In this document: one piece after another, positions 1 to 64,000 of the stretch | How the letters are laid out: each line of letters begins with the position of its first letter | How positions within the stretch are numbered: position 1 is the first letter of the stretch | Source: Paenibacillaceae bacterium | GTDB lineage: Bacteria; Bacillota; Bacilli; Paenibacillales; NBRC-103111 | DNA length: 64,000 nt | Direction of reading: 5' to 3' | Assembly (NCBI GenBank): GCA_029256185.1 | Contig: JAQSYI010000017.1 | Coordinates: forward strand, 62,001 to 126,000 | The notes under the pieces: generated by a model | Database searches by the model: none | What the model was told of the DNA's origin: nothing | Seen by the model: only the letters and a program-made list of their open reading frames with translations | Position numbers and translations under genes: made by a program

Positions 1-2
1 CA

Positions 3-1652
3 TCTGCTCCACTGGCTGTCCCTTATGCACTGCAGCATGCCGTGATTGCCAACCGGGAACCGGCTTTGGTGCCTGTCTATCCGGGAGAGGATACCGAACT
101 TGTGATCGATTTCGGCAAGGAATATTCCGGCTACATCACGTTTGCCGTAGAAGCTGCCGCGGGAACGGTTCTGGACTTCTATGGCTTCGAATACACACGC
201 AACGGCTGGAGGCAGGAAACCTACGGCTTGGACAATACCATGCGCTACGTCTGCAAGGAGGGCTACCAGACTTATACCTCCCACGTCCGCAGAGGGTTGC
301 GTTATCTGATGATCGTAGTGCGCGGCTCCTCCATTCCCGTAAAACTGCAGCATGTCCATTTCCTGCAAAGCAATTATCCCGTGGCGGAAATTGGACGGTT
401 CAAGTGCTCGGATCCGCTCCTCAATGACATCTGGGAGATCAGCCAGCATACCACGAGGCTGTGCATGGAAGATACCTTCGTGGATTGCCCGGCCTTCGAG
501 CAGGCCTTCTGGGTGGGAGACGCGCGCAATGAGGCGTTGGTCAATTATTATCTGTTCGGCGACACGGCTATTGTCAAGCGTTGCCTGGAGATGGTTCCCG
601 ATTCCTCGTTCCAGTCTCCGCTTTATGGCGATCAGGTGCCGAGCGGCTGGAGCAGCGTTATACCGAATTGGACATTCTTCTGGAGCACCGCGTGTCTGGA
701 GCTGTACCGTTACAGCGGGGATCTGGACTTTGCCGGGCGCATCTGGCCCGCCGTCCGGTTCACACTGGACCACTATCTGCAGAAGCTGGATAACAACGGA
801 CTGCTGAATATGAAAGGTTGGAACCTGCTGGACTGGGCACCTATCGATCAGCCGAACAACGGCACCGTCACCCACCAGAACATGTTCCTGGTTCAAGCAT
901 TGCGCAGCGCCGCGGCTCTTGCCGAGGCAAGCGGCGACGAGGGTGCGCAACAATACCTGGCTCACGCCGGACGGTTACAGGCGGCCATCAATGCAGGGTT
1001 GTGGTCGGAAGAGCACCAGGCTTATGTGGACTGCATCCATGCGGATGGACGGGTATCCACGATCTTCAGTATGCAGACCCAAGTAGTAGCCTATCTGTGC
1101 GATATTGCCCCGGATAACCGCAGAAGCCGGCTGGAGGAATATCTTGCGGCTCCCCCTGCGGATTTCGTAGCCATCGGCAGCCCCTTCATGTCCTTCTTCC
1201 ACTATGAGGCGCTGATGAAGCTGGGACGCTCAGATCTGATGCTCGGGGATATGCGGGTCCGTTACGGTCAGATGGTTAACCAGCAGGCTACAACCTGCTG
1301 GGAAATGTATCCCAAGCCGTTGGAGAAGCGTTCCCATCCTGAGGAAATGACCCGCAGCCACTGTCATGCCTGGTCCGCAGGGCCCGCCTATTTCTTAGGA
1401 ACTGCCGTACTGGGAGTCCGGGGCCTGGATGCAGGCTGGACCAAGGTGCTGGTGGAACCGCAGGTCGTCGATCTCTCCTGGGCCACAGGTACCGTGCCCC
1501 TGCCCGGCCATGGACGCATTGATGTAGCCTGGCAGGCGGACAAGGAAACCGGACACATTCACATCCGGGTAGAAGCACCGGCCCATGTGGAGGTCAGTGT
1601 TGTTCCTCCGGCGGGTTATGAAGCCAGCTTGGAACAAATCACCTTGGGTTAA
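3..1652 (+). CDS. GH78-like alpha-L-rhamnosidase, 5' end cut off by window
   Basis: Probable glycoside hydrolase of the alpha-L-rhamnosidase family (GH78), which removes terminal rhamnose from plant glycans. The frame is open to the left edge, so the gene begins outside the window; the GTG at position 42 is only the first internal start codon. The visible part has a short beta-rich region (about residues 20-125), then the (alpha/alpha)6 barrel. In the barrel, DCPAFEQAFWVGDARNEA near residue 150 matches the family's catalytic-acid region (E or D ahead of W-x-GD). A C-terminal beta domain follows. The N-terminal carbohydrate-binding part and any signal peptide cannot be seen. It converges on the beta-helix gene at 1795. 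GH78 is well supported at fold level; the exact sugar specificity is inference. Confidence 0.85.
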   Translation, partial: SAPLAVPYALQHAVIANREPALVPVYPGEDTELVIDFGKEYSGYITFAVEAAAGTVLDFYGFEYTRNGWRQETYGLDNTMRYVCKEGYQTYTSHVRRGLRYLMIVVRGSSIPVKLQHVHFLQSNYPVAEIGRFKCSDPLLNDIWEISQHTTRLCMEDTFVDCPAFEQAFWVGDARNEALVNYYLFGDTAIVKRCLEMVPDSSFQSPLYGDQVPSGWSSVIPNWTFFWSTACLELYRYSGDLDFAGRIWPAVRFTLDHYLQKLDNNGLLNMKGWNLLDWAPIDQPNNGTVTHQNMFLVQALRSAAALAEASGDEGAQQYLAHAGRLQAAINAGLWSEEHQAYVDCIHADGRVSTIFSMQTQVVAYLCDIAPDNRRSRLEEYLAAPPADFVAIGSPFMSFFHYEALMKLGRSDLMLGDMRVRYGQMVNQQATTCWEMYPKPLEKRSHPEEMTRSHCHAWSAGPAYFLGTAVLGVRGLDAGWTKVLVEPQVVDLSWATGTVPLPGHGRIDVAWQADKETGHIHIRVEAPAHVEVSVVPPAGYEASLEQITLG

Positions 1653-1677
1653 AACCGGCGCCAGCCGAAGCCAAGCA

Positions 1678-1707
1678 GGCCCGCCCCGTTTTATGGGGCG
1701 GGCCTTT
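1678..1707 (+). terminator. Rho-independent terminator after the rhamnosidase
   Basis: A perfect 10-bp GC stem (GGCCCGCCCC / GGGGCGGGCC) with a 7-nt loop is followed by a short T-rich stretch, 25 bp past the rhamnosidase stop. It lies between convergent genes, but the T stretch supports only the + direction. Confidence 0.8.
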
Positions 1708-1794
1708 GCTCCGCTTCAGCAGTCACTTAAGTCTCGCCAAGTACATAAACGCAGCCTTTTCGCGCCGCAGGAAGATCGCGGCTTCCCCACTTCC

Positions 1795-4700
1795 CTAGTC
1801 ATGGGGGACCGCCAGTTTGATGCTGCCCCGCGTGACGGTGAGCCCGAAGTAACCGGGGGACCTAATCGCCTCGGGCAGTTCATCGGTATAATCAAACACA
1901 GTCCGGTCGTCCACCTTCATCACCAGACGCACGCCGGCGGCTGTATTAAATGCTCCCAGTTCCACATGACAGGCTCTTCCGCTTTCGATATAGGTGTTGG
2001 CAATGCCGGCCCCGGCCAAGGAAGGAAACGGAAACACATTCCCGTAGAACTGGGTCCGCTGCCGGTCATGAAACCGGTGCAGCTCCAGACACTTGGGGCT
2101 GATGACCACCACATACCCGCTATTCCCGGAATCGAAGGCCCGGCCGGAATCATTGCGGCTTCTCAGATAGAGGCATACCAGCTCGTTCTCCCCTGCCTGC
2201 AGCAACAAATCGAAGGCCAACACCCCGTCTCCATACGTGCTTCCCCCGTAAACAGCCGTACCAATGCCGCCCTCGGAGGCTGCCTCCAGCCAGCCTGCTC
2301 CGTTGCTGATTACCATATCAGGGCTTGCCTTCCAGAAGCCGGGATCGGATACGGGATCACCGGACGGGGTCGAGCGCACTTGAAGTACCAATGCCGCCTC
2401 AAGCCTCCCCCGCTCCCGTCCGCCTTGAGCGGCCAGGCAGGCATAGACGGCTGCCGCGCCATCCGCTGCCGCCGTAACGATTCCCCTGCTGTCCACCTGC
2501 GCCACTCCCGGATTATCCGAACGGAAAGAAGCTTCCTCTGCGGCAAAGCATCTTCCCAGCCGTGTATGACAAATAACTGACAATTTTTGGGTAAAATTGG
2601 GCGGCATGGGGTTAATCCTGGGGAGAATCTCTGCTTGAACGACGGCATCATCCACATACACATGCATCCGTGCGGATTTCACTGTCCCTCCCTGCCCGAC
2701 GGTTGCAAGAACGGTACATTTCCCGCCCGAGACGGCCTTTACCCGGCCCTTCTCATCCACCTCAGCAATCTCAGGCCGGTCCGAAGTAAAAGATACTGCA
2801 TCAGCAGACAAGTTTCCGATTCTCACTCCCCTGACCGTCCGGACGTTCAGGCGGAGAGTTGCTTCCGTGCCGCTGTCGAGAACCAGTTCATCCGTCTCGA
2901 ACCAGACTTGGCCCAGATCATAATAATCGGGCCGGAGAGCGGCATATTGGGGAGAGAGCCCGGCAGAGCCGATCAGCTCTTCCACGTGCTCAGGCCAGTT
3001 TCTGCGGGGAAACACCTGCGGCTCTTCGATGATAACTCCCTTTTGCCCCAGACTGGGATTGGAATAGCTGTAGCCGTTGGTCAGCCAGGTGCGGGTGACG
3101 GACACATCGTGCAGCTTCTTGCTGATGCCGCTTATATTGCACCATAGCTCGGTGTTCTCGAACACATTGTCCTCGGCCTGCCAGTTGGAACTGCCCTCGT
3201 CAAAGTAGAAGCCGCCGTACTTGGGCTCCATCTGGTTGCGGATATAATTTCCCCGGATCACATTGGGATTGTCCGGGGTGCCTCCCGTAGCCCCGATGAA
3301 GTACATGCCCCCGCCGTCGAACATCCGGGTCATGAAGGTATCCACCACATTATGCCGGATCTTCATGCCCTGGGTGCAGGAGGTGTCCGGCACATCCCAT
3401 CCGTAGCCGATATGAAGCCCGGAGTAGGGCACCCGGCATATCTCGTTGTGGCCGATCTCCGTATTGCGGGTGAAGGCGGCCGATATGGCCGTCGCGGACA
3501 TGTATTCCACGGCAATATCATGGATATAGTTGTTCAGAATCCGGTTGTCCGAGATGATCTCTTCCTCCCGCTCCGGCAGATAATTGCTGCGGCTCTCCGG
3601 ATTGCGGAACTCCGGGTCGCCGATGCTGATGCCGCCGCCGGATATATCATGAATTTCACAGCCTTCAATCCGGTTGTTCCGGCAAGCCTTGGTCATCCGG
3701 ACCGCGGTTATACCCATCTTGGAGAAGCGGCAGCCTTCCAGCACGATATGATCAGCGTATTCCAGTTCTACAGCCGCGTCGCTTTGATGGTCGCTGTCGA
3801 ATTCCTGGCCGATGGACTCGCGGATATAATTGTTCTGGCTGTCGCAGTGGCCGTTCTCATAATTGGGCCTCAGCCACCCGGTATATTCGAAGTCGATATG
3901 GCGGAACTGGAGATTCCCGGCCTTCCGGTCAAGCGAGCTGCCCTTGACGGACAGCAGCACGTCGATCTCGGGAATGACGGCAACCGCAAGCTCCATATTT
4001 TCTTCCGCCAGAGGGATGTAGTAGATATAGCCTTCTTCCCGGTCCAGGTACCATGCACCCGGCGTATCCAGCAGTTCATAGGCATTCTCGATCCATGCCG
4101 GGAGCTTGGCCGAGGTGCCGTACTTGTGGGTGATGTAATGCCAGCCGGGCTGCTTCATATAGATATGCAGCCGGTCCCCCTCCTGCTGTACACGCTCCAC
4201 TCCGCACCGGGACATGGTGAAGCCTCTGGGATAGACGAACTCCACATCACCGACACGGCCCCATTCCAGCAAGGACAGATCCTCTGTCACATAGGCCGGT
4301 CCGCCTGTTTGCCGGCATTCGGGATCATAAACCGTCCCGCCGCTGAAGCCGCTCCGGCTTCTTGCCCGCTCGGCCCGCCTGCCGTTGACGTAAAGCTGCC
4401 GGGTTTCCGTACCGGGACCTGCAAAGGCGCGGTAAATATTTTTCTCCCCGTCATGCAGCCTCCAATCGCCGATTTCCCTGCCCCCCGAGATCACCGCCCG
4501 CTCGCCCGGATAAGACTGGTAGATGACCCGATAACCGCCGCAGCCAGAATCTGATTCATCAAAGGCCAGGCTGGAGACCCGCAGAGGATAGGAATGGGCT
4601 TCACCTTCACCTCCGAACAAATTGAACAGCGGCGCCTGCCGGCTCTCATGCAGGGGCTTGTAATGGCCTCCGCGCAGACTGACGATGATATCCCCCTTCA

Positions 4701-4833
4701 TGCTCCCAACCAGAACTTTCACCTTAGCCTTCGCCGCCTCCAGTGTCAACAAAGGGGCGTCCTGCGTCCCCGGATTGGCATCCTTCCCGTTGACGGGATC
4801 AACAAATATTTCCGTTGCCTTTTCGCTGCTCAT
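1795..4833 (-). CDS. Right-handed beta-helix protein with Ig-like (Big_2) and LamG-like regions, no signal peptide
   Basis: A 1012-aa protein of the right-handed parallel beta-helix type found in polysaccharide lyases and glycosidases. Near residue 12 it has the FVDPVNGKDANPGT motif that opens many such proteins. Next come an insert with REEGYIYYIP and the helix coils (N-x-I-x-x-N repeats, about 330-560). Two Ig-like segments with S-D-x-P-E/G-x-A-x-V-D signatures (about 640-800) and a concanavalin-like C-terminus follow. The chosen ATG at 4833 has AAAGGAG 10 bp upstream; 22 more in-frame codons upstream lack a better site. There is no signal peptide, although the upstream paralogue at 4941 has one. 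It is the last gene of the importer operon. The substrate is unknown, probably a plant cell-wall glycan. Confidence 0.75.
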   Translation of the reverse strand: MSSEKATEIFVDPVNGKDANPGTQDAPLLTLEAAKAKVKVLVGSMKGDIIVSLRGGHYKPLHESRQAPLFNLFGGEGEAHSYPLRVSSLAFDESDSGCGGYRVIYQSYPGERAVISGGREIGDWRLHDGEKNIYRAFAGPGTETRQLYVNGRRAERARSRSGFSGGTVYDPECRQTGGPAYVTEDLSLLEWGRVGDVEFVYPRGFTMSRCGVERVQQEGDRLHIYMKQPGWHYITHKYGTSAKLPAWIENAYELLDTPGAWYLDREEGYIYYIPLAEENMELAVAVIPEIDVLLSVKGSSLDRKAGNLQFRHIDFEYTGWLRPNYENGHCDSQNNYIRESIGQEFDSDHQSDAAVELEYADHIVLEGCRFSKMGITAVRMTKACRNNRIEGCEIHDISGGGISIGDPEFRNPESRSNYLPEREEEIISDNRILNNYIHDIAVEYMSATAISAAFTRNTEIGHNEICRVPYSGLHIGYGWDVPDTSCTQGMKIRHNVVDTFMTRMFDGGGMYFIGATGGTPDNPNVIRGNYIRNQMEPKYGGFYFDEGSSNWQAEDNVFENTELWCNISGISKKLHDVSVTRTWLTNGYSYSNPSLGQKGVIIEEPQVFPRRNWPEHVEELIGSAGLSPQYAALRPDYYDLGQVWFETDELVLDSGTEATLRLNVRTVRGVRIGNLSADAVSFTSDRPEIAEVDEKGRVKAVSGGKCTVLATVGQGGTVKSARMHVYVDDAVVQAEILPRINPMPPNFTQKLSVICHTRLGRCFAAEEASFRSDNPGVAQVDSRGIVTAAADGAAAVYACLAAQGGRERGRLEAALVLQVRSTPSGDPVSDPGFWKASPDMVISNGAGWLEAASEGGIGTAVYGGSTYGDGVLAFDLLLQAGENELVCLYLRSRNDSGRAFDSGNSGYVVVISPKCLELHRFHDRQRTQFYGNVFPFPSLAGAGIANTYIESGRACHVELGAFNTAAGVRLVMKVDDRTVFDYTDELPEAIRSPGYFGLTVTRGSIKLAVPHD

Positions 4834-4859
4834 TATGTCCAGACTCCTTTCCATGCACA

Positions 4860-4922
4860 GGGGAACTCCCGCCAAGCGGGTTTGCCTGATGCGGCTCAAC
4901 CCTTCTCCCGGCGGAGTCCCCC
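4860..4922 (-). other. Long intercistronic RNA hairpin
   Basis: The gap between the two beta-helix genes can fold on the minus strand into an outer stem of about 13 bp with one bulge (GGGGGACTCCGCC with GGCGGGAGTTCCCC). Inside it are a GGGTT/AACCC stem and a small GCC/GGC stem. There is no T-run, so it looks like an mRNA processing or stability structure rather than a terminator. It matches no riboswitch class that I recognise. Confidence 0.5.
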
Positions 4923-4940
4923 AAATTAGGTATAAAGCGA

Positions 4941-7900
4941 TTATTCGTCTATAGCTTCAATATCCTCAGCTGTTCTGTAGATGTCCCCGTTCATCCGGTA
5001 TACGGCGCTTTGAGACAACACCTTGACCTCTTCGCCGCCGGAGCTGCCCTGCCGTGGGGTCAGTACAACCCGGACAAGCTCCATGCTCCCGTTGACCAAG
5101 GTCCCCTCCCGGGGAAGATTAAGGATAATGTCCAGCAAGCCGTCCCCATCCAGGGAATAGACGGGCGATTCCGCCCCCTGGGCAAGCGCTTCTGCGGACA
5201 GAGCCACCTCCTTCACATCGAATACCTCGCTGCCGATATCCAGCTTCAGGTGGGCGGCATAAGAAGCATAGGGGGCAGAAATAGCAATCACCTCATCGCC
5301 CGCCTCCGTGGTTCTGCTCACAGCAAGCTCCGTAACGCCCCTGACCCCCCTGTAAACCCTGACATCATCGATTGCCAACTCTCCGGCTACAGTAGCCTCA
5401 TTGCCGAAGCGGATCTGGTCCAGCTCGGACTTCTCCATCCGGAAGCTCTCCTGATTCAGCTTCTTCACTCCGTCGATGTACATATCGAGCTTGCGGGTCC
5501 ATGTATCGGCCACAATCCTGATGTCATACCAACGGTTGACCTCATACGGCTGGATCACGGCTACCCCCGCCGCCCCCTTGTTGTTGACGAAATTTCCGTC
5601 CATCATGGCAAGGGAGATGGCGATATCCGCATTGGCGCTTTGCAGATATGGAGCCAGCCGGAAGCCCTGGGAGGAGGAGGCCTTGATCTTGTACTGGAAG
5701 GTCAGGAGACCGTAGGAGCCCTTGAAGTAATTATAGGAAACAATCGCTCCTCCGCTTCCCAGGCTCTTCAGCTCCATGTATTGATTGGCTGGCTCGCCGA
5801 CAACGGCAATCGGTCCGCCGGTCTGCACCTTGTTCCACTCCGTCATATTGCCGCCGATCACATATTGCTCGAAATCATCGTACAGCAGATACTCCTCGGG
5901 AACAGCAACCGTAGACGGACGCTCCGCCGGCAGAATATCCAGATAAGGGGCCTGGACTCCCGCTCCCGCTATCCAAGCCACCGCGTCCTGCGGCCATATC
6001 CCGTCGGTGACATAGACCGTATTCTGCAGAGCCGACGCAGGCAGGCTGACCCCCAGGGTATCGGTGATATTGCCCGAGGCGGTGGTATTGGTGGCCGTGC
6101 CGCTTCCCACAATCAGCTTCTGCACATTCTTCACCACATTCTCCTCGCTTCGCCAGTCGGAGGAGCCTTGGTCGAAGTAGAGCGCGCCATGGTAGTTCTT
6201 GATATTCTCAATAAAGTTATGCCGGACATAGGACAGCGCATCCGGTCCCGATGAGCGCCCCACGACGTAGAACGCGCCCCCGTCATGCAAAGTCTGAACC
6301 ACATCATGAATATAATTGGCCTCAATCAGGTTGTTCTTGGTGGCATTGGCGGGGAAGTTCTCCCAGGCCCACCCGATATGAATGGCGCTGTAAGGCATAT
6401 AGGCAAATTCATTGTGAACAATCTGCAGGCTGTCGGGATAAGCGGCGGATACCCCCACACCGGCCATGTATTCCACTGCAACATGGTGGAAGTAGTTGTT
6501 CTCCACCCGGATATTCTTCAACAGATACTTGGGGTCGGACGGATTGCGGTTGTTGATGTCATTCATATCCACCTCGCCGATCTGAAGCCCGCTGCCGGAA
6601 ATATCATGGAACCGGTTGCCGCGAACCAGGCTGTTCTGGCTGCCGTCCAGCAGATTCAGTCCCGTGGCGCCCAAGCCGGAGAAGGTGCACCGCTCGAAAT
6701 TCACGGACAAACCGGAGGCAACAGTTACGGCCGCATCAATCACAAACTCGTTGGCGAAGGATTTGCCCGGCAAGGCCGGCTCCCGCACATAGTTGGCCTG
6801 AACATCGGCATGCCCCATCTCCGTGCCGGGTCTGAGCCAGGTGGCATAGCGGAAGGTCAAGCCTTCAAAGGCAATGTCGTGGACCGGGAGATCCACACTG
6901 GCTCCCTTCACCGTCACAAGCTCTGTAAGCACCGGAGCCACCGCCTCCACGGCAGTCATGTCCTCTCCCGGAAGGGGGATGTAATAGAAGCGGTCCAAGC
7001 TCCTGTCCAGATACCATTCTCCCGGCTGGTCCAACAGCTCATAGGCGTTCTCCACATACCAGGGGACAGTGGGCGCGGTGCTGCCTTTGGCTAGCCCGTA
7101 AGCCCATCCCGGCTGGTCCATGATAACAGCGGCAGTGCCGCCCGCCACCTCTATGCGGTCCACGCTGAACCGCGGACTGGTCCATCTTTCCTTGTACACC
7201 ATCTCGATGTCATCCACATTCCGCCAGCCTGCCATCTCCGTCATGGAGGTGGTATGCCCCACGGCATTGACGGTGGCGTTCATCAGCCCTTCCGCGCTTC
7301 TGGCCCGGGTAGCCCTGGCGCCGTTCACATAGAGCTGCCGCGTATTGATTCCCAGAGCGGGAGCCTCATAAATATTGTTGGCGGAATCAACCAGCGTCCA
7401 GCCCGATACCGCTTGGCCGCCGCTGATCACCGGCTCTTCGCCGGGATACGCCTTGTAGACCACACGGAAGCTGCGGCTCCCCGAATCCTGGCGCTCCAAC
7501 GCGAAGGTGCTGTCCAGGCTGTGCAGGCCTCCCCGCAGGTAAACCACAATATCTCCGGTCATGGAGCCGTTCACCTGCCGGACCGCATCTCTGGCTGCCG
7601 CGAGCGTCCGGAAGGGTGCAGCTTCCGTGCCTGCGGCCAGATCGCTTCCGTTGACCGGATCCACATAGTAGGCTGCCTGCACATTGGGCGGCAGGTAGGC
7701 ATATGCCTTGGACTGGATGCTTCCTGCCAGATTGCTCCTCACAGGCACGGCCTTCACATGGGAGCTGCCGGCGGCAATGCCCACCCGGATGCTGTCGCCC
7801 TCAGCCATAACACCATGCGCAGCCGTCCCGTTCACACTGTCATAGACCGGGTCCGTGCCGTCGGTGGTGTATACGAATCCGTCGGCATAATCGGAATGCA

Positions 7901-9293
7901 GCTCCACCTGCTGCGGCTCATGGAAGAAGCCGTCATGATACCCGTACGTCTCGCTGATTACCGTGGGATTGGGCACTGCGCGGTAGACAGCCTGGATGCC
8001 CGCTTTAACAATCCCGCCGCTGATGGCGGCCGCACGGACCGTCGTTGTTCTGTCGATGGTGAATGAGGCTTCAACTACCACATTCCCCGTCACCTCGACG
8101 CCATGCCCCGGCCCCGGCTCCGAGCCATCCACCGTATAGCGGATGCTGTCCGCGCCTATGGCCTTCAGCATCACCTCCGCAGTGCGGGTGTTGAAGTCAA
8201 AGCCGTATACCGCCTGCATCACACTGGGCGGCGCTCCCACAGAAGCAAGCTTCTCCTTGAACATGGTCAGTTCTGTTGCGGTGTTGGTCCTGGGGCTGGT
8301 GTAGACCGGAAGCAGGCGCACCTTGTACACCTTGTTGTTATCCACCGGCAGGATTACCGCTTCATTCCCTGCTCCCGCGTAGGAGTACAGCTGCTCCGGC
8401 GCCTGGTCGGTGACATTCTGATAGCGGATGGCAAATCCGGACAGGCCGGGAAGCTTGCCGGGGAGCTGCACCGTCAAGGTTCCGTCTCCGGCAGTCAGGC
8501 CGAAATCCTCCCGCTGCTCCTCCGGCACAACCCGGTTCACCAGCAGATTGTCATAGGCGATGGCGTATTGAGGACGAGAATACAATCCGATGAACCCGCC
8601 CGCCCAGGGAGCGGCCCCATCATAGTGCACAACCGGCTCGCTGCCGTCATTGGCGAACACCTGAACCTTGCTGTCGCGGACTGCCACCTTGATCCGTTTG
8701 GTGGAGCCCGGCACCCCCGCTGCCGTCCGTGCCAGAGGCGGCTCCTCCGACACTGTGCTGATCCCGATCTGCGCCGACTTATTGACGCTGACCATATGGG
8801 ACGGGGCCACGCCATACCAGTCAAACCAAGCCTTCTTGTTGAATTGGAAGCCCGCCGTGGTCGTGTTGGACGGTACGGAACGAACCGTCATATCGTAGGA
8901 AACCTCAAAGCTGCCAAAGGTCCCGGTGGGAATCCCATTGGCATCGAAGCTGTCGCTGAATGCGCTGGCTATGCTCGAGCCGATCGTGGCGCCGGGCAGC
9001 CCCAAGTGCAGCTGCCCGTCAGACAGGGCAATCTTCAAGGTTTCCGTACCGTCCACAAAGCGGATCCATTTCCTTCCATCCGCATCGGAGTAAATCAGAC
9101 TGCTGTTGTTGACTCTGGTATAAGCGCCTATGGAGCCGGTGTCGAAATCCAGCAGGTAGGTTTGCCCCTCTTTTACGACGCTGCCCGTCCCCTCTGCCCG
9201 AACAGAGCTATTGCCAAAAAATATGAATCCTGCGGTGATGCCCACAATCACAAGCAAGCTGAACAGTATTCTTCTGCTCTTAAGCCTATTCAT
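4941..9293 (-). CDS. Secreted multidomain right-handed beta-helix protein
   Basis: A 1450-aa exported protein, probably a polysaccharide-degrading enzyme. A signal peptide covers residues 1-33 (basic start, hydrophobic core, VRA cleavage site). Then come a concanavalin/LamG-like domain (about 35-260), a fibronectin-III-like stretch (about 260-345) and two chitobiase C-terminal-type repeats with Y-T-x-D-G-T/S-x-P (about 350-540). The beta-helix opens with YYVDPVNGSDLAAGT near 550 and runs to about 1090. A second LamG-like domain and a C-terminal beta domain that could be cohesin-like follow. ATG 9293 is preferred, with AAAGGA 12 bp upstream; the in-frame TTG at 9305 directly abuts that site. 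It is a tandem paralogue of the gene at 1795. The reaction type (lyase or hydrolase) cannot be told. Confidence 0.8.
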   Translation of the reverse strand: MNRLKSRRILFSLLVIVGITAGFIFFGNSSVRAEGTGSVVKEGQTYLLDFDTGSIGAYTRVNNSSLIYSDADGRKWIRFVDGTETLKIALSDGQLHLGLPGATIGSSIASAFSDSFDANGIPTGTFGSFEVSYDMTVRSVPSNTTTAGFQFNKKAWFDWYGVAPSHMVSVNKSAQIGISTVSEEPPLARTAAGVPGSTKRIKVAVRDSKVQVFANDGSEPVVHYDGAAPWAGGFIGLYSRPQYAIAYDNLLVNRVVPEEQREDFGLTAGDGTLTVQLPGKLPGLSGFAIRYQNVTDQAPEQLYSYAGAGNEAVILPVDNNKVYKVRLLPVYTSPRTNTATELTMFKEKLASVGAPPSVMQAVYGFDFNTRTAEVMLKAIGADSIRYTVDGSEPGPGHGVEVTGNVVVEASFTIDRTTTVRAAAISGGIVKAGIQAVYRAVPNPTVISETYGYHDGFFHEPQQVELHSDYADGFVYTTDGTDPVYDSVNGTAAHGVMAEGDSIRVGIAAGSSHVKAVPVRSNLAGSIQSKAYAYLPPNVQAAYYVDPVNGSDLAAGTEAAPFRTLAAARDAVRQVNGSMTGDIVVYLRGGLHSLDSTFALERQDSGSRSFRVVYKAYPGEEPVISGGQAVSGWTLVDSANNIYEAPALGINTRQLYVNGARATRARSAEGLMNATVNAVGHTTSMTEMAGWRNVDDIEMVYKERWTSPRFSVDRIEVAGGTAAVIMDQPGWAYGLAKGSTAPTVPWYVENAYELLDQPGEWYLDRSLDRFYYIPLPGEDMTAVEAVAPVLTELVTVKGASVDLPVHDIAFEGLTFRYATWLRPGTEMGHADVQANYVREPALPGKSFANEFVIDAAVTVASGLSVNFERCTFSGLGATGLNLLDGSQNSLVRGNRFHDISGSGLQIGEVDMNDINNRNPSDPKYLLKNIRVENNYFHHVAVEYMAGVGVSAAYPDSLQIVHNEFAYMPYSAIHIGWAWENFPANATKNNLIEANYIHDVVQTLHDGGAFYVVGRSSGPDALSYVRHNFIENIKNYHGALYFDQGSSDWRSEENVVKNVQKLIVGSGTATNTTASGNITDTLGVSLPASALQNTVYVTDGIWPQDAVAWIAGAGVQAPYLDILPAERPSTVAVPEEYLLYDDFEQYVIGGNMTEWNKVQTGGPIAVVGEPANQYMELKSLGSGGAIVSYNYFKGSYGLLTFQYKIKASSSQGFRLAPYLQSANADIAISLAMMDGNFVNNKGAAGVAVIQPYEVNRWYDIRIVADTWTRKLDMYIDGVKKLNQESFRMEKSELDQIRFGNEATVAGELAIDDVRVYRGVRGVTELAVSRTTEAGDEVIAISAPYASYAAHLKLDIGSEVFDVKEVALSAEALAQGAESPVYSLDGDGLLDIILNLPREGTLVNGSMELVRVVLTPRQGSSGGEEVKVLSQSAVYRMNGDIYRTAEDIEAIDE

Positions 9294-9303
9294 ATTTTGA
9301 CTC

Positions 9304-9340
9304 AATCCTTTTTTAGGGATTTTTTTACATACAAAGGATT
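9304..9340 (-). promoter_or_regulatory. Hairpin that could hide the ribosome binding site of the beta-helix gene
   Basis: AATCCTTT (minus-strand 9340-9333) can pair perfectly with AAAGGATT (9311-9304), which contains the AAAGGA site of the gene starting at 9293. A GAAGCC/GGCTTC hairpin (9384-9397) lies nearer the upstream binding-protein stop codon. Together they may lower translation of the enzyme relative to the binding protein. This is inferred from sequence only. Confidence 0.4.
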
Positions 9341-9412
9341 TATAAGCTCTCGGGGCCCCCGCAAAGTATCTGGAATAAGCTTCGAAGCCGAGGCTTCACT
9401 TTGTGGGGTTGT

Positions 9413-11302
9413 TTACTTACGGCTGTTGATCTCCTCCAGCATCGGCATAAAAATCTTCTCCTGCTCCTCCAGCAGCTGGTCAATGTTCACATTCTGCTTC
9501 AGAGTGTTAATGGCTTCCTGCCATTTCTTCTCAAATTGCTCCTCGTTCTTCGCTACCAACGGATACTTGAACGCATCCTCCCATACGCCCCGCTTGGCCA
9601 GCAGCTCCTTCACAGCGGGAATATCCTTGTAATCCGCCTTCCAGGTGCCGAACTCAGGCATGGGGAGCACATTCTTGCCGTATGGGCTGTCTATGGAGAA
9701 CTTGGTCAATGCACTAATGATATTTTTGGAAACATCATTCCGGTTCATGAACTCATAGGAGGTATCAGGCGGATACCTGCGGATATCGGTGTTCAGGTTA
9801 TTTTGATTACGGGTGAAAAATCCCTTCAGCTCCTTGGGGTCAATACTCTTGTCACCCTCGACCAGACCCTTCTGCAGCTTCTCATCCTTGAACACCCGCT
9901 TGCCGTTCACCTCGGTGTACAGACCTGCCTCCTTGGGACCCCAGTATTTAATATCCTCCCATTCCTCGGTAAACATAATATTGATCCAGTTGAGCACTTG
10001 GGGCAGATCCTCTTCCTTCAAGGTTTTGAAAAACCAGATATAGTTGTTGGCACCACCCTTAACAGGTACTGTATACTGAGCCGGGTATTCCGGTTTGTTG
10101 GGAATTTGGGTGATCAGCGGCACGTATTGATAGGTTTTGCCGTTCTTCTTCAATTCTGCGTTCAGATTGGCGATATTGCTGATCCCTACCATTCCTGTAG
10201 CCAGCACAGTCGTAATCGCATATTGCCCCTTCAAGATCTTTTCCTTGAACTGCTCGGAGGTATGAACCACGGATTCCGGGTCAATCACGTTGTCGTTGAT
10301 CATTTTGTTCTGGATCTTGGCTGCTTCCTTTACTCCCGGGGTTAACAGCCCAAATTCCAGCTTCTTGGTGATGGAGTTGTACATGCTCATATAGTTGTAG
10401 GTTTTGTAGCCGATCATCTCGCCGCCCAGAGCCGTCAGAGCCGTCCAGTTGTCCCCCTTGGGATATCCGAAGGCATACACCGGTTTATTATCTGCCTTCA
10501 GGCCGAGATTCTTGATATCGTACATCAGCTTCACATAATCATCGGTTGTCTTGATAGGCAGAATAAACTTGTCGCCCACCCGCTCATTCTTCTCCTTGAT
10601 GATGGTTAGGGCTTCATCGTAGCCGAGAGCGGAGGGATACAGCTGCTTCAATATATCATCCCGGATCAGAAAACATTGACCCATGTTGATGTTCCATGTG
10701 GCGCTTTGGGGAGAGGGTCCGTAATAATCCAGCCACTCCGCCGATCTCCCTTTCACATCATGGAACACCGTTGATGCCAGCTCATAAGGAATGCCGTATA
10801 TTTTCCCGTCCTTCTTGACCGGTTCCCAGGTGTATTCCGGCAGACTGCTCCAAACGTCAGGCGCATACTTCTTCAGCATCTCCGGTGTGAGCTCCCACAG
10901 CTGCTTGCCCTCCAGAGCTTTGTCGAAGCCGATCTGGTTGGTGGAGAAGGCCAGATGGGGCAGCATATTCCCCGCCGTCATCATCCCCAGCTTCACAATC
11001 GGGTCCTGGCCGCTGTTGCCGATGCCCTCTTTGATCTTCACTCCCGATTTCTTCTCGATCCAATCTCCGGGAATATTCTCCTTCGGGTTGGATACGGCGG
11101 CTATGTCCGAGCCGTGGGACCACCAATAGCTCAGCTCCAACGTTTTTTGCGGCACGAACGCTCCGCTCTCCGCTGCCACAGCCGAAGGAGACGGTGTCTG
11201 CTCCGTCTGCTCCGCCTTCTCGTCACTGCAGCCTGCCAACACGGACGCTCCCATGGCCATCACGGCCAACAAGCTGGTTACTTTCGCCAGATTTTTATTC
11301 AT
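9413..11302 (-). CDS. Extracellular solute-binding lipoprotein (LplA-type) of a sugar ABC importer
   Basis: A 629-aa substrate-binding lipoprotein for a CUT1-type oligosaccharide importer, anchored on the outer face of the membrane. It has an N-terminal signal with lipobox VLAGC (Cys25), a low-complexity linker, and the large two-lobe binding fold of the family 1 long subtype (usual length 500-580 aa, so this one is long). The start ATG has GGGAGG 9 bp upstream. It is 32 bp after the permease at 11335, and the beta-helix enzymes follow, so it probably binds the oligosaccharides that they release. No ATPase gene is nearby; LplABC-type systems commonly use a shared MsmX/UgpC-like ATPase encoded elsewhere. 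Confidence 0.9.
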   Translation of the reverse strand: MNKNLAKVTSLLAVMAMGASVLAGCSDEKAEQTEQTPSPSAVAAESGAFVPQKTLELSYWWSHGSDIAAVSNPKENIPGDWIEKKSGVKIKEGIGNSGQDPIVKLGMMTAGNMLPHLAFSTNQIGFDKALEGKQLWELTPEMLKKYAPDVWSSLPEYTWEPVKKDGKIYGIPYELASTVFHDVKGRSAEWLDYYGPSPQSATWNINMGQCFLIRDDILKQLYPSALGYDEALTIIKEKNERVGDKFILPIKTTDDYVKLMYDIKNLGLKADNKPVYAFGYPKGDNWTALTALGGEMIGYKTYNYMSMYNSITKKLEFGLLTPGVKEAAKIQNKMINDNVIDPESVVHTSEQFKEKILKGQYAITTVLATGMVGISNIANLNAELKKNGKTYQYVPLITQIPNKPEYPAQYTVPVKGGANNYIWFFKTLKEEDLPQVLNWINIMFTEEWEDIKYWGPKEAGLYTEVNGKRVFKDEKLQKGLVEGDKSIDPKELKGFFTRNQNNLNTDIRRYPPDTSYEFMNRNDVSKNIISALTKFSIDSPYGKNVLPMPEFGTWKADYKDIPAVKELLAKRGVWEDAFKYPLVAKNEEQFEKKWQEAINTLKQNVNIDQLLEEQEKIFMPMLEEINSRK

Positions 11303-11334
11303 CTCTGCTTGCCTCCCTTGTATAATTGGTATCC

Positions 11335-12231
11335 TTATTCCTTCACAGCGCCCAGCATAACCCCCTTCACAAAATGCTTTTGTATGAACGGATATACCAT
11401 TACAATGGGCAGCGTGGAAACAATCAGCGTAGCTGCCTTGGTGGCTTCCGGTGTAACCTTGGGCACATGGGCATCGGAGCCTCCCTGCATGGATTGCTCC
11501 ACCGCCATCTGCATAATCAGCTCCGACTCCTTCAAGATCCGGTACATGATAAACTGCAGCGTATGATACTTGCTGCTCTGAACGAACATCAGGGTGGTCG
11601 TCCAGTCATTCCAGTGCATAACGGCCAGCCAAAGGGAGATCGTAGCCACCACCGGCATGCACAGGGGAAGATAAACTCTGAACAGGATCTGGATACTGTT
11701 GGCCCCGTCCAGCATAGCCGACTCCTCCAGGCTGTCGGGAATGGTGTTAAGATAAGCCCGGATCACCACCATATTGTAGAAGGAGAACAGGGACGGCAGG
11801 ATGTAGACCCAGAAGCTGTTGATCAGGTGGGTGTACCGGTACAGAATAAAGGTGGGAATGAGCCCGCCGTGAATGAAGGTGGGAATAATCAGGAAAGTGA
11901 TGATAAGCGTTCTGGCCGGCAGGTCCCTCTTGGACAAAGCATAGGCCGCAGCCAGGGTGAAGAACAAGCCCGTGAACGTTCCTATCACTACTCTGGCTAC
12001 TGTCACCACAATTGCAGAATGAAAGGAGCTGTTGGACAGAATGGTCCGGTAATTGTCCAAGGTGAATACCCGGGGGTAGATGGTGATCCCGCCCAGAGCC
12101 GTATTGTTGCCGTCATTAAGCGATACGGCAAGCTGGTTTAAGTACGGATAGAGGAAAACGACGGACAGCAGGCACATCAGTGCTATATTCCCGATAGTAA
12201 AGGTTCTTTCTCCCAGCGATAAGGTTTTCAT
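11335..12231 (-). CDS. Sugar ABC importer permease (YtcP/LplC-type)
   Basis: A 298-aa integral membrane subunit of the importer with six predicted spans. The cytoplasmic coupling loop carries the EAA-type motif ESAMLDGANS followed by LPLCMPV, which docks the ATPase. Length and motif order match the YtcP/LplC branch. AAGGAG lies 6 bp before the ATG. It is 13 bp after its partner permease at 12245 and was probably made from the same mRNA. The transported sugar is inferred to be a plant-derived oligosaccharide from the neighbouring enzymes. Confidence 0.92.
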   Translation of the reverse strand: MKTLSLGERTFTIGNIALMCLLSVVFLYPYLNQLAVSLNDGNNTALGGITIYPRVFTLDNYRTILSNSSFHSAIVVTVARVVIGTFTGLFFTLAAAYALSKRDLPARTLIITFLIIPTFIHGGLIPTFILYRYTHLINSFWVYILPSLFSFYNMVVIRAYLNTIPDSLEESAMLDGANSIQILFRVYLPLCMPVVATISLWLAVMHWNDWTTTLMFVQSSKYHTLQFIMYRILKESELIMQMAVEQSMQGGSDAHVPKVTPEATKAATLIVSTLPIVMVYPFIQKHFVKGVMLGAVKE

Positions 12232-12244
12232 ATTGCGCTCCTTC

Positions 12245-13204
12245 CTACCATAGTCCCACGTTGCTTACTTTCTTCGCCAGCTTATTGACCAGATACAGAA
12301 TGATGAAGGATACCACGCCCTGCATCAGGCCAAAAGCGGTGGATAAGGAGAAGTTCCCCTGCTGCAGCCCGTATTTGTAGACAATGGTATTAATCACCTC
12401 TGTCTGCTGTTGGGTGTACAGATTCTGAAAGCCGATAATCTGCTCGAAGTTGGCATTCAGAATTCCCCCCGCCGACAGAATGAACAGGATCATGGCTGTA
12501 GGGACTATTCCGGGAAGCGTAATATGCAGCGCTTGCTTGAAACGGCCGCAGCCATCCATCACCGCAGCCTCATACAACTGGGAATCAATCCCGGAAATGG
12601 CGGCCAGATAAATAATGGTTCCCCAGCCGATTTCCTTGAACACGCTGGAAAAGAAGATGACACCGAGGAAATAGTCCGGGTCCATCAGGATATTCAGCCG
12701 TGCAGCGTCCGCCCCCATGATGAATTGCCGCAGATCGTTGAACGGTCCGTACAGCTCAAAGAAGGAATATCCCAGGGAAGCGACGGCAATCCAGGACAGG
12801 AAGTGGGGCAGATAGCTGATCGTCTGAATCACCCGTTTGAACATCATATGCCGGATTTCATTGAGCAATAGCGCAAATATGACCGTTAGGGGGAAGCCGA
12901 ACAGCAATTTCACCCCGCTGTACAACAGGGTATTCAAAATGGCCTTCTGCAGGGCAGGCACCTGAAAAATATCGATAAAATGCTTCAGGCCGACAAACGG
13001 GCTGCCCATCACTCCCTTGAAAATATCATACTCCTGAAAAGCTACGATGACTCCCGCCATAGGAATGTAGTTGAAAATCACATTCCATACCAGCGCTCCG
13101 CTGAGCAGCAGATAGAGAAGCTTGTGCTTGACCATCCTCTTGAGGATATCCGGCCGTGCTCCGGCTATCCCCGCGGGCGGCATTGTTTTCGTTGCGTTGC
13201 TCAT
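12245..13204 (-). CDS. Sugar ABC importer permease (LplB-type)
   Basis: A 319-aa permease, first gene of the importer operon. A short basic N-terminus precedes six membrane spans, and the EAA loop reads EAAVMDGCGRF then ITLPGIVP. GAGGAG lies 9 bp before the ATG. The 107-bp gap to the sensor kinase upstream (13205-13311) probably holds the operon promoter; a TATCAT -10 candidate is present without a convincing -35, as expected if the YesN-like regulator encoded next door activates it. Confidence 0.92.
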   Translation of the reverse strand: MSNATKTMPPAGIAGARPDILKRMVKHKLLYLLLSGALVWNVIFNYIPMAGVIVAFQEYDIFKGVMGSPFVGLKHFIDIFQVPALQKAILNTLLYSGVKLLFGFPLTVIFALLLNEIRHMMFKRVIQTISYLPHFLSWIAVASLGYSFFELYGPFNDLRQFIMGADAARLNILMDPDYFLGVIFFSSVFKEIGWGTIIYLAAISGIDSQLYEAAVMDGCGRFKQALHITLPGIVPTAMILFILSAGGILNANFEQIIGFQNLYTQQQTEVINTIVYKYGLQQGNFSLSTAFGLMQGVVSFIILYLVNKLAKKVSNVGLW

Positions 13205-13311
13205 GGTTTGACTCTCCTCACTTGCAGATATTCAGGGCCCCTTTCTTCTCTAATGATAGCGGCAAGGAAAGTGAAAAAAAAGATCACGATATGATTGAAA
13301 ACGGTGTCATT

Positions 13312-15048
13312 TTACTTATTCCCCAGTTCATCGGGCAGCTGCTTCTGTTCCAGCGCCTGGATGAACAAGGTGATGCAGGTGCCTTCTCCCGGTGTGCTGG
13401 AGATGTCCATGCCGTACTGCTCGCCAAAATACATGTGAATCCGCTTCAGCAAATTTTTCATGCCATAGCCTCCGCTTGCCTGGGAAGCCTCGCCGTTCAT
13501 TAATTGGGCCAGCTTCTCTCCGCTCATCCCGGCCCCATTGTCCGTAACCGTAATCCGGATGTTCTCCCCTTCTCTGCGTCCCCCGATGGTGATCACTCCC
13601 CCGTCCTCCCTGCCGTTCAGACCGTGAAGGATGGAATTTTCCACAATCGGCTGCAGCAGATGCTTGAAGGTATAGCATTCCAGCACCGCCTGCTCCATGT
13701 CAATCACCATCTCATAGCTGCTGTTATAGGAGAATTCGTTGATGCGGACATAGTCCTTGACCATATTCAGCTCTTCCGAGATTTTAATGATGCTGTTCCC
13801 CTTGCTAAGTGCGGCTCTGTAATACCCCGTCATATGATCAATAAGCTCGGCTGTCCTGGAATCCTTGTTCCACTGGGCGTTCCACTTGATGACGGATAAG
13901 GAATTATAGAGAAGGTGGGGGTTAATCCGGGATTGCAGCAGCTCCAGCTCGAACCGGCTCCGCTCCACCCTGGCTTGCGACGCCTCACGGTGCAGATCAT
14001 AGATTCTGCTGATCAGCTCCTTGAATTTCCGCTGAATAACCGCTACCTCGCCATCCTCCGGCTCAGGAATCCGTTCCTGATGAAGCAGAAGGGACTCGTC
14101 CTTTCTCAGCACCTCGATAAAGCTCTTCAGCCGGTGCATGGCATTTCTCGCCGAATACTTGGAGATGTAGTAGGTCACCAGGAAAACCATGGTCAGGACA
14201 GCGGCCATAATCGCAAAGAGACGGACCAATCTGGCGGTGATGAGCGAGTAAGGAATGGCTGCGGTGATGCTCTGGGAATTGATCAGCTGCACCGTAACAT
14301 TCATATACCGGCTCTTCACGAAATCCTCCGCCGCTCCCCCGGCGCTGCTGCCGTCATTTCGGATATGCCGGATTCCTCCCGCCGCATCCGTGAATACCAG
14401 CACGGCCTCCTGGGGAATGGCTGTATTATCCATAACCCGCTTCAGCGCTTCGAAGGGAATATTGGCCTCCAGAACGCCCAAGGGTTGGTCGAAATCCTTG
14501 ATGCTGCGGTAAAACTGCACGTACGCCGCATTATCCCGGTATGTCCTGGTGTGAATCTGATCCCACCAGAGAATATCCGTGTTCTCCAGCGCGCTCAGCC
14601 GCTCCTCCACCCCTAGATCCTTGATCCTCTCCAGGCGTTCCACATAGCTTCCCTCATAGATTCCTTCGTTGTAGGGATATACCGTGAAGAAGCCCCGGTA
14701 TTTGTCGCCGAAGGGCTCGGAGATCAGAATCTCCAGATTCTCGTAGAAGCCCATCATCTTCTCAATATCCCCCTGGTAATCCTGCTGCAAGCCCTTGATC
14801 AGATAACGGTTTTGCAGAATGACGCTGCTCTTGGTCAGAAACATATCCAGCTCCGAATTAATCAGCTGCGCGCATTTGCCCGCACTGTCGGCCAGGCTTC
14901 TTCTGAAATCATGGACCGTATTGTAGGAAACATAGATGAAAATGAACAACACCGCCAGCACCAGCGGAATGCCCGAGATGAGCACCATATTCTTCTTGAC
15001 CGACTGCTCCAGATTCTTATTTCCCGCTCCCCTTGTCCGTACCTGCAT
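13312..15048 (-). CDS. YesM-like sensor histidine kinase
   Basis: A 578-aa membrane sensor kinase that probably reports extracellular sugar to the response regulator at 15066. Membrane spans lie at about 20-42 and 275-297, flanking an extracytoplasmic Cache-like sensor. A helical linker follows, then the His_kinase region with RINPHLLYNSL (phospho-acceptor His378) and a HATPase domain with N-box ENSILHG and G-boxes DNGAGM and GYGMKNL. AAGGAAG precedes the ATG. The gene begins 17 bp after the regulator's stop, so the two are co-transcribed. In this family the pair usually sits beside, and activates, an LplABC-type importer operon, as here. Confidence 0.92.
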   Translation of the reverse strand: MQVRTRGAGNKNLEQSVKKNMVLISGIPLVLAVLFIFIYVSYNTVHDFRRSLADSAGKCAQLINSELDMFLTKSSVILQNRYLIKGLQQDYQGDIEKMMGFYENLEILISEPFGDKYRGFFTVYPYNEGIYEGSYVERLERIKDLGVEERLSALENTDILWWDQIHTRTYRDNAAYVQFYRSIKDFDQPLGVLEANIPFEALKRVMDNTAIPQEAVLVFTDAAGGIRHIRNDGSSAGGAAEDFVKSRYMNVTVQLINSQSITAAIPYSLITARLVRLFAIMAAVLTMVFLVTYYISKYSARNAMHRLKSFIEVLRKDESLLLHQERIPEPEDGEVAVIQRKFKELISRIYDLHREASQARVERSRFELELLQSRINPHLLYNSLSVIKWNAQWNKDSRTAELIDHMTGYYRAALSKGNSIIKISEELNMVKDYVRINEFSYNSSYEMVIDMEQAVLECYTFKHLLQPIVENSILHGLNGREDGGVITIGGRREGENIRITVTDNGAGMSGEKLAQLMNGEASQASGGYGMKNLLKRIHMYFGEQYGMDISSTPGEGTCITLFIQALEQKQLPDELGNK

Positions 15049-15065
15049 AGGCCATACTTCCTTTG

Positions 15066-16673
15066 CTACAGAGATACCTTCTCCTGATACTGCTTGGGCG
15101 AAAGCCCCGTATATTGCTTGAAGACTGTCCTGAAGTGCGCCTGGGTCTTGTAACCGATCTTCTCGGGAATCTCATAAACCTTGACGTAAGGGTCCCTCAA
15201 CAGCTCCTTGGCTGCCTCCATTCTCTTGACGGTGAGGTAATCGAAGATGGTCTGTCCGGTATGCTGCTTGAAGATCAGGTTGGCATGGCTTGCGCTGATA
15301 TACAGCCCCTCCAGAATCTGGTTCACATTCTCAATTCCGGCATACTTGAGATGGATGGCATGCTTGATATCCTCCACCACCCGGTTGCTTCCTTCCGCAG
15401 GTTCGTGGGGGATGGCCCGGCATACCGCCTGAAGCACCCGAAGCATCAGCTCACGGAGATGGGAAGCGGTTTCAAGCAATGCAATCTTCTCCCACAGCAT
15501 CCAATCCTCCCCGAATATATCCTCGAGTGTCCGTTCCTCCTCCAGCAGCAGAGCTTGCAGCATATTGACAATAGTGTAAGACAAACCTTTCATCACCTTC
15601 TCGGGATAAGGAGCTTCGGCAGGATAGTACCGGTCCATAAAATCGGTAATGCCCTCTTCATCCCGGGTCTTGAGCAAGGCCGCCAGCTTGCGGGAAATAT
15701 CCTGCTGCCGATAAGGCGCCTGACTGCCGGTTTCACATACCTCGGAGTAGAAGATAAACTGGTTGCCCTTGCTGAAAAACTTGGATTTAGCCGCGAATTC
15801 CGCCTGGGAAAAGAGAATGTTCAATTCTTCGGGCTGGCCGGAGAAGGAGCTGATGCCCATGGTAATGTCCGCCTGCAGGGCGCTGTTCACCGCTTCAATG
15901 CACCGTCCCGCCTCCTCGGAGACCAACGCAACGGGATCATCATGAACTCCATATTTCTTCAGCACCACCACCGCATCCGGATTCTGGCTGAAGGCGTACC
16001 CGGAGCGGTCTGACGTCATGATTTCCTTCACGCATTGGAGCAGACTGTAGAGGAGCAGATGCTTCTTGTCCAGCGACCAGTCCCCGTAATGAGCCTTGAA
16101 GTTGTCGATATGAATGAACACTACTCCCAAGCGCGAGCCTTCCAGCTTCATATGCAGATAGTTCATTTGCGCCAGCACCTCGGCCGCGTTCAGGCTTCTC
16201 GCGTAGAAAATCTCCTGCAGCAGCTGCTCCTGCAGCAGGGGGAGACTCCGGTCCACCATCGTCTGCAGCTCCTGCTCGTACTGCCTTCTCCGCTCCTGCT
16301 CCTCCTTGGCGCGGCGGGCCTTGGCTACCGCTTCGATCAGCTCTTCAATCCGGATGGGCTTCAACACATAAGCCTCCACCTCCAGATTAATGGCGCTTTG
16401 CAGATACTCCACATCATCGAAGCAGCTCATAAAAATAAAGCGGGCTTCCGGCAGCTCCGTCTTAATTCTGGCCGTCATCTCAATTCCGTTCAAGAGGGGC
16501 ATGGATACATCCGTCAGAACAAAATCCGGACGCAGCTCCAACGCCTTGCGGTATCCATCCTCTCCGTTGCCCGCCATTCCGGCGATCTCAATGCCCTGCT
16601 CCTCCCAATCCACCAGACCGCTAATGCCCCTCCGATCATTCGGATTGTCATCGACAATCAGCATTCTGTACAT
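15066..16673 (-). CDS. YesN-like response regulator with AraC DNA-binding domain
   Basis: A cytoplasmic transcription factor of 535 aa from the ATG at 16673. The N-terminal receiver opens with MYRMLIVDD and has phospho-acceptor Asp55 in LTDVSMP and a KP motif (LKPIR). A coiled-coil segment rich in R, E and Q, a middle region of unknown role and a C-terminal AraC-type double helix-turn-helix follow (the last 100 residues, ending in GLSPKQYQEK). Three ATGs are possible (16682, 16673, 16664): GGGAGG is 10 bp from 16673, and an AGGAG is 9 bp from 16664. It probably activates the importer operon at 13204. Confidence 0.9.
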   Translation of the reverse strand: MYRMLIVDDNPNDRRGISGLVDWEEQGIEIAGMAGNGEDGYRKALELRPDFVLTDVSMPLLNGIEMTARIKTELPEARFIFMSCFDDVEYLQSAINLEVEAYVLKPIRIEELIEAVAKARRAKEEQERRRQYEQELQTMVDRSLPLLQEQLLQEIFYARSLNAAEVLAQMNYLHMKLEGSRLGVVFIHIDNFKAHYGDWSLDKKHLLLYSLLQCVKEIMTSDRSGYAFSQNPDAVVVLKKYGVHDDPVALVSEEAGRCIEAVNSALQADITMGISSFSGQPEELNILFSQAEFAAKSKFFSKGNQFIFYSEVCETGSQAPYRQQDISRKLAALLKTRDEEGITDFMDRYYPAEAPYPEKVMKGLSYTIVNMLQALLLEEERTLEDIFGEDWMLWEKIALLETASHLRELMLRVLQAVCRAIPHEPAEGSNRVVEDIKHAIHLKYAGIENVNQILEGLYISASHANLIFKQHTGQTIFDYLTVKRMEAAKELLRDPYVKVYEIPEKIGYKTQAHFRTVFKQYTGLSPKQYQEKVSL

Positions 16674-16745
16674 CTCCTGCATCCCTCCCGCGGCACAGCC
16701 CGCACTAAGAAAATCCTTCCATTAACATGAGGTTCATACGATATC

Positions 16746-16774
16746 ATCATAGCCGATTCACCAGATGATGAAAA
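16746..16774 (-). promoter_or_regulatory. Probable promoter of the two-component operon
   Basis: On the minus strand TTTTCA, a 17-bp spacer and TATGAT lie about 75 bp before the response regulator start. Spacing is ideal, the -10 box differs from consensus at one base and the -35 box at two. Confidence 0.5.
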
Positions 16775-16841
16775 GTTGAAGTTTTATGTCATGTGGACAA
16801 ATCGGCTGCAGCCAGCGTGATACAAGCAACTTTCTATGAAT

Positions 16842-16898
16842 CTATCCACAGAATTTGCGGATAATCCTGTGGATAATATGTGCATAATTTGTGGATAA
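16842..16898. promoter_or_regulatory. Cluster of DnaA boxes, three in 11-bp phase
   Basis: Three perfect DnaA boxes (TTATNCACA, read as TGTGNATAA) begin at 16868, 16879 and 16890, exactly 11 bp apart. A one-mismatch box (TGCGGATAA) starts at 16856 and an opposite one-mismatch box (CTATCCACA) at 16842. They lie in the 322-bp gap between the response regulator and the PocR regulator (16674-16995), about 70 bp upstream of the -35 box at 16769. DnaA binding is inferred from motif density and spacing. Confidence 0.65.
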
Positions 16899-16935
16899 CT
16901 TAGTGTATACCTTGCTCTGTTTCAGAACGCAAGCG

Positions 16936-16970
16936 GGCCGGTTGTGCACAAGTGCCTGCACAATCCGGCC
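16936..16970 (-). terminator. Hairpin downstream of the PocR/AraC regulator
   Basis: GGCCGG(A)TTGTGCA pairs with TGCACAACCGGCC with one bulged base, 26 bp past the stop codon of the gene at 16996. There is no T-run, so this is a weak terminator or an mRNA 3' end structure. Confidence 0.4.
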
Positions 16971-16995
16971 TGTCATATCCTTTTCTATCAACCAT

Positions 16996-17907
16996 TCAAT
17001 TCCCCGTATGCCCGCTGCTTCTCTTCCTGTACTCACCGGGGGAGCACCCTTCCAGCTTGGAAAATTGCCGGGTGAAATAATTCTGGTCCATAAAGCCCAC
17101 ATTAATGGCAATGCTGCTGATGGGAATATTCGTTCTTGCCAGCAGGGACTTGGCTTTCTGCACCCTCACCCAGTTGATATGGCCGGTAACGCTTCGGCCC
17201 ACGCTGCTCTTGAACAGCCGGGACAGATAGGAGCGGTTCAGATGCAGCTTCTCCACCACATCTCCGGCCGTAATTCCTTCCAGATAATGCGCCTCAATAA
17301 ATCTGACGGCCTCTGACACATGATTATGGCTGCCCCCGTTAAAATAAAGCTCCAGCGCCGCTTTGCCCTCATGATCCATCAATTGCCGGATGGCATAATG
17401 AAGCAGCATGCCCACCGCCCATAGCTGGGGGCGCTCGATTACCGGCAAGTCCCGGAACAGGTCCGCCAGTTGGCCGGGCTGCTCGGAATAAGGGGCGGCG
17501 TTGGCCACAACGGCTTCCAGCCTGGTTTCATTCTTGAGCCGGCATTGCCCGACAAATATAATGGCGATCATGCTGTCCTGATACAGAACAGGCACCACCA
17601 ATTCGGTGATGCCTACGTGACAGGTATGAAAAAACGGCTCCCGGTATTCCTCCCCAAGGGAAACGGCTGTCACCACGTCGCTGTGAATACAGGCCTCCCG
17701 GCCCTCGGGCGTGCTTCTGACCATGTGGCAGAAGCCGCAATAGTGGCCCCTGAAATCCCGTTGAAAGGAATCGGGAGAACCGGTGATGATTAGGTGCTTC
17801 AGGTCATAGATGCATATGCCGCCCCCTGACGCTCTGGATGCATAAGCCAGCATGTTCTCTATCTTCTGTCCCAGCGTACCCTGCCTCTGCTCCTGCTCCC
17901 TGTGCAC
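16996..17907 (-). CDS. AraC-family regulator with PocR ligand-sensing domain
   Basis: A 303-aa transcription regulator. Residues about 20-170 form a PocR-type sensory domain; HYCGFCHMVR, REACIHSD and FFHTCHVGI are its characteristic Cys/His positions, and such domains have been proposed to bind small hydrocarbon-like ligands or metal. Residues about 200-300 are a double AraC helix-turn-helix (YLSRLFKSSVG, then FTRQFSKLEGCSPGEYR). The start is a GTG after GGCGGGGA; an ATG 18 codons later is the alternative. It is 12 bp after the GH115 gene, so it probably regulates the ferredoxin-FAD-GH115 operon that contains it. Confidence 0.88.
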   Translation of the reverse strand: MHREQEQRQGTLGQKIENMLAYASRASGGGICIYDLKHLIITGSPDSFQRDFRGHYCGFCHMVRSTPEGREACIHSDVVTAVSLGEEYREPFFHTCHVGITELVVPVLYQDSMIAIIFVGQCRLKNETRLEAVVANAAPYSEQPGQLADLFRDLPVIERPQLWAVGMLLHYAIRQLMDHEGKAALELYFNGGSHNHVSEAVRFIEAHYLEGITAGDVVEKLHLNRSYLSRLFKSSVGRSVTGHINWVRVQKAKSLLARTNIPISSIAINVGFMDQNYFTRQFSKLEGCSPGEYRKRSSGHTGN

Positions 17908-17919
17908 CGTAATCCCCGC

Positions 17920-20052
17920 CTATAATCCGAAATTGAAATGATAATGGTTGATATAATCAAAGGCGGTGCCTCTCTCCTCCGGGCGGAGAACGCGTTCCTC
18001 CGGCCTTGCGGAAAACCAGTCATAGAAGGCGAGCGTAGCCTTATGCATGTATTCTATATCAAATTTATGGTCCAGGCTATACCAATTGGCAAATTTGCCG
18101 TGCTCAGCCAGTCTTCTCTGTTCCAGTATGACCTGAAGAGCCTGTGCCCCATGGAGAATCCGTTCCGCATTTCCAGGATCATAGCGATCCTGATCGGCCT
18201 TCACCGCCTGAATGATTTGCAGCGCCCATATGGACATTCCCTCCATAATAACCGCCTGCACCAGCAGATTATCGGAAACGAAGGTTCTCTCCCAGCCTGC
18301 AAGTGTACTGCAGAGCTTCTCCAGACTGCTCCGGACAGCGGTCCAATTCCCGCAGCATTTCGCCAGCTCGGAGGGGTATACTTCATTGTTCAGCTTGGTT
18401 TGTGCGGCTATGGCGCTGCGGTCTTCTGCGGAGAGGGGCTGATCCGGGTACAAGGTGGCCACATGCTCCAGATCATAACGGTGCCACAGCCCCTTGGGAT
18501 ACTTGTCCAGACAGCGGATGCCCGCCTCGCGCAATTCCCCGTCAAGCCAGCCGCAATAATGTCCTGCTTCCTCACTGTCCCCCTCCATCGGCAGATACGA
18601 GGCGAAGAATTGCTCATAAGCTCCGAGCAGCTGCTCTCCCTTCGTATCCATGATGGTATTGCACCAGTCCTTCATGCCTTCTGCTGCGGGCCTCCGCACA
18701 CCTTCAAAGGCGAATTTGGCGAACATGCCTGTTCCCAGCACAACCTCCCGGAGATTCTGCACATTGGACAGCGCATATGCGGTATCCCCTTTATCGGCCA
18801 CCTGCTGCAGCAGCCTTCGGATTTTTTCCGGATGATGACCTTGGGCCACATGAGGTCCCCGGTAATAAAAGCCGTTGTGATGATATACCCCGTACCCTCT
18901 GTCCTTCTTCCTCGGCACCAGCGCGAAATCCGTGTTCATCTCCTGCCGGGCGGGAACATTGGCGAAGACGATAATCACGTTATCCGGCACCTTCAGATAA
19001 CCCTCCCGGTACAGCATGGCTCCTTCCATCCACAGCGTCATCGTGGCAGGAGGGGCTTCCACTCCCGTCTCCTCCGAGATGATGCCAAGCTGATGGGCCA
19101 ATGCTCCGGAAATCAGCTTTCCTGCCGCCTCCATGCTCTGGGGAACGGAAGGGTCGCTTTTCCATACGGCCCGGTCCACATCCCCGCGAAGCCCTACCTG
19201 CCAGATGACATTCTTGTACTTGGCCCATTTTCTGACATAATGCCGCCAGATTTCATCGAACACCTCCGGTCTGCTGTAATAGGAAGGTTGCTCTTCCCGG
19301 CCCTGCGCTTTGAAGTAATTCCGGAATGCGAAGTGGGACACTCCCAAAGGCTCGATATGATGCTGCGAAATATACAACCCTCTGCCGGTGATGCGTCTGA
19401 TTGTTTCCTCATCCTCCGGGCAATCGATATCCTGAAAGGAGGAGGGAATCAGGAAATTCACCCGGTTGCGCAACGCGGCCTCAATGATTTCATCTATTGT
19501 CCGGTGGTTCATGATCCTGCTGTAGAACAGGTAGTCTACCGGGCGGGTGCCCGCCGGCTCCCGCCAACCGGTGATAAAGTCCTCGTCGTTAAAAAACCAG
19601 CCCCGGTACGTGAACAGGGGAGAAGCGGAGAGGGGGGACGCCGGAATGCTTACGGAGTCCGCCTGCTTGCAGGGAGCGCCCAGAAAGGAGGCAAAGGGAT
19701 TGAGTCCCAGTATCTTTTCACTGATAGCATAAATACCCCACAAGGCGCCCAGATGGTCCGTGCCCATGATCGTCAGTATCCTGGAGCTGCTGTCGACCGT
19801 ATAGGCGTATTGCTCTCTCAGGAGCGGCTTTCCGTTCACGGGCCCGTCCAGCAGTTCTCCTGTATCATCAATAATGATACAACGGCATTCCCCGATAATT
19901 GGGCCGCCCCCTTCTTCCACTGCCGCCAGGCAGCCGATGCAATCTGCCAAGTCCCTTGCCAGATCCTGCGCTGCGGACAATAAGGCGGGAGCATGCAAAG
20001 ACTGCCGATTCACTTGAATAATCACCCTTGAGCCTCTATCCAATGTAAACAT
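17920..20052 (-). CDS. GH115-family glycosidase (alpha-glucuronidase type)
   Basis: About 710 aa, resembling glycoside hydrolase family 115, which removes (methyl)glucuronic acid side chains from xylan or arabinogalactan. Landmarks in order are an N-terminal ILTIMGTDHLGALWGIYAIS segment, YRGWFFNDEDFITGW, the ISQHHIEPLGVSHFAF stretch (GH115 T-S-H-H-E-P), QVGLRGDVDRAVW (G-x-R-G-D) and YHHNGFYYRGP. Three ATGs follow TAGGAGG; the third (20052) has the right 6-bp spacing. There is no signal peptide, so it acts on imported oligosaccharides. It begins 61 bp after the FAD oxidoreductase. Family placement is motif-based; known members are often longer. Confidence 0.75.
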   Translation of the reverse strand: MFTLDRGSRVIIQVNRQSLHAPALLSAAQDLARDLADCIGCLAAVEEGGGPIIGECRCIIIDDTGELLDGPVNGKPLLREQYAYTVDSSSRILTIMGTDHLGALWGIYAISEKILGLNPFASFLGAPCKQADSVSIPASPLSASPLFTYRGWFFNDEDFITGWREPAGTRPVDYLFYSRIMNHRTIDEIIEAALRNRVNFLIPSSFQDIDCPEDEETIRRITGRGLYISQHHIEPLGVSHFAFRNYFKAQGREEQPSYYSRPEVFDEIWRHYVRKWAKYKNVIWQVGLRGDVDRAVWKSDPSVPQSMEAAGKLISGALAHQLGIISEETGVEAPPATMTLWMEGAMLYREGYLKVPDNVIIVFANVPARQEMNTDFALVPRKKDRGYGVYHHNGFYYRGPHVAQGHHPEKIRRLLQQVADKGDTAYALSNVQNLREVVLGTGMFAKFAFEGVRRPAAEGMKDWCNTIMDTKGEQLLGAYEQFFASYLPMEGDSEEAGHYCGWLDGELREAGIRCLDKYPKGLWHRYDLEHVATLYPDQPLSAEDRSAIAAQTKLNNEVYPSELAKCCGNWTAVRSSLEKLCSTLAGWERTFVSDNLLVQAVIMEGMSIWALQIIQAVKADQDRYDPGNAERILHGAQALQVILEQRRLAEHGKFANWYSLDHKFDIEYMHKATLAFYDWFSARPEERVLRPEERGTAFDYINHYHFNFGL

Positions 20053-20113
20053 CATCATCCTCCTACAGTACCCGCTCTTGGGGAATCCGGTCTGCCATTC
20101 CGGTCTGCTGCAT

Positions 20114-21664
20114 CTATTCCGACTGCAGAATGGTGACATGCTTCTTGCGGTTGAACTCGGGATTCTGGTAGCGGTCCTCCAAGTCGGCGCCGGCGCCTTC
20201 AAGCCCCGGAATGCTGCGGAACCTCTGTCCCAGATTCACCTTGCTGGCGATCAGCTCCTGCTGCAGCGCCACACGGTCCACCAGCCTGGGGGCAACCTTC
20301 TCCTTCAGGGAGATGGCCGTTGCCGTTCCTGCCGCTTCCCCCATGGTGAAGCAGGCCATCACGAGGCGGGCGCCGGACTGGGCATTCACATCGGAGGACA
20401 GATTCCGTCCGGCCATCAGCAGATTATCGATGCGGACGGGGACCAGACAGCGGTAAGGAATATCGTAGTACCCGTTATTTTCGAATTGGGCCGTTTCCGC
20501 CGTTTGCCCATGCACATTGACCACCTGCTTGCCGTTCGGTGGAGGCGTTGTTGTGCCGAAGCCCATGGCGTTGCAGATCACATATTCCTTTTCGCCGTTG
20601 ATTTCCATTTCTGCCCATTTGATATTGCCCGGACCGTCGTAATTATGCACATCATAACCATGGGAACTGATGCACACCACATCATCGAACTTTCTCAGAT
20701 GGGCGATATCGCTTCCGGTCAGCACGTATTCCCCCACGATCCTCCGGCTTTCCCGCACGCCCAGCAGAGAGGCGGTATAGCTGAGGTAGGATTGGCCGAA
20801 GCCGGGGATGTTCCTCTTGATAAACCTGGAGATAAAGTCCACCTGCTCCCTTCCCTCGATGTACATCCGGGTCAGGTCGGCGGTATCCGCCGGGTAACAA
20901 TTGCGGGAGTGGGCAAAGCAGATGCTCACCTCGTCCATGCCGCAATGCTGCGGACGTCCCGGAAGATGCGTAATCCAGTTCAGATGATTATCCACCTCAT
21001 AAGGGAGCCCCCCGTTCGACAAAGCCTGTCTGATGACTTTGATCCACTTGGGATCTTCCTTCTTCACCTGGGAATCGAGATACTTATCCCAATCCACTCC
21101 CCCCAGAATGAATTCCAATGAGCAGCCCTGGCTCATGCCGTCCTCCGCTCTTCCCTGGATCAGCTCGGCTCCGGCATAGAAGCCCACATCCGAATCGCCG
21201 GTGCAATCTACGACTCGCTTCGCCAATACAGCCTGCCGGCCGGTTTTGGTCTGAATGACAACCCCCGCTATGGCGTCGCCTTCCATGATGCAATCGGCTA
21301 TCTGCGTAACCAGCAATACATCGCAGTTATACTTGCGGATCATCCGGTCCAGCACCAGCTTATGCTTTTCCGGGTCCGTATTCCGGTGCCAGAGCGCATC
21401 GATCTGCTCCAGTTCCTCGAACATCTCCAGCCCCAGACCGGAGACAAAGTCCAGCGGAATATTGACCAGCCCCATGGTGGCCAGACCTCCCAGCGCTGAT
21501 GTTGCTTCGATGAGCAAGGTCCTCCAGCCGCGCTTGCCGATGGCCATGGCAGCTGCAACCCCTGCAACGCCGCCGCCCGCCACAACCGCGTCATACTCTC
21601 CGTAGACAGGCAGCCTCTTCTCCTTCACCCAAATTTCCCCATCTTCGTTTCTCCATTCCATCAT
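20114..21664 (-). CDS. FAD-dependent oxidoreductase (FAD_oxidored type)
   Basis: A 516-aa flavoprotein. The N-terminal dinucleotide fold YDAVVAGGGVAGVAAAMA binds FAD; LLIEATSALGGLATMG and CTGDSDVGFYAGA complete the cofactor site, and the C-terminal GRNLSSDVNAQSGARLVM with GEAAGTATA closes it. Proteins of this kind (PF12831) occur beside carbohydrate genes, with no firm general substrate. The ATG at 21664 has CGGAGGT 6 bp upstream, and its ATGA overlaps the ferredoxin stop, which points to translational coupling. The obvious inference is that the ferredoxin supplies or accepts its electrons. Oxidation or reduction of a sugar or uronate from the GH115 reaction is a guess. Confidence 0.82.
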   Translation of the reverse strand: MMEWRNEDGEIWVKEKRLPVYGEYDAVVAGGGVAGVAAAMAIGKRGWRTLLIEATSALGGLATMGLVNIPLDFVSGLGLEMFEELEQIDALWHRNTDPEKHKLVLDRMIRKYNCDVLLVTQIADCIMEGDAIAGVVIQTKTGRQAVLAKRVVDCTGDSDVGFYAGAELIQGRAEDGMSQGCSLEFILGGVDWDKYLDSQVKKEDPKWIKVIRQALSNGGLPYEVDNHLNWITHLPGRPQHCGMDEVSICFAHSRNCYPADTADLTRMYIEGREQVDFISRFIKRNIPGFGQSYLSYTASLLGVRESRRIVGEYVLTGSDIAHLRKFDDVVCISSHGYDVHNYDGPGNIKWAEMEINGEKEYVICNAMGFGTTTPPPNGKQVVNVHGQTAETAQFENNGYYDIPYRCLVPVRIDNLLMAGRNLSSDVNAQSGARLVMACFTMGEAAGTATAISLKEKVAPRLVDRVALQQELIASKVNLGQRFRSIPGLEGAGADLEDRYQNPEFNRKKHVTILQSE

Positions 21665-21861
21665 GCCTGTACCTCCGTTTTTTCCGTTTTTCTGATGGCT
21701 TCCGAAGCGCAATTCCTTGCGCATCTGCCGCAGCCGGTACAGTGTCTGCCATCGATCCGGGCACCTGTCTGCTCCATGGCTATAGCACCTGCCGGACATT
21801 CATACAGACACATGCCGCAGAGTGTACAGCCACCCGTCACCGCATACACAAATTTGGCCAT
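21661..21861 (-). CDS. Small 2[4Fe-4S] ferredoxin
   Basis: A 66-aa electron carrier with two cluster motifs: Cys12, 15, 18, 22 (C-T-L-C-G-M-C with C-P) and Cys41, 44, 47, 51 (C-T-G-C-G-R-C, then C). Length and spacing are those of bacterial 8-Fe ferredoxins. AAGGAGG lies 7 bp before the ATG. It is the first gene of the operon, and its TGA overlaps the FAD oxidoreductase start by four bases. In the 261-bp leader a TATAGT box lacks a good -35, suggesting an activator-dependent promoter, possibly under the PocR/AraC protein. Confidence 0.93.
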   Translation of the reverse strand: MAKFVYAVTGGCTLCGMCLYECPAGAIAMEQTGARIDGRHCTGCGRCARNCASEAIRKTEKTEVQA

Positions 21862-22020
21862 AACCGCGCCTCCTTGGATCTGCCTTTGCCGCTTTAATCT
21901 GCTTAACCTTTATGGCACTCTCACTATACCATGAGCAATTCCTCAGGCTGGAGAACAGATTTGACGGATTCTTAGCACGAATGTGACTGGAATAATCGTA
22001 CATAACTATTCATGCAGAAA

Positions 22021-22048
22021 TCCCCGAATCTCTGGAGAAACGGGGATC
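22021..22048 (-). terminator. Possible terminator of the alpha-mannosidase
   Basis: ATCCCCG and CGGGGAT form a 7-bp stem with a 14-nt loop, 75 bp past the mannosidase stop; on the minus strand only a short T-rich tail follows. The rest of the gap up to the ferredoxin gene shows nothing else clear. Confidence 0.4.
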
Positions 22049-22122
22049 TGGCGCAAGCCTGTTTATTGGGTTGAGTACAGGGATATTGGAAGCTTAACCG
22101 GCCCCGGACTTGCCGTCAAACA

Positions 22123-25100
22123 TCAGCTCCGGTCAGCGTTAAGCCTGAAGGTAAGCACTTCATACGGGTTGATGCGGAATGCTGCTGCACCGTCTTGAAC
22201 AGAGATGCTGTGTCCAGTGGCTTCTTCCATCAGGTCCGTCTCCGCCAATTTTCCTTGACCCGCTGGCAGGAATGCTCCTTCGCCCAGATGAATAACCCCC
22301 GCTTCGCGGCCGCCTGATGATTCATACAGCCGGAGGATTACTCCCTGGCCGTCCTCTGCCACCTTCAAACTATCCAGCACCGTGCAATTGACGGACAGAC
22401 TGAGGAACGAGCCGGTGGAGGGAAGGCCGCTGTTATGCGCGGAAACCGGCACTGCCACAACGGGATGGTTCAGCTCATAGCCCTCCCGTACTACGCCGGC
22501 AGTGCGCCAGTCTCCCTGATGCGGATAGATGGAATACACAAATTCATGTACGCCCCGGTCACAGGATGCATCCGGCCAGCGCGGCGAACGCAGCAGCGAC
22601 AGCCTCATCACATTGCCCTTGATGTCATAGCCGTACTTGCAATCGTTCAGCAGACTGATTCCGTAACCCCCTTCGGACAGATCGGCCCACCGGTGTCCGC
22701 ACACCTCGAACTGTGCCTGCTCCCAGCTGGTGTTGGTGTGGGTAGGCCGTTCAATACTGCCGAAGGGAATCTCGTAGGTTGCCTTGCTTGCGAGAATCCG
22801 CACGGGAAAAGCCGCCTTCAACAGCTTATGGGTTTCCTGCCAGTCCACCCGTGTCCGGAAATCCACCCGTGCGCTATGGTGGTGCAAGAGAATATCCTGC
22901 TCCACAACGGACTTGCCGAGACGCCATTTCATGCGCAGAATATCCAGGGTTTTGCCGCTGTACGCAACCTCAGAGGCAACAAGCTCTGCCTCCTCCGCAG
23001 GCTGGCTGTCAAACTGGGGATCAATATCCCATGCATCCCATACCGTAGGGCGGTCATGGAACAGCTGCAGATGATTGGCGGCTTGCCCGGGCTCCACTAA
23101 TTCCCGCCCGTTTTCCTTATCCACCCAGCTTGTTATTCTTCCCGCTTCATCGAAGAGCAGCCGCCAGCGGACCGTCTCCCAACTCCCGGTTAAGCGCTCC
23201 GCTTGGGTGGAGCCGTGGTCGGGAGCAGCGCCGTCTTGTGACTTGGGCCGCAGCCATACGGTCTTATACCCCATCGCCGGAACCCCTCCCGTTTTTACAT
23301 GAAGCACATAGGATTGGCCGTTATCCGAGGAAACCAGATCCGATTCCAGCTCCGCTCCCGCTTCATCATATACCGTCATTTCCTCCAGTTCCCGGCCGCC
23401 GCGGATTTCCGCCAGATCCCCCCGCTCCCAGGAGAGACTGTTGAACAGCACCACCGGCTGGCCATGTCCTTCTGTGGATATGTGCCGGACCAGCCGGCTC
23501 AGACCGGTTTGAAGAGCTTCATCCCCGCAAGCAAACACTTCATTATAGTGCTGCTCCGATTTGCTGTACACCTCGCTGATGGAGGTCCCGGGAATGATGT
23601 CGTGAAACTGGTTCAGCAGAAGCAGCTTCCAGCCTTTGGCGAGAGTCTCCCGCTGCAGCTCAGCCGCCTCCTTAAGCTCTGCCGCTCCCGCCAATACGGA
23701 CAGCGCGTTCCAGACCTCCGCCTCCCGGTACAGCACCTCCGCTTTCCGATTAAACCGTTTGTTGCGCCCGTGGGTGGTATAGGTGCCTCTGTGCAGCTCC
23801 AGATACATATCCCCCGTCCACCGTGGCAGCTTGGGAGAAGCTTGGGCAACTCCATCGAAAAATTCATGAGCCGTGCTGAAGCGGCAGGAGGGCAAACCCG
23901 GCAGATTTTCCGAACGTTCCACGTACTCCAGCATTTCCCTGGTTACGCCGCCGCCTCCATCTCCAAACCCATATAACAGCATCTGTTCCGGATGAGCCGT
24001 CTTTTGGCGGAAGCTGTCCCAATGCTCCCCGATATCGGCAGACAGCGTATTTTCATTCAAGCCATGGTTCAGGAAGGAGAGAATGGAGGTTCCGTCAATG
24101 CCGGTCCAATAGAACAGATCATACGGAAACGGATTGGTGTCGTTCCAGTTCATCTTGGAGGTCATGAAATAATCCACTCCGGATTTCTTCAGAAGCTGGG
24201 GCAGGGAGGCGCAATAACCGAAGGTGTCCGGGAGCCATTCCACCCGGGAATTTCTGCCGAACTCCTCCTGATAGAAGCGTCTTCCATACAGCAGTTGTCT
24301 GACCAGCGACTCCCCTGACGGAATGTTGAGGTCCGGCTCCACCCACATGCCACCTACCAGCTCCCAGCGCCCTTCGGCAATCCGCTCCTTGATCTTCATA
24401 TACAACTCGGGGTAATGCTCTTTCACGTACGCATACAGCTGGGGCTGGCTTTGAGAATAGCGGTATTCGGGGTATTGCTCCATCAGCGTGCATACGGTGG
24501 AGAAGGTTCTGCTGCTTTTGCGCACCGTTTCCTTCAGGGGCCACAGCCATGCCAGATCGATATGGGACTGCCCCACCATATGCATGACGGCCCCGCTTAT
24601 TCCCCCGGTGCTCTCGGCAAGCCTGCGGCGGATTTTCTCCTCCGTTTGACTCACGCGGCCGTGGTCAAGCAGAAGCTCCTCCTCGCCACCGGGCAGCTCC
24701 AGCATGGCTTCCTGCAGAATTTGGATCATCCTGATCCGCTCCATATCCCCCTCGGGCAGACGCTTGACCCCCTCCCAACAGACCGTCACCGTGTAATAGA
24801 GACTCTCCACTGCCGTGTTCACCGCAACAAGCCTGGCATCCTGAAAATGGACGGGAGGCGAGACGGCATCCACTTGTCTGTTGAGATGGTCCTCCTGCAA
24901 CGGCGGAACATGATACAGCTCCACCATTACCGAGAACTCCCCGTCAGCCGCCAGCTGTCCGGAGAGGGGGACAAAGCTTCTGTTCTTGTCCAGGCCATGA
25001 TACGGCATGCCATTGACCGAGAGAAGCCCTTCTCCTCCGGCAAGGAAAACCAACCCCGTCTTTTCTTGCTGCCAGCCTGCCGGAACAACCACCCTTTTCT

Positions 25101-25296
25101 CCAAAAACAGCGTCTCTCCAGGCGTACTGTCCAGTCCGTGGGGAGATACCGTCTCCGTACCCTCCTTATGAATATATTCCCCCTCTTCCACATAGACGGC
25201 CCGCCTGCAGGACCAATCGTGAAGCTCTACACTTTCCTTCCACCGGTTGGCATGAAGCTGTTCAATGAAACGTTGGATTCTTTTGGCAAACGCCAT
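22123..25296 (-). CDS. GH38 alpha-mannosidase
   Basis: A 1057-aa zinc-dependent alpha-mannosidase of family 38, cytoplasmic by lack of a signal peptide. After an N-terminal beta domain (about 1-230), the catalytic domain carries zinc ligands His245 and Asp247 (GQSHIDLAWLWP) and the nucleophile Asp357 in EWLPDTFGYC, with WVEPDLNIPSGE between. An antiparallel beta sandwich follows to the C-terminus. The ATG at 25296 has GGAGGA 7 bp upstream; the in-frame TTG at 25311 is less likely. It releases mannose from alpha-mannosides, perhaps from imported yeast mannan or N-glycan fragments. It is divergent from the GntR/LacI repressor at 25647 and shares an operator motif with it. Confidence 0.95.
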   Translation of the reverse strand: MAFAKRIQRFIEQLHANRWKESVELHDWSCRRAVYVEEGEYIHKEGTETVSPHGLDSTPGETLFLEKRVVVPAGWQQEKTGLVFLAGGEGLLSVNGMPYHGLDKNRSFVPLSGQLAADGEFSVMVELYHVPPLQEDHLNRQVDAVSPPVHFQDARLVAVNTAVESLYYTVTVCWEGVKRLPEGDMERIRMIQILQEAMLELPGGEEELLLDHGRVSQTEEKIRRRLAESTGGISGAVMHMVGQSHIDLAWLWPLKETVRKSSRTFSTVCTLMEQYPEYRYSQSQPQLYAYVKEHYPELYMKIKERIAEGRWELVGGMWVEPDLNIPSGESLVRQLLYGRRFYQEEFGRNSRVEWLPDTFGYCASLPQLLKKSGVDYFMTSKMNWNDTNPFPYDLFYWTGIDGTSILSFLNHGLNENTLSADIGEHWDSFRQKTAHPEQMLLYGFGDGGGGVTREMLEYVERSENLPGLPSCRFSTAHEFFDGVAQASPKLPRWTGDMYLELHRGTYTTHGRNKRFNRKAEVLYREAEVWNALSVLAGAAELKEAAELQRETLAKGWKLLLLNQFHDIIPGTSISEVYSKSEQHYNEVFACGDEALQTGLSRLVRHISTEGHGQPVVLFNSLSWERGDLAEIRGGRELEEMTVYDEAGAELESDLVSSDNGQSYVLHVKTGGVPAMGYKTVWLRPKSQDGAAPDHGSTQAERLTGSWETVRWRLLFDEAGRITSWVDKENGRELVEPGQAANHLQLFHDRPTVWDAWDIDPQFDSQPAEEAELVASEVAYSGKTLDILRMKWRLGKSVVEQDILLHHHSARVDFRTRVDWQETHKLLKAAFPVRILASKATYEIPFGSIERPTHTNTSWEQAQFEVCGHRWADLSEGGYGISLLNDCKYGYDIKGNVMRLSLLRSPRWPDASCDRGVHEFVYSIYPHQGDWRTAGVVREGYELNHPVVAVPVSAHNSGLPSTGSFLSLSVNCTVLDSLKVAEDGQGVILRLYESSGGREAGVIHLGEGAFLPAGQGKLAETDLMEEATGHSISVQDGAAAFRINPYEVLTFRLNADRS

Positions 25297-25317
25297 GTCT
25301 GATTCCTCCAATTAAAG

Positions 25318-25334
25318 TTGTATAATTGTATATA
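25318..25334. promoter_or_regulatory. Operator motif in the alpha-mannosidase promoter
   Basis: TTGTATAATTGTATATA matches 16 of 17 bases of the motif at 25597 before the repressor gene. It lies 22-38 bp upstream of the mannosidase ATG, just ahead of the ribosome binding site. A small palindrome ATACA-T-TGTAT (25348-25358) is nearby. Nothing else was recognised in 25359-25596. Confidence 0.65.
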
Positions 25335-25596
25335 TTTAAATTCAATTATACATTGTATTATACATGTTTGAAGACTATCCGTAAACAACCAAGACTGAAC
25401 TCCCAAGGCCGCTCCCTGGCACCGAGAGTCCGGTCAGCAGCCCGGCATTCACCTGAACTTCCTGCAAGAACCGCGGCACATCCTTCCTTTTATCGCAACC
25501 CTTTCTCTGTTGGCTGATCTTCCCGGGTTCATTCATGGGTCTCCGTTCGCCAATCTCTTCTTTGCGGCAGAACTCCTTTACTTTAAGCCGCTTAAC

Positions 25597-25613
25597 TTGT
25601 ATAGTTGTATATA
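25597..25613. promoter_or_regulatory. Operator motif and -10 box before the GntR/LacI regulator
   Basis: TTGTATAGTTGTATATA is the second copy of the shared motif. It overlaps a perfect TATAAT (25610-25615), 32 bp before the regulator ATG, as expected for autorepression. Confidence 0.65.
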
Positions 25614-25646
25614 ATGATCCATTACACTCTGATGCGAGGTAATCCG

Positions 25647-26861
25647 ATGAAACAACCGGCCAAACGAGTTCCCATCTATCTGCAAATTCGCCAATACCTT
25701 ATCGGACAGATCCGCCAAGGATTCTGGAAGGCAGGCGACCGCCTTCCCTCGGAGAATGAACTGGCCCATACCTTTCAGGGAAGCCGGATTACCGTGAAGC
25801 AAGCTCTGACCGCTTTGGTGGAGGAAGGGGCGGTTTACCGGGTTCAGGGCAAGGGAAGTTTTGTGGCGGAAGGTGCAGCGGAGCTGCTTCAGGGGATTAG
25901 CGGCGAAAGCCAGGGCTCCGGCTTACCCCCTTCCGCCCAGTCTGCCCAGTCCGCTTATTCCATCCTGTCCTCCCCCTCCTTGCCCGGCGGCCCCAGCTTG
26001 ATGGAAGCAGGCTTATCCGCACCTCCGCTAATCGCTTTTATCATCCAGAATACATTGGGCTCCATCTGCTCCGATCTGCTTCTGGGCATTGAAGAAGCAG
26101 CCACAGATGGGGGCTGCCGGGTCTTGTTTATGAACGCCCGGGATTCCCGGGAGCGGGAGTCTGCCATGCTGCAGGAGGCGGTCCAAAGCGGCGCCAAAGG
26201 CATTATCTTATTCCCCGTTCATGGAGAAACCTATAACGAGGAGGTGCTTCGTCTGACCATGGAGCATTATCCGATCGTTGTACTGGACCGGTACTTGCGC
26301 GGGGTGGAAACCAACTGCGTCTGCTCGGACAACCATAAGGGCACTTATCTGGCCGTCTCCCATCTGATCGGCAAGGGGCACCGGAGAATCGGCTGCGTCT
26401 CCTCCCCGGTCCTGGGCACCACCTCATTGGAGGACCGGCTCCACGGCTATGAGCAGGCCTTGGCCGATCACGGTATTCCCGTGGACCATGCCGCCATGCT
26501 GTTCAATCCTGCTCCTGAAGCCATCGCCGACTTTCTGCACACCCGGACAGCCCTGACCGCCCTCGTGGCCTTCGACAGTGTGCACGGCGGCATGGTGATG
26601 AAAGCGGCAGAGCAAGCAGGCATCCGGATTCCCGAGGATCTTTCCCTGGTGGCATTCGACGATTATCCGTTCGCAGAATTGTTCAAGGTTCTGCCTACGG
26701 TCATTGTTCAGCCCTTCCGGGAGATCGGGCAAGCAGCCGCACAGCTTCTCATGGAGCTCATCTCCTCCCCCGGGGCAGAGCGCAGACGGGTCACCCTGCC
26801 GGTGCAACTGATTGAGCGAAGCTCAACAGGCCCGCTCCCTACCCGCTCCCGCCGGGAATAG
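25647..26861 (+). CDS. GntR-type repressor with LacI-like sugar-sensing domain (AraR-like)
   Basis: A 404-aa chimeric regulator. Residues 1-70 are a GntR winged helix (IYLQIRQYLIGQI, DRLPSENELA, GKGSF). After a Pro/Ser-rich linker, residues about 125-395 form a LacI/periplasmic-binding fold (LIAFIIQNTLGSICSDLL, GHRRIGCVS, FDSVHGGMVMKAAEQAGIRIPEDL). This architecture is that of the arabinose repressor AraR, but the divergent target here is an alpha-mannosidase, so the effector is more likely mannose or a mannoside. The ATG at 25647 follows CGAGGT with 6-bp spacing; upstream in-frame starts lack a site. The shared operators at 25318 and 25597 are its probable targets. Confidence 0.9.
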   Translation: MKQPAKRVPIYLQIRQYLIGQIRQGFWKAGDRLPSENELAHTFQGSRITVKQALTALVEEGAVYRVQGKGSFVAEGAAELLQGISGESQGSGLPPSAQSAQSAYSILSSPSLPGGPSLMEAGLSAPPLIAFIIQNTLGSICSDLLLGIEEAATDGGCRVLFMNARDSRERESAMLQEAVQSGAKGIILFPVHGETYNEEVLRLTMEHYPIVVLDRYLRGVETNCVCSDNHKGTYLAVSHLIGKGHRRIGCVSSPVLGTTSLEDRLHGYEQALADHGIPVDHAAMLFNPAPEAIADFLHTRTALTALVAFDSVHGGMVMKAAEQAGIRIPEDLSLVAFDDYPFAELFKVLPTVIVQPFREIGQAAAQLLMELISSPGAERRRVTLPVQLIERSSTGPLPTRSRRE

Positions 26862-26970
26862 GGACACTCTGTGAAACAGCGCTACCTTGGAGCATCTATG
26901 ATATGCAGCCTCTATCCCGAGAAAGAAAAATGGTTTCCTTGTTAGTTATAGAGAGGAGCGTGCTTGTCTT

Positions 26971-27513
26971 TTGATCATAAAGATGAACAGCCGGGAATTG
27001 GACTCGTTACCAAAAGACGGGCTAAGCTATGTTTGTTTTGAACCGTTGATTCAAGCTTACAAAGCGAGGGTTTCAGAGCAGTCAACCGGGGATGGCTCCA
27101 CAGTCAAGGAACAATTTTACAAGGAACTGACAAATGGCCAGCAAGCGTTATTCTCCTTCCATATCTATTACAATCATGCAAGCAAGTCTCTCACTGAGTT
27201 CTATTGGTGGAATGCATATTTTATGGCCCAACCAACAACATGGTCAGCAATCAAATCCGGATTAAACTACTTTGGGGGCGGCACAATGCTTCATATACTT
27301 GGAGACGTCGAAGTGACACTCAAAGAATCCAATCATCCGGTTAGTTTGGACGGGTTTAATGTGACACGTGAAGATATGATGCGTGATCAAAATTTACTCG
27401 ACTCAATAAAACTGTTGCATGCGGCATTTGTCGAAGCCTCCCCTGCAACATTGCAGTTGATCAATGCCGGCATTCATAACAACCTGAACGAGTTCATAAC
27501 CATCGAAGTGTAA
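26971..27513 (+). CDS. Protein of unknown function, 180 aa
   Basis: I do not recognise this family. The protein is soluble, with no signal peptide or membrane span, and has aromatic-rich stretches (FHIYYNHASKSL, EFYWWNAYFMAQ, GLNYFGGGTML). The start is uncertain: TTG 26971 lies 12 bp after GAGGAG, and ATG 26983 is the alternative. A strong terminator follows directly, and codon-like patterning runs to the stop, so it is very likely a real single-gene unit. It looks more A+T-rich than the flanking genes. Nothing in the context links it to the mannosidase regulator upstream or the repeats downstream. Confidence 0.75.
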   Translation: MIIKMNSRELDSLPKDGLSYVCFEPLIQAYKARVSEQSTGDGSTVKEQFYKELTNGQQALFSFHIYYNHASKSLTEFYWWNAYFMAQPTTWSAIKSGLNYFGGGTMLHILGDVEVTLKESNHPVSLDGFNVTREDMMRDQNLLDSIKLLHAAFVEASPATLQLINAGIHNNLNEFITIEV

Positions 27514-27521
27514 TTTACATA

Positions 27522-27557
27522 AAAGACCTGGCGGAGGATCACCGCCAGGTCTTTTTT
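27522..27557 (+). terminator. Strong Rho-independent terminator
   Basis: A perfect 13-bp stem (AAAGACCTGGCGG / CCGCCAGGTCTTT) with a 7-nt loop is followed by TTTTTT, 9 bp past the 180-aa gene. Confidence 0.93.
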
Positions 27558-27610
27558 ACGTTGCCAAAGGAGTAACACCTTACGGCGTTCCCGCCCCGCC
27601 TACCTCCTAT

Positions 27611-27799
27611 CGGAAATTTTTTCCGTTATCTCTGCAAATTCATCATTCCTCGCTGTTTTAACGGAAATTTTTTCCGTTATTTCCTCCTGAACTCCCCAAA
27701 ATAGGCATTTCGACCTGGTTTTGAGCGTATTTACGGAAATTTTTTCCGCTAAATCTCCGCAATGACCGAAAAATCTCTTGATAACGGAAATTTTTTCCG
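27611..27799. repeat. Four palindromic repeats spaced 51, 72 and 51 bp
   Basis: The 15-bp near-palindrome CGGAAATTTTTTCCG occurs exactly at 27611, 27662, 27734 and 27785, usually flanked by TAA/TTA. The first and third spacers resemble each other, so the basic unit is about 51 bp. Read on the minus strand in one frame the units spell T-E-K-I-S-V at 17- or 24-residue spacing. All spacings are multiples of three, but no plausible gene is present. This is most of the 436-bp gap 27514-27949. Confidence 0.85.
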
Positions 27800-27906
27800 T
27801 TAGCGCCATCTCCCATGCGAACCTCATCCCATGCGCCCTTTGCTTCCAGCTCCTTCCCCACTTGATCCAGGGAGAAAGAGCTCATGATATACGTTGTGAG
27901 CTGTTC

Positions 27907-27938
27907 AAAAAAGCCGTCATCCACCTGCGATGACGGCT
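27907..27938 (-). terminator. Terminator of the hydantoinase operon
   Basis: AGCCGTCATC / GATGACGGCT form a perfect 10-bp stem with a 7-nt loop, followed on the minus strand by six T. It lies 12 bp past the GntR regulator stop. Confidence 0.92.
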
Positions 27939-27949
27939 TTGCTTATTTA

Positions 27950-28618
27950 CTAGAAAAAATGCGGATATTGCTTCGCCATACTGTTTACCTGCTCCAGCAG
28001 GCTGTTGGAGTGCTCCATAACAACCTTGCGCATGGCTTCCACATCACGCCTTCTGGCCGCGGCAACCATTCTTTCATGCTTATCTATACCGGCTTGTTCC
28101 ACGCCGTTCATCTTCCCGTGCAACAACCGGATACGATTATAATGGGAGGCTACCTCTTCAATCGTGAACCAGGAAAGCTCCTGACCGGCAGTCTCAAAGA
28201 TGAGCTGGTGAAACCGGCTGTCCTTGCAGTAAAATTCGAAAAAATGCTTCTTATCCATGTACCTCTTCTGCTTGTTGATCAGTTCCTGCAAGGTATCCGC
28301 CACCAATTCACTGCAGTTGTGGATAAATCCGTCCACCACGGCAGATTCCAACGAAGTACGGATAAACCACTCTTCACGGACCCGCTTCAAGTCAATTTTG
28401 GATACCACCGTTTTGCGTTGGGGATAGATTTCTACCAATCCTGACTGTTGAAGACGGACTACCGCTTCACGGACGGGCGTCCTGCTGACCCCATAGCGCT
28501 CAGAGAGCTTCTGCACGCTAACGTCCATTCCCGGCTCCAATGTCATATTCATGATATCTTCTCTTATCTGATTGTACGTTACGTCGTTAAGTGAATTAGT
28601 ATTATTCATGATCTTCAA
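27950..28618 (-). CDS. GntR/FadR-type regulator (FCD domain)
   Basis: A 222-aa repressor-type regulator. The N-terminal winged helix has KLSERYGVSRTPVREAVVRLQQ (residues about 37-58), and the C-terminal helical FCD ligand domain has the D-x-x-F-H-x-x-I/L signature (DSRFHQLIFETAG) with further His residues. Two starts are possible: TTG 28618 with AGGGA at good distance, or ATG 28609. Either way it overlaps the metallopeptidase gene by 8-17 bp, so it is the last gene of the operon and is probably autoregulated through the TAACATG sites near 32990. Confidence 0.9.
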   Translation of the reverse strand: MKIMNNTNSLNDVTYNQIREDIMNMTLEPGMDVSVQKLSERYGVSRTPVREAVVRLQQSGLVEIYPQRKTVVSKIDLKRVREEWFIRTSLESAVVDGFIHNCSELVADTLQELINKQKRYMDKKHFFEFYCKDSRFHQLIFETAGQELSWFTIEEVASHYNRIRLLHGKMNGVEQAGIDKHERMVAAARRRDVEAMRKVVMEHSNSLLEQVNSMAKQYPHFF

Positions 28619-29315
28619 CTGTTTCCCTACACCTTCCTGAACTCACTCCCAGAACATCACGATATATTTTCTCCGCACTGGAAGAATCGTAGCCATAGTA
28701 CAAGAGAACATCCAGAATAAAAGGAGAGCAGCTCAATTCATTCAGCTCCTGTGTGAATGCCATCGCTCCGATTTCGCTCAAGGTACGTATCGTCGAATAG
28801 TTTTTGTATCCCAGAAAATTCCATAACAGTATTTTTTCTGTCCGCGTGTAAATTTCCTGTTCAAACCTATCTTCGATAAAGTGAAATATTTCATGCCCCA
28901 AGATAGTACTCATTATACCATCTTGCGGAAAAAGTTCAACTAGGACCGGATCCTCCCGTGAGATCAGATCAACTGCCTGGCGCACGGGTTCTTTCATCAC
29001 TATTATGTGATCAGGCGGTGTGTAGCTGGCAAACATAACACGTTTTCCTATCATGGAAGCATCATGAAGCTCAATCTTCAACTCTAACCGCCGGGCAAGC
29101 GCACTTATATCTCTACAGCCGTATTCATGAATGATCCGCTGTGCATATTGTTTGCCGCAGGCTATGGCTTTTGCGATCATCTCTGTTTTTTGGTCCGGCT
29201 GTATACGCTGGTTCAATATATCTCTGGAAAATGCATACTGTCCCCAGGTCTCATCATCCACCTGCAGCAAATGATGAATCATCTCTCTTAAGCGTGATTG
29301 CCCTTGCCCCTGCAT
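28602..29315 (-). CDS. HExxH metallopeptidase-like protein (ImmA/IrrE-like)
   Basis: A 237-aa soluble protein with a zinc-peptidase signature: ILGHEIFHFIED supplies HExxH (two His and the catalytic Glu), and SEIGAMAFTQELN about 40 residues later could give the third ligand, as in the ImmA/IrrE (M78) group. The N-terminal half is helical and unrecognised. The ATG at 29315 has GGAGGAG 2-6 bp upstream and is preferred over the ORF start at 29363, which lacks a site. It lies 52 bp after the hydantoinase and overlaps the GntR gene. Such peptidases often cut repressors; here the neighbour regulator is an FCD protein, not a typical ImmR target, so its role is open. Confidence 0.7.
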   Translation of the reverse strand: MQGQGQSRLREMIHHLLQVDDETWGQYAFSRDILNQRIQPDQKTEMIAKAIACGKQYAQRIIHEYGCRDISALARRLELKIELHDASMIGKRVMFASYTPPDHIIVMKEPVRQAVDLISREDPVLVELFPQDGIMSTILGHEIFHFIEDRFEQEIYTRTEKILLWNFLGYKNYSTIRTLSEIGAMAFTQELNELSCSPFILDVLLYYGYDSSSAEKIYRDVLGVSSGRCRETVEDHE

Positions 29316-29367
29316 AACTCCTCCATTCTCCCGCGAAATGCACCATGAACTGCGGCTCCACAAACTT

Positions 29368-31500
29368 CTAGCTCTGCTTGATATTGGCGGCTACCACAAT
29401 AATTTCGGTTTCCGGCTCAAAGGTTGAAACCTCAATATCCATCAACAGCTCCAGTTGTTCAAAGTCGGATGCCGAGAAATCCATGATCCGGGCGCCCAAG
29501 CACAAATAGAAATCCGGTCTGGCAATAAGCTCCGTTTGGTAAACGGCCATGCTCTCCCACAGCTTCTTAACTGCATCCAGATATTCACCTGCGGTTGTCT
29601 TGATTGCCATACCCCGGCCTCTTTGCACCTTGATGAATCCCTTGGTGTCCAGGATCCGGATGGCACCCGCGTCGCCTGTTTTTTCCACCTTTTCACCGTA
29701 GATGGACACATATTTAGTCTTCTCCAGCAGCTGCGTCTGCTGCATGATAACGCGCATATCATTGGCTGCCAGCTGCCTTAGCTCCTCTTCGCTGCATTCC
29801 TTAAGCAGCTCATTGGTCTTGACTTCCGTGGAGCCGGTAGCAATGGCCGTCACCTTGGAGGTCTGCGGATCAATATCAATGTGGATTTCAATACTTTCCG
29901 GAGTCGCCCCGCTTTGGATGGCCTTGTTCATGGCTTCCATCTTGAGAGCGCTGATCACTTCTTTGGAAGGTGACGGAATGATCCGCTCCACCACGTCCCG
30001 CACCATGGACAGAGCCACGCCGATGGAAGAAATAACTTCCGCATTTTCAGGAATACTATACTTCAATCCCATTTTTTCTGCAAAATATATAATGAGGGAA
30101 GCTGCGCCGCCTCCTACGCCAACCAAGGAAATCTGGTCCTTCTCCAGCTTGTACTTCTCGGCCAGAGACAGAATAACCGGCTCGATCTTGGCATACGCCT
30201 TCTCCATAATTTGCTTGGCGATATCTTCAACTGTCGTTCCGCAATAATCGGCCAATGCTTGCATGGCCTTCTTGGCCGCCTCCACGTTGCCGTAAGAGAA
30301 ATGCTCTTTCTTCACCAGACCGAGCACGTTGGCCGCACAGGAATTGGTGATGGTCACCCGCTCGCCGTTCTCCATCTTAATGGAAACATAGTCTGCCGGA
30401 TCGCCTGGCTTTGGTGAGAAGAACTCTACTTGCGGTCCTTTAATTTTTTGCGGATCGGTAAATACGGAATAATCCAACCCGGCGATATGCGCAGATCTTG
30501 GCCCTACATCCACGATTCCGCTCTTGTTGGCACGAACCATGGAGCCTCCGGCCACACCCAGAACCCGCACGTCAAGTGAATTGACATAAGTCGGATGGCC
30601 GCCCACGATGGAATAATCAATAGCAGGCCGCCCATTCTTAATAACGCCGATATTGGTTGTGGTTCCGCCCACCTCGAAGTACACACCGTTCGATGCTCTC
30701 AGATACATCAAAGAGCCCATAACCGAGGCTGCCGGACCGGAAAGCATGGTGAGCACGGGACGTTTCTTCATCTCGGTGATTTCCATAACCCCGCCGTCGC
30801 CTCTCATAATCATCAGAGGGACATTAACGCCGGCTTCTCTTACGGAGCGTTCCGTTGAATTGGCCGTATCCAGCATCTTGGGAAGAATACTCGCATTAAT
30901 AGCCGCCGTTCTCGTTCTCCGGGTCAGCCCGTACAATTTGGTGATATCCGAAGCCATGGTAGTAGGAATGCCTTTTTTCTCCGCCTCTTTGTACACGATC
31001 TCTTCCGGCTTGCCGTTATCCACACCGAAGGCCATGGAGGGAACCACAACCTGCGCCCCTTGTTTAAGAAGGTCATCGATCACTTCAATCACAGTTGCTT
31101 CGGTCATTTTCTTCACATTAAGAAAGCTGTTATAAATTTTAATCTCTTTATTATTGCCCAAATCGATATTTTGCAATTTCGTCTGTCTTTTGGCAAAAAA
31201 GCCTTCCAAACCGCCCTTGCTCATCCCAATGATGCCAACCTGTGCAATATCTCCTTCAATCAGCGCATTGGTAGCCTGAGTGGTACTGTGCGCAACAAAG
31301 ACGACATCCTCCGCTTTAATGCCATTTTCCTTCAGACAGTTCTGAAAACATTTCACAACACCGGCAGCCACACCTTTGGGATCATCATGTGTGGTCTTTA
31401 CCGAAGATTTGCCGATAATCTCCTGGGTTTCATTGTCGATGGCTACTGCTTTTGTATGTGTTCCTCCTACGTCTATGCCCACTCTAACCGATTTACTCAT
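29368..31500 (-). CDS. HyuA-like hydantoinase/oxoprolinase subunit
   Basis: A 710-aa ATP-dependent ring-opening enzyme of the hydantoinase A / 5-oxoprolinase family. The N-terminus has the phosphate-binding GIDVGGTHTKAVAID and AHSTTQATNALIEGD, then ASDITKLYGLTRRTRTAAINA, and the actin-fold core has MRGDGGVM, SGPAASVMG and YFEVGGTTTNIGV. VGVGGGAASLI follows near residue 470. The last 210 residues are a C-terminal extension that I cannot assign. GGAGGT lies 5 bp before the ATG. In this family the A subunit normally pairs with a HyuB subunit, but none is encoded here. The substrate (hydantoin, oxoproline or another lactam) is unknown. Confidence 0.85.
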   Translation of the reverse strand: MSKSVRVGIDVGGTHTKAVAIDNETQEIIGKSSVKTTHDDPKGVAAGVVKCFQNCLKENGIKAEDVVFVAHSTTQATNALIEGDIAQVGIIGMSKGGLEGFFAKRQTKLQNIDLGNNKEIKIYNSFLNVKKMTEATVIEVIDDLLKQGAQVVVPSMAFGVDNGKPEEIVYKEAEKKGIPTTMASDITKLYGLTRRTRTAAINASILPKMLDTANSTERSVREAGVNVPLMIMRGDGGVMEITEMKKRPVLTMLSGPAASVMGSLMYLRASNGVYFEVGGTTTNIGVIKNGRPAIDYSIVGGHPTYVNSLDVRVLGVAGGSMVRANKSGIVDVGPRSAHIAGLDYSVFTDPQKIKGPQVEFFSPKPGDPADYVSIKMENGERVTITNSCAANVLGLVKKEHFSYGNVEAAKKAMQALADYCGTTVEDIAKQIMEKAYAKIEPVILSLAEKYKLEKDQISLVGVGGGAASLIIYFAEKMGLKYSIPENAEVISSIGVALSMVRDVVERIIPSPSKEVISALKMEAMNKAIQSGATPESIEIHIDIDPQTSKVTAIATGSTEVKTNELLKECSEEELRQLAANDMRVIMQQTQLLEKTKYVSIYGEKVEKTGDAGAIRILDTKGFIKVQRGRGMAIKTTAGEYLDAVKKLWESMAVYQTELIARPDFYLCLGARIMDFSASDFEQLELLMDIEVSTFEPETEIIVVAANIKQS

Positions 31501-31538
31501 GTTCTACCTCCGATTCATGTACTGAAAAGTTTGAATAA

Positions 31539-31566
31539 CCGGCTCTTGACACAAGTGAAGAGCCGG
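31539..31566 (-). other. Intercistronic hairpin between transporter and hydantoinase
   Basis: CCGGCTCTT pairs perfectly with AAGAGCCGG around a 10-nt loop. On the minus strand it is followed by a T-rich but interrupted stretch. It could be a leaky terminator or a stabiliser that sets the transporter-to-enzyme ratio. Confidence 0.55.
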
Positions 31567-31580
31567 TCCGGTATTTTCTT

Positions 31581-32930
31581 CTAAACCAAGTTGCCGTACA
31601 TGACGAATACCACGATGCAGAGGATCACACCGATGATCCATCCTGTAGGAATAGACATCTTCATATAATCTCTCGCCGGTACCTTGGTATATCCAAAGCC
31701 CCAGGCAACCCATGATTGTGTAACGTCCAAATGCTGAGGCGCAACAGTTGTAATCGCGAACAAGGGATACAGGAACTGTACGGGCCATGCCGCTGTGGAA
31801 ACCACCACAGCCAGGATGGCCGATCCGGAGCCCACCAGATTCATCGGTCCACGGAAGAAGCCCAGCGGTGTCAGGAGTGCGAATACGATACACAGCATGA
31901 TCGCCGTTGTAGGCATTACCCCGTCAAGCAAGGTTTTGAAATACGGAGAAGCATATGTTGCCGCATTATTGAACATGGACAAGGTCAGCAAGAAGCCGAT
32001 CATGGGCGCCACGTCAATAGCTCCATCAGAAAACTGCTTGGATAACATTCTGCATACTGCAGAAAAACCGCCCTTTAATTTTCCGCATGTCACTAAAGCA
32101 AACAAAGCTGAGAAGATGAACCCGAAAATAATCGGAACTTTGAAGACAACAACGCCGATTACCGGCAGTATGATGGAAATCCAAGAAATCGCAGGCGCAT
32201 CTCCTGTATTTCCTCCGTCGGCGGTCGCCGCCCAGGCACGGGAGAGCTTCTTCTTATTCATGAAGAGATTGGATACAACCAGCACAACAAGCAAGGAAAC
32301 CGCCATGGCGATTATGCCAAAGTTAAAGTATGCGTTGTAATCGTAGCTGGCATAGCTTTTCTCGGCAGTGGCGAAAATAGCCTGATATTGTTTAAAGTTA
32401 ACGATATTGCCGAAGATACCGGCCATAATGGACCCCATGAAGGAGAACAGGGCGATGGGGGATGGGATTCCCAGTGAAAGCATGATAGGCAATACGATAA
32501 CGGCGATGGAGATAACCGGTCCGATCCCTGTCATGGAGGTAAAGATAACCGCTGTAACCACACATAGAAGCGACATGGTCACTCTTGGTTTATCTCCGCC
32601 AAGCTCTACCACCTTGCGGATCAGAGTTGCCGCAATGCCGGTGTCAATTAAAACCCTTCCAAAAAAAGCCCCGAAGAAAATGTTAACCAGAATCGCTCTG
32701 CCGTAGTTTTCCGGACCGGTCTGGAAGACGTTCGTCAATACATCAATCAACGATTTGCCTTCCATAACAGAGGTCGGTGAGATGGAATTGCCGATCAAAG
32801 CAATTGTTGTCCATAACACTGACATCACAAAAAAACCGACCATCAGGTTGTACCCCTTGACGCAGTACCACACCAGTCCAAAAAATGACAGAATCATGAT
32901 GAAACCGATTACAACATTAGTAACATCCAC
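31581..32930 (-). CDS. Multi-span permease of the ion-transporter (CitM/GntP-like) type
   Basis: A 449-aa integral membrane protein with about 11-12 hydrophobic spans. A small-residue loop SMTGIGPVISIAVIVLP and a repeat-like FSFMGSIMAGIFGN suggest an IT-superfamily secondary carrier (citrate, gluconate or dicarboxylate type); the exact family is not certain. The start is GTG 32930 with AGGGAGGG 6 bp upstream, not the ORF start at 32987. It is the first gene of the operon with the hydantoinase, metallopeptidase and GntR regulator, so it probably imports the hydantoinase substrate or exports the product. Confidence 0.8.
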   Translation of the reverse strand: MDVTNVVIGFIMILSFFGLVWYCVKGYNLMVGFFVMSVLWTTIALIGNSISPTSVMEGKSLIDVLTNVFQTGPENYGRAILVNIFFGAFFGRVLIDTGIAATLIRKVVELGGDKPRVTMSLLCVVTAVIFTSMTGIGPVISIAVIVLPIMLSLGIPSPIALFSFMGSIMAGIFGNIVNFKQYQAIFATAEKSYASYDYNAYFNFGIIAMAVSLLVVLVVSNLFMNKKKLSRAWAATADGGNTGDAPAISWISIILPVIGVVVFKVPIIFGFIFSALFALVTCGKLKGGFSAVCRMLSKQFSDGAIDVAPMIGFLLTLSMFNNAATYASPYFKTLLDGVMPTTAIMLCIVFALLTPLGFFRGPMNLVGSGSAILAVVVSTAAWPVQFLYPLFAITTVAPQHLDVTQSWVAWGFGYTKVPARDYMKMSIPTGWIIGVILCIVVFVMYGNLV

Positions 32931-32967
32931 AAAATACCCTCCCTGAATAGGATAAAATACCGGCGAA

Positions 32968-33024
32968 CTAACATGCCAATCTACCACACTAACATGTTAG
33001 TCATCCCAGTGAAATATTAACATG
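32968..33024. promoter_or_regulatory. Three TAACATG operator sites, one a perfect palindrome
   Basis: TAACATG occurs at 32969, 32990 and 33018 (21 and 28 bp apart). The middle one is the perfect 12-bp palindrome CTAACATGTTAG (32989-33000). The third overlaps the -10 box, and the others lie in the early transcribed leader. These are the most likely binding sites of the GntR/FCD regulator at the end of the operon. Confidence 0.65.
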
Positions 33025-33042
33025 CCTGTTGCAGCACGTCAA
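33014..33042 (-). promoter_or_regulatory. Sigma-A promoter of the transporter-hydantoinase operon
   Basis: On the minus strand TTGACG, exactly 17 bp, TAATAT, about 85 bp before the GTG start of the permease. Each box has one mismatch to consensus. The 354-bp gap 32931-33284 holds this promoter, the operators and the terminator at 33213. Confidence 0.8.
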
Positions 33043-33212
33043 TATAATTCTGTATGAGACGTCAGCCTGTAAGTTATTCCTTTTTTTGGTTTTCAAGTAT
33101 CAGACTGCTGAGGAAGCTTGCTTCCAAAATAACCTTATGAAAAAAAGCATCCCCATGTTTGTTTTTATTTATTCGGACAAAAAAATCCTTCTCCCCAGAT
33201 GGCTGGCGCAAG

Positions 33213-33253
33213 AAACGCAAACAAGCCGGGACACCATCCGTGTCTTCCGGCTT
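33213..33253 (-). terminator. Terminator of the DUF2325 gene
   Basis: AAGCCGG and GACAC arms pair with GTGTC and CCGGCTT (two unpaired bases on one side), followed on the minus strand by GTTTGCGTTTC, 32 bp past the gene's stop. Confidence 0.6.
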
Positions 33254-33284
33254 TGTTCATAAACGGCAGCATTCCTGCAATGAT

Positions 33285-33581
33285 TCAGCTAATTAACTGC
33301 AGCGCCTTCTCCACAGCCCCTGTTACTCCAAATCCGTTATGGTAATCAATCTTCTTGCCTTGCTTCTCAGCCATTCCGCGGACAGCCCACATGGACGAAT
33401 GATTAATCGCGCCCTTCAAGATGATAACAACTTCCGCTTTATTGATGATGCGCTTAAAATGGCTTTCGGCCCGTCCCCCGCCAATCTTGCCGTCATGATG
33501 CTCAATGTTGAGTCCGTGCCTTTTGCCGATTTCCTTGAATGTTCCGGTCTGACTTCCTCCGATAATCGCCACGGTCTTCAT
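33285..33581 (-). CDS. DUF2325 domain protein
   Basis: A 98-aa small protein of the DUF2325 family: KTVAIIGGSQTGTFKEIGKRHG at the start, HHDGKIGG, VVIILKGAINHSSMWAVRG and the C-terminal YHNGFG are its usual landmarks. Function is not established for the family. The ATG at 33581 has GGAGGG 5 bp upstream; the longer ORF to 33644 is not supported. It appears to be monocistronic, with its own terminator and no link to the operons on either side. Confidence 0.85.
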   Translation of the reverse strand: MKTVAIIGGSQTGTFKEIGKRHGLNIEHHDGKIGGGRAESHFKRIINKAEVVIILKGAINHSSMWAVRGMAEKQGKKIDYHNGFGVTGAVEKALQLIS

Positions 33582-33767
33582 ACAGACCCTCCATAGGTTA
33601 AATTTGATAAAACATCTCGAATAAGTTCTCGTTGTTAATAGCATACCACATATATCCGAGTATTCAAATATGTTTTATTTAAATTAACGACAAAGGGCAA
33701 ATTTGTACTAATATAATGTCTCTTAAAATTCGTTCCTCATTCTTGAGGCCAGTCCTTGCCGGCTTGC

Positions 33768-33948
33768 AACGGACCTGAGAGACGCTAATCGCGGGAAAAA
33801 CGGAGGTTGGCGCGGCTAACGGACTGGTAAGACCTTATCGGGGCCAATCTCCCTCTGGATGGGGGCAAAATAGTCCAATAAGAGCGTCTGAGTCCGTTAC
33901 AATTCCAAACCCCCGGTTTTTGACCGAATAAGGGCGTTCAGGTCCGTT
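33768..33948. repeat. Inverted array of 50-bp repeat units (AACGGAC family)
   Basis: AACGGAC followed by a CTGA/GACGC-type stretch and TTAT/TAAT starts at 33768 and 33818 (50 bp apart); the reverse complement occurs with GTCCGTT at 33892 and 33942 (again 50 bp apart). The array is therefore two units facing two units. A partial fifth unit ends the gap at about 34189-34207. This fills part of the 622-bp gene-free stretch 33582-34203. Confidence 0.8.
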
Positions 33949-33956
33949 ACAACCTG

Positions 33957-34112
33957 GGGCGTGTCTGAACACCCGCTTGAGGGCATCTTTCACCGCTTTT
34001 TCACCCCGAGCTATCGTTACTTTCGCTTAACGCACCCCCTGTACGCCTGCCCGAAAGGGCCTGGCCAGAACCGATGGTATTATCTGCTCCCCTCAGAGGT
34101 TCAGACACGCCC
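33957..34112. mobile_element. MITE-like element, copy 1
   Basis: A 156-bp segment bounded by perfect 14-bp terminal inverted repeats (GGGCGTGTCTGAAC / GTTCAGACACGCCC). A diverged copy lies at 41718. No transposase is encoded, but both copies contain an open stretch with a similar peptide (S-E-x-x-L-E-x-I-F-H-R). Flanks are AACCTG and TAAA, so a clear target duplication is not visible. Probably a non-autonomous insertion element. Confidence 0.8.
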
Positions 34113-34203
34113 TAAAGCGATGACTCTTCTTCGCCAAACTACTCCCATAGGAGTCGATTCCCTTCTAAGCCAATGAAAGTCCATCCTTATCCAATAAGAG
34201 CCG

Positions 34204-35178
34204 TTACCAAGCGTATGCTTCGGGAGCCGGACGGCCCGGACCCGGAAAGATGTCATCCAGTTTTTTCATGGTTGTTTCATCAAGCACCATATCGGTCACC
34301 CGCAGCGAATCCTCAAATTGCTCCATGGTTCTTGGCCCGATAATCGGCGCCGTTACTGCGGGATTGGCCAGCACCCAAGCCAAGGCTACCTGATCCTCCT
34401 GCTCTCCCAACTCCCTGCAGAGAGCAGAGAATTGCTCCAGCTGGCCGCGGTGCTTCTCCAGCTTAACGGAACGGGCGCTGCGCACACCTGACTTGGCCAG
34501 CGCATTGCGGCCAAGCAGGCCGCCTGCCAGCGGGCTCCAGGGAATGACGCCCAATCCCAGTTCCCGGGAAGCGGGAAGAACCTCAAGCTCCGGTGTCCGT
34601 TCGAGCAGATTGTAGAGATGCTGCTCGGACACCAGACCGAGGAAATGGCGTTCTTTAGCCTTGGCCTGAGCCGCGGCAATGTGCCAGCCGGCAAAATTGC
34701 TTGAACCTATATAGTCTGCCTTGCCCTGGGACACCAGGATTTCAAAAGCTCCCCACAGCTCATCCCAGGATACATTCCGGTCGATGTGATGCATTTGATA
34801 CAGTTCGATATGGTCGGTCTGCAGACGTTTCAAGGAACCCTCAAAGTGCCTTCTGATCTTGTATGCAGACAACCCGGCGCCGGAGTTGGGACCATCGTGC
34901 TCATCCGACATATCGCCGTAAACCTTGGTCGCCAGCACAACCTTCTCGCGGCGGCCGCCCCCCTGAGAAAACCATCGGCCAATAATCTCTTCCGTCCAGC
35001 CGCGCCGTTGCTGACCGCCGTACACATTGGCGGTATCAAAGAAGTTGATCCCCGCATCCAATGCCGCATCCATAATTCGGAAGGCTTCCTTCTCCTCGGT
35101 TTCCGGGCCAAAATTCATCGTCCCCAGACATAACCGGCTCACTTTTAAACCCGATTTCCCCAAGTAACTGTACTTCAT
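34204..35178 (-). CDS. Aldo/keto reductase
   Basis: A 324-aa NADPH-dependent oxidoreductase of the aldo/keto reductase (beta/alpha)8 family. The catalytic tetrad can be read: Asp and Tyr in FFDTANVYGG, Lys in VVLATKVYG, His in LYQMHHID. The C-terminal APIIGPRTMEQFEDSL forms the cofactor pocket. Length is usual for the YajO/YghZ/general stress 69-type group. GGGAGG lies 7 bp before the ATG, with a good promoter upstream. It stands alone and the substrate is unknown. Its 3' end touches a partial 50-bp repeat unit. Confidence 0.93.
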   Translation of the reverse strand: MKYSYLGKSGLKVSRLCLGTMNFGPETEEKEAFRIMDAALDAGINFFDTANVYGGQQRRGWTEEIIGRWFSQGGGRREKVVLATKVYGDMSDEHDGPNSGAGLSAYKIRRHFEGSLKRLQTDHIELYQMHHIDRNVSWDELWGAFEILVSQGKADYIGSSNFAGWHIAAAQAKAKERHFLGLVSEQHLYNLLERTPELEVLPASRELGLGVIPWSPLAGGLLGRNALAKSGVRSARSVKLEKHRGQLEQFSALCRELGEQEDQVALAWVLANPAVTAPIIGPRTMEQFEDSLRVTDMVLDETTMKKLDDIFPGPGRPAPEAYAW

Positions 35179-35226
35179 CGCATTTCCTCCCTTTCATCCT
35201 CAGATAATGGCTTCCAAGCTAGGATA

Positions 35227-35255
35227 AGTATAGATTTTGGCTGAAAGGTTTGCAA
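35227..35255 (-). promoter_or_regulatory. Sigma-A promoter of the aldo/keto reductase
   Basis: TTGCAA, 17 bp, TATACT on the minus strand, about 50 bp before the ATG. Confidence 0.7.
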
Positions 35256-35369
35256 CTTTAGCGGCATTGCAAGACTGCTTTCGTCGGAAGAATACACTTC
35301 TTAAACAGGATGGTTCTGCACATATATGGATTTTCCTTAATTGGGTCCGCCCAATCAGAACAACCGCTA

Positions 35370-35421
35370 TTGCAAACAACGCTATTGCGTGTTACTATAT
35401 AGCAGTAGTAAGTAATACTTA
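35370..35421 (+). promoter_or_regulatory. Promoter and palindromic operator of the PadR cassette
   Basis: TTGCAA (35370), a 17-bp spacer and TACTAT (35393-35398) form a promoter. The perfect palindrome TAAGTA-A-TACTTA (35409-35421) overlaps the expected start of transcription, a fitting site for PadR autorepression. Confidence 0.7.
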
Positions 35422-35453
35422 ATATCAGTCACACAGAATAGCAGGGAGTGATT

Positions 35454-35777
35454 GTGCTGGAGAACCTGACCGAAATGCTGAAAGGCGTACTTGAGGGCTG
35501 CGTCCTGGAAATTATAAGCCGTAAAGAAACCTATGGTTACGAAATCACGCGGCAATTGAACGCCCTCGGCTTTCCGGATGTTGTGGAAGGAACCGTGTAC
35601 ACGATTCTGCTCCGGCTTGAAAAAAGCAGGCTGGTCGAGATCACCAAGAAGCCATCCGACATGGGGCCGCCGCGGAAATTTTTCGCACTCAATGACGCAG
35701 GACGTGAGGAACTGCGGAGGTTCTGGGAAAAGTGGGAATTTCTTGCGTCTAAGATCAACCAACTAAAGGAGGAATAA
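35454..35777 (+). CDS. PadR-family transcriptional repressor
   Basis: A 107-aa winged-helix repressor: LKGVLEGCVLEIISRKETYGYEI opens the PadR domain, and VEGTVYTILLRLEKSRLV is its recognition region. It lacks a long C-terminal helix pair, like the short PadR subtype. GTG 35454 has AGGGAG 5 bp upstream and is preferred over GTG 35448, which overlaps that site. It is the first gene of a four-gene cassette (PadR, DUF1048, ATPase, permease); such repressors typically respond to toxic compounds that the transporter exports. The palindrome at 35409 is its likely operator. Confidence 0.92.
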   Translation: MLENLTEMLKGVLEGCVLEIISRKETYGYEITRQLNALGFPDVVEGTVYTILLRLEKSRLVEITKKPSDMGPPRKFFALNDAGREELRRFWEKWEFLASKINQLKEE

Positions 35778-35781
35778 TCCA

Positions 35782-36153
35782 ATGACTGAGTTTTTCGATA
35801 ATTATTTTAACATCAAAAAAATGATTGAGAGTAAGCGCGAGTACAAGCAGCAAATGGCAAGAGTGGAGGCTTTGCCGAAGGACTATCAATACGTATTCAA
35901 GAAAATCCAGGGACATATGTGGATGTTCGTAGCGGGATCAGGTTATGACATGATGAAGATCCATTGTGATCTGATAGAGCTGTTCGAAACCGGCGCGGCG
36001 GACGGGAAGCATGTGTTGGAGATTACCGGCGAGGACGTGGCCGCGTTCTGCGAGGAGCTTCTGCGAAGCGCCAGAACATATACGGATGACTGGCGTGAGG
36101 CGCTCAACCGCGACATACTGAAGAAGCTTGGAAAGGGGAAGGAGCCAAAATGA
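35782..36153 (+). CDS. DUF1048 family protein
   Basis: A 123-aa helical protein of the DUF1048 family, usually encoded between a PadR regulator and an ABC exporter, as here. KREYKQQMARVEALPKDY and the middle FVAGSGYDMMKIHCDLIELFE are typical. No catalytic motif or membrane span is visible. AAAGGAGG lies 9 bp before the ATG. It starts 4 bp after the PadR gene, and its TGA overlaps the ATPase start (ATGA), so it is translationally coupled. Its function is unknown; an accessory role for regulator or transporter is inferred from gene order. Confidence 0.88.
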   Translation: MTEFFDNYFNIKKMIESKREYKQQMARVEALPKDYQYVFKKIQGHMWMFVAGSGYDMMKIHCDLIELFETGAADGKHVLEITGEDVAAFCEELLRSARTYTDDWREALNRDILKKLGKGKEPK

Positions 36154-36911
36154 CAGAAACCGCTATTCAAGTGAAGGACCTAAGAAAATCCTTCAAAGAT
36201 ACGGAAGTCCTGAAGGGCGTCGATTTCGAGGTGCGGCGGGGCGAGATTTTCGCCCTGCTCGGCTCCAACGGCGCGGGTAAGACGACGATCGTCAAAATCC
36301 TCAGCACGCTGCTCAAACCAGATGGGGGAAGCGCCACCGTAAACGGCTTCGAAGCTGCGGCAAAGCCTGGCTCTGTGCGGCAGTCGATCAGTCTGACCGG
36401 ACAATTTGCGGCCGTGGATGAGATTTTGACCGGGCGGGAAAATCTCGTCATGATCGCCAAACTGCGGCACCTTCCAAATCCCCGTCAGATTTCGGATGAT
36501 TTGCTGAACCGCTTCGGCCTGACCGATGCCGCCGACCGCAGAGTATCCGCCTATTCGGGCGGCATGCGCCGCAGGCTGGACATCGCCATGAGCCTGATCG
36601 GAAACCCGCCGCTCATCTTCCTCGACGAGCCGACTACCGGACTTGATCCCGAGGCGCGCATCGAGGTTTGGAAGACGGTCAAAGAACTAGCCGGTAATGG
36701 CACAACCGTATTCTTAACCACGCAGTACTTGGAGGAAGCCGAACAGCTTGCCGACCGGATTGCCATTCTCCATAAGGGCAAAATCATCGCAGGCGGCACG
36801 CTCGCGGAACTGAAAAGGCTCTTCCCGCCCGCCAAGGTGGAATATATTGAAAAACAGCCCAGCTTGGAGGACATATTCCTCGCAATCATTGGTAAAAAGG
36901 AGGAAGAATAG
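36150..36911 (+). CDS. ABC exporter ATP-binding protein (DrrA-type)
   Basis: A 253-aa ATPase that powers the permease at 36912. It has Walker A GSNGAGKTT (residues about 39-47), a Q-loop in SLTGQFAAVDE, signature YSGGMRRR, Walker B LIFLDEPTTGLDP and the switch His region reading TTQYLEEAE, where the usual H is replaced by Q as in DrrA-type ATPases. Length is shorter than typical DrrA (about 310-330), with a reduced C-terminal domain. Start ATG overlaps the DUF1048 stop. Export of a drug or a self-made compound is inferred. Confidence 0.93.
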   Translation: MTETAIQVKDLRKSFKDTEVLKGVDFEVRRGEIFALLGSNGAGKTTIVKILSTLLKPDGGSATVNGFEAAAKPGSVRQSISLTGQFAAVDEILTGRENLVMIAKLRHLPNPRQISDDLLNRFGLTDAADRRVSAYSGGMRRRLDIAMSLIGNPPLIFLDEPTTGLDPEARIEVWKTVKELAGNGTTVFLTTQYLEEAEQLADRIAILHKGKIIAGGTLAELKRLFPPAKVEYIEKQPSLEDIFLAIIGKKEEE

Positions 36912-37679
36912 ATGGAGATTCTAAACAAACACTTTTTCAGCGATACGGGTGTGATGCTTGGCCGTTCCATACGCCATATAACCCGGAGCATGGATACCAT
37001 TATCACAGTCACCATTATGCCGATTGCGATGATGCTGTTGTTCGTCTACGTGTTGGGCGGCGCCATTCAAACCGGCACGGATAACTATGTCAATTATCTG
37101 CTGCCCGGCATCCTGCTGATGGCCATTGCAAGCGGCGTATCCTATACAGCCTTCCGCCTGTTTATGGATATGCAGCGGGGCATATTTGAACGGTTCCACT
37201 CCATGCCGATTGCGCGTTCGGCTGCGCTGTGGGGGCATGTGCTGACCTCGCTGGTATCCAACGCGCTCTCGGTTGTCGTCATCATACTCGCCGCGCTCAT
37301 TATGGGCTTCCGTCCGTCGGCGGGGATACTGTCATGGCTTGCCGTGGCCGGGATACTTGCGCTGTTTACGCTGGCCTTGACCTGGACCGCCGCGATTGCC
37401 GGACTGTCCGCAAAATCGGTGGACGGCGCAAGCGCCTTTTCCTACCCGCTCATCTTTCTTCCATTTATCAGTTCAGCCTTCGTGCCTACCGAATCGATGC
37501 CGTCAGCCGTCCGTATCTTTGCCGAAAACCAACCTGTGACTTCAATAGTCGAAGCCGTCCGCGCACTGCTGACCAATCAGCCTGTCGGCAACGATATTTG
37601 GATTGCGCTCGCGTGGTGCTTCGGGATACTGATCGCCGCCTATCTATTTGCCATGCGCGCATACAGACGGAAGCAATAA
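36912..37679 (+). CDS. ABC-2 type exporter permease (DrrB-type)
   Basis: A 255-aa membrane protein with six spans. The family landmarks are MPIAMMLLFVYVLGGAI at the first span, LPGILLMAIASGVSYTA, ERFHSMPIARSA (coupling region) and LPFISSAFVPTESMP near the fifth. Its ATG follows the ATPase stop with no gap, and AAGGAGGAA sits at the end of the ATPase gene. It is the last gene of the cassette, followed by the hairpin at 37741. Confidence 0.92.
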   Translation: MEILNKHFFSDTGVMLGRSIRHITRSMDTIITVTIMPIAMMLLFVYVLGGAIQTGTDNYVNYLLPGILLMAIASGVSYTAFRLFMDMQRGIFERFHSMPIARSAALWGHVLTSLVSNALSVVVIILAALIMGFRPSAGILSWLAVAGILALFTLALTWTAAIAGLSAKSVDGASAFSYPLIFLPFISSAFVPTESMPSAVRIFAENQPVTSIVEAVRALLTNQPVGNDIWIALAWCFGILIAAYLFAMRAYRRKQ

Positions 37680-37740
37680 AACAAACTGCGTTTCAGCAAG
37701 CTTGAACAGTCCGTTACGCTTATATCGGACTTCCGAAATG

Positions 37741-37791
37741 AGAAACAGGAGGAGGACAAAGCGGATATCACTTAGTCCTCCTCCTGTTTCT
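37741..37791. terminator. Large perfect hairpin between convergent genes
   Basis: A 17-bp perfect stem (AGAAACAGGAGGAGGAC and its complement) around a 17-nt loop, 61 bp after the exporter permease and 72 bp past the stop of the minus-strand lyase gene. The T tract is poor on both sides (TTTCTTA on +), so it is probably a bidirectional terminator or an mRNA end protector. Confidence 0.65.
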
Positions 37792-37863
37792 TATCATCCG
37801 CCGTGCAATCTTGTTGTAAGGTTTTTGCTGTTGCCAGCATACAGCGGCGGCAGCTAACTCCGT

Positions 37864-40800
37864 TTATTTCGCAACGTTCACCGTCAACAGCTCGCTTGCG
37901 GTCACGCCTGCGGCGTTGAACAGCTCGGCACGATACTGGTATATGCCGATTGCGCGCCCGGCAATCGCTGTTACAGCGCTTTGAGCACCAGGCGACGCAG
38001 CTTGCAGGCTTCGGGTATCCATAAGCACGCCGTTCTCAAAAAGGCGATACCCTGTCGCATTGGTACCCCACCACATGTTCATGGTAACTTGATAGTTGCC
38101 GTCTCCATCCCAATTATTTTGCGACAAGACAGGCTTGCCTGGGGCTGCGTCTGTGATGGTGACAACGAGAGGCTGACTGTTTGTCGTTCCGAAACCATTA
38201 TGAAGCTCACCGGTGTATACATACGTGCCGTTTGGTTTGCCTGATACATCGACTTCGGCAATTTGAGCCCCCGGGGCGGCATCCGAAAGTGTTTTGGTGC
38301 TGATGAGGACGCCATTTTCATACAGCTTGAATGCCGTTCCGTTATTCCCCCACCACATATTCATCGTGATGGTAAAGCTGCCGTCTTTTAATCCGGAATA
38401 GCCATTATTGGAAGATAAATGGGGCTGGCCAGGAGCGCCGGTGGATACTGGTTGAACAACGTTAAATGTCTGAGACGCACTCGTCACATTCCCGGCAGCG
38501 TCAACAACAACGTATTCCACGGTGTGTGCGCCTGCCGCCAGACTGCCTGGGAGAATGGTTTGACCGCTTACGATTGCCTGGCCGTCAAGCGTCAGGTTTT
38601 GCTCCGCAACGCCAGAATGCGCATCGCTTGCGACCAAGTCGAACGTCAACGATGTCGCATACGTCACATCCGTTACCGTATGTCCCGACTCCGTCAGTAC
38701 CGCTGTTGGCGCCGTTCTATCCAGCTTCACCTGCAAGGACTGCTCCGCCTCCCGATTGCCCGCAGCATCCGTGGAGCTATAGGTCACTGTTGTCGTTCCC
38801 TCCGCTTCAATCACTATAGGCGCTGTATAAACAGTTGAATCCTCACCGTTAATGGCGTATTGGGTAACCACTTGACCTGCCCGATCATCTGCTGTCGTTA
38901 ACGTGATGGTTAGATGATCCTTATACCAGCCCGCTTCATTCGGTGCGCCGGATAAGGCGGCTGTCGTCACCGGTGCAACCCTCTCTATGAGGTCCGGGTT
39001 GTAGTTGTTATAGAGCGGCAGCACGATGCTGTGCCCTTTGCCAGGGTACACCGGATTGATGCGCAGCGGGAATGCGCTCCAAGGAACCACACTGCCCAAA
39101 TCGGGATCATCAATAATGTTGCTGAAGTATTTGCTGTAATTAGCCACGTTGGGATTCGTTTGCCCATTGGTTGCCGCGATAATGGACACATGGCCGCCAT
39201 CGTTTTCGAACTGCGCATCTGAGGTGAACGTGTCATTCGTCCACATATTGCCTACGCCGCCCATAATTTGCAGAATGCCGCCGTTCGTAACCTTGAAGTT
39301 TGTTTCAGCCCCTTCTGTTTTATACCCCATCACCCAGACGGAGCCGCCGCTGCCAATTTGAAAGTTGGGAGCTTCCTTGTATTCCGTATTCACGAACCGG
39401 AACCAGGCTTGCATACCCGTCAGGACCGTTGGCGGCTTAATCCCTGTTACGGTATTGGCGAATAATTTTACCGGGACTGATCCGGCATACGTTTTTTTAT
39501 ACATGGATGCATCTTTCGCTCTTAGCTGATGAAGGACCAGCGTTCTCGTCGAGTCCTGAAGAATATGGGCTTCAGCCGCTGCTCCGCTTACTACGCCATC
39601 CATAATCCATAGAGGTGCAGACGATGTCCCCGTTGTTCTGAACTTATTCACAGGGCCTGAGATATCGGCAAACATCAGGTTGACCATTTGAATATGGGCA
39701 GGAATAGTGATCGTGGAATCAAGGGTATATGTCCCCTTCGGAAAATAAACAACGGTTTTGGTCACATCATTCATCGCCGCTTGGATCCGCTGCGTGTCTG
39801 TTGTCCCAGGATAAGTATCCACATTGGCCCAGTTCGTTATTTGATCCCAGTTCATAGGCGGCACTTCTTCTATCGGCATATTCATGGATGTTGCCGGGGA
39901 ACTGCCAACGATGACAGCCTCATTGTCTGTCGCTTTTTCCGCTATTGCTCCAGATGCGATTGACGCGCCCGCTTTGCGGATGGACGAGCTATATCCGAAG
40001 ACATTCACATTTTTGGCGAACAAATGCCCATTGGGTACATCAATTGCTGAATTGGACGATCCGGTGTTAAATAGAGTGCCCTCTGTCACAACGGCGTGTG
40101 AGCCTGCACCGTTAGCGATCACAGCAGAGACTGTATTATCACTCCACAGGTCGCGTACAGCACCCATCCCATTTTCAAATAGAATCCCACCCTTTGTCTG
40201 TTGGCTTAAGGTAATATGCTCCATGGTCGGATAAGTAAAATGGAAGGGCACCACTCTAATACCATATTGAAAGCCTTGTACGGTGATGTTAGATTGGTAC
40301 CCCACCACCGTACCAATAACATTATCTAATCCGACGAAGCCTGAGCCTGAACCTGCTTCAATGCTTACATTGTAAATGTCTGCCGTATTTGCGCCTCCAA
40401 ATTTGATACCAATGGCCCCGGGGTTGTTGTTTCCGGCATTAATCGTTAAATTGCGCACCACGTTGGATGAAACCAGATTATTAAAATCCCTTTTTCCAAA
40501 GGAAAGAATGGGCTGGGGACTTGTTGTACTCTGGAATGCGGCACTGTTGTCAGTAAGCCTTAATTCGGTTTCTTCCCGGCTCTCGCCTACAAAACGAATC
40601 ATCGCCAGCTCTTCATCTACCGCCAAGGTAGGATGCGGCCGGTCGGCAGCGGTATAGATGATGGGCTTGGAGATGTTGTAAACACCTTTCGGCAGATAAA
40701 TCACATAAGATTTATCCATCGAAAGCGGAACCCCTCCGTTGCCGGCCCAACCGCCGGCGTGCAGTTCGTCAAGAACGAATTCATAAGCTGCTATGATGGC

Positions 40801-41637
40801 ATCTGAATCATCAATCCCATCGTCTGGTATTGCGTTGAAGGGCGGACTCGTAACATCTACGATCCGTTTATCTGTACCACTGTATCCGTCTATATATTTC
40901 GATGTGTCTGGATACACCATCCGAGTACCGGGATACTGGTCGCCTGTCGTCTCTGACAAGCGCAGATTGCCGAATCCGGATGTATTGTTATAGTTAGTAC
41001 CTGTTCCCGACCATACTAAGCGATGATCACGCGCTCCGCCATTGCTATCATCATTAATACCGATATCGAAGCCGATCGTTGTACCGCTTGCAGGTGCGCT
41101 CATGCCTAAATTGGACCATGGAATCGCAATTTCCGCGGTGTAGCCCCCACTGATGTTGGATGTGCCATGCAATACCCCCGTAGTGCTTTGAGGACTATAA
41201 ATCGCCGTATCATTATAACCCAATATGAATTGGCGATCGCTGCTATCGTAAGTCGTACTCCCATTATGATTCCCATCCACATAGATTTCGATGGAATCGT
41301 CATCCCACATATTCGCAGAGTCATTGAATAAGGCCGCATCCCATACCTTGACACCGACATATAAGTAGGCTGCATCCCACATCGCATTAAACTTCGCTGT
41401 AATCGCAGGATTTCCGCTAACGACTTTACTTGCATTTCCCGTCAAGAACCAAGCGGATTCGTCCAGCTTCCCGTCAATTGTGAGCGTATTGGCTGTCGCC
41501 AGTTTCCGCGCTTGCCACGTGTCTCCGCTATGAGCAGCTGCTGATTGCATATCTACGAAGGGGAAGATGCTGATTAGTACAGTTGCCAATAAACCGTTTA
41601 CAATCGATTTTTTTACCCTGCTAAAACCCATTCCCAT
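37864..41637 (-). CDS. Secreted CBM9 + pectate-lyase-fold protein with C-terminal Ig-like modules
   Basis: A 1257-aa exported protein. After a signal peptide (about 1-35, QSAAA end), a CBM9-like sugar-binding domain with [11 protein letters not shown] and YTAEIAIPW covers about 36-235. A pectate_lyase_3-type beta-helix follows, opening with [21 protein letters not shown] and holding GVYNISKPI and [11 protein letters not shown] (about 245-850). Ig-like domains then carry Y-S-S-T-D-A-A-G-N and a Y-x-x-x-D-A-A-G-N repeat. Two chitinase-A N-terminal-type repeats close the protein, with [13 protein letters not shown] and YENGVL. ATG 41637 has AGGAGG 9 bp upstream. It is a close paralogue of the gene at 53359 over the first 890 residues or so. 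The substrate is probably a sulfated or uronic polysaccharide. Confidence 0.85.
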
Positions 41638-41683
41638 CTTGTCATGCCTCCTAATCAGTTGGATGTTCAACCAATTCATAATA

Positions 41684-41699
41684 ATGGTATCGCTTTCAT
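41684..41699 (-). promoter_or_regulatory. Catabolite-responsive element (cre) of the 1257-aa lyase-like gene
   Basis: ATGAAAGCGATACCAT on the minus strand matches the CcpA consensus WTGNNARCGNWWWCAW with one mismatch, 46-62 bp before the ATG. Confidence 0.7.
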
Positions 41700-41717
41700 G
41701 AAAAGAAGATTGAACCT

Positions 41718-41879
41718 GGGCGTGTCTGAAAACCAGCTTGAGAGCATTTTTCACCGCCTTTTCGCCCCGGGCTATCGTTACTTCCGCTTGACGTACCCCC
41801 GGTACGCCTTCACGAAAGTGCCTTGCCGGAAACGATAATTCGGCCAAATCTGCTCCCCCCGGAGTTGTCGGACACGCCC
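41718..41879. mobile_element. MITE-like element, copy 2
   Basis: A 162-bp diverged copy of the element at 33957. Its ends GGGCGTGTCTGAAAA and TTGTCGGACACGCCC form an imperfect inverted repeat. It sits 11 bp past the stop of the sulfatase at 41891 and upstream of the cre site, so it separates the lyase gene from the rest of the locus. Left flank AACCT is shared with copy 1. Confidence 0.8.
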
Positions 41880-41890
41880 TAGAGATGCCT

Positions 41891-43306
41891 TTAGGCAGGC
41901 TGTACCACATAAGGTTCGTCCTTAACCTCTGCCTGCAGCCGATTAAGCTCCTGCTTCAGATAGGTCACCACGTTCTCGTAATCCGGATCACTATAAACGT
42001 TGATCAATTCATTCGGATCTTTCCTCAAATCGAACAGCTCCCATTCCGGCGCAATGGGTTCGGCTAATGCTGCTGCTGTACCCAGTGGGTCGGCGTAGTA
42101 GTAAATAAGCTTATATTGCTCCGTACGAATACCATAGTGCGCATACACATGATGATTGCTCACATGCATCCAATAGCGGTAATACATCGACGTTCGCCAA
42201 TCCGACGGAGGGGCGCCCTCAAGAATCGGACGAAGACTCCGGCCTTGGATGTCTGCAGGTATTTCAACCCCTGCGTAATCGAGAAACGTCGGGGCAAAAT
42301 CAACATTCAAGGCCATTTGCTTCGCTGCAGCACCAGCCTCGATATGACCGGGATACCTTACGATGAACGGCATCTTAATTGATTCTTCATACATAAAACG
42401 TTTGTCATACCAGCCATGATCTCCTAAGAAAAAACCTTGATCCGATGTATAAATGACCATCGTGTTCTCCGTCAAGCCGGACGCTTCCAAATAATCCAGC
42501 AGTCTGCCCACATTATCGTCCACCGATGCAACGCACCGCAAATAATCCTTGATGTAGCGTTGGTACTTCCAGCTTTTCAGTTCCGATTCACTTAAGCCCT
42601 CCGGTGGGTCCACCTTCAGGTCTGTTTTATTCAAATCTCTATCGATTCGCATCAAAGCAGCAGATGCCGCTTGCGCCCTATTGGCATAGTCGTCGTTAAA
42701 GGTTGCCGGCTCGGGAATATCCACATCCTCATAGAGGTGTGCATGCTTCTGGTCCGGTATCCACGGCCGATGAGGGGCCTTATGATGGCACATCAGAAAA
42801 AACGGCTTCTCTCTGTCCCGGTTCTCCAACCAATCGATCGATAAATCCGTTATAATCTCCGTGGCATAACCCGAATATCTCTTGTTTTCCCCCATTTCAA
42901 TAAACAATGGATCGATGTAATCCCCTTGTTCAGGCAATACGCTCCAATAATCGAACCCGGTAGGATCGCTTTCGGCGCCATGGCCTAAATGCCATTTTCC
43001 GAGGATTGCTGTCTGGTACCCATACTGCTGAAGAAGTTTCGGCATTGTCTGCTGTGAGCCGTCAAAGCGGTCTGATAATGTGCGGACTCCGTTGATATGA
43101 TTATACGTTCCTGTCAAAATGGCGGCTCGGCTCGGAGAACAGATCGAATTTGTACAATGACAGTTATCGAATCGAATTCCTTCATTGGCAATTCGATCAA
43201 GGTTGGGTGTTGCATTAATGAGACTCCCGTAGCAGCTCATCGCATGCGCGGCATGATCATCGCTCATAATAAACAAAATGTTGGGTCTTTCTTGATTCCT
43301 ATTCAT
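41891..43306 (-). CDS. S1-type sulfatase A, cytoplasmic
   Basis: A 471-aa sulfatase that hydrolyses sulfate esters of sugars. Metal-binding [19 protein letters not shown] lies at the start, the formylglycine motif [11 protein letters not shown] has Cys56, and GKWHLGHG and [18 protein letters not shown] are the other active-site loops. Length is normal. There is no signal peptide, so it works in the cytoplasm. Cys56 must be matured to formylglycine by an anaerobic or FGE-type enzyme, not encoded here. The start is taken as ATG 43306, with AGGAGG 13 bp upstream. It lies 58 bp after the Gfo/Idh/MocA gene and is the last sulfatase of this gene series. Confidence 0.92.
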
Positions 43307-43364
43307 CTCCGCTTGAATACCTCCTGTGCTCCTTACTATGTTTCATCATGGATATGCGCTTCGA

Positions 43365-44429
43365 TCAAAGTCTTACCTCTTGTCCCAGCTCAGCAGAACG
43401 ATAGAGGGCGGAAAGAATTTGGATCATGTCCACACCATGCTCCGGTGTAAGGATCGGTTCTGCGCGACCGTATACAACATCAATAAAATGCCTTAAATGC
43501 GCGCCATGGGCATCAACAGAAGCTTTACCCAATACAGGTGAAATATCAACGAGTTGACCTGACATTTCCGTAAAAAGTTGCAATTGGCCGTTACAAATAC
43601 GTGATCCCGCTTTCGTTGCCCGCAGTTCAACGAAGTTCATCTCTTCGGCAATATTGGATGCCCAACTGAATTCTATTTGCAGGGTGGCCCCATTTTCAAA
43701 CCGGATGAAGCCGGTAGCCAAATCCTCCACATTAAAAATACCGTCGTCTTGTTGTTCACCAAATTGACTATGCACCGAATCGGATAAAGTACTGTCGCCG
43801 AATTTGGCATAGGTGGCCCCTGAAACGGTAACCGGTTTCGGATTCCCCATGAGCCAAACGGCCAAATCAATCATATGCACCCCAAGATCGATAAGCGGTC
43901 CGCCGCCGGAAATCTCCTTCGTTGTGAACCATCCGCCTTTTCCGGGTATCCCTCTTCTCCGAAGCCAGCCACAACGGCCGGAATACACGTCGCCCATATT
44001 TCCTTCTTCCACGAACAGTTTCAGGAATTGGGATGCTGGCGTAAATCTGTTATTTCGCATGGTCATCAGGATTTTTCCGCTGCCGGCAGCCGCATCCGCC
44101 ATTTTGCGCGCCTCTTCCGGGCTAATGGCATCCGGCTTTTCACAAAACACATGCAGCCCTTTATGCAGGGCGGCAACCGCAATTTCGGAATGGAACAGAT
44201 TAGGCGTGCAAATATCAATCGCATCAAGCCCATCCAAATCCAGTAAATCCTGATAGCTGGTACATACATGAGCAATGCCATGTGCCTCCGCTATTTGTAC
44301 GGCTTTCTGCTCATTAATATCACAAACCGCTATAATCTCTGCCTCCGGGTGACCCAACAAGGGCTTTAGATGCGCAATCCGAAAAATATTCCCCGTACCA
44401 ACGATCCCGATTTTTAACTTCCTGTTCAT
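43365..44429 (-). CDS. Gfo/Idh/MocA-family oxidoreductase
   Basis: A 354-aa NAD(P)-dependent sugar oxidoreductase. The N-terminal Rossmann fold has IGIVGTGNIFRIAHLKPLL, then DAIDICTPNLFHSEIAVAAL and the catalytic EKPDA of this family (Lys in CEKPDAIS). The C-terminal alpha/beta domain contains GGGPLIDLGVHMIDLAVWLMG, with the D-x-x-x-H active-site pair. The ATG at 44429 has AAGGAGG 7 bp upstream; the longer ORF start is unsupported. Placed between two sulfatases, it probably oxidises or epimerises a monosaccharide released after desulfation. Confidence 0.93.
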   Translation of the reverse strand: MNRKLKIGIVGTGNIFRIAHLKPLLGHPEAEIIAVCDINEQKAVQIAEAHGIAHVCTSYQDLLDLDGLDAIDICTPNLFHSEIAVAALHKGLHVFCEKPDAISPEEARKMADAAAGSGKILMTMRNNRFTPASQFLKLFVEEGNMGDVYSGRCGWLRRRGIPGKGGWFTTKEISGGGPLIDLGVHMIDLAVWLMGNPKPVTVSGATYAKFGDSTLSDSVHSQFGEQQDDGIFNVEDLATGFIRFENGATLQIEFSWASNIAEEMNFVELRATKAGSRICNGQLQLFTEMSGQLVDISPVLGKASVDAHGAHLRHFIDVVYGRAEPILTPEHGVDMIQILSALYRSAELGQEVRL

Positions 44430-44503
44430 TCCCAGCCCTCCTTGTTTAAGAAGAGGCCATCCTATTTGGACAGCCACCTCACTTTTTTTCAACATGCATA
44501 ACC

Positions 44504-45949
44504 TTAGTAATTTTGTTTCTCAAAATATCCTTCTACGTAAGCTTTCCATGAGTGGGTGTCATGCCCGACATAAGCATAGGTATCGAAGACATCGCCCTTT
44601 CCGAAAATGCGCGGATCACCTGTTCGCTCCAGCAGCTCCCGCAGTTCCGCCCATAACCCCAGCTTCAACTCATGAAAGGCCGGGTCATCGGCCAGATTAT
44701 TCATACAGGCCGGATCTTGACGAATGTCAAATAATTCCTCCTGCGGCCGTTTACCAAAAGCCAGATCATAATAATAGTCGGTTTCACCTGACTCATGCTG
44801 TTCAATAAGCAGTGTTTTGGTGGGTGAGCCGTCCACATTCGTGAAGCCGGTCTCCGGATTTCCTGCCGGCCACAGCTCAGGCTTGAAATTATGAACATAC
44901 AGATATTGCTCCGTGCGGATGCAGCGCACTGGATAGCCCACATCACCCTCCGTCCCCACATCATGGCGTTCCTTGCCCATGAAGATGCGATTGCGGGAGG
45001 GATCGATCTGTCCGGACTCGCGCGATTGGACAATCCTCAACAAGCTGCCGCCTGACATCTCCTCTGGAATATGACATTGTGCGGCATCCAGAATGGTCGG
45101 CGCCAAGTCGATGAAGCTGACCAGATCATCGACAATGCGGGCTGAAGGTGCTCCTGCTCCCCAGCGGACCGCCAACGGCAGCTTGAAATCGTCCTCATAC
45201 ATCTGTCCCTTGACACGGGGGAAAGGCATTCCGTTATCTGAGGTTACGATAACAAGGGTATCTTCAAGCTCACCAATTGCCTCCAGATGCGACAGCATTT
45301 GTCCAAGCTGAGTGTCAAACCACTCAATTTCATAGGCATAATCCAGCAGATCGCTTTTGACAATATCATCGTCCGGCAGATAGACCGGCACGACCACATC
45401 CTCCAAGCGCTTGCCTGCACGCAGCCCCTCGCCTTTTGCATAGCTCCGATGCGGCTCATGGCCGCCATACCAGAAGCAGAAGGGCTGCGAGCCCTCGCGT
45501 TCATCCAGAAACTGACGGAAATTAGCCGCATAATCCTTCGGACTAATATGTGTTTGCTCCGGGGGAACGAGTACGCATTCATTGTACTCCTTGCCGGCCG
45601 GGTTCCGGGTGAATCCGCCGCTCTGCCAATCGCCCGGTCCCCAACCCTTGCCGGTATAGCCCACATGGTAACCCGATTGCTCCAGCAGGTCGGGAAACAC
45701 CTTGAATTGGGACGAGAATACACCGAAGTGATTGCAGGCCTCCTCCAGCTCCCAAGTGTGTCTGCCTGTCAGAATACTGGCCCGGGAAGGCGCACATTTC
45801 GGGTTCGTCGTAAACGCATGGCTAAACAGCACTCCTTCTGCGGCAACACGATCAAAATGCGGCGTATGCACCAATGCGTGCCCATAGGCGCTCATATGGG
45901 AGGCATCATCGGCAATTGCAAACAGAATATGAGGACGTTTATTTTCCAA
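44504..45949 (-). CDS. S1-type sulfatase B, cytoplasmic
   Basis: A 481-aa sulfatase. PHILFAIADDASHMSAYG supplies metal ligands; CAPSRASILTG carries the formylglycine Cys52; GYTGKGWGPGDW and ITSDNGMPFPRVKG follow, the latter with the D-N/H metal site. The middle TGKGWGPG-type loop resembles the heparan N-sulfatase/sulfamidase side of the family, but that subfamily reading is tentative. The start is TTG 45949 with AAAGGGG 7 bp upstream; no in-frame ATG fits. No signal peptide. It lies 31 bp after sulfatase C. Confidence 0.9.
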   Translation of the reverse strand: MENKRPHILFAIADDASHMSAYGHALVHTPHFDRVAAEGVLFSHAFTTNPKCAPSRASILTGRHTWELEEACNHFGVFSSQFKVFPDLLEQSGYHVGYTGKGWGPGDWQSGGFTRNPAGKEYNECVLVPPEQTHISPKDYAANFRQFLDEREGSQPFCFWYGGHEPHRSYAKGEGLRAGKRLEDVVVPVYLPDDDIVKSDLLDYAYEIEWFDTQLGQMLSHLEAIGELEDTLVIVTSDNGMPFPRVKGQMYEDDFKLPLAVRWGAGAPSARIVDDLVSFIDLAPTILDAAQCHIPEEMSGGSLLRIVQSRESGQIDPSRNRIFMGKERHDVGTEGDVGYPVRCIRTEQYLYVHNFKPELWPAGNPETGFTNVDGSPTKTLLIEQHESGETDYYYDLAFGKRPQEELFDIRQDPACMNNLADDPAFHELKLGLWAELRELLERTGDPRIFGKGDVFDTYAYVGHDTHSWKAYVEGYFEKQNY

Positions 45950-45980
45950 ACGATCGCCCCTTTCAAAATGACGGAATAGA

Positions 45981-47282
45981 TTAGGGATTTAATTCATGAA
46001 TCGGCGTAGCAAACGCCCCTCCAGGCAACGGCACCTCCGCGGTTTCCAACAAGGGATCATTCGTTTCCTTCATCCAGCCAAGCAGCCGCCGGGATAAATC
46101 CTCGGCAATTTCTTGGTAAGCCGGATCGTTGATCAGGTTTTCCCGCTCGATGGGGTCCAGATAAAGATCGAACAGCATTTCCTGCTGGGTCCGCTGCTCG
46201 CGCATGCCATGCGACACCAAGAAGCGCTTGCTTAGGCCATCGTCCATGTTAGGCATCACATGCTGATGATGATCCGTATACCGGCGGATCAGTTTATAAC
46301 GCTTGGTGCGAATGCAGCGCATCGGCTCGTAGGCCGCATGATAGGTTACCTCCGCGAATAGTTCTCCGCGAATTTCATCCGCGCTTCCATCCATTAACGG
46401 CACCATCGAAGCGCCTTGCAGCCAATCCGGCTTCTCGATGCGGGATAGCTCGCAAAGTGTAGGAAACAGATCGACCTGGGACACGATCGCATCCACAACC
46501 TTCCCTTTCTCCATGCCCGGTACATGCATAATAAGCGATACGCCAATGCCCGTATCCAATAAATTGCATTTCATGCGCGGGAAGGCGATGCCGTGATCGG
46601 TTGTAAAAAGAAGAATCGTGTTATCCCATTGACCTGATTCCTCCAGAGCCTGGCGGACAATCCCATAGCACTGATCCACGACAGCGGCGGAGGCGGTGAA
46701 GGCTGCCATATCCTCACGGTTTTGTGGTGTATCGTACATCGGGAATGGAGGCATCACATAACGGGGGTCAACAGGATGACTCGTTTCCGGGAAGTCAGCC
46801 TTGGCCCGGTGGGTATTAAACAAGCCAACCGAAGCAAAAAATGGTTGATCATGCTGTTCCTTAATGAAATCTGCCGCGATATGCGCTGTCCGAAGATCTT
46901 TTGCTTCATGCTCCTGCTCCTTGTTGAGCACAGTCAGATTCCGCGTGTACCCCAGCAGCCCGATTTGCGCCTCTGCAACCTCATGCTGTACACCGCACAG
47001 CGCCGTTTCGTACCCATGACGGGTAAGAAACGAGGCTAAGTGGCGGGTGTAGTCCTCCATGTGGAAGCCGCGGTGTGCCAACCCGAGCATTCCTGCCGTG
47101 TGCGGAGCCATTCCGGTTAATAGTCCCGCCCGGCTCGGTGAACAGGTTGGTCCGGCACAGAACGCCTGCCTGAACAGAATTCCTTCCTCCGCCAAACCCT
47201 TCAGGTTTGGCGTTGGCACGGCGTATCCATAAGGCTCAATATTCCGTCCTGTATCGTGTGTATGCATGTAAATAATGTTCAT
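45981..47282 (-). CDS. S1-type sulfatase C, cytoplasmic
   Basis: A 433-aa sulfatase. It starts MNIIYMHTHDTGRNIEPYG, where the usual D-D pair at the N-terminal metal site reads H-D; this is seen in some sulfatases of the heparan/N-sulfatase-like group. CSPSRAGLLTG has formylglycine Cys47, and LFTTDHGIAFPRMK is the second metal loop. No signal peptide. GAGGTAATCTGCC precedes the ATG. It begins 11 bp after the binding-protein stop, so the importer and sulfatases are one transcription unit. The altered first metal position deserves attention if activity is tested. Confidence 0.88.
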   Translation of the reverse strand: MNIIYMHTHDTGRNIEPYGYAVPTPNLKGLAEEGILFRQAFCAGPTCSPSRAGLLTGMAPHTAGMLGLAHRGFHMEDYTRHLASFLTRHGYETALCGVQHEVAEAQIGLLGYTRNLTVLNKEQEHEAKDLRTAHIAADFIKEQHDQPFFASVGLFNTHRAKADFPETSHPVDPRYVMPPFPMYDTPQNREDMAAFTASAAVVDQCYGIVRQALEESGQWDNTILLFTTDHGIAFPRMKCNLLDTGIGVSLIMHVPGMEKGKVVDAIVSQVDLFPTLCELSRIEKPDWLQGASMVPLMDGSADEIRGELFAEVTYHAAYEPMRCIRTKRYKLIRRYTDHHQHVMPNMDDGLSKRFLVSHGMREQRTQQEMLFDLYLDPIERENLINDPAYQEIAEDLSRRLLGWMKETNDPLLETAEVPLPGGAFATPIHELNP

Positions 47283-47293
47283 GGCAGATTACC

Positions 47294-48931
47294 TCAGTTC
47301 TTTTTATATCGGTCATAGGCCTTTTGATAAATCCCCACCAACTCATCCACACCCATTTTCTTCAATGTGCTCACATACGCATCGAATCCGCTTATTGGGG
47401 TAGCACCCATGACAAACTTCACCCGTGATTCCTTCACAAACGTATCGATGTCACTATTCAAAGCATTAAGTCTGTCCTGCTCTTCCTTCGTAAACAAGAA
47501 GCTTGGCAATACTTCCTTCGGAATATCCGGTTGCAGCAATTTGGCTGCCGCCAAAGCTGCCGGTATGCTATTGCCGGTACGGTCGTACTTCTCGGTAATC
47601 AGCTGTGGTACACCACCGCCAGGCCATGGGGAGTATTGTCCAATCGCCTGATCCAGGGAGAGTCCCTTCGGATTCTTGCTAATTAATTCTTTATATTGAA
47701 CAGTACCGTCTGCGAGCGTATCATACGTTTCTCCCTCAATCCCCATTCGGAAGAACTTGGAGCCTTCTTCACCATAGAAATAATCCACCCATCTGATTGT
47801 CGCTTCCGGATGCTTGTTATTTTTGGTAATCGCAAATGTGCCTTGTACTTGGGTTATTGAATTGACAGGCGAGTAAAGATGATCCCCATTAGGGCCTTTT
47901 AAGGCAGGCATCGCCACATAGTCATCGGTAAACTTGGGCCCCATCCCCGTCGGATTCGATACATTGATGCTGCCTACTACGCCCTGAGTTCCTTTGGCAA
48001 GAAATTGCGGCGTTTCCTGGGTAAACACTTCTTTATCGATTAGCCCTTCCTTATACAGCTTATTCAGATATTCAAGCAGCCCTTTGTAGTTAGGGTCCAT
48101 CGTATAGAAGCGAATTTTCCCGTCCTGGCCAATGTCAATGTTTGGATTTTTATCCCCGGCAGTTCCGAGTCCCCATGAGCCGCGCAAGCCAGCCCAGATT
48201 TGGAACGCTGTCTTTTCCCCTGACCATGGAATCTCATCGTCTTTCCCGTTTCCGTTGGGATCTTTTTCTTTAAAGGCTTTTAACACTTGATAATATTCTT
48301 CTGTCGTAGTTGGTACGGAGAGCTGCAGCTGATCCAGCCATTTTTTATTGATATATTGTTTATTGCTGATCAGCGGCGCCAGATAATCGGCTACCTGAGG
48401 CAGTGAATAAATGTTCCCATCCGGCGCTGTGATGCTCTTCTTAATTTCAGGGTATTTGGCGAAAAGCGCTTTCAGATTTGGCGCATATTGATCAATCAAT
48501 TTGTTAAGCGGAATGAGAATGCCTTGCGAGCCGTAGTTTACTTCATCAAAGGGCGTCAGCCGCGCGCGGTAAAAAATATCGGGCAACTCCCCGCCAGCCA
48601 GTGAAATATTCCGTTTTTCCAAAAATCCGGCTTCCGGAATGGTTTGCCAATCAATGGTGATATTTGTTTTCTTGGCGTATTCATTTAATACCTTCATATC
48701 TTTCCACTCGGCATGGGTAGCCATTTTGGAACCCATGGCTGTCATCGTAATCGGTTGATTGACAATCGGAAAGCCGCTTGCCGTTAACTCTTGGACCGAA
48801 GCCGGGACAGGCGCACTTGACGAAGCGGGAGTTGACGCGGCCGGAGAATCGCTCGTTGAGCAAGCGCTGAGGGATAACATCACGCAAACGGAACCCAATA
48901 CCATATCTCTTGACTTTACCTGCAATTTCAT
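47294..48931 (-). CDS. Extracellular solute-binding lipoprotein of the sulfated-glycan importer
   Basis: A 545-aa binding lipoprotein with lipobox LSAC (Cys24) and a Ser/Ala/Pro-rich linker. The two-lobe fold of oligosaccharide-binding proteins (AlgQ/LplA type, about 500-550 aa) follows; GELPDIFYRAR and the WSGEKTAFQIW region belong to the fold. The ATG at 48931 has AAGGGG 8 bp upstream; the longer ORF start reads through an unlikely N-terminus. It lies 23 bp after the permease at 48955. Together with the four cytoplasmic sulfatases it probably captures a still-sulfated oligosaccharide. Confidence 0.92.
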   Translation of the reverse strand: MKLQVKSRDMVLGSVCVMLSLSACSTSDSPAASTPASSSAPVPASVQELTASGFPIVNQPITMTAMGSKMATHAEWKDMKVLNEYAKKTNITIDWQTIPEAGFLEKRNISLAGGELPDIFYRARLTPFDEVNYGSQGILIPLNKLIDQYAPNLKALFAKYPEIKKSITAPDGNIYSLPQVADYLAPLISNKQYINKKWLDQLQLSVPTTTEEYYQVLKAFKEKDPNGNGKDDEIPWSGEKTAFQIWAGLRGSWGLGTAGDKNPNIDIGQDGKIRFYTMDPNYKGLLEYLNKLYKEGLIDKEVFTQETPQFLAKGTQGVVGSINVSNPTGMGPKFTDDYVAMPALKGPNGDHLYSPVNSITQVQGTFAITKNNKHPEATIRWVDYFYGEEGSKFFRMGIEGETYDTLADGTVQYKELISKNPKGLSLDQAIGQYSPWPGGGVPQLITEKYDRTGNSIPAALAAAKLLQPDIPKEVLPSFLFTKEEQDRLNALNSDIDTFVKESRVKFVMGATPISGFDAYVSTLKKMGVDELVGIYQKAYDRYKKN

Positions 48932-48954
48932 TGAATTCGCCCCTTTTAGTTCAT

Positions 48955-49860
48955 TTAGCCTTTCACGGCACCAATCATGACACCTTTTGCAAAATACCTT
49001 TGCAGCGCAGGATACAAACAGAGAACCGGTAAACTGGACACAATGATAACCGCATATTTCAAGCCCTCGGCAATCATCGCCTGCTGCGCCATCGACTCTG
49101 AATCGCCATCCATCATATTTTGCATTTGATTCTGAACAAGCAGCTCTCTTAAGAACATCTGCAACGGATACTTGCTGCGATCCGAGATATAAATCAAGGC
49201 CTGGAAGTAGGAATTCCAATGCCCAACTGCATAATACAAGGTCATGACTGCAATAACCGGCATAGAAAGCGGCAAGACAATACTCCATAACAAGCGAAAA
49301 TTAGAGCATCCATCCATGAAGGCAGATTCCTGCACCTCCGAAGGGATCGTATTCTGAAAAAAAGTGCGCATGATAATCAGATTCCATACCGATACTGCCC
49401 CGGGCAGAATCAACGCCCCAATGGAATTGATCAATCCCAAATCTCTAACGATCATGTACGTCGGGATAATCCCGCCGCTGAAGAACATGGTGAAGGTAAT
49501 TAACAGCATGATCGCATTGCGGCCTGCGAAATCCCTCCTCGCAAGCGGATACGCACCGGCAGTTGTTAGAATGAGATTGACCAGCGTGCCTATCACGGTA
49601 TACAGAATCACATTCCGGTAGCCGATCATAATATCCGCATTCTGAAATACCCGCTTATACGCTTCAATGGTTACATGCTTGGGATAGAGCCAGACATCGC
49701 CCGCAATAACCAGCATGGAATCACTGAACGAGGCAATCAGGACAAAGTACAACGGGTAAATAATAATAATTAGAATGACGCTAAGCAAAATGATATTGCT
49801 TATATCCCATACACGGTCGCCCCTACTCCGGGGAGCGCCCACTGACGAACTGTCTGACAT
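48955..49860 (-). CDS. ABC importer permease (YtcP/LplC-type)
   Basis: A 301-aa permease of six spans with EAA loop ESAFMDGCSNFRLLW and LPLSMPVI. AAAGGAGG precedes the ATG at 49860. It lies 13 bp after the partner permease. Sequence layout is parallel to the gene at 11335, but the two are clearly diverged, so this is not a recent copy. Confidence 0.93.
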   Translation of the reverse strand: MSDSSSVGAPRSRGDRVWDISNIILLSVILIIIIYPLYFVLIASFSDSMLVIAGDVWLYPKHVTIEAYKRVFQNADIMIGYRNVILYTVIGTLVNLILTTAGAYPLARRDFAGRNAIMLLITFTMFFSGGIIPTYMIVRDLGLINSIGALILPGAVSVWNLIIMRTFFQNTIPSEVQESAFMDGCSNFRLLWSIVLPLSMPVIAVMTLYYAVGHWNSYFQALIYISDRSKYPLQMFLRELLVQNQMQNMMDGDSESMAQQAMIAEGLKYAVIIVSSLPVLCLYPALQRYFAKGVMIGAVKG

Positions 49861-49873
49861 GGATGTGCCTCCT

Positions 49874-50839
49874 TTACCATAAACTCGTTTCACTTACCTT
49901 CCGCGACACGCCATTCACAATAATCAGCAATATGAAGTTGATCACCGAGTTAAAGAGGCCGACAGCTGCACTAAAGCTGTATTGCGCGTTTAGCAGCCCC
50001 TTCTTATACACATAGGTGGAGATAATTTCTGATGCGTCCAAGTTCAGATCATTTTGCATCAGGAATACCTTCTCAAACCCCACACTCATGATCTTTCCCG
50101 AATTAAGAATAAGCAGAATGATGATCGTTGGCAGAAGACCTGGAAGGGTTACATAAAGGATCCGCTGGAACTTGCCTGCGCCGTCAATAATCGCCGCTTC
50201 ATATTGCTGTGGATCAATACCTGCAAGCGCTGCCAAATAGATAATGGAAGCCCAGCCCATATTCTGCCAAACATCTGATAAGACATAGAGGGGTATGAAC
50301 CAGTCCGGCTCTCCAAAAAAGGAAATCGGCTGACCGCCCAGCCACGTTATCGCTTTATTCACGATACCCGTACGCGGATGTGCGAAGGTGACCATCATGC
50401 CAACTAAGACGACAGATGATAAGAAATGAGGCGCATACGTGACGGTCTGCACAACTTTCTTGAACTTGCTTCCCCTTAACTCGTTAATCATGATTGCAAG
50501 AATAATCGGCATCGGAAATCCGATTATTAATTGCATGACGCTGACTCCAAGGGTATTGAAGATAATGCGCGTTGCGTAGTAGGAGGTGAAAAATTGTTTG
50601 AAATGCTTTAATCCGACCCATTCACTTCCCGTAATCCCCTTCGATGCAATGAAATCCTTGAAAGCGATTTGCAAGCCATACATCGGCGCATAATGAAAGA
50701 TAAGGAAGTATGCCAACACGGGTAAGATTAATACGTAGAGCTGCCAATTTTTGCGATACCCCTTCCATGCTCGACCTCTCGCGGATAGCATCTTCCTTGC
50801 CGAATTGCTGGTTACGTCCGATGCGGGCATAACTGACAT
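49874..50839 (-). CDS. ABC importer permease (LplB-type)
   Basis: A 321-aa permease of six spans with EAA loop EAAIIDGAGKFQ and VTLPGLLP. It is the first gene of the importer-sulfatase operon. The ATG at 50839 has AAAGGAG 9 bp upstream; the ORF runs further up but has no site there. The conserved 113-bp promoter module (50873-50985) lies directly upstream. No ATPase gene is found in the locus, as usual for this importer type. Confidence 0.93.
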   Translation of the reverse strand: MSVMPASDVTSNSARKMLSARGRAWKGYRKNWQLYVLILPVLAYFLIFHYAPMYGLQIAFKDFIASKGITGSEWVGLKHFKQFFTSYYATRIIFNTLGVSVMQLIIGFPMPIILAIMINELRGSKFKKVVQTVTYAPHFLSSVVLVGMMVTFAHPRTGIVNKAITWLGGQPISFFGEPDWFIPLYVLSDVWQNMGWASIIYLAALAGIDPQQYEAAIIDGAGKFQRILYVTLPGLLPTIIILLILNSGKIMSVGFEKVFLMQNDLNLDASEIISTYVYKKGLLNAQYSFSAAVGLFNSVINFILLIIVNGVSRKVSETSLW

Positions 50840-50872
50840 CTTGTTTCGCTCCTTTCGTTTGTTGATGTGCCA

Positions 50873-50985
50873 AGCATAGCAAACCAAACGAATTAAGACT
50901 ATCCGCAGGTTTTGCTTTCTTAATGACGTCCTTTTACAAGACAATTTCCGGCATCGTGAATTCTTTACATTTAAACGAAACAGGC
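50873..50985 (-). promoter_or_regulatory. Conserved promoter module, copy A (importer operon)
   Basis: About 113 bp that align with 56114-56225. On the minus strand it has ATGTAAAGAAT and TTGTAAAAGG half-sites exactly 31 bp apart (TGTAAAR at 50969 and 50938), a shared CCGGAAATT between them, and TTTGCTATGCT about 57 bp further on as -10 region. No good -35 box is seen, which fits an AraC-activated promoter. The ATG is 34 bp past the TATGCT box. Confidence 0.75.
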
Positions 50986-51000
50986 CTCTTCAGACCCTTT

Positions 51001-53319
51001 TCACCCATGTATTCGCAGCTTTCTGTACTGCTCCGGCGTAACACCTTCCATTTTCTTGAATTTTTTAATGAAGTTGGACACATCTACATACCCGACTTCC
51101 TTGGTTATTTCCGCAAGACTATCACGCCCATTCAAGAGCAGCTCTTTGGCCTTAGCCATACGGAGCTGGTCCAAGTAACGAATGAGTGAGTATCCTGTTT
51201 GATCTTTAATGAAGCGAGTCAGATAGGAAGATGACATACCGAAATGATCGGCAATCACTTCCAGTGATAAAGTGCTATCCATATAATGTTCTTGTAAAAA
51301 AACAATAATCTCATCTCGCAGCTTGAAGTTGCGGCTTTCCCTTCTGCCCGAAATATGCTCACAAATGTCTCGGCATACTTGGATCAGATGAATCTTAAGC
51401 TCGTCCAGCGTTTCTACTCTGCTTGCGCTAAGCGCCTCTGACTCCCTATAGACCTCATTGAAATGATTAACCTTCAGCTCATCTGCCATTTTCATAAGGG
51501 TATGCAGCAATCCTGTTGATGCAAGCTGAGCAGCTTCAGGCGTCTGTGTTGCGGAACCAAAGCTTGTGAACAGTTGATGCAGCCTCTGTTCGGCCTTGAT
51601 CGAGTCGCCTTGCCGTATATTTCTTAGCAGTTCATCCTCCAGCTCCTGCGGATAACTGCTACCTTGTTCATTTCCTTGAGACGACACTTCATCGTAAAAC
51701 AAGATCAGGTTAGTTCCTTTGACAAAACGATAGTGCAATGCCCTCCGGGCTTCTTCATAAGAGCGTCCGATCGCGTCAAGCTTCGCATATATGCTGCCGA
51801 CGCAGATGGTCAGCGTAAATTGATAATAGGAATTAAAGAACGTTTGCAGCTGCGCAGCAAACACCTCCAACTGCTGTCTATAGCTGTCCTTGTTTTGCAA
51901 ATTGATTACAAGGGCAATCCCGCGATCATCGACAATGCTAACGCCATAACCGCGGCCCACTTCTTGAGCCAGCTCTTCAGCCGCATTGAGAATGCTGAAT
52001 TTCAACAATTCCTGTACCGAGGCGGAATAAGCCCGTTGAAAGCCTGTATAGTCATCAATTGCAACTAATATGCTCACATAATGGGAATAATCGAATCGAA
52101 TATCCGCGAGTTCCAGTGTGCTGAGTAATTCTTCAGACTTATGAGGCTTATTTTTGAACAGCGAGAGCAGCACATTCTCACGAATCAATCCTTTACGGCT
52201 TTTCAGCTGGTGCATCATATTTTCTTGGCCTGACACTTCACGAATGGCATTGGACAGATAGGTGATTTCATCCATGGGGATTCCCTGATGATGAGATGGC
52301 CCTTTCTTCTCCGAGAACAGTTGAACCAGCTGTCGAAGCTTCTGGTAATTATTATTCGCCATAATGAAAGAAGCTGCACTTCCAATCAGAGCTAACAGAA
52401 TTAGAAGGATTGTAAAAACATGCCTTATCTGATCCACCTTCTCACTGAATAGAGAAGTAGGCATCATTAATTCAAGGCTCCAGCCATTGCTTATAAATGG
52501 CTGGCGAATAATCGAATATGGAATTCCATCAATGGTTCGAGCTGCAAGCTGAGCTTGCTGAGAATCTGTAAACTGCCACGGCAGATCAGGATTCGTCGCG
52601 TAGATGGTCTGATTCTCTTTATCCAGCAAATATAGATAACTTCCCTCACGGTTCACCAATTGCTCCGTCATGCTTTTCAATACTTGAACATCCAGCAAGT
52701 ACATAGCGACACCATAGGGTTTACCTGAGAATGCCGGAAGAGGGTACATATACGTGATAATTTGGGATACTTGGGTACGATTGGTTGTATAGACGGTTTC
52801 GGCAGGCCGGATCACCGGTCCGGTCATGGCAGCAATTTGTTTTAACAGCTGCGCTGCCGACCAATTCTCATAGGCATACATTCGTTCAAAAAACTCGCTT
52901 TCCTCATATACACCATTGGCAGAGAACAGGCGGTCGGCATTGTTCGCAGGATAAAAAATCACAATGTTTTGAATAAACGAGTTGCTCGTCCGATATTTAT
53001 TCAACTCGTTAACAGCTTGATACGAGTCGTAACCCGATTGGGTCAGCATAAACGGGGTCAATAAGGGATTCGATGAAATTTGCAGCGATGTCCGCTGCAG
53101 CTCATGGAAAAGTGTGTCAATCGTATCCCGGAGCTGAGCAACAGAAGCAAGCTGAGTTTGCTCAATTTCAGTTTGCAGTGCTTTAATAATATTAACATAC
53201 ACGACACTTCCAACTACAGTGACGACGAAAATGACAAGGATTAAATAGGACAGGAACAGCTTGTAAAACCGTTTTGATTTTCGACTTCGCAATTTATTCT
53301 GTCTGATTATATTCACCAT
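51001..53319 (-). CDS. Membrane-anchored AraC-family regulator, paralogue 1
   Basis: A 772-aa one-component regulator. Spans at about 18-40 and 298-320 flank an extracellular Cache-like sensor (about 45-295). A linker with REVSGQENMMHQLKSRKGLIRENVLL follows, then a domain like the GGDEF-type part of CdaR regulators (about 400-560). A C-terminal double AraC helix-turn-helix (about 665-770) ends with YVDVSNFIKKFKKMEGVTPEQYR. Such proteins link extracellular glycan signals directly to transcription without a kinase. Its ATG follows AGAAGG with 6-bp spacing. It lies between the lyase-like gene and the importer operon. It is paralogous along its full length to 58664. Confidence 0.92.
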   Translation of the reverse strand: MVNIIRQNKLRSRKSKRFYKLFLSYLILVIFVVTVVGSVVYVNIIKALQTEIEQTQLASVAQLRDTIDTLFHELQRTSLQISSNPLLTPFMLTQSGYDSYQAVNELNKYRTSNSFIQNIVIFYPANNADRLFSANGVYEESEFFERMYAYENWSAAQLLKQIAAMTGPVIRPAETVYTTNRTQVSQIITYMYPLPAFSGKPYGVAMYLLDVQVLKSMTEQLVNREGSYLYLLDKENQTIYATNPDLPWQFTDSQQAQLAARTIDGIPYSIIRQPFISNGWSLELMMPTSLFSEKVDQIRHVFTILLILLALIGSAASFIMANNNYQKLRQLVQLFSEKKGPSHHQGIPMDEITYLSNAIREVSGQENMMHQLKSRKGLIRENVLLSLFKNKPHKSEELLSTLELADIRFDYSHYVSILVAIDDYTGFQRAYSASVQELLKFSILNAAEELAQEVGRGYGVSIVDDRGIALVINLQNKDSYRQQLEVFAAQLQTFFNSYYQFTLTICVGSIYAKLDAIGRSYEEARRALHYRFVKGTNLILFYDEVSSQGNEQGSSYPQELEDELLRNIRQGDSIKAEQRLHQLFTSFGSATQTPEAAQLASTGLLHTLMKMADELKVNHFNEVYRESEALSASRVETLDELKIHLIQVCRDICEHISGRRESRNFKLRDEIIVFLQEHYMDSTLSLEVIADHFGMSSSYLTRFIKDQTGYSLIRYLDQLRMAKAKELLLNGRDSLAEITKEVGYVDVSNFIKKFKKMEGVTPEQYRKLRIHG

Positions 53320-53358
53320 GAGAAGCCTTCTTCCTCCATCAGGCCGGCTCCTTACCCT

Positions 53359-56043
53359 TTACGGCACTAATGACGGATTATAATTATTATAAAGCGGGAG
53401 AACAATACTATGCCCGCTGCCCGGATACAAAGGATTAATTCGCAGCGGGAATGCGCTCCATTGGACTGGACTGCTCAGCGCGCTGTCATGGATGATGTTG
53501 CTAAAATATTGATTGTAGTTGCCAGCGGAAGGATTGGTCTGCCCATTCGTTGCAGCGACAATGGAAACATTACCGCCTGCATTGTCGAACTGTGCATCTG
53601 ATGTATACGGGTCGTTCGTCCACATGTTCCCCACACCGCCCAGAATTTGCAGAACACCGCCTGAGGTCACTTTGAAGTTTGTCTCGGCCCCTTCTGTTTT
53701 ATACCCAAGCACCCATACAGCGGCTCCGTCGCCGATTTGGAAATTCGGGCCATTCTTCCACTCCGTATTGACGAACCGGAACCACGCTTTCATGCCTGTG
53801 AGCACCGTAGGCGGCTTAATGCCTGTTACCGCATTGGCAAACAGCTTGATTTGCTCGGAGCCGGAATACGTTTTCTTGTATGTAGGCGCATCCTTCCCTC
53901 GGAGCTCATGCAGAACAACGGTTCTTGTGGAATCCTGCAGCACATGGGCGTCAGGAGCCGCGCCGCTAAGCGTGCCGTCCATAATCCAAAGCGGCGTAGA
54001 GGAGGTTCCCGACGTTTGGAACTTGTTCACATCGCCTTTAACCTCAGCAAACATGAGGTTAACCATTTGAACATGAGCAGGAATTGTAATTGTGGAATCA
54101 ATCGTATAGGTTCCTTTTGGGAAATATACTACTGTTTTGTTCGTGTCATTCATGGCCGCCTGAATTTTCTGCGTATCCGTTGTACCCGGATACGAATCGA
54201 CATTCGCCCATTTCATGTATCCGCCGTTTACCGGATTAATGGTGGCATCCCAGTTCATCGGCGGCACTTCCTCCACCGTCATATTCATCGACGTTGTCGG
54301 CGAGCTGCCGACGATGACAGCGCCCGAGTCCGTTGCTGTTTCCGAGATGGCTCCTGTTGCGATGGCAGCGCCTGCTTTGCGAATGGAAGTGCTGTAACCG
54401 AACACTTTCAAATTTTTGGCAAATAGATGTCCGTTAGGTACATCGATTGCCGGGTTGGAAGAGCCGGCGTTGAATAACGTGCCTTCGGTTACAATTGCAT
54501 GGGACCCGGCAGCGTTTGCAATAATGGCCGACACCGTGTTATCACTCCACAAGTCACGCACAGTCCCCATCCCATTTTCAAATAATATGCCTCCTTGTGT
54601 TTGTTGGGCGAGGGTTATATGCTCCATCGTTGGGTAGGCAAAATGGTACGGGACAACGCGGATCCCATATTGAAAGCCGCGAACAGTAATATTGGATTGG
54701 TAGCCTACAACTGTCCCAATGGCATTATCCAGTCCAACGAAACCGGAGCCGGAGCCCGATTCAATAGAAACGTTATAGATGTCAGCCACATTGGCGCCGC
54801 CAAATCTGATCCCAATGGCGCCAGGATTGTTGTTACCCGCATTAATCGTTAAGTTACGAACCGCATTGGAGGAAACTAAATTATTAAAATCTCTTTTTCC
54901 GAAGGATAGAATAGGCTGCGGATTTGCTGTGCTTTGGAATTCTGCACTGTTATCTGCAAGTTTCAGCACCGTTTCCTCCCGGCTTTCGCCTACGAAACGT
55001 ATCATCGCCAGTTCTTCATCTACCGATAATGTTGGGTGCGGTCGATCCGCTGCCGAATAAATAATTGGCTTGGAAATGTTGTATACGCCTTTCGGAAAGT
55101 AGATGACATAGGACTTATCCATCGAAAGCGGAACCCCGCCATTTCCTGCCCAGCCCCCGGCATGCAGCTCATCCAGTACGAATTCATAAGCGGCAATGAT
55201 CGCGTTCGAATCATCAATCCCATCATCCGGAACTGCATTGAACGGTGTGCGGGTCACGTCCACAATGCGCTTATCCGTCCCGCTGTAGCCATTGAAATAC
55301 TTTGTAATGCTGGGATACACCATTTGCGTTCCAGGATACTGGTCACCGGTTGTTTCTGATAATCGCAGATCACCGAAGCCTGATGTATTATTGTAATTCG
55401 TTCCCGTACCTGACCAAACAAGGCGATTATCGCGTGCTCCACCATTACTGTCATCATTGATGCCAATGTCAAATCCAATAGTCGCTCCATCCGACGGGGC
55501 ACTCATCCCCAAATTCGTCCACGGAATTGCAATCTCCGCGGTGTAGCCGCCGCTGATATTCGCAGTGCCATACAGGACGCCTGTCGTAGATTGCGGACTA
55601 TAAATGGCCGTATCATTATAGCCAAGAACAAATTGCCGATCATAGGCGTCATATGTCGTACCGCCATTATGATTTCTATCTATATAAATCTCCACGGAGT
55701 CATCGTCCCACATGTTGGCGGAATCGTTGTATAACGCCGAATCAAGCACTTTTACACCAACATAGAGATACGTGGCATCCCAGATTGCATTAAACTTCGC
55801 AGTTACATTGAGGGCGCCGCTTATGAGCTTGTTAGCCGTTCCGGTCAGGAACCAGACAGATTCATTTAATTTGCCATCGACAGTAATCGCATTCGCTGTT
55901 GCCAGCTTGCGCGCTTGCCACGTGGACCCGTTATGTGCTTCGGCAGACGGTAAATGAATTACCGGAAGAAGACTGAACAGCAGAGCGCAAACCATGATAC
56001 ATTGGAAAATCACATGCTTCGTTCCAGTGGATCGTTTAACCAT
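53359..56043 (-). CDS. Secreted CBM9 + pectate-lyase-fold protein, short paralogue
   Basis: An 894-aa exported protein. The signal peptide (residues 1-36, end SAEA) is followed by the CBM9-like domain ([19 protein letters not shown], about 37-240) and a pectate_lyase_3-type beta-helix ([36 protein letters not shown]) to the C-terminus. It lacks the Ig-like and chitinase-A-type modules of its close paralogue at 37864. ATG 56043 has AAAGGAGG 8 bp upstream. It carries cre and the promoter module upstream, and the membrane AraC regulator follows after 39 bp. It probably cleaves the external polysaccharide to feed the importer; catalytic residues cannot be named. Confidence 0.87.
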   Translation of the reverse strand: MVKRSTGTKHVIFQCIMVCALLFSLLPVIHLPSAEAHNGSTWQARKLATANAITVDGKLNESVWFLTGTANKLISGALNVTAKFNAIWDATYLYVGVKVLDSALYNDSANMWDDDSVEIYIDRNHNGGTTYDAYDRQFVLGYNDTAIYSPQSTTGVLYGTANISGGYTAEIAIPWTNLGMSAPSDGATIGFDIGINDDSNGGARDNRLVWSGTGTNYNNTSGFGDLRLSETTGDQYPGTQMVYPSITKYFNGYSGTDKRIVDVTRTPFNAVPDDGIDDSNAIIAAYEFVLDELHAGGWAGNGGVPLSMDKSYVIYFPKGVYNISKPIIYSAADRPHPTLSVDEELAMIRFVGESREETVLKLADNSAEFQSTANPQPILSFGKRDFNNLVSSNAVRNLTINAGNNNPGAIGIRFGGANVADIYNVSIESGSGSGFVGLDNAIGTVVGYQSNITVRGFQYGIRVVPYHFAYPTMEHITLAQQTQGGILFENGMGTVRDLWSDNTVSAIIANAAGSHAIVTEGTLFNAGSSNPAIDVPNGHLFAKNLKVFGYSTSIRKAGAAIATGAISETATDSGAVIVGSSPTTSMNMTVEEVPPMNWDATINPVNGGYMKWANVDSYPGTTDTQKIQAAMNDTNKTVVYFPKGTYTIDSTITIPAHVQMVNLMFAEVKGDVNKFQTSGTSSTPLWIMDGTLSGAAPDAHVLQDSTRTVVLHELRGKDAPTYKKTYSGSEQIKLFANAVTGIKPPTVLTGMKAWFRFVNTEWKNGPNFQIGDGAAVWVLGYKTEGAETNFKVTSGGVLQILGGVGNMWTNDPYTSDAQFDNAGGNVSIVAATNGQTNPSAGNYNQYFSNIIHDSALSSPVQWSAFPLRINPLYPGSGHSIVLPLYNNYNPSLVP

Positions 56044-56062
56044 TCCCTGAACCTCCTTTGTT

Positions 56063-56078
56063 ATGATACCGCTTCCAT
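56063..56078 (-). promoter_or_regulatory. Catabolite-responsive element (cre) of the 894-aa lyase-like gene
   Basis: ATGGAAGCGGTATCAT on the minus strand is a full match to WTGNNARCGNWWWCAW. It lies about 35 bp downstream of the presumed -10 box, a position for road-block repression by CcpA, and 20 bp before the ATG. Confidence 0.8.
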
Positions 56079-56113
56079 AAGTAAAGTGGCAAATCAACCA
56101 ACCACTATAACCG

Positions 56114-56225
56114 AGCATAGCAAATCAAAAGAAGCAAGCCTATCGGCAATATTTGTTTTCTGAGAACCGCCTTTTACAATGGAATTTCCGGAATCGTTCA
56201 TTCTTTACATTTAACCGACAAAGGC
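56114..56225 (-). promoter_or_regulatory. Conserved promoter module, copy B (lyase gene)
   Basis: Second copy of the module at 50873. It has the same TGTAAAR half-sites 31 bp apart (56209 and 56178), the same CCGGAAATT block and the same TTTGCTATGCT near 56114-56124 with spacing 56 instead of 57 bp. It is upstream of the 894-aa lyase-like gene. Confidence 0.75.
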
Positions 56226-56240
56226 GCTTATGACGCCTTT
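56220..56240 (-). terminator. Weak hairpin after the TIM-barrel glycosidase
   Basis: AAAGGCG / CGCCTTT stem of 7 bp with a 7-nt loop, 11 bp past the stop at 56252, without a T-run. Confidence 0.35.
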
Positions 56241-56251
56241 GTCACACCTTA

Positions 56252-57547
56252 TCATCCGAGAAATTGCAGCTTTTTATTGAAAAATGAATCGTTCATAACA
56301 TTTGCTTCATATCGTGCTAATAGGTTCCGCACCTCATTCTGAGCATCGGAGGAGAAGCGATCAGGCAGCAAACTCAGTACGGGATATCCTGCGATCTGAT
56401 CGTACATAGCCAGGCTTTTCAAGAAATCAGCTTCAGATACTGCCGGATGATTGCCGCCGATGTGATCCAAATTGAGCCATCTTCCCGGAGCCGAGTACAG
56501 GCAAGTCGTCCAATGGGCTAATGTCAGCTCCCGCCACGGCTTATCCGCTTGGATTAACACATCATTGGTTCGTACCACATCACAATGACGGCTAACGAAG
56601 ATATCGGGAATATGCGCCTCAATTTCCACATCTGCCCTCAGCTCATGCGCGATACGATTCGCTGCCTCCAGAATCGCCGACATTTCCCGTTTATTTCCAT
56701 ACATCATATCCAGCTTGAATTTGACGAAGCCGGCATCAATCAGACGATCAAACACGTCACGGAAATGATTCTCCATTTCTTTTCCGGGTAAAGGCTGATA
56801 GAACGTGTGTGATTGCTTATTCTCCTGCTCAGCCGGCCCTCCGAAATAGGAATGCGGCTTAACAGCATGTTGATTGAGCTGAAAAAACTTGGATAAAGGC
56901 GACACACAGCCTAAGTCCAGCCATATGCCTGGAATGTGGCCCGCCGCCTCAATATTGTGAGAGATACGGCGCAAATCAGGGAAACGCTCATTCGCGAAGA
57001 TGGTACCGCTTCCAGTCGCGGAATGGCGGTCAAACCAGCCATCGTCCAGGCATACTTTCCCTCTGGGCAATTGCAGCTTATCCAATCGATTCAGATAGTC
57101 CGCCATAAAGGCCTCAGAGAGCACCTCGTGAACGTTGGCAGCTTCTGTCGCCTGCGCCTTCTGCTCAACCCACGTACAATACTCCAATGTGCGATACAGC
57201 GGCATGCGGCGGCGATCCTCAATGCCATTCAGCGAAATGACCTCGTGATTATAGGCATCCCAAGCCTCATATGGTTCCATACCTTCTCTTATGAACAGCA
57301 TCTGATTGTCATCATATATCACCTGAAGACGACCCTTGCCATCATATATGAAGCGTCCGCCTGCCTCTTTAAGAAAACCAACAAATAACGAGGAAGTGAA
57401 CAGCACGGGTGAGCCGCTTGTAGATGTTGCTAATACTTGGAATGGATCATGGTCGAACGCTTGCTCCGTTGTATAACTTAATTCCCCCCATCGGTTGAAA
57501 TAAGGAATAGCTACCCTGCCCTCCAGATGAAATGTTTCCATTTGCAT
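56252..57547 (-). CDS. TIM-barrel glycosidase (alpha-galactosidase-like, clan GH-D/GH31 type)
   Basis: A 431-aa soluble protein. A short N-terminal beta part precedes a (beta/alpha)8 barrel with LEYCTWVEQK, GKVCLDDGWFDRH, GIWLDLGCVSPLS and GFVKFKLDMMYG; the last fits the nucleophile strand of GH36/GH31 enzymes (K-x-D). VEAHIPDIF and HCDVVRTNDVL could provide the acid. The C-terminal beta domain of full-size GH36 or GH31 enzymes is nearly absent. The start is probably ATG 57547, with GGGAG 9 bp upstream. A strong promoter lies upstream, and an AraC gene is divergent. The linkage and sugar it cuts are unknown. Confidence 0.72.
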   Translation of the reverse strand: MQMETFHLEGRVAIPYFNRWGELSYTTEQAFDHDPFQVLATSTSGSPVLFTSSLFVGFLKEAGGRFIYDGKGRLQVIYDDNQMLFIREGMEPYEAWDAYNHEVISLNGIEDRRRMPLYRTLEYCTWVEQKAQATEAANVHEVLSEAFMADYLNRLDKLQLPRGKVCLDDGWFDRHSATGSGTIFANERFPDLRRISHNIEAAGHIPGIWLDLGCVSPLSKFFQLNQHAVKPHSYFGGPAEQENKQSHTFYQPLPGKEMENHFRDVFDRLIDAGFVKFKLDMMYGNKREMSAILEAANRIAHELRADVEIEAHIPDIFVSRHCDVVRTNDVLIQADKPWRELTLAHWTTCLYSAPGRWLNLDHIGGNHPAVSEADFLKSLAMYDQIAGYPVLSLLPDRFSSDAQNEVRNLLARYEANVMNDSFFNKKLQFLG

Positions 57548-57595
57548 GTCCATCTACTCCCATCTAAAAATATAAAATAATGTCTATCCAATTTG

Positions 57596-57625
57596 ATTAT
57601 AGTTCGTTATGATATAAGATATCAA
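57596..57625 (-). promoter_or_regulatory. Sigma-A promoter of the TIM-barrel glycosidase
   Basis: TTGATA, 18 bp, TATAAT on the minus strand, 49 bp before the ATG. This is one of the best promoters in the window. Confidence 0.8.
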
Positions 57626-57691
57626 TCGTAAATACGTTGAATAAAGTTCAAAATATTGCTCTATCACGACCTACAGGAAAGGGTGCTTGTC

Positions 57692-58564
57692 ATGTCTGTC
57701 TACGGATTCAAATTCAATGATTCTCTCCTCCATTTCCCTGTCCAAATCAAATCGATTGGGCATGAGGCTCTTGCTCCTGATGAACCTTACGATTGGAACA
57801 ATCGAACCCGGGCAAGCGATCCCTGCACCTATGTGATCCAGTATACGTTATCAGGTGAAGGAGCTCTTGAGCTTGATGGCAAGACGTTCAGCATAACACC
57901 CGGACAGGTCTTTATGATTCAATACCCCGGCGAAAGCCGTCATTATTTACCTGCGGCCAGTCCTGGTTGGGAATTCGTATTTATCACCTTGCAGGGTGCT
58001 GCCATGCCCGAACTTTGGACGCAATTGCTGGATGCCAATGGCCCTGCCCCCCTGCTGCATACAGATAGTGCTCCCATTCGGTTGCTTGACCAAATTTACC
58101 GTGAAGCTGACAAAAAACGAATAACCGATGTCTATCAGGCATCGGCTCTTGCTTATCAGCTTATGATGGAGCTTCTGCGGGCATCCCGCAACCGGAACCA
58201 AACAGAAAGCATGTGGCCCGCAGCCATTATTCAAGCGGCTCAGCATATCCGAGAGCATTACGCCGAAGTACAGGGTCCCGATCAGCTGGCAGAGCTTGCA
58301 GGATTATCGAAGTATTACTTCATCCGGTTATTTCGTCAAACAACAGGCTTGACAACAATTCAGTTTATTACCAAAATCCGCATGGAAAAAGCCGTAGAGC
58401 TTCTACGGCATTCCAACCTTACCCTCACGGATATAGCCCGGCTGACAGGGTTCACAAGTGTTAACTATTTCAATCGAACCTTTCATCAATGGGTTGGCGT
58501 TACCCCTGGTCGCTTTCGTTCGATTCGAGGAGATATGCGAGCCGATTATATTACTTTTGATTAG
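57692..58564 (+). CDS. AraC-family regulator with cupin sensor
   Basis: A 290-aa soluble transcription factor. Residues about 1-155 form a cupin-like sugar-binding domain (CTYVIQYTLSGEGALELDG, FSITPGQVFMIQYPG). Residues about 185-285 are the AraC double helix-turn-helix (LAGLSKYYFIRLFRQTTGLT, then FTSVNYFNRTFHQWVGVTPGRFR). The ATG at 57692 follows GGAAAGGG with 8-bp spacing. It is divergent from the TIM-barrel glycosidase and probably controls it, and perhaps the neighbouring lyase. Confidence 0.92.
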   Translation: MSVYGFKFNDSLLHFPVQIKSIGHEALAPDEPYDWNNRTRASDPCTYVIQYTLSGEGALELDGKTFSITPGQVFMIQYPGESRHYLPAASPGWEFVFITLQGAAMPELWTQLLDANGPAPLLHTDSAPIRLLDQIYREADKKRITDVYQASALAYQLMMELLRASRNRNQTESMWPAAIIQAAQHIREHYAEVQGPDQLAELAGLSKYYFIRLFRQTTGLTTIQFITKIRMEKAVELLRHSNLTLTDIARLTGFTSVNYFNRTFHQWVGVTPGRFRSIRGDMRADYITFD

Positions 58565-58630
58565 GGCCGACGCCGCGGTACATGATCACTGCCGCCAAGA
58601 GCTGTCCGAGTTATGCCGATGCTCCCCCAA

Positions 58631-58678
58631 GGCGCCTTTTCCCACGCCTTTTCATACGCCTTTTCACACGTTTTTTCG
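58631..58678. repeat. 12-bp tandem repeat over the end of the AraC paralogue
   Basis: Three copies of (T/C)ACGCCTTTTC(A/C)-like units at 58631-58666 and a fourth diverged unit to 58678. The array covers the last codons and stop of the gene at 58664 and may have arisen by slippage; the paralogue at 51001 lacks it. The rest of the gap after the + strand AraC gene shows nothing clear. Confidence 0.6.
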
Positions 58679-60982
58679 CAGTTTCCTGTACTGTTCCGGC
58701 GTTACACCCTCCATTTTCTTGAATTTCTTGATGAAGTTGGACACATCTACATACCCCACTTCATTCGTTATTTCCATGAGATTCTCTTCACCGTTCAAGA
58801 GCAGCTCTTTAGCCTTGGCCATCCGAAGCTGATCCAGATAGCGAATGAGCGAATGCCCTGTTTGATCCTTCACAAACCGCGTCAAGTACGAGGAGGACAT
58901 GCCGAACTGATCGGCAATGACCTCCAGTGAGAGGGTGTTATCCATATAGCGTTCATGCAAAAAGGCAATAATCTCATCGCGCAGCTTGAAGTTGCGGCTT
59001 TCCTTCCTGCCCAATACATGCTCGCAAATTTCTCGGCATAATTGGATCATATGGTCCTTGAGCTCGTCCATCGTCTCCGTTTTACTGGCACGGAGCACCT
59101 CTGATTCGCTGTGGGCCTCCGTATAACGATTCACTTTCAGCTCATCCGAAACTTTGATAAGAGCATGCAGCAGTCCGCTGGATGCAAGCTGAGCAGCCTC
59201 CGGCGACTGTGTGAAAGACTGGAAGCTTGCGAATAACTGATGTATCTGATGCTCTGCTTCAATCGCGTTGCCCTGCCGTATGTTTCTAATCAGTTCATCT
59301 TCTAACTCTTGCGGATAACTGCTTACTTGTTCATTCCCGGCAGACAACAATTCATCATAAAACAAAATCAGGTTTCGTCCTTTTACAAAACGATAGTGCA
59401 ATGCTCTTCGCGCCTCATCATAGGAAAGTCCAATCGCGTCAAGCTCAGCGTAGACCCGGCCTACACAAATGGTTAAGGAAAATTGATAGTAGGAATTAAA
59501 GAACGTTTGAAGCTGTGTTGCAAACACTTCCAGTTGCTCTCTATAGCTTAGCGGGTCTTGCAGATTAATCACAAGTGCAATTCCTTGATCATCGACAATG
59601 CTGACCCCATATCCTCGCCCCGCTTCTTGTGCGAGCTCTTCCGCCGCATTGAGAATACTGAATTTCAGCAGCTCCTGTACGGAAGCGGTATACACTTTTT
59701 GAAAGCCTGAATAGTTGTCAATCGCAAGCAAGACACTAACATAATGGGAATAATCGAAGCGGATATCTGCAAGCTCCAGCGTTTTCAGTAATTCGTCAGG
59801 CTTGTGAGGCTTATTTTTAAACAGTGACAGCAGCACATTCTCACGAATTAACCCTCTGCGGCTCTTCAGTTGATGCATCATATTTTCTTGTCCTGACATT
59901 TCACGAATGGCATTGGACAAATAAGTGATTTCATCCATGGGAAGTTCCCGGGAATTGAGCGTCTCCTTGTTTACTGAAAAAAGCTGGACCAGCTTCCGCA
60001 GCTCCTGGTAATTACTATTAGCCAAAATAAACGATGCCGCTCCTCCGATTACAATCAACAAGACCAGTATGGAGGTAAAAACATTCCTTATTCGGTCTAC
60101 TTTTTCGATGAACAAAGAAGTTGGCACCATTAATTCCAGGGTCCAGTCGTTGCTTAAGAAGGGCTGACGAATGACGGAATAGGAAACGCCATTAATCACT
60201 CTGGTCATAATCGGTTCTTTTTGAGTTCCGGTAAATTGCCTTGGCAGGTCAGGATTTGTAGCGTAGATCGTCTGATTATCCTTATCCAGCAAATATAGAT
60301 AGGTCCCCGCCCGATTAACCAAGTTCTCTGTCATGCTATGCAAGATCTGAACATCCAGCAAGTACATGACGATGCCATAGGGCTTGCCCGAGAAAGCGGG
60401 AAGCGGATACTCATACGTAACAAATGTGGAAGCTTGTGAGCGATTCAATGTATAGACCGTTTCCGCAGGTCGAATGACCGGTCCTGTCATGGCAGGAATT
60501 TGCTTCAATAACTGCTCTGACGACCAATTCTCATACGCATACATCCGTTCAAAAAATTCAGCCTCCTCATACACGCCACTGGCTGAGAACAAGCGATTGG
60601 CATGCTCGGAAGGGTAAAATACCACAATATTGCTGATAAAGGAGTTGCTGATTCGATATTTATTCAATTCGTTAACAGCTTGATAGGCATCATAACCAGA
60701 TTGGGTTAGCATAAAAGGGGTTAATAAGGGGTTGGAGCCAATTTGCAGCGATGTCCGCTGAAGCTCATGAAACCGTGTATCCATGGTATCTCTGAGCTGG
60801 GCGACAGAAGCAAGCTGAGCCTGCTCAATTTCATGTTGAAACGCTCTGATTATATTGACATACACAACGCTGCCAACGACGATGACGATGAAACAAACAA
60901 GCAGCAAATAGGATAAGAAAAGTTTGTAAAACCGTTTGGACCGTCGATTTCGATGTCTTATTCGTCTGAGCGTATTGAGCAT
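58664..60982 (-). CDS. Membrane-anchored AraC-family regulator, paralogue 2
   Basis: A 772-aa protein, the same length and architecture as 51001: two membrane spans around a Cache-like sensor, the MMHQLKSRRGLIRENVLL linker, a CdaR-like middle and a C-terminal AraC DNA-binding domain (SSYLTRFVKDQTGHS, VSNFIKKFKKMEG). The start is ATG 60982 (GAGG 8 bp upstream), chosen because it gives the same length as the paralogue; the ORF continues 21 codons further. The sensor half is visibly more diverged than the DNA-binding half. It lies downstream of sulfatase D. The two may recognise the same promoter module but different ligands. Confidence 0.92.
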   Translation of the reverse strand: MLNTLRRIRHRNRRSKRFYKLFLSYLLLVCFIVIVVGSVVYVNIIRAFQHEIEQAQLASVAQLRDTMDTRFHELQRTSLQIGSNPLLTPFMLTQSGYDAYQAVNELNKYRISNSFISNIVVFYPSEHANRLFSASGVYEEAEFFERMYAYENWSSEQLLKQIPAMTGPVIRPAETVYTLNRSQASTFVTYEYPLPAFSGKPYGIVMYLLDVQILHSMTENLVNRAGTYLYLLDKDNQTIYATNPDLPRQFTGTQKEPIMTRVINGVSYSVIRQPFLSNDWTLELMVPTSLFIEKVDRIRNVFTSILVLLIVIGGAASFILANSNYQELRKLVQLFSVNKETLNSRELPMDEITYLSNAIREMSGQENMMHQLKSRRGLIRENVLLSLFKNKPHKPDELLKTLELADIRFDYSHYVSVLLAIDNYSGFQKVYTASVQELLKFSILNAAEELAQEAGRGYGVSIVDDQGIALVINLQDPLSYREQLEVFATQLQTFFNSYYQFSLTICVGRVYAELDAIGLSYDEARRALHYRFVKGRNLILFYDELLSAGNEQVSSYPQELEDELIRNIRQGNAIEAEHQIHQLFASFQSFTQSPEAAQLASSGLLHALIKVSDELKVNRYTEAHSESEVLRASKTETMDELKDHMIQLCREICEHVLGRKESRNFKLRDEIIAFLHERYMDNTLSLEVIADQFGMSSSYLTRFVKDQTGHSLIRYLDQLRMAKAKELLLNGEENLMEITNEVGYVDVSNFIKKFKKMEGVTPEQYRKLRKNV

Positions 60983-61136
60983 GAGCTTGCCCTCTTCTCT
61001 GTCAGTTTCAACTAATTCTAATAGTAATCCATATAATTCTCTCATACAATCCCCAGCGTCTGCTTTTTAATCTTCATGGCAGTCGAGAAGACAGCCGATC
61101 AATTGCTTTCGGCGGCGCCCGTCAGCTACGGAACAA

Positions 61137-61164
61137 AGGCTGCCGTTCATTCACGCGGCAGCCT
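61137..61164 (-). terminator. Terminator of sulfatase D
   Basis: AGGCTGCC / GGCAGCCT form a perfect 8-bp stem with a 12-nt loop, followed on the minus strand by TTTGTTCC, 54 bp past the stop. The AraC paralogue therefore probably has its own promoter within 60983-61136, where I see no clear one. Confidence 0.65.
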
Positions 61165-61217
61165 CAAGGTCTGGTATATGGATGAGCCTTGCTCATCGGA
61201 TAGTCCTTCAATCACAA

Positions 61218-62726
61218 TTATGCGTGCCAAATGCGCGGCATCGGCATCGGTTCTTTGCCCAGTTCAGCCCAAGCGTATTTCAACAACAACTCCGATTTGA
61301 GCGCGAGGTATGCCGGATCGTCCCAAAGATTGTTCAGCTCCTGAGGATCGTTCTCGAGATCAAAGATTTCACCGTAGGTTTGATTGTAATACACGGTGAT
61401 TTTGTAGCGTTGATCCACATAGGTTTTCTGATGAATCGTCGTCGGTTCATGACGGAACTCGCAGATCGCGTGATCGCGCGCGCGCTCTTCTGTGCCCAGC
61501 CACACAGCGCTCTGATCTACTCCAGTCATAACAGCAGGAACCTCCATGCCGCAGAGGCTTAGAAACGTCGGAGCCAGATCAACGAGAGATTGAATGGCCG
61601 ATGACTGCTTTCCTTCGGGAACATGACCAGGATAACGTACGATAAATGGAAGCTTGATCAGGTCCTCGTAATGAAATCCACCCTTGTATTGCAATCCGTG
61701 CTGACCGAAAAAATGGCCGTGGTCCGTTGTGAAGACAAGCACCGTCTCGTTTGTCAGGTCAAGCTCATCGAGCTTGTCCAGGATTTTGCCGATATATTTG
61801 TCCATCAGACTGATCATCCCGTAGTAAGTGGCGACGAGTTGCTTCCTTTCCGCTTCGGGCAGCAGATGGGAGCCGTAGCCATGAATGCCATGCCCTGTTT
61901 CCTTCAGATGGCTGAAGTCCGGTTTTACCTCTTGTGTCATGCCAAAATGCGGCGGGTTCCGTTCATGCTCTCCGGGCGTTACGCTGGGAATTGTCAGCTT
62001 TTCGGGGTCGTACATGGAATCCCAAGGCTCCGGCACGAGATAGGCGGGATGCGGATCAAAGAAGCTGGACCAGAGGAAGAACGGTTCCTCTGCCGACTTG
62101 TACTGCTCGAGTAAGGCATTCGTTCGCTCAGCAATCCATGTATCGTAATGAACCTCTTCCGGAATAGGCCATGTGTGCTTGATGGACGGGTCCATCGTGC
62201 CCGTAGGCGTAAGGAAATAATCCCGCCAGTTCGTACAGCCCTTCTCCTCCATCCAAATGGCATAATGCTGGCCGACATGTGCTTCATTCGTATGGTTGCG
62301 GGCAAGCTCGACATGATCGAAACCATAGAACGGCCCATGAAACCTCCTCCAATAATCCAGATCTTGCAGCGCAGGGTAAGCTTCCAGCGACGGGTATTGC
62401 TCTGTACTCCGAAGCGGCTGAAAGTGAGCTTTCCCAATCAGAGCCGTCTTGTAGCCCCCAGCTGCAAAATCCTCCGCTACCGTTCTGCGATCCTCCAGCA
62501 GCTTGGTTCCTAATGTCCAAGCGCCATGTTGGCTGGGATACATACCGGTAATCATAGAAGCACGCGAAGGTGTACAGGTTGGATTCGGACAGTATGCACG
62601 CGTAAATGCGGTTCCTTCCTTCACGAGCCGATCCAGATTTGGCGTATGCAGCTCACTGTTGAACATGCCGATGGTATCCCAATGCTGCTGGTCGCTGGTG
62701 ATCAACAAAATGTTTGGCCGTTTCAA
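61218..62726 (-). CDS. S1-type sulfatase D, cytoplasmic
   Basis: A 502-aa sulfatase with RPNILLITSDQQHWDTIG (metal site, here D-Q instead of D-D, as in several bacterial sulfatases), CTPSRASMITG (formylglycine Cys51), GKAHFQP (usual GKWH loop) and FTTDHGHFFGQHGLQYKGG (metal and substrate loop). No signal peptide. The start is TTG 62726 with GGGAG 8 bp upstream. It is divergent from the AraC regulator at 62848 and is the only sulfatase not in the importer operon. Confidence 0.92.
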   Translation of the reverse strand: MKRPNILLITSDQQHWDTIGMFNSELHTPNLDRLVKEGTAFTRAYCPNPTCTPSRASMITGMYPSQHGAWTLGTKLLEDRRTVAEDFAAGGYKTALIGKAHFQPLRSTEQYPSLEAYPALQDLDYWRRFHGPFYGFDHVELARNHTNEAHVGQHYAIWMEEKGCTNWRDYFLTPTGTMDPSIKHTWPIPEEVHYDTWIAERTNALLEQYKSAEEPFFLWSSFFDPHPAYLVPEPWDSMYDPEKLTIPSVTPGEHERNPPHFGMTQEVKPDFSHLKETGHGIHGYGSHLLPEAERKQLVATYYGMISLMDKYIGKILDKLDELDLTNETVLVFTTDHGHFFGQHGLQYKGGFHYEDLIKLPFIVRYPGHVPEGKQSSAIQSLVDLAPTFLSLCGMEVPAVMTGVDQSAVWLGTEERARDHAICEFRHEPTTIHQKTYVDQRYKITVYYNQTYGEIFDLENDPQELNNLWDDPAYLALKSELLLKYAWAELGKEPMPMPRIWHA

Positions 62727-62787
62727 ATGACCATCTCCCTTTCCTAAGCTTTGCCAACCTTATTTGACTTACATACAAAAGCTTATC

Positions 62788-62817
62788 TTGTCTTCACTCA
62801 TATGAAAATGCCATAAT
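62788..62817 (+). promoter_or_regulatory. Probable promoter of the AraC regulator at 62848
   Basis: TTGTCT, 18 bp, CATAAT; each box has one or two mismatches to consensus. The 121-bp region also serves the divergent sulfatase D gene. Confidence 0.5.
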
Positions 62818-62847
62818 GTATTTAGCAAAATGTTAGGCGGGATGTTC

Positions 62848-63705
62848 ATGAAGGAGTTCGCGGCAGAGTACGCAGATATATGGCGCCATATGCCATCAAG
62901 ATATGAGAGAGCCGGAGGATTCTGGCTCGTGCGGGCGGGACGCAACGCGGCAAAGCCGAATTATCAGGTGGGCCCTAAGCAAATTGACAGCTTTGGCCTT
63001 CACTTTATTGTCAGCGGTCAATTAAGGTTAGGCTATGAGAATGAGGCCGCCCAGTTGCAAGCCGGTGACTTGTTTTGCTTGTTCCCCCATATCTCTTATG
63101 AATATCGGACCTGTTCCGCTGAACCGCTGCAGATGGTTTGGCTCACGATGGAGGGTCCTCAAACAGGGGAGCTTATGAAGATGCTGGGGGTAACCGCCCA
63201 TAAGCCTTACCGCTTTGCGGCGATGGATGAAACGGTCCGGCAATTTTTGCGGGAAGTGGAGCAAGTGATTTGGGATGACGAACAGAAGCAACGGCGAAGG
63301 CTTACTCTAATGTCCGCCGTTTACCGTCTGATGGAGCAGCTTGAAGCTGATCATGATGACAAAAAGGCCTTAGTGGTTGCGTCTGCAGAGGATTGGGTCG
63401 AGGAGGCCATGCGTTTTCTGCAGCTGCACTACACGGAGCCGCTGCGTATTGAAGCTGTCGCCAACATGTTCGGTGTTCACCGTTCTTATTTCTCACATTT
63501 ATTCACACGGAAGGTGGGCATTTCGCCTCAACAGTATTTACAGCAGCTAAGACTGAGCCGTGCGAAGCAGCTGCTAAGCGATCATTCGCTGCAGGTCGGG
63601 GAAATCGCCTTATCGGCAGGGTATCCCGACCTTTACATGTTCTCGCGCGCATTCAAGAAACAAGTTGGGTGCTCGCCAAGCGAGTATCGCCATCAGGAAA
63701 AATGA
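62848..63705 (+). CDS. AraC-family regulator with cupin sensor
   Basis: A 285-aa regulator. A cupin-like N-terminal domain (FGLHFIVSGQLRLGY, LQAGDLFCLFPHISYEY, about 45-110) is followed by a helical middle and a C-terminal AraC double helix-turn-helix (MFGVHRSYFSHLFTRKVGISP, then AGYPDLYMFSRAFKKQVGCSP). ATG 62848 follows GGCGGG with 6-bp spacing; ATG 62842 and the start at 62830 are alternatives. It is divergent from sulfatase D, its most likely target. Confidence 0.92.
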   Translation: MKEFAAEYADIWRHMPSRYERAGGFWLVRAGRNAAKPNYQVGPKQIDSFGLHFIVSGQLRLGYENEAAQLQAGDLFCLFPHISYEYRTCSAEPLQMVWLTMEGPQTGELMKMLGVTAHKPYRFAAMDETVRQFLREVEQVIWDDEQKQRRRLTLMSAVYRLMEQLEADHDDKKALVVASAEDWVEEAMRFLQLHYTEPLRIEAVANMFGVHRSYFSHLFTRKVGISPQQYLQQLRLSRAKQLLSDHSLQVGEIALSAGYPDLYMFSRAFKKQVGCSPSEYRHQEK

Positions 63706-63713
63706 GCACTATA

Positions 63714-63753
63714 AGAGACGAGCCTGCAACCATACCGCTGCAAGCCCGTCTCT
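63714..63753. terminator. Bidirectional terminator-like hairpin
   Basis: AGAGACGAGCCTGCA pairs with TGCAAGCCCGTCTCT apart from two positions, between the convergent AraC and SEC-C genes. Confidence 0.65.
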
Positions 63754-63758
63754 TGCTG

Positions 63759-64000
63759 TCAACCGCAGCACTGCTTGTGCTTCCTGCCGCTGCCGCAGGG
63801 GCAAGGGTCGTTGCGGCCGGGAGCCTTGCCCTTCAGATGCACCTTGATGTTCGTTTCGTACCATTGCTTCCTGAGCGATTCGCCAAGAGCCTCCATACGC
63901 TTGTGCGCATAGGCATAAACCCGCATATAGCTCTTGCAGAAATAATCCGGGTCCGACTTCTCCAGCCCCTCTGTCCACTTCCGGTTTCTCGGGCACCCGC
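63759..64000 (-). CDS. SEC-C motif protein, 5' end cut off by window
   Basis: The last 80 codons of a gene that starts beyond the right edge. The C-terminus reads [18 protein letters not shown], a complete SEC-C zinc-binding motif (C-P-C-x8-C-C), as at the end of SecA and many small proteins. The preceding part is basic and helical ([19 protein letters not shown]). What the full protein is cannot be told. It is not part of the sulfatase locus by orientation. Confidence 0.88.

Follow-up and report, generated by a model that had tools for sequence, protein, structure and literature searches.

Current understanding of HyuA-type subunits always includes HyuB as their partner. Phosphorylation in CapAB is the task of the A subunit, and hydrolysis takes place at a metal site of the B subunit (PMC8453981). 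Here we describe a HyuA-like protein (HYU) that is encoded without HyuB, between a membrane carrier (TRA) and an IrrE-like zinc-peptidase protein (PEP), in a 64-kb stretch of DNA that was analysed as a whole and is called the window below. TRA-HYU-PEP is a conserved three-gene core and a previously undescribed gene set; no publication on this module was found among open-licence papers. The gene set points to a new route for the uptake and activation of a small acid.

Organization of the operon

Positions 33042-27908 of the window (minus strand) hold one operon made up of a promoter, a palindromic operator, TRA, HYU, PEP, the gene of a GntR/FCD regulator and a terminator (Table 1). The four genes lie, on the minus strand, where the initial annotation placed them, and its end coordinate, 33042, coincides with the start of the -35 box. 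The promoter match is weak taken alone, since 11 promoter-like matches were observed in the region against 7.2 expected, but it lies directly 5' of the operator. The mechanical open reading frame of TRA begins at 32987; a start at the GTG codon at 32930, preceded by GGAGGG, agrees with the relatives. Stems comparable to the hairpin between TRA and HYU are present in L039, L045 and L084.

Table 1. Features of the TRA-HYU-PEP operon, in window coordinates
Feature	Position	Strand	Description
Promoter, sigma-A-type	33014..33042	-	TTGACG-17 nt-TAATAT, consensus match 9/12
Probable GntR operator	32988..33001	-	Perfect palindrome ACTAACATGTTAGT; more CATGTTAG half-sites adjoining
TRA	32930-31581	-	Membrane carrier, ~449 aa, probably an IT-superfamily (CitMHS/DcuC-like) carboxylate transporter
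GC-rich RNA hairpin between TRA and HYU	31530..31569	-	-24.3 kcal/mol for 80 nt, z -3.3
HYU	31500-29368	-	HyuA-like ASKHA protein, 710 aa
PEP	29363-28602	-	IrrE-like gluzincin, 253 aa, H157-E158-x-x-H161 and E197
GntR-family regulator with FCD domain	28618-27950	-	222 aa; start overlaps the PEP end by 17 nt
Terminator-like hairpin	27908..27942	-	3' of the GntR stop codon; 12 pairs followed by a U-run; z -4.8

The regulator matches the Pfam families GntR (3e-16) and FCD (7e-16), both over cut-off. The 12-bp core of the operator has a single match in the 64 kb, where 0.04 would be expected with one mismatch allowed, and the whole palindrome is also found 5' of TRA in L039 and L045. The corresponding sequence is ACTAACATGTCAGT in L040-L044 and TACTAATATATTAGTA in L031 and L032.

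HYU is a HyuA-like protein without HyuB

HYU contains Hydant_A_N (3e-19) and Hydantoinase_A (1e-64), both over the Pfam cut-off, and its length is ordinary for HyuA (658-732 aa in solved relatives). The initial annotation had described a C-terminal extension of 210 residues. This is overstated: the Hydantoinase_A model ends at residue 501, but HyuA-type structures match the HYU model from residue 1 to ~570 (5svc, Z 32.3; 5l9w, 22.6; 6yra, 18.0; 9h03, 17.8), so that the new part comprises ~135 residues (~575-710). These residues form a family-specific end domain which is the least conserved part of the protein, with four columns at 90% conservation (A579, G621, P662 and E690) and no conserved set of His/Asp/Cys metal ligands in the alignment. 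A profile of the last 145 residues found no match below E 0.2 among PDB sequences. The proposal that this domain replaces the B subunit is therefore not supported, given its low conservation and the lack of a metal-ligand set.

The P1 motif D10-VGGT is kept in all 38 aligned rows that reach this position. Most of branch 2 retains the final Asp of the motif (DxGGTxTD); it is replaced by Lys in the window's branch and by His in L105, L106 and L108. In the P2 motif (E276-VGGT), Glu takes the place of Asp in 40/40 aligned relatives, and a VGPRSAHIAG-type stretch stands in place of the adenosine motif GxxPGP. The window's branch has Lys and Asn at the positions of Asp18 and Asp302 (CapA numbering). 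Designation as an ATP-dependent amidase is unsupported in view of these changes.

HyuB (PF02538, the subunit with the Asp-His-Asp-His metal site) was found neither in the whole source genome nor in 24 of the 25 other HYU-bearing genomes, as the reading of the operon as HyuA without HyuB had it. A very long branch separates HYU from canonical HyuA in a quick version of the tree, in which two outgroup rows were fragments. The Pfam matches that relate HYU to HyuA would speak for an ordinary hydantoinase/oxoprolinase operon with its HyuB encoded elsewhere, but there is next to no chance of this reading, which the missing HyuB and that branch already contradict.

PEP has a predicted IrrE-like fold

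The residues H157, E158, H161 and E197 of PEP are invariant in 42 sequences, and its predicted structure resembles IrrE/PprI (3dte, Z 9.7 with an rmsd of 2.7 over 113 residues; 8sln, 9.4; 8slm, 9.2), whereas the minigluzincins reach a Z of only 4-5. The fold match and the invariant HExxH...E support its initial assignment as an ImmA/IrrE-like peptidase. The initial annotation could have failed on two points, a HyuB gene encoded elsewhere or a variable HExxH site, and neither was observed. Foldseek returned no match with E under 0.1 for the PEP model, and no family was found for the sequence in Pfam, NCBIfam, PHROGs or PDB. Pfam M78 (PF06114) gave no match in any of the 17 PEP members scanned; the best PF06114 score among the relatives came from a haloarchaeal protein (E 0.003, 17.8 bits against a cut-off of 22). 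The haloarchaeal and Streptomyces PEP are detectable by profile only, and a tblastn search of plasmids with the window's PEP found nothing. PEP has no transmembrane segment.

The gene set recurs in bacteria and archaea

TRA-HYU-PEP is recurrent in Bacillota, Synergistota, Streptomyces and haloarchaea, covering at least four phyla. Among testable HYU loci, TRA is present at 57/59 and PEP at 54/59, counted as loci and not as independent events. The three genes stand together on the same strand in dozens of genomes, many of them distant, which is far above chance. The TRA-HYU-PEP core recurs while the regulator changes family or is missing. The gene set is indeed unlike the known hydantoin, oxoproline and acetophenone operons.

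Neighbouring genes often encode sugar-acid enzymes, such as 3-dehydro-L-gulonate 2-dehydrogenase (over cut-off), KDPG aldolase, a KDG-type kinase and 6-phospho-3-hexuloisomerase, or a KdgT-like permease. Some branches are dominated by sugar-acid genes, but NagA-like, cysteate-racemase and amidohydrolase genes also occur beside the module, so that reading a single substrate from the neighbours was rejected and none is claimed. The operon of the window and that of an Enterococcus-like contig (L124) contain no further enzyme gene.

TRA has nine hydrophobic segments. The window's own protein has no Pfam match, the CitMHS and DcuC profiles included, and its relatives weakly match CitMHS (best E 1e-6) and DcuC_1 (best 4e-12), none over the curated cut-off. 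Haloarchaeal relatives carry the annotation 'citrate transporter'. Judged by these remote similarities, TRA is probably a carboxylate carrier of the IT superfamily (CitMHS/DcuC-like).

Possible roles of TRA, HYU and PEP

Our preferred explanation, held tentatively and with somewhat less than even confidence, is that the TRA-HYU-PEP core takes up a small carboxylated substrate and activates it at the expense of ATP, with PEP as an accessory and GntR as a repressor. It is supported by the near-constant company of the three genes, the missing HyuB, the HyuA-type match of HYU residues 1-570 with D10-VGGT and E276-VGGT retained, the weak CitMHS and DcuC matches among TRA relatives, the frequent sugar-acid neighbours and the conservation of the operator 5' of TRA. 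TRA would import a carboxylate, the substrate class and the inward direction both being presumed. HYU, which would derive from the phosphorylating A subunit of hydantoinases and ketone carboxylases, may phosphorylate a carbonyl/enol or hydroxyl group of the substrate without HyuB, and lineage-specific pathway enzymes would complete the conversion. PEP would be a cytosolic IrrE-like zinc protease, most likely one of limited proteolysis or turnover with HYU or TRA as its target. The GntR/FCD protein of the window would repress the operon through the ACTAACATGTTAGT operator until the substrate releases it. Some observations count against this explanation. The varied pathway enzymes are poorly compatible with one shared chemistry, and no TRA match lies above any curated cut-off. 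Moreover, since the operons of the window and L124 hold no other enzyme, HYU and PEP alone would there need to feed central metabolism.

A possible but doubtful reading is that all three proteins work as a single machine of a novel type, a carrier joined to a HyuA-derived ASKHA ATPase and a zincin, working either in ATP-assisted uptake or as a HyuA-zincin enzyme in which the IrrE fold takes HyuB's hydrolytic role.

For PEP as the replacement of HyuB, HYU would phosphorylate a lactam-like substrate and the zinc site of PEP would open the ring, making a new two-subunit ATP-dependent hydrolase. CapAB offers the precedent (PMC8453981), and PEP has a zinc-type site and directly follows HYU at most loci. 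This arrangement is nonetheless unlikely: PEP lies 1.3-3.6 kb from HYU in L105, L106, L108, L090 and L088, it has five invariant residues in total among 42 sequences against dozens in HYU, and its mirror-tree correlation with HYU is weaker than that of TRA (0.65 vs 0.92). PEP was also lost once, in a well-supported Selenomonas-like clade whose nearly complete genomes keep TRA-HYU. At the protein level it evolves 6-7x faster than HYU (dN/dS 0.17 vs 0.026), and its co-evolution with the C-terminal domain of HYU beyond the HYU core gave no signal (partial r 0.07). Fast evolution, few invariant residues and a loss with TRA-HYU retained fit an accessory factor, as in our preferred explanation.

That PEP is a signalling protease of the ImmA/IrrE type, cutting a local transcription factor in response to the substrate, appears quite unlikely. 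Its IrrE-like fold speaks for such a role, as do two gene arrangements: in the window PEP overlaps the gene of the GntR regulator, and in the L046-L052 branch it adjoins that of an RpiR regulator. However, the neighbouring regulators belong to the GntR/FCD, GntR/UTRA, RpiR, ROK or IclR families, no XRE-type repressor was found beside PEP, and the Synergistota, Tissierellia and Enterococcus-like loci carry PEP with no adjoining regulator. Because regulator families switch or vanish while PEP stays, action of the peptidase on the regulator, one of the targets suggested in the initial annotation, is disfavoured. FCD regulators, in addition, are normally released by a ligand.

HYU could finally be the ATPase partner of the carrier, as ArsA is with ArsB, which would make TRA an ATP-assisted transporter. 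No other pair is as constant or co-evolves as tightly as TRA and HYU (r 0.92), while the pathway enzymes vary, but a transporter and an enzyme of one pathway co-evolve too. This role is very unlikely, since the characterised HyuA relatives act as enzymes instead of driving transport, and HYU showed no feature that would suggest membrane binding.

Comparison with known systems

The HYU family does without HyuB in bacteria and archaea alike, and a carrier and a zincin almost always accompany it, which suggests a second mode of action for the ATP-using HyuA fold. Annotations of HYU-type genes as 'hydantoinase/oxoprolinase family protein' are probably wrong about the chemistry, and IrrE-like peptidases are extended from the control of DNA damage and mobile elements towards catabolic operons.

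HYU shares with CapAB, N-methylhydantoinase and 5-oxoprolinase (HyuA-HyuB) the A-subunit fold over residues 1-570 and the glycine-rich phosphate motif P1, but differs from them in the absence of HyuB, the Glu in P2, the altered adenosine stretch and the last ~135 residues. Its best structural matches are the ATP-binding subunits of acetone and acetophenone carboxylases (AcxB and ApcA; 5svc and 5l9w), although neither HyuB-type or small partner subunits nor ketone pathway genes lie near HYU. Several TRA relatives give weak profile matches to the IT-superfamily carriers CitMHS and DcuC, yet no TRA member tested reaches a curated cut-off. Finally, PEP has the same HExxH, downstream Glu and fold as IrrE/PprI and ImmA (COG2856, M78), whereas its partners are a HyuA-like protein and a carrier instead of an XRE repressor.

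Organization of the operon

The region 33042-27908 on the minus strand reads as a single operon encoding a probable carboxylate transporter (TRA), a HyuA-like ASKHA protein (HYU), an IrrE-like HExxH protein (PEP) and a GntR/FCD regulator. The promoter scan is weak on its own, since it gave 11 matches for 7.2 expected. The 12-bp core of the palindrome following the promoter occurs once in the window (0.04 expected), and this putative operator begins 12 bases past the -10 box, a placement that would be suited to repression. Upstream of TRA in relatives' loci, the palindrome is identical in L039 and L045, differs by one base in L040-L044 and reads TACTAATATATTAGTA in Lacrimispora-type loci. A different palindrome, AACGGAAATTTTTTCCGTTA, has 391 copies genome-wide with at most two mismatches (reversed control, 0), often with the same 51/72/123 nt spacing, and appears to be a REP-like intergenic element.

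Features of the operon and its flank
Feature	Position	Strand	Remark
Sigma-A-like promoter TTGACG-17-TAATAT	33042-33014	-	Consensus scan
Perfect palindrome ACTAACATGTTAGT, putative operator	32988-33001	-	3' of promoter
TRA	32930-31581	-	
GC-rich hairpin		-	TRA-HYU gap
HYU	31500-29368	-	
PEP	29363-28602	-	
GntR/FCD gene		-	Start overlaps PEP end
Terminator-like hairpin		-	3' of GntR/FCD gene; operon end 27908
Palindrome AACGGAAATTTTTTCCGTTA, four copies	27608-27806		Spacing 51, 72, 51 nt
Alpha-mannosidase-like gene, 1062 aa	within 22123-26861	-	Past terminator end; apparently outside module
GntR/LacI-type regulator gene, 418 aa	within 22123-26861	+	Apparently outside module

TRA, HYU and PEP form a recurrent gene set

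Whole genomes, named genomes and plasmids supplied the relatives. The four-gene order TRA-HYU-PEP-GntR, which the initial annotation had proposed to seek elsewhere, is present in one other genome of the genus, six of the order and three Lacrimispora-type genomes. TRA-HYU-PEP occurs without adjoining GntR in Synergistota, Tissierellia-like genomes and one Enterococcus-like contig. In a second HYU branch the order is FAD oxidoreductase-TRA-HYU-PEP-RpiR; haloarchaeal plasmids carry TRA-HYU-PEP plus FAD oxidoreductase and IclR, and a Streptomyces plasmid has HYU-PEP-TRA. At 59 loci with HYU uncut by a contig end, TRA lies near HYU in 57 and PEP in 54 (locus counts, near relatives included); the exceptions are L091, where TRA is lost and PEP frameshifted, and L121, a diverged Deinococcus copy, with L104, L107 and L117 as additional exceptions for PEP. 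Among 398 genomes sampled evenly from the phylum, HYU (E < 1e-150) was found in 22 and PEP in 18, all carrying HYU. Of the four genomes with HYU only, two (G274 and G492) have a diverged PEP near it. The TRA-HYU-PEP set is thus beyond chance.

HYU belongs to a HyuA-related family that lacks HyuB

The predicted HYU model (mean pLDDT 84) matches acetone carboxylase beta (5svc, Z 32.3, 515 residues), acetophenone carboxylase alpha (Z 22.6), caprolactamase CapA (Z 18.0) and N-methylhydantoinase (Z 17.8), all four matches ending at about model residue 567-580. In solved relatives, A subunits that stand alone have 658-732 residues; HYU, with 710, therefore has no added 210-residue extension, contrary to the unassigned C-terminal extension of that length initially described. 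Judging from the model, the last ~135 residues are rather a replaced end domain. Conservation in HYU is lowest in this domain (mean top-residue frequency 0.42 vs 0.56-0.77 elsewhere); the alignment of relatives revealed no conserved metal-ligand set in it, and its profile found nothing among PDB sequences.

In CapA, Asp11 and Asp295, located in the two phosphate motifs, are required, with Asp18 and Asp302 lining the site (PMC8453981). HYU retains the first phosphate-motif Asp (D10) but has Glu276 for Asp295 in 40/40 aligned sequences, and lacks the GxxPGP stretch. At the positions of Asp18 and Asp302 the window's HYU branch has Lys and Asn, whereas most of the second branch retains both Asp. 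These motif changes, together with the branch length of 9 separating canonical HyuA from HYU in a quick tree, mark HYU as a distinct family related to HyuA. Of the "ATP-dependent amidase" first proposed, ATP binding is likely retained, while amide opening is unsupported, in view of Glu276 and the missing GxxPGP.

A whole-genome search for HyuB (PF02538), the usual partner subunit of HyuA, gave none in the window's own genome, and HyuB was found in one (G504) of 25 other HYU-bearing genomes searched, control genomes giving the expected matches. The lack of HyuB noticed at the locus therefore holds for the genome, and is general for HYU-bearing genomes; no HyuB gene elsewhere, which would have spoken against the initial reading, turned up in the window's genome.

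PEP is IrrE-like and tracks HYU

PEP matched no named family in sequence-family libraries and is soluble by hydropathy. Its predicted model (mean pLDDT 89) most resembles IrrE/PprI (3dte, Z 9.7, rmsd 2.7 over 113 residues; 8sln, 9.4; 8slm, 9.2), followed by a Mycobacterium regulator (6d2s, 7.5) and minigluzincins (4-5); Foldseek on the model by itself gave no significant match (best E 0.17). All 42 sequences compared share H157, E158, H161, E197 and F203, so that the HExxH site is conserved, and the assignment as a putative ImmA/IrrE-like zinc peptidase stands. Between the two genomes of the genus, rough dN/dS values (dS being near or above 1) were 0.17 for PEP, 0.026 for HYU, 0.041 for TRA and 0.050 for GntR: PEP is under purifying selection, yet evolves much faster than its neighbours.

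PEP could be a protease acting on the regulator, as initially suggested, since IrrE and ImmA cleave repressors and PEP overlaps the GntR gene in the window. However, the regulators adjoining the module span the GntR/FCD, GntR/UTRA, RpiR, ROK and IclR families, and several lineages have PEP with no regulator alongside. PEP tracks HYU rather than any regulator type, and action on the regulator is disfavoured. PEP is absent from two nearly complete genomes, G226 and G512. Their HYU proteins and the one of Selenomonas pSRC1 group as a single clade within those of PEP-bearing loci (100*, quick tree), which points to a single loss of PEP while TRA-HYU stayed. This loss and the fast evolution of PEP are more in keeping with an accessory protease than with a catalytic subunit.

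TRA and neighbouring genes

The window's TRA matches nothing in Pfam or NCBIfam; its relatives match CitMHS (best 1.2e-6), DcuC and, in 7/12 members, DcuC_1 (3.8e-12), always under the cut-off. TRA is most likely an IT superfamily carboxylate carrier. In mirror-tree comparisons, whose values include shared ancestry, TRA-HYU is strongest (r 0.92, vs 0.65 for HYU-PEP).

Neighbours of the module differ between lineages: 3-dehydro-L-gulonate 2-dehydrogenase (over cut-off), YiaL-type DUF386 and a cyclase at L110; KDPG aldolase, 6-phospho-3-hexuloisomerase, an HPS/KGPDC-type (OMPdecase-family) protein and a KdgT-like permease at L088; a KDG-type kinase at L105; FAD_oxidored in the second branch and haloarchaea; and also NagA-like and cysteate-racemase genes. 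Sugar-acid metabolism is the commonest theme, and points to no single substrate. A probable TIM barrel of about 225 aa lies beside the module at L083 (1616-2290), L085, L086, L105, L106, L108 and L109; the L083-type protein has no Pfam/NCBIfam family and weakly matches thiamine phosphate pyrophosphorylase. L106 also carries a DUF4127 protein (10883-12379) between HYU and the FAD oxidoreductase.

Decayed and rearranged copies

At L091 (3668-8585, genome G447) HYU is intact, TRA lost and PEP frameshifted, whereas its relative G576 retains the full set, so that L091 is a natural example of joint decay. Enterococcus faecium plasmids (L122, 8001-8732, and plasmid matches H9-H15) have HYU shortened to about 193-244 aa in seven records; the one plasmid examined has an apparently intact carrier gene and no PEP, suggesting a module in decay. 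In one Synergistota genome (L114, 7481-8665) a transposase-like ORF separates HYU, with one in-frame TAG, from PEP, both still recognisable. The Deinococcus locus (L121, 6787-10052) has a diverged HYU behind an FTR1 iron permease gene in place of TRA, and no PEP; the HYU fold may be reused there alongside another carrier. L124 (OR848123.1), titled "Listeria phage LM 4-14-1", carries infC-rpmI-rplT-like genes, TRA-HYU-PEP, then a permease and a phosphoribosyltransferase-like gene, and is probably bacterial (Enterococcus-like) DNA within a wastewater phage assembly, and no phage.

Comparison with known systems

No publication on the TRA-HYU-PEP module was found in the open-licence literature, and the gene combination with its HyuB-free HyuA family appears to match no known system. 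Taken singly, the components all fall within known superfamilies or look like members of them. That the module represents a machine of a new kind seems rather unlikely to us.
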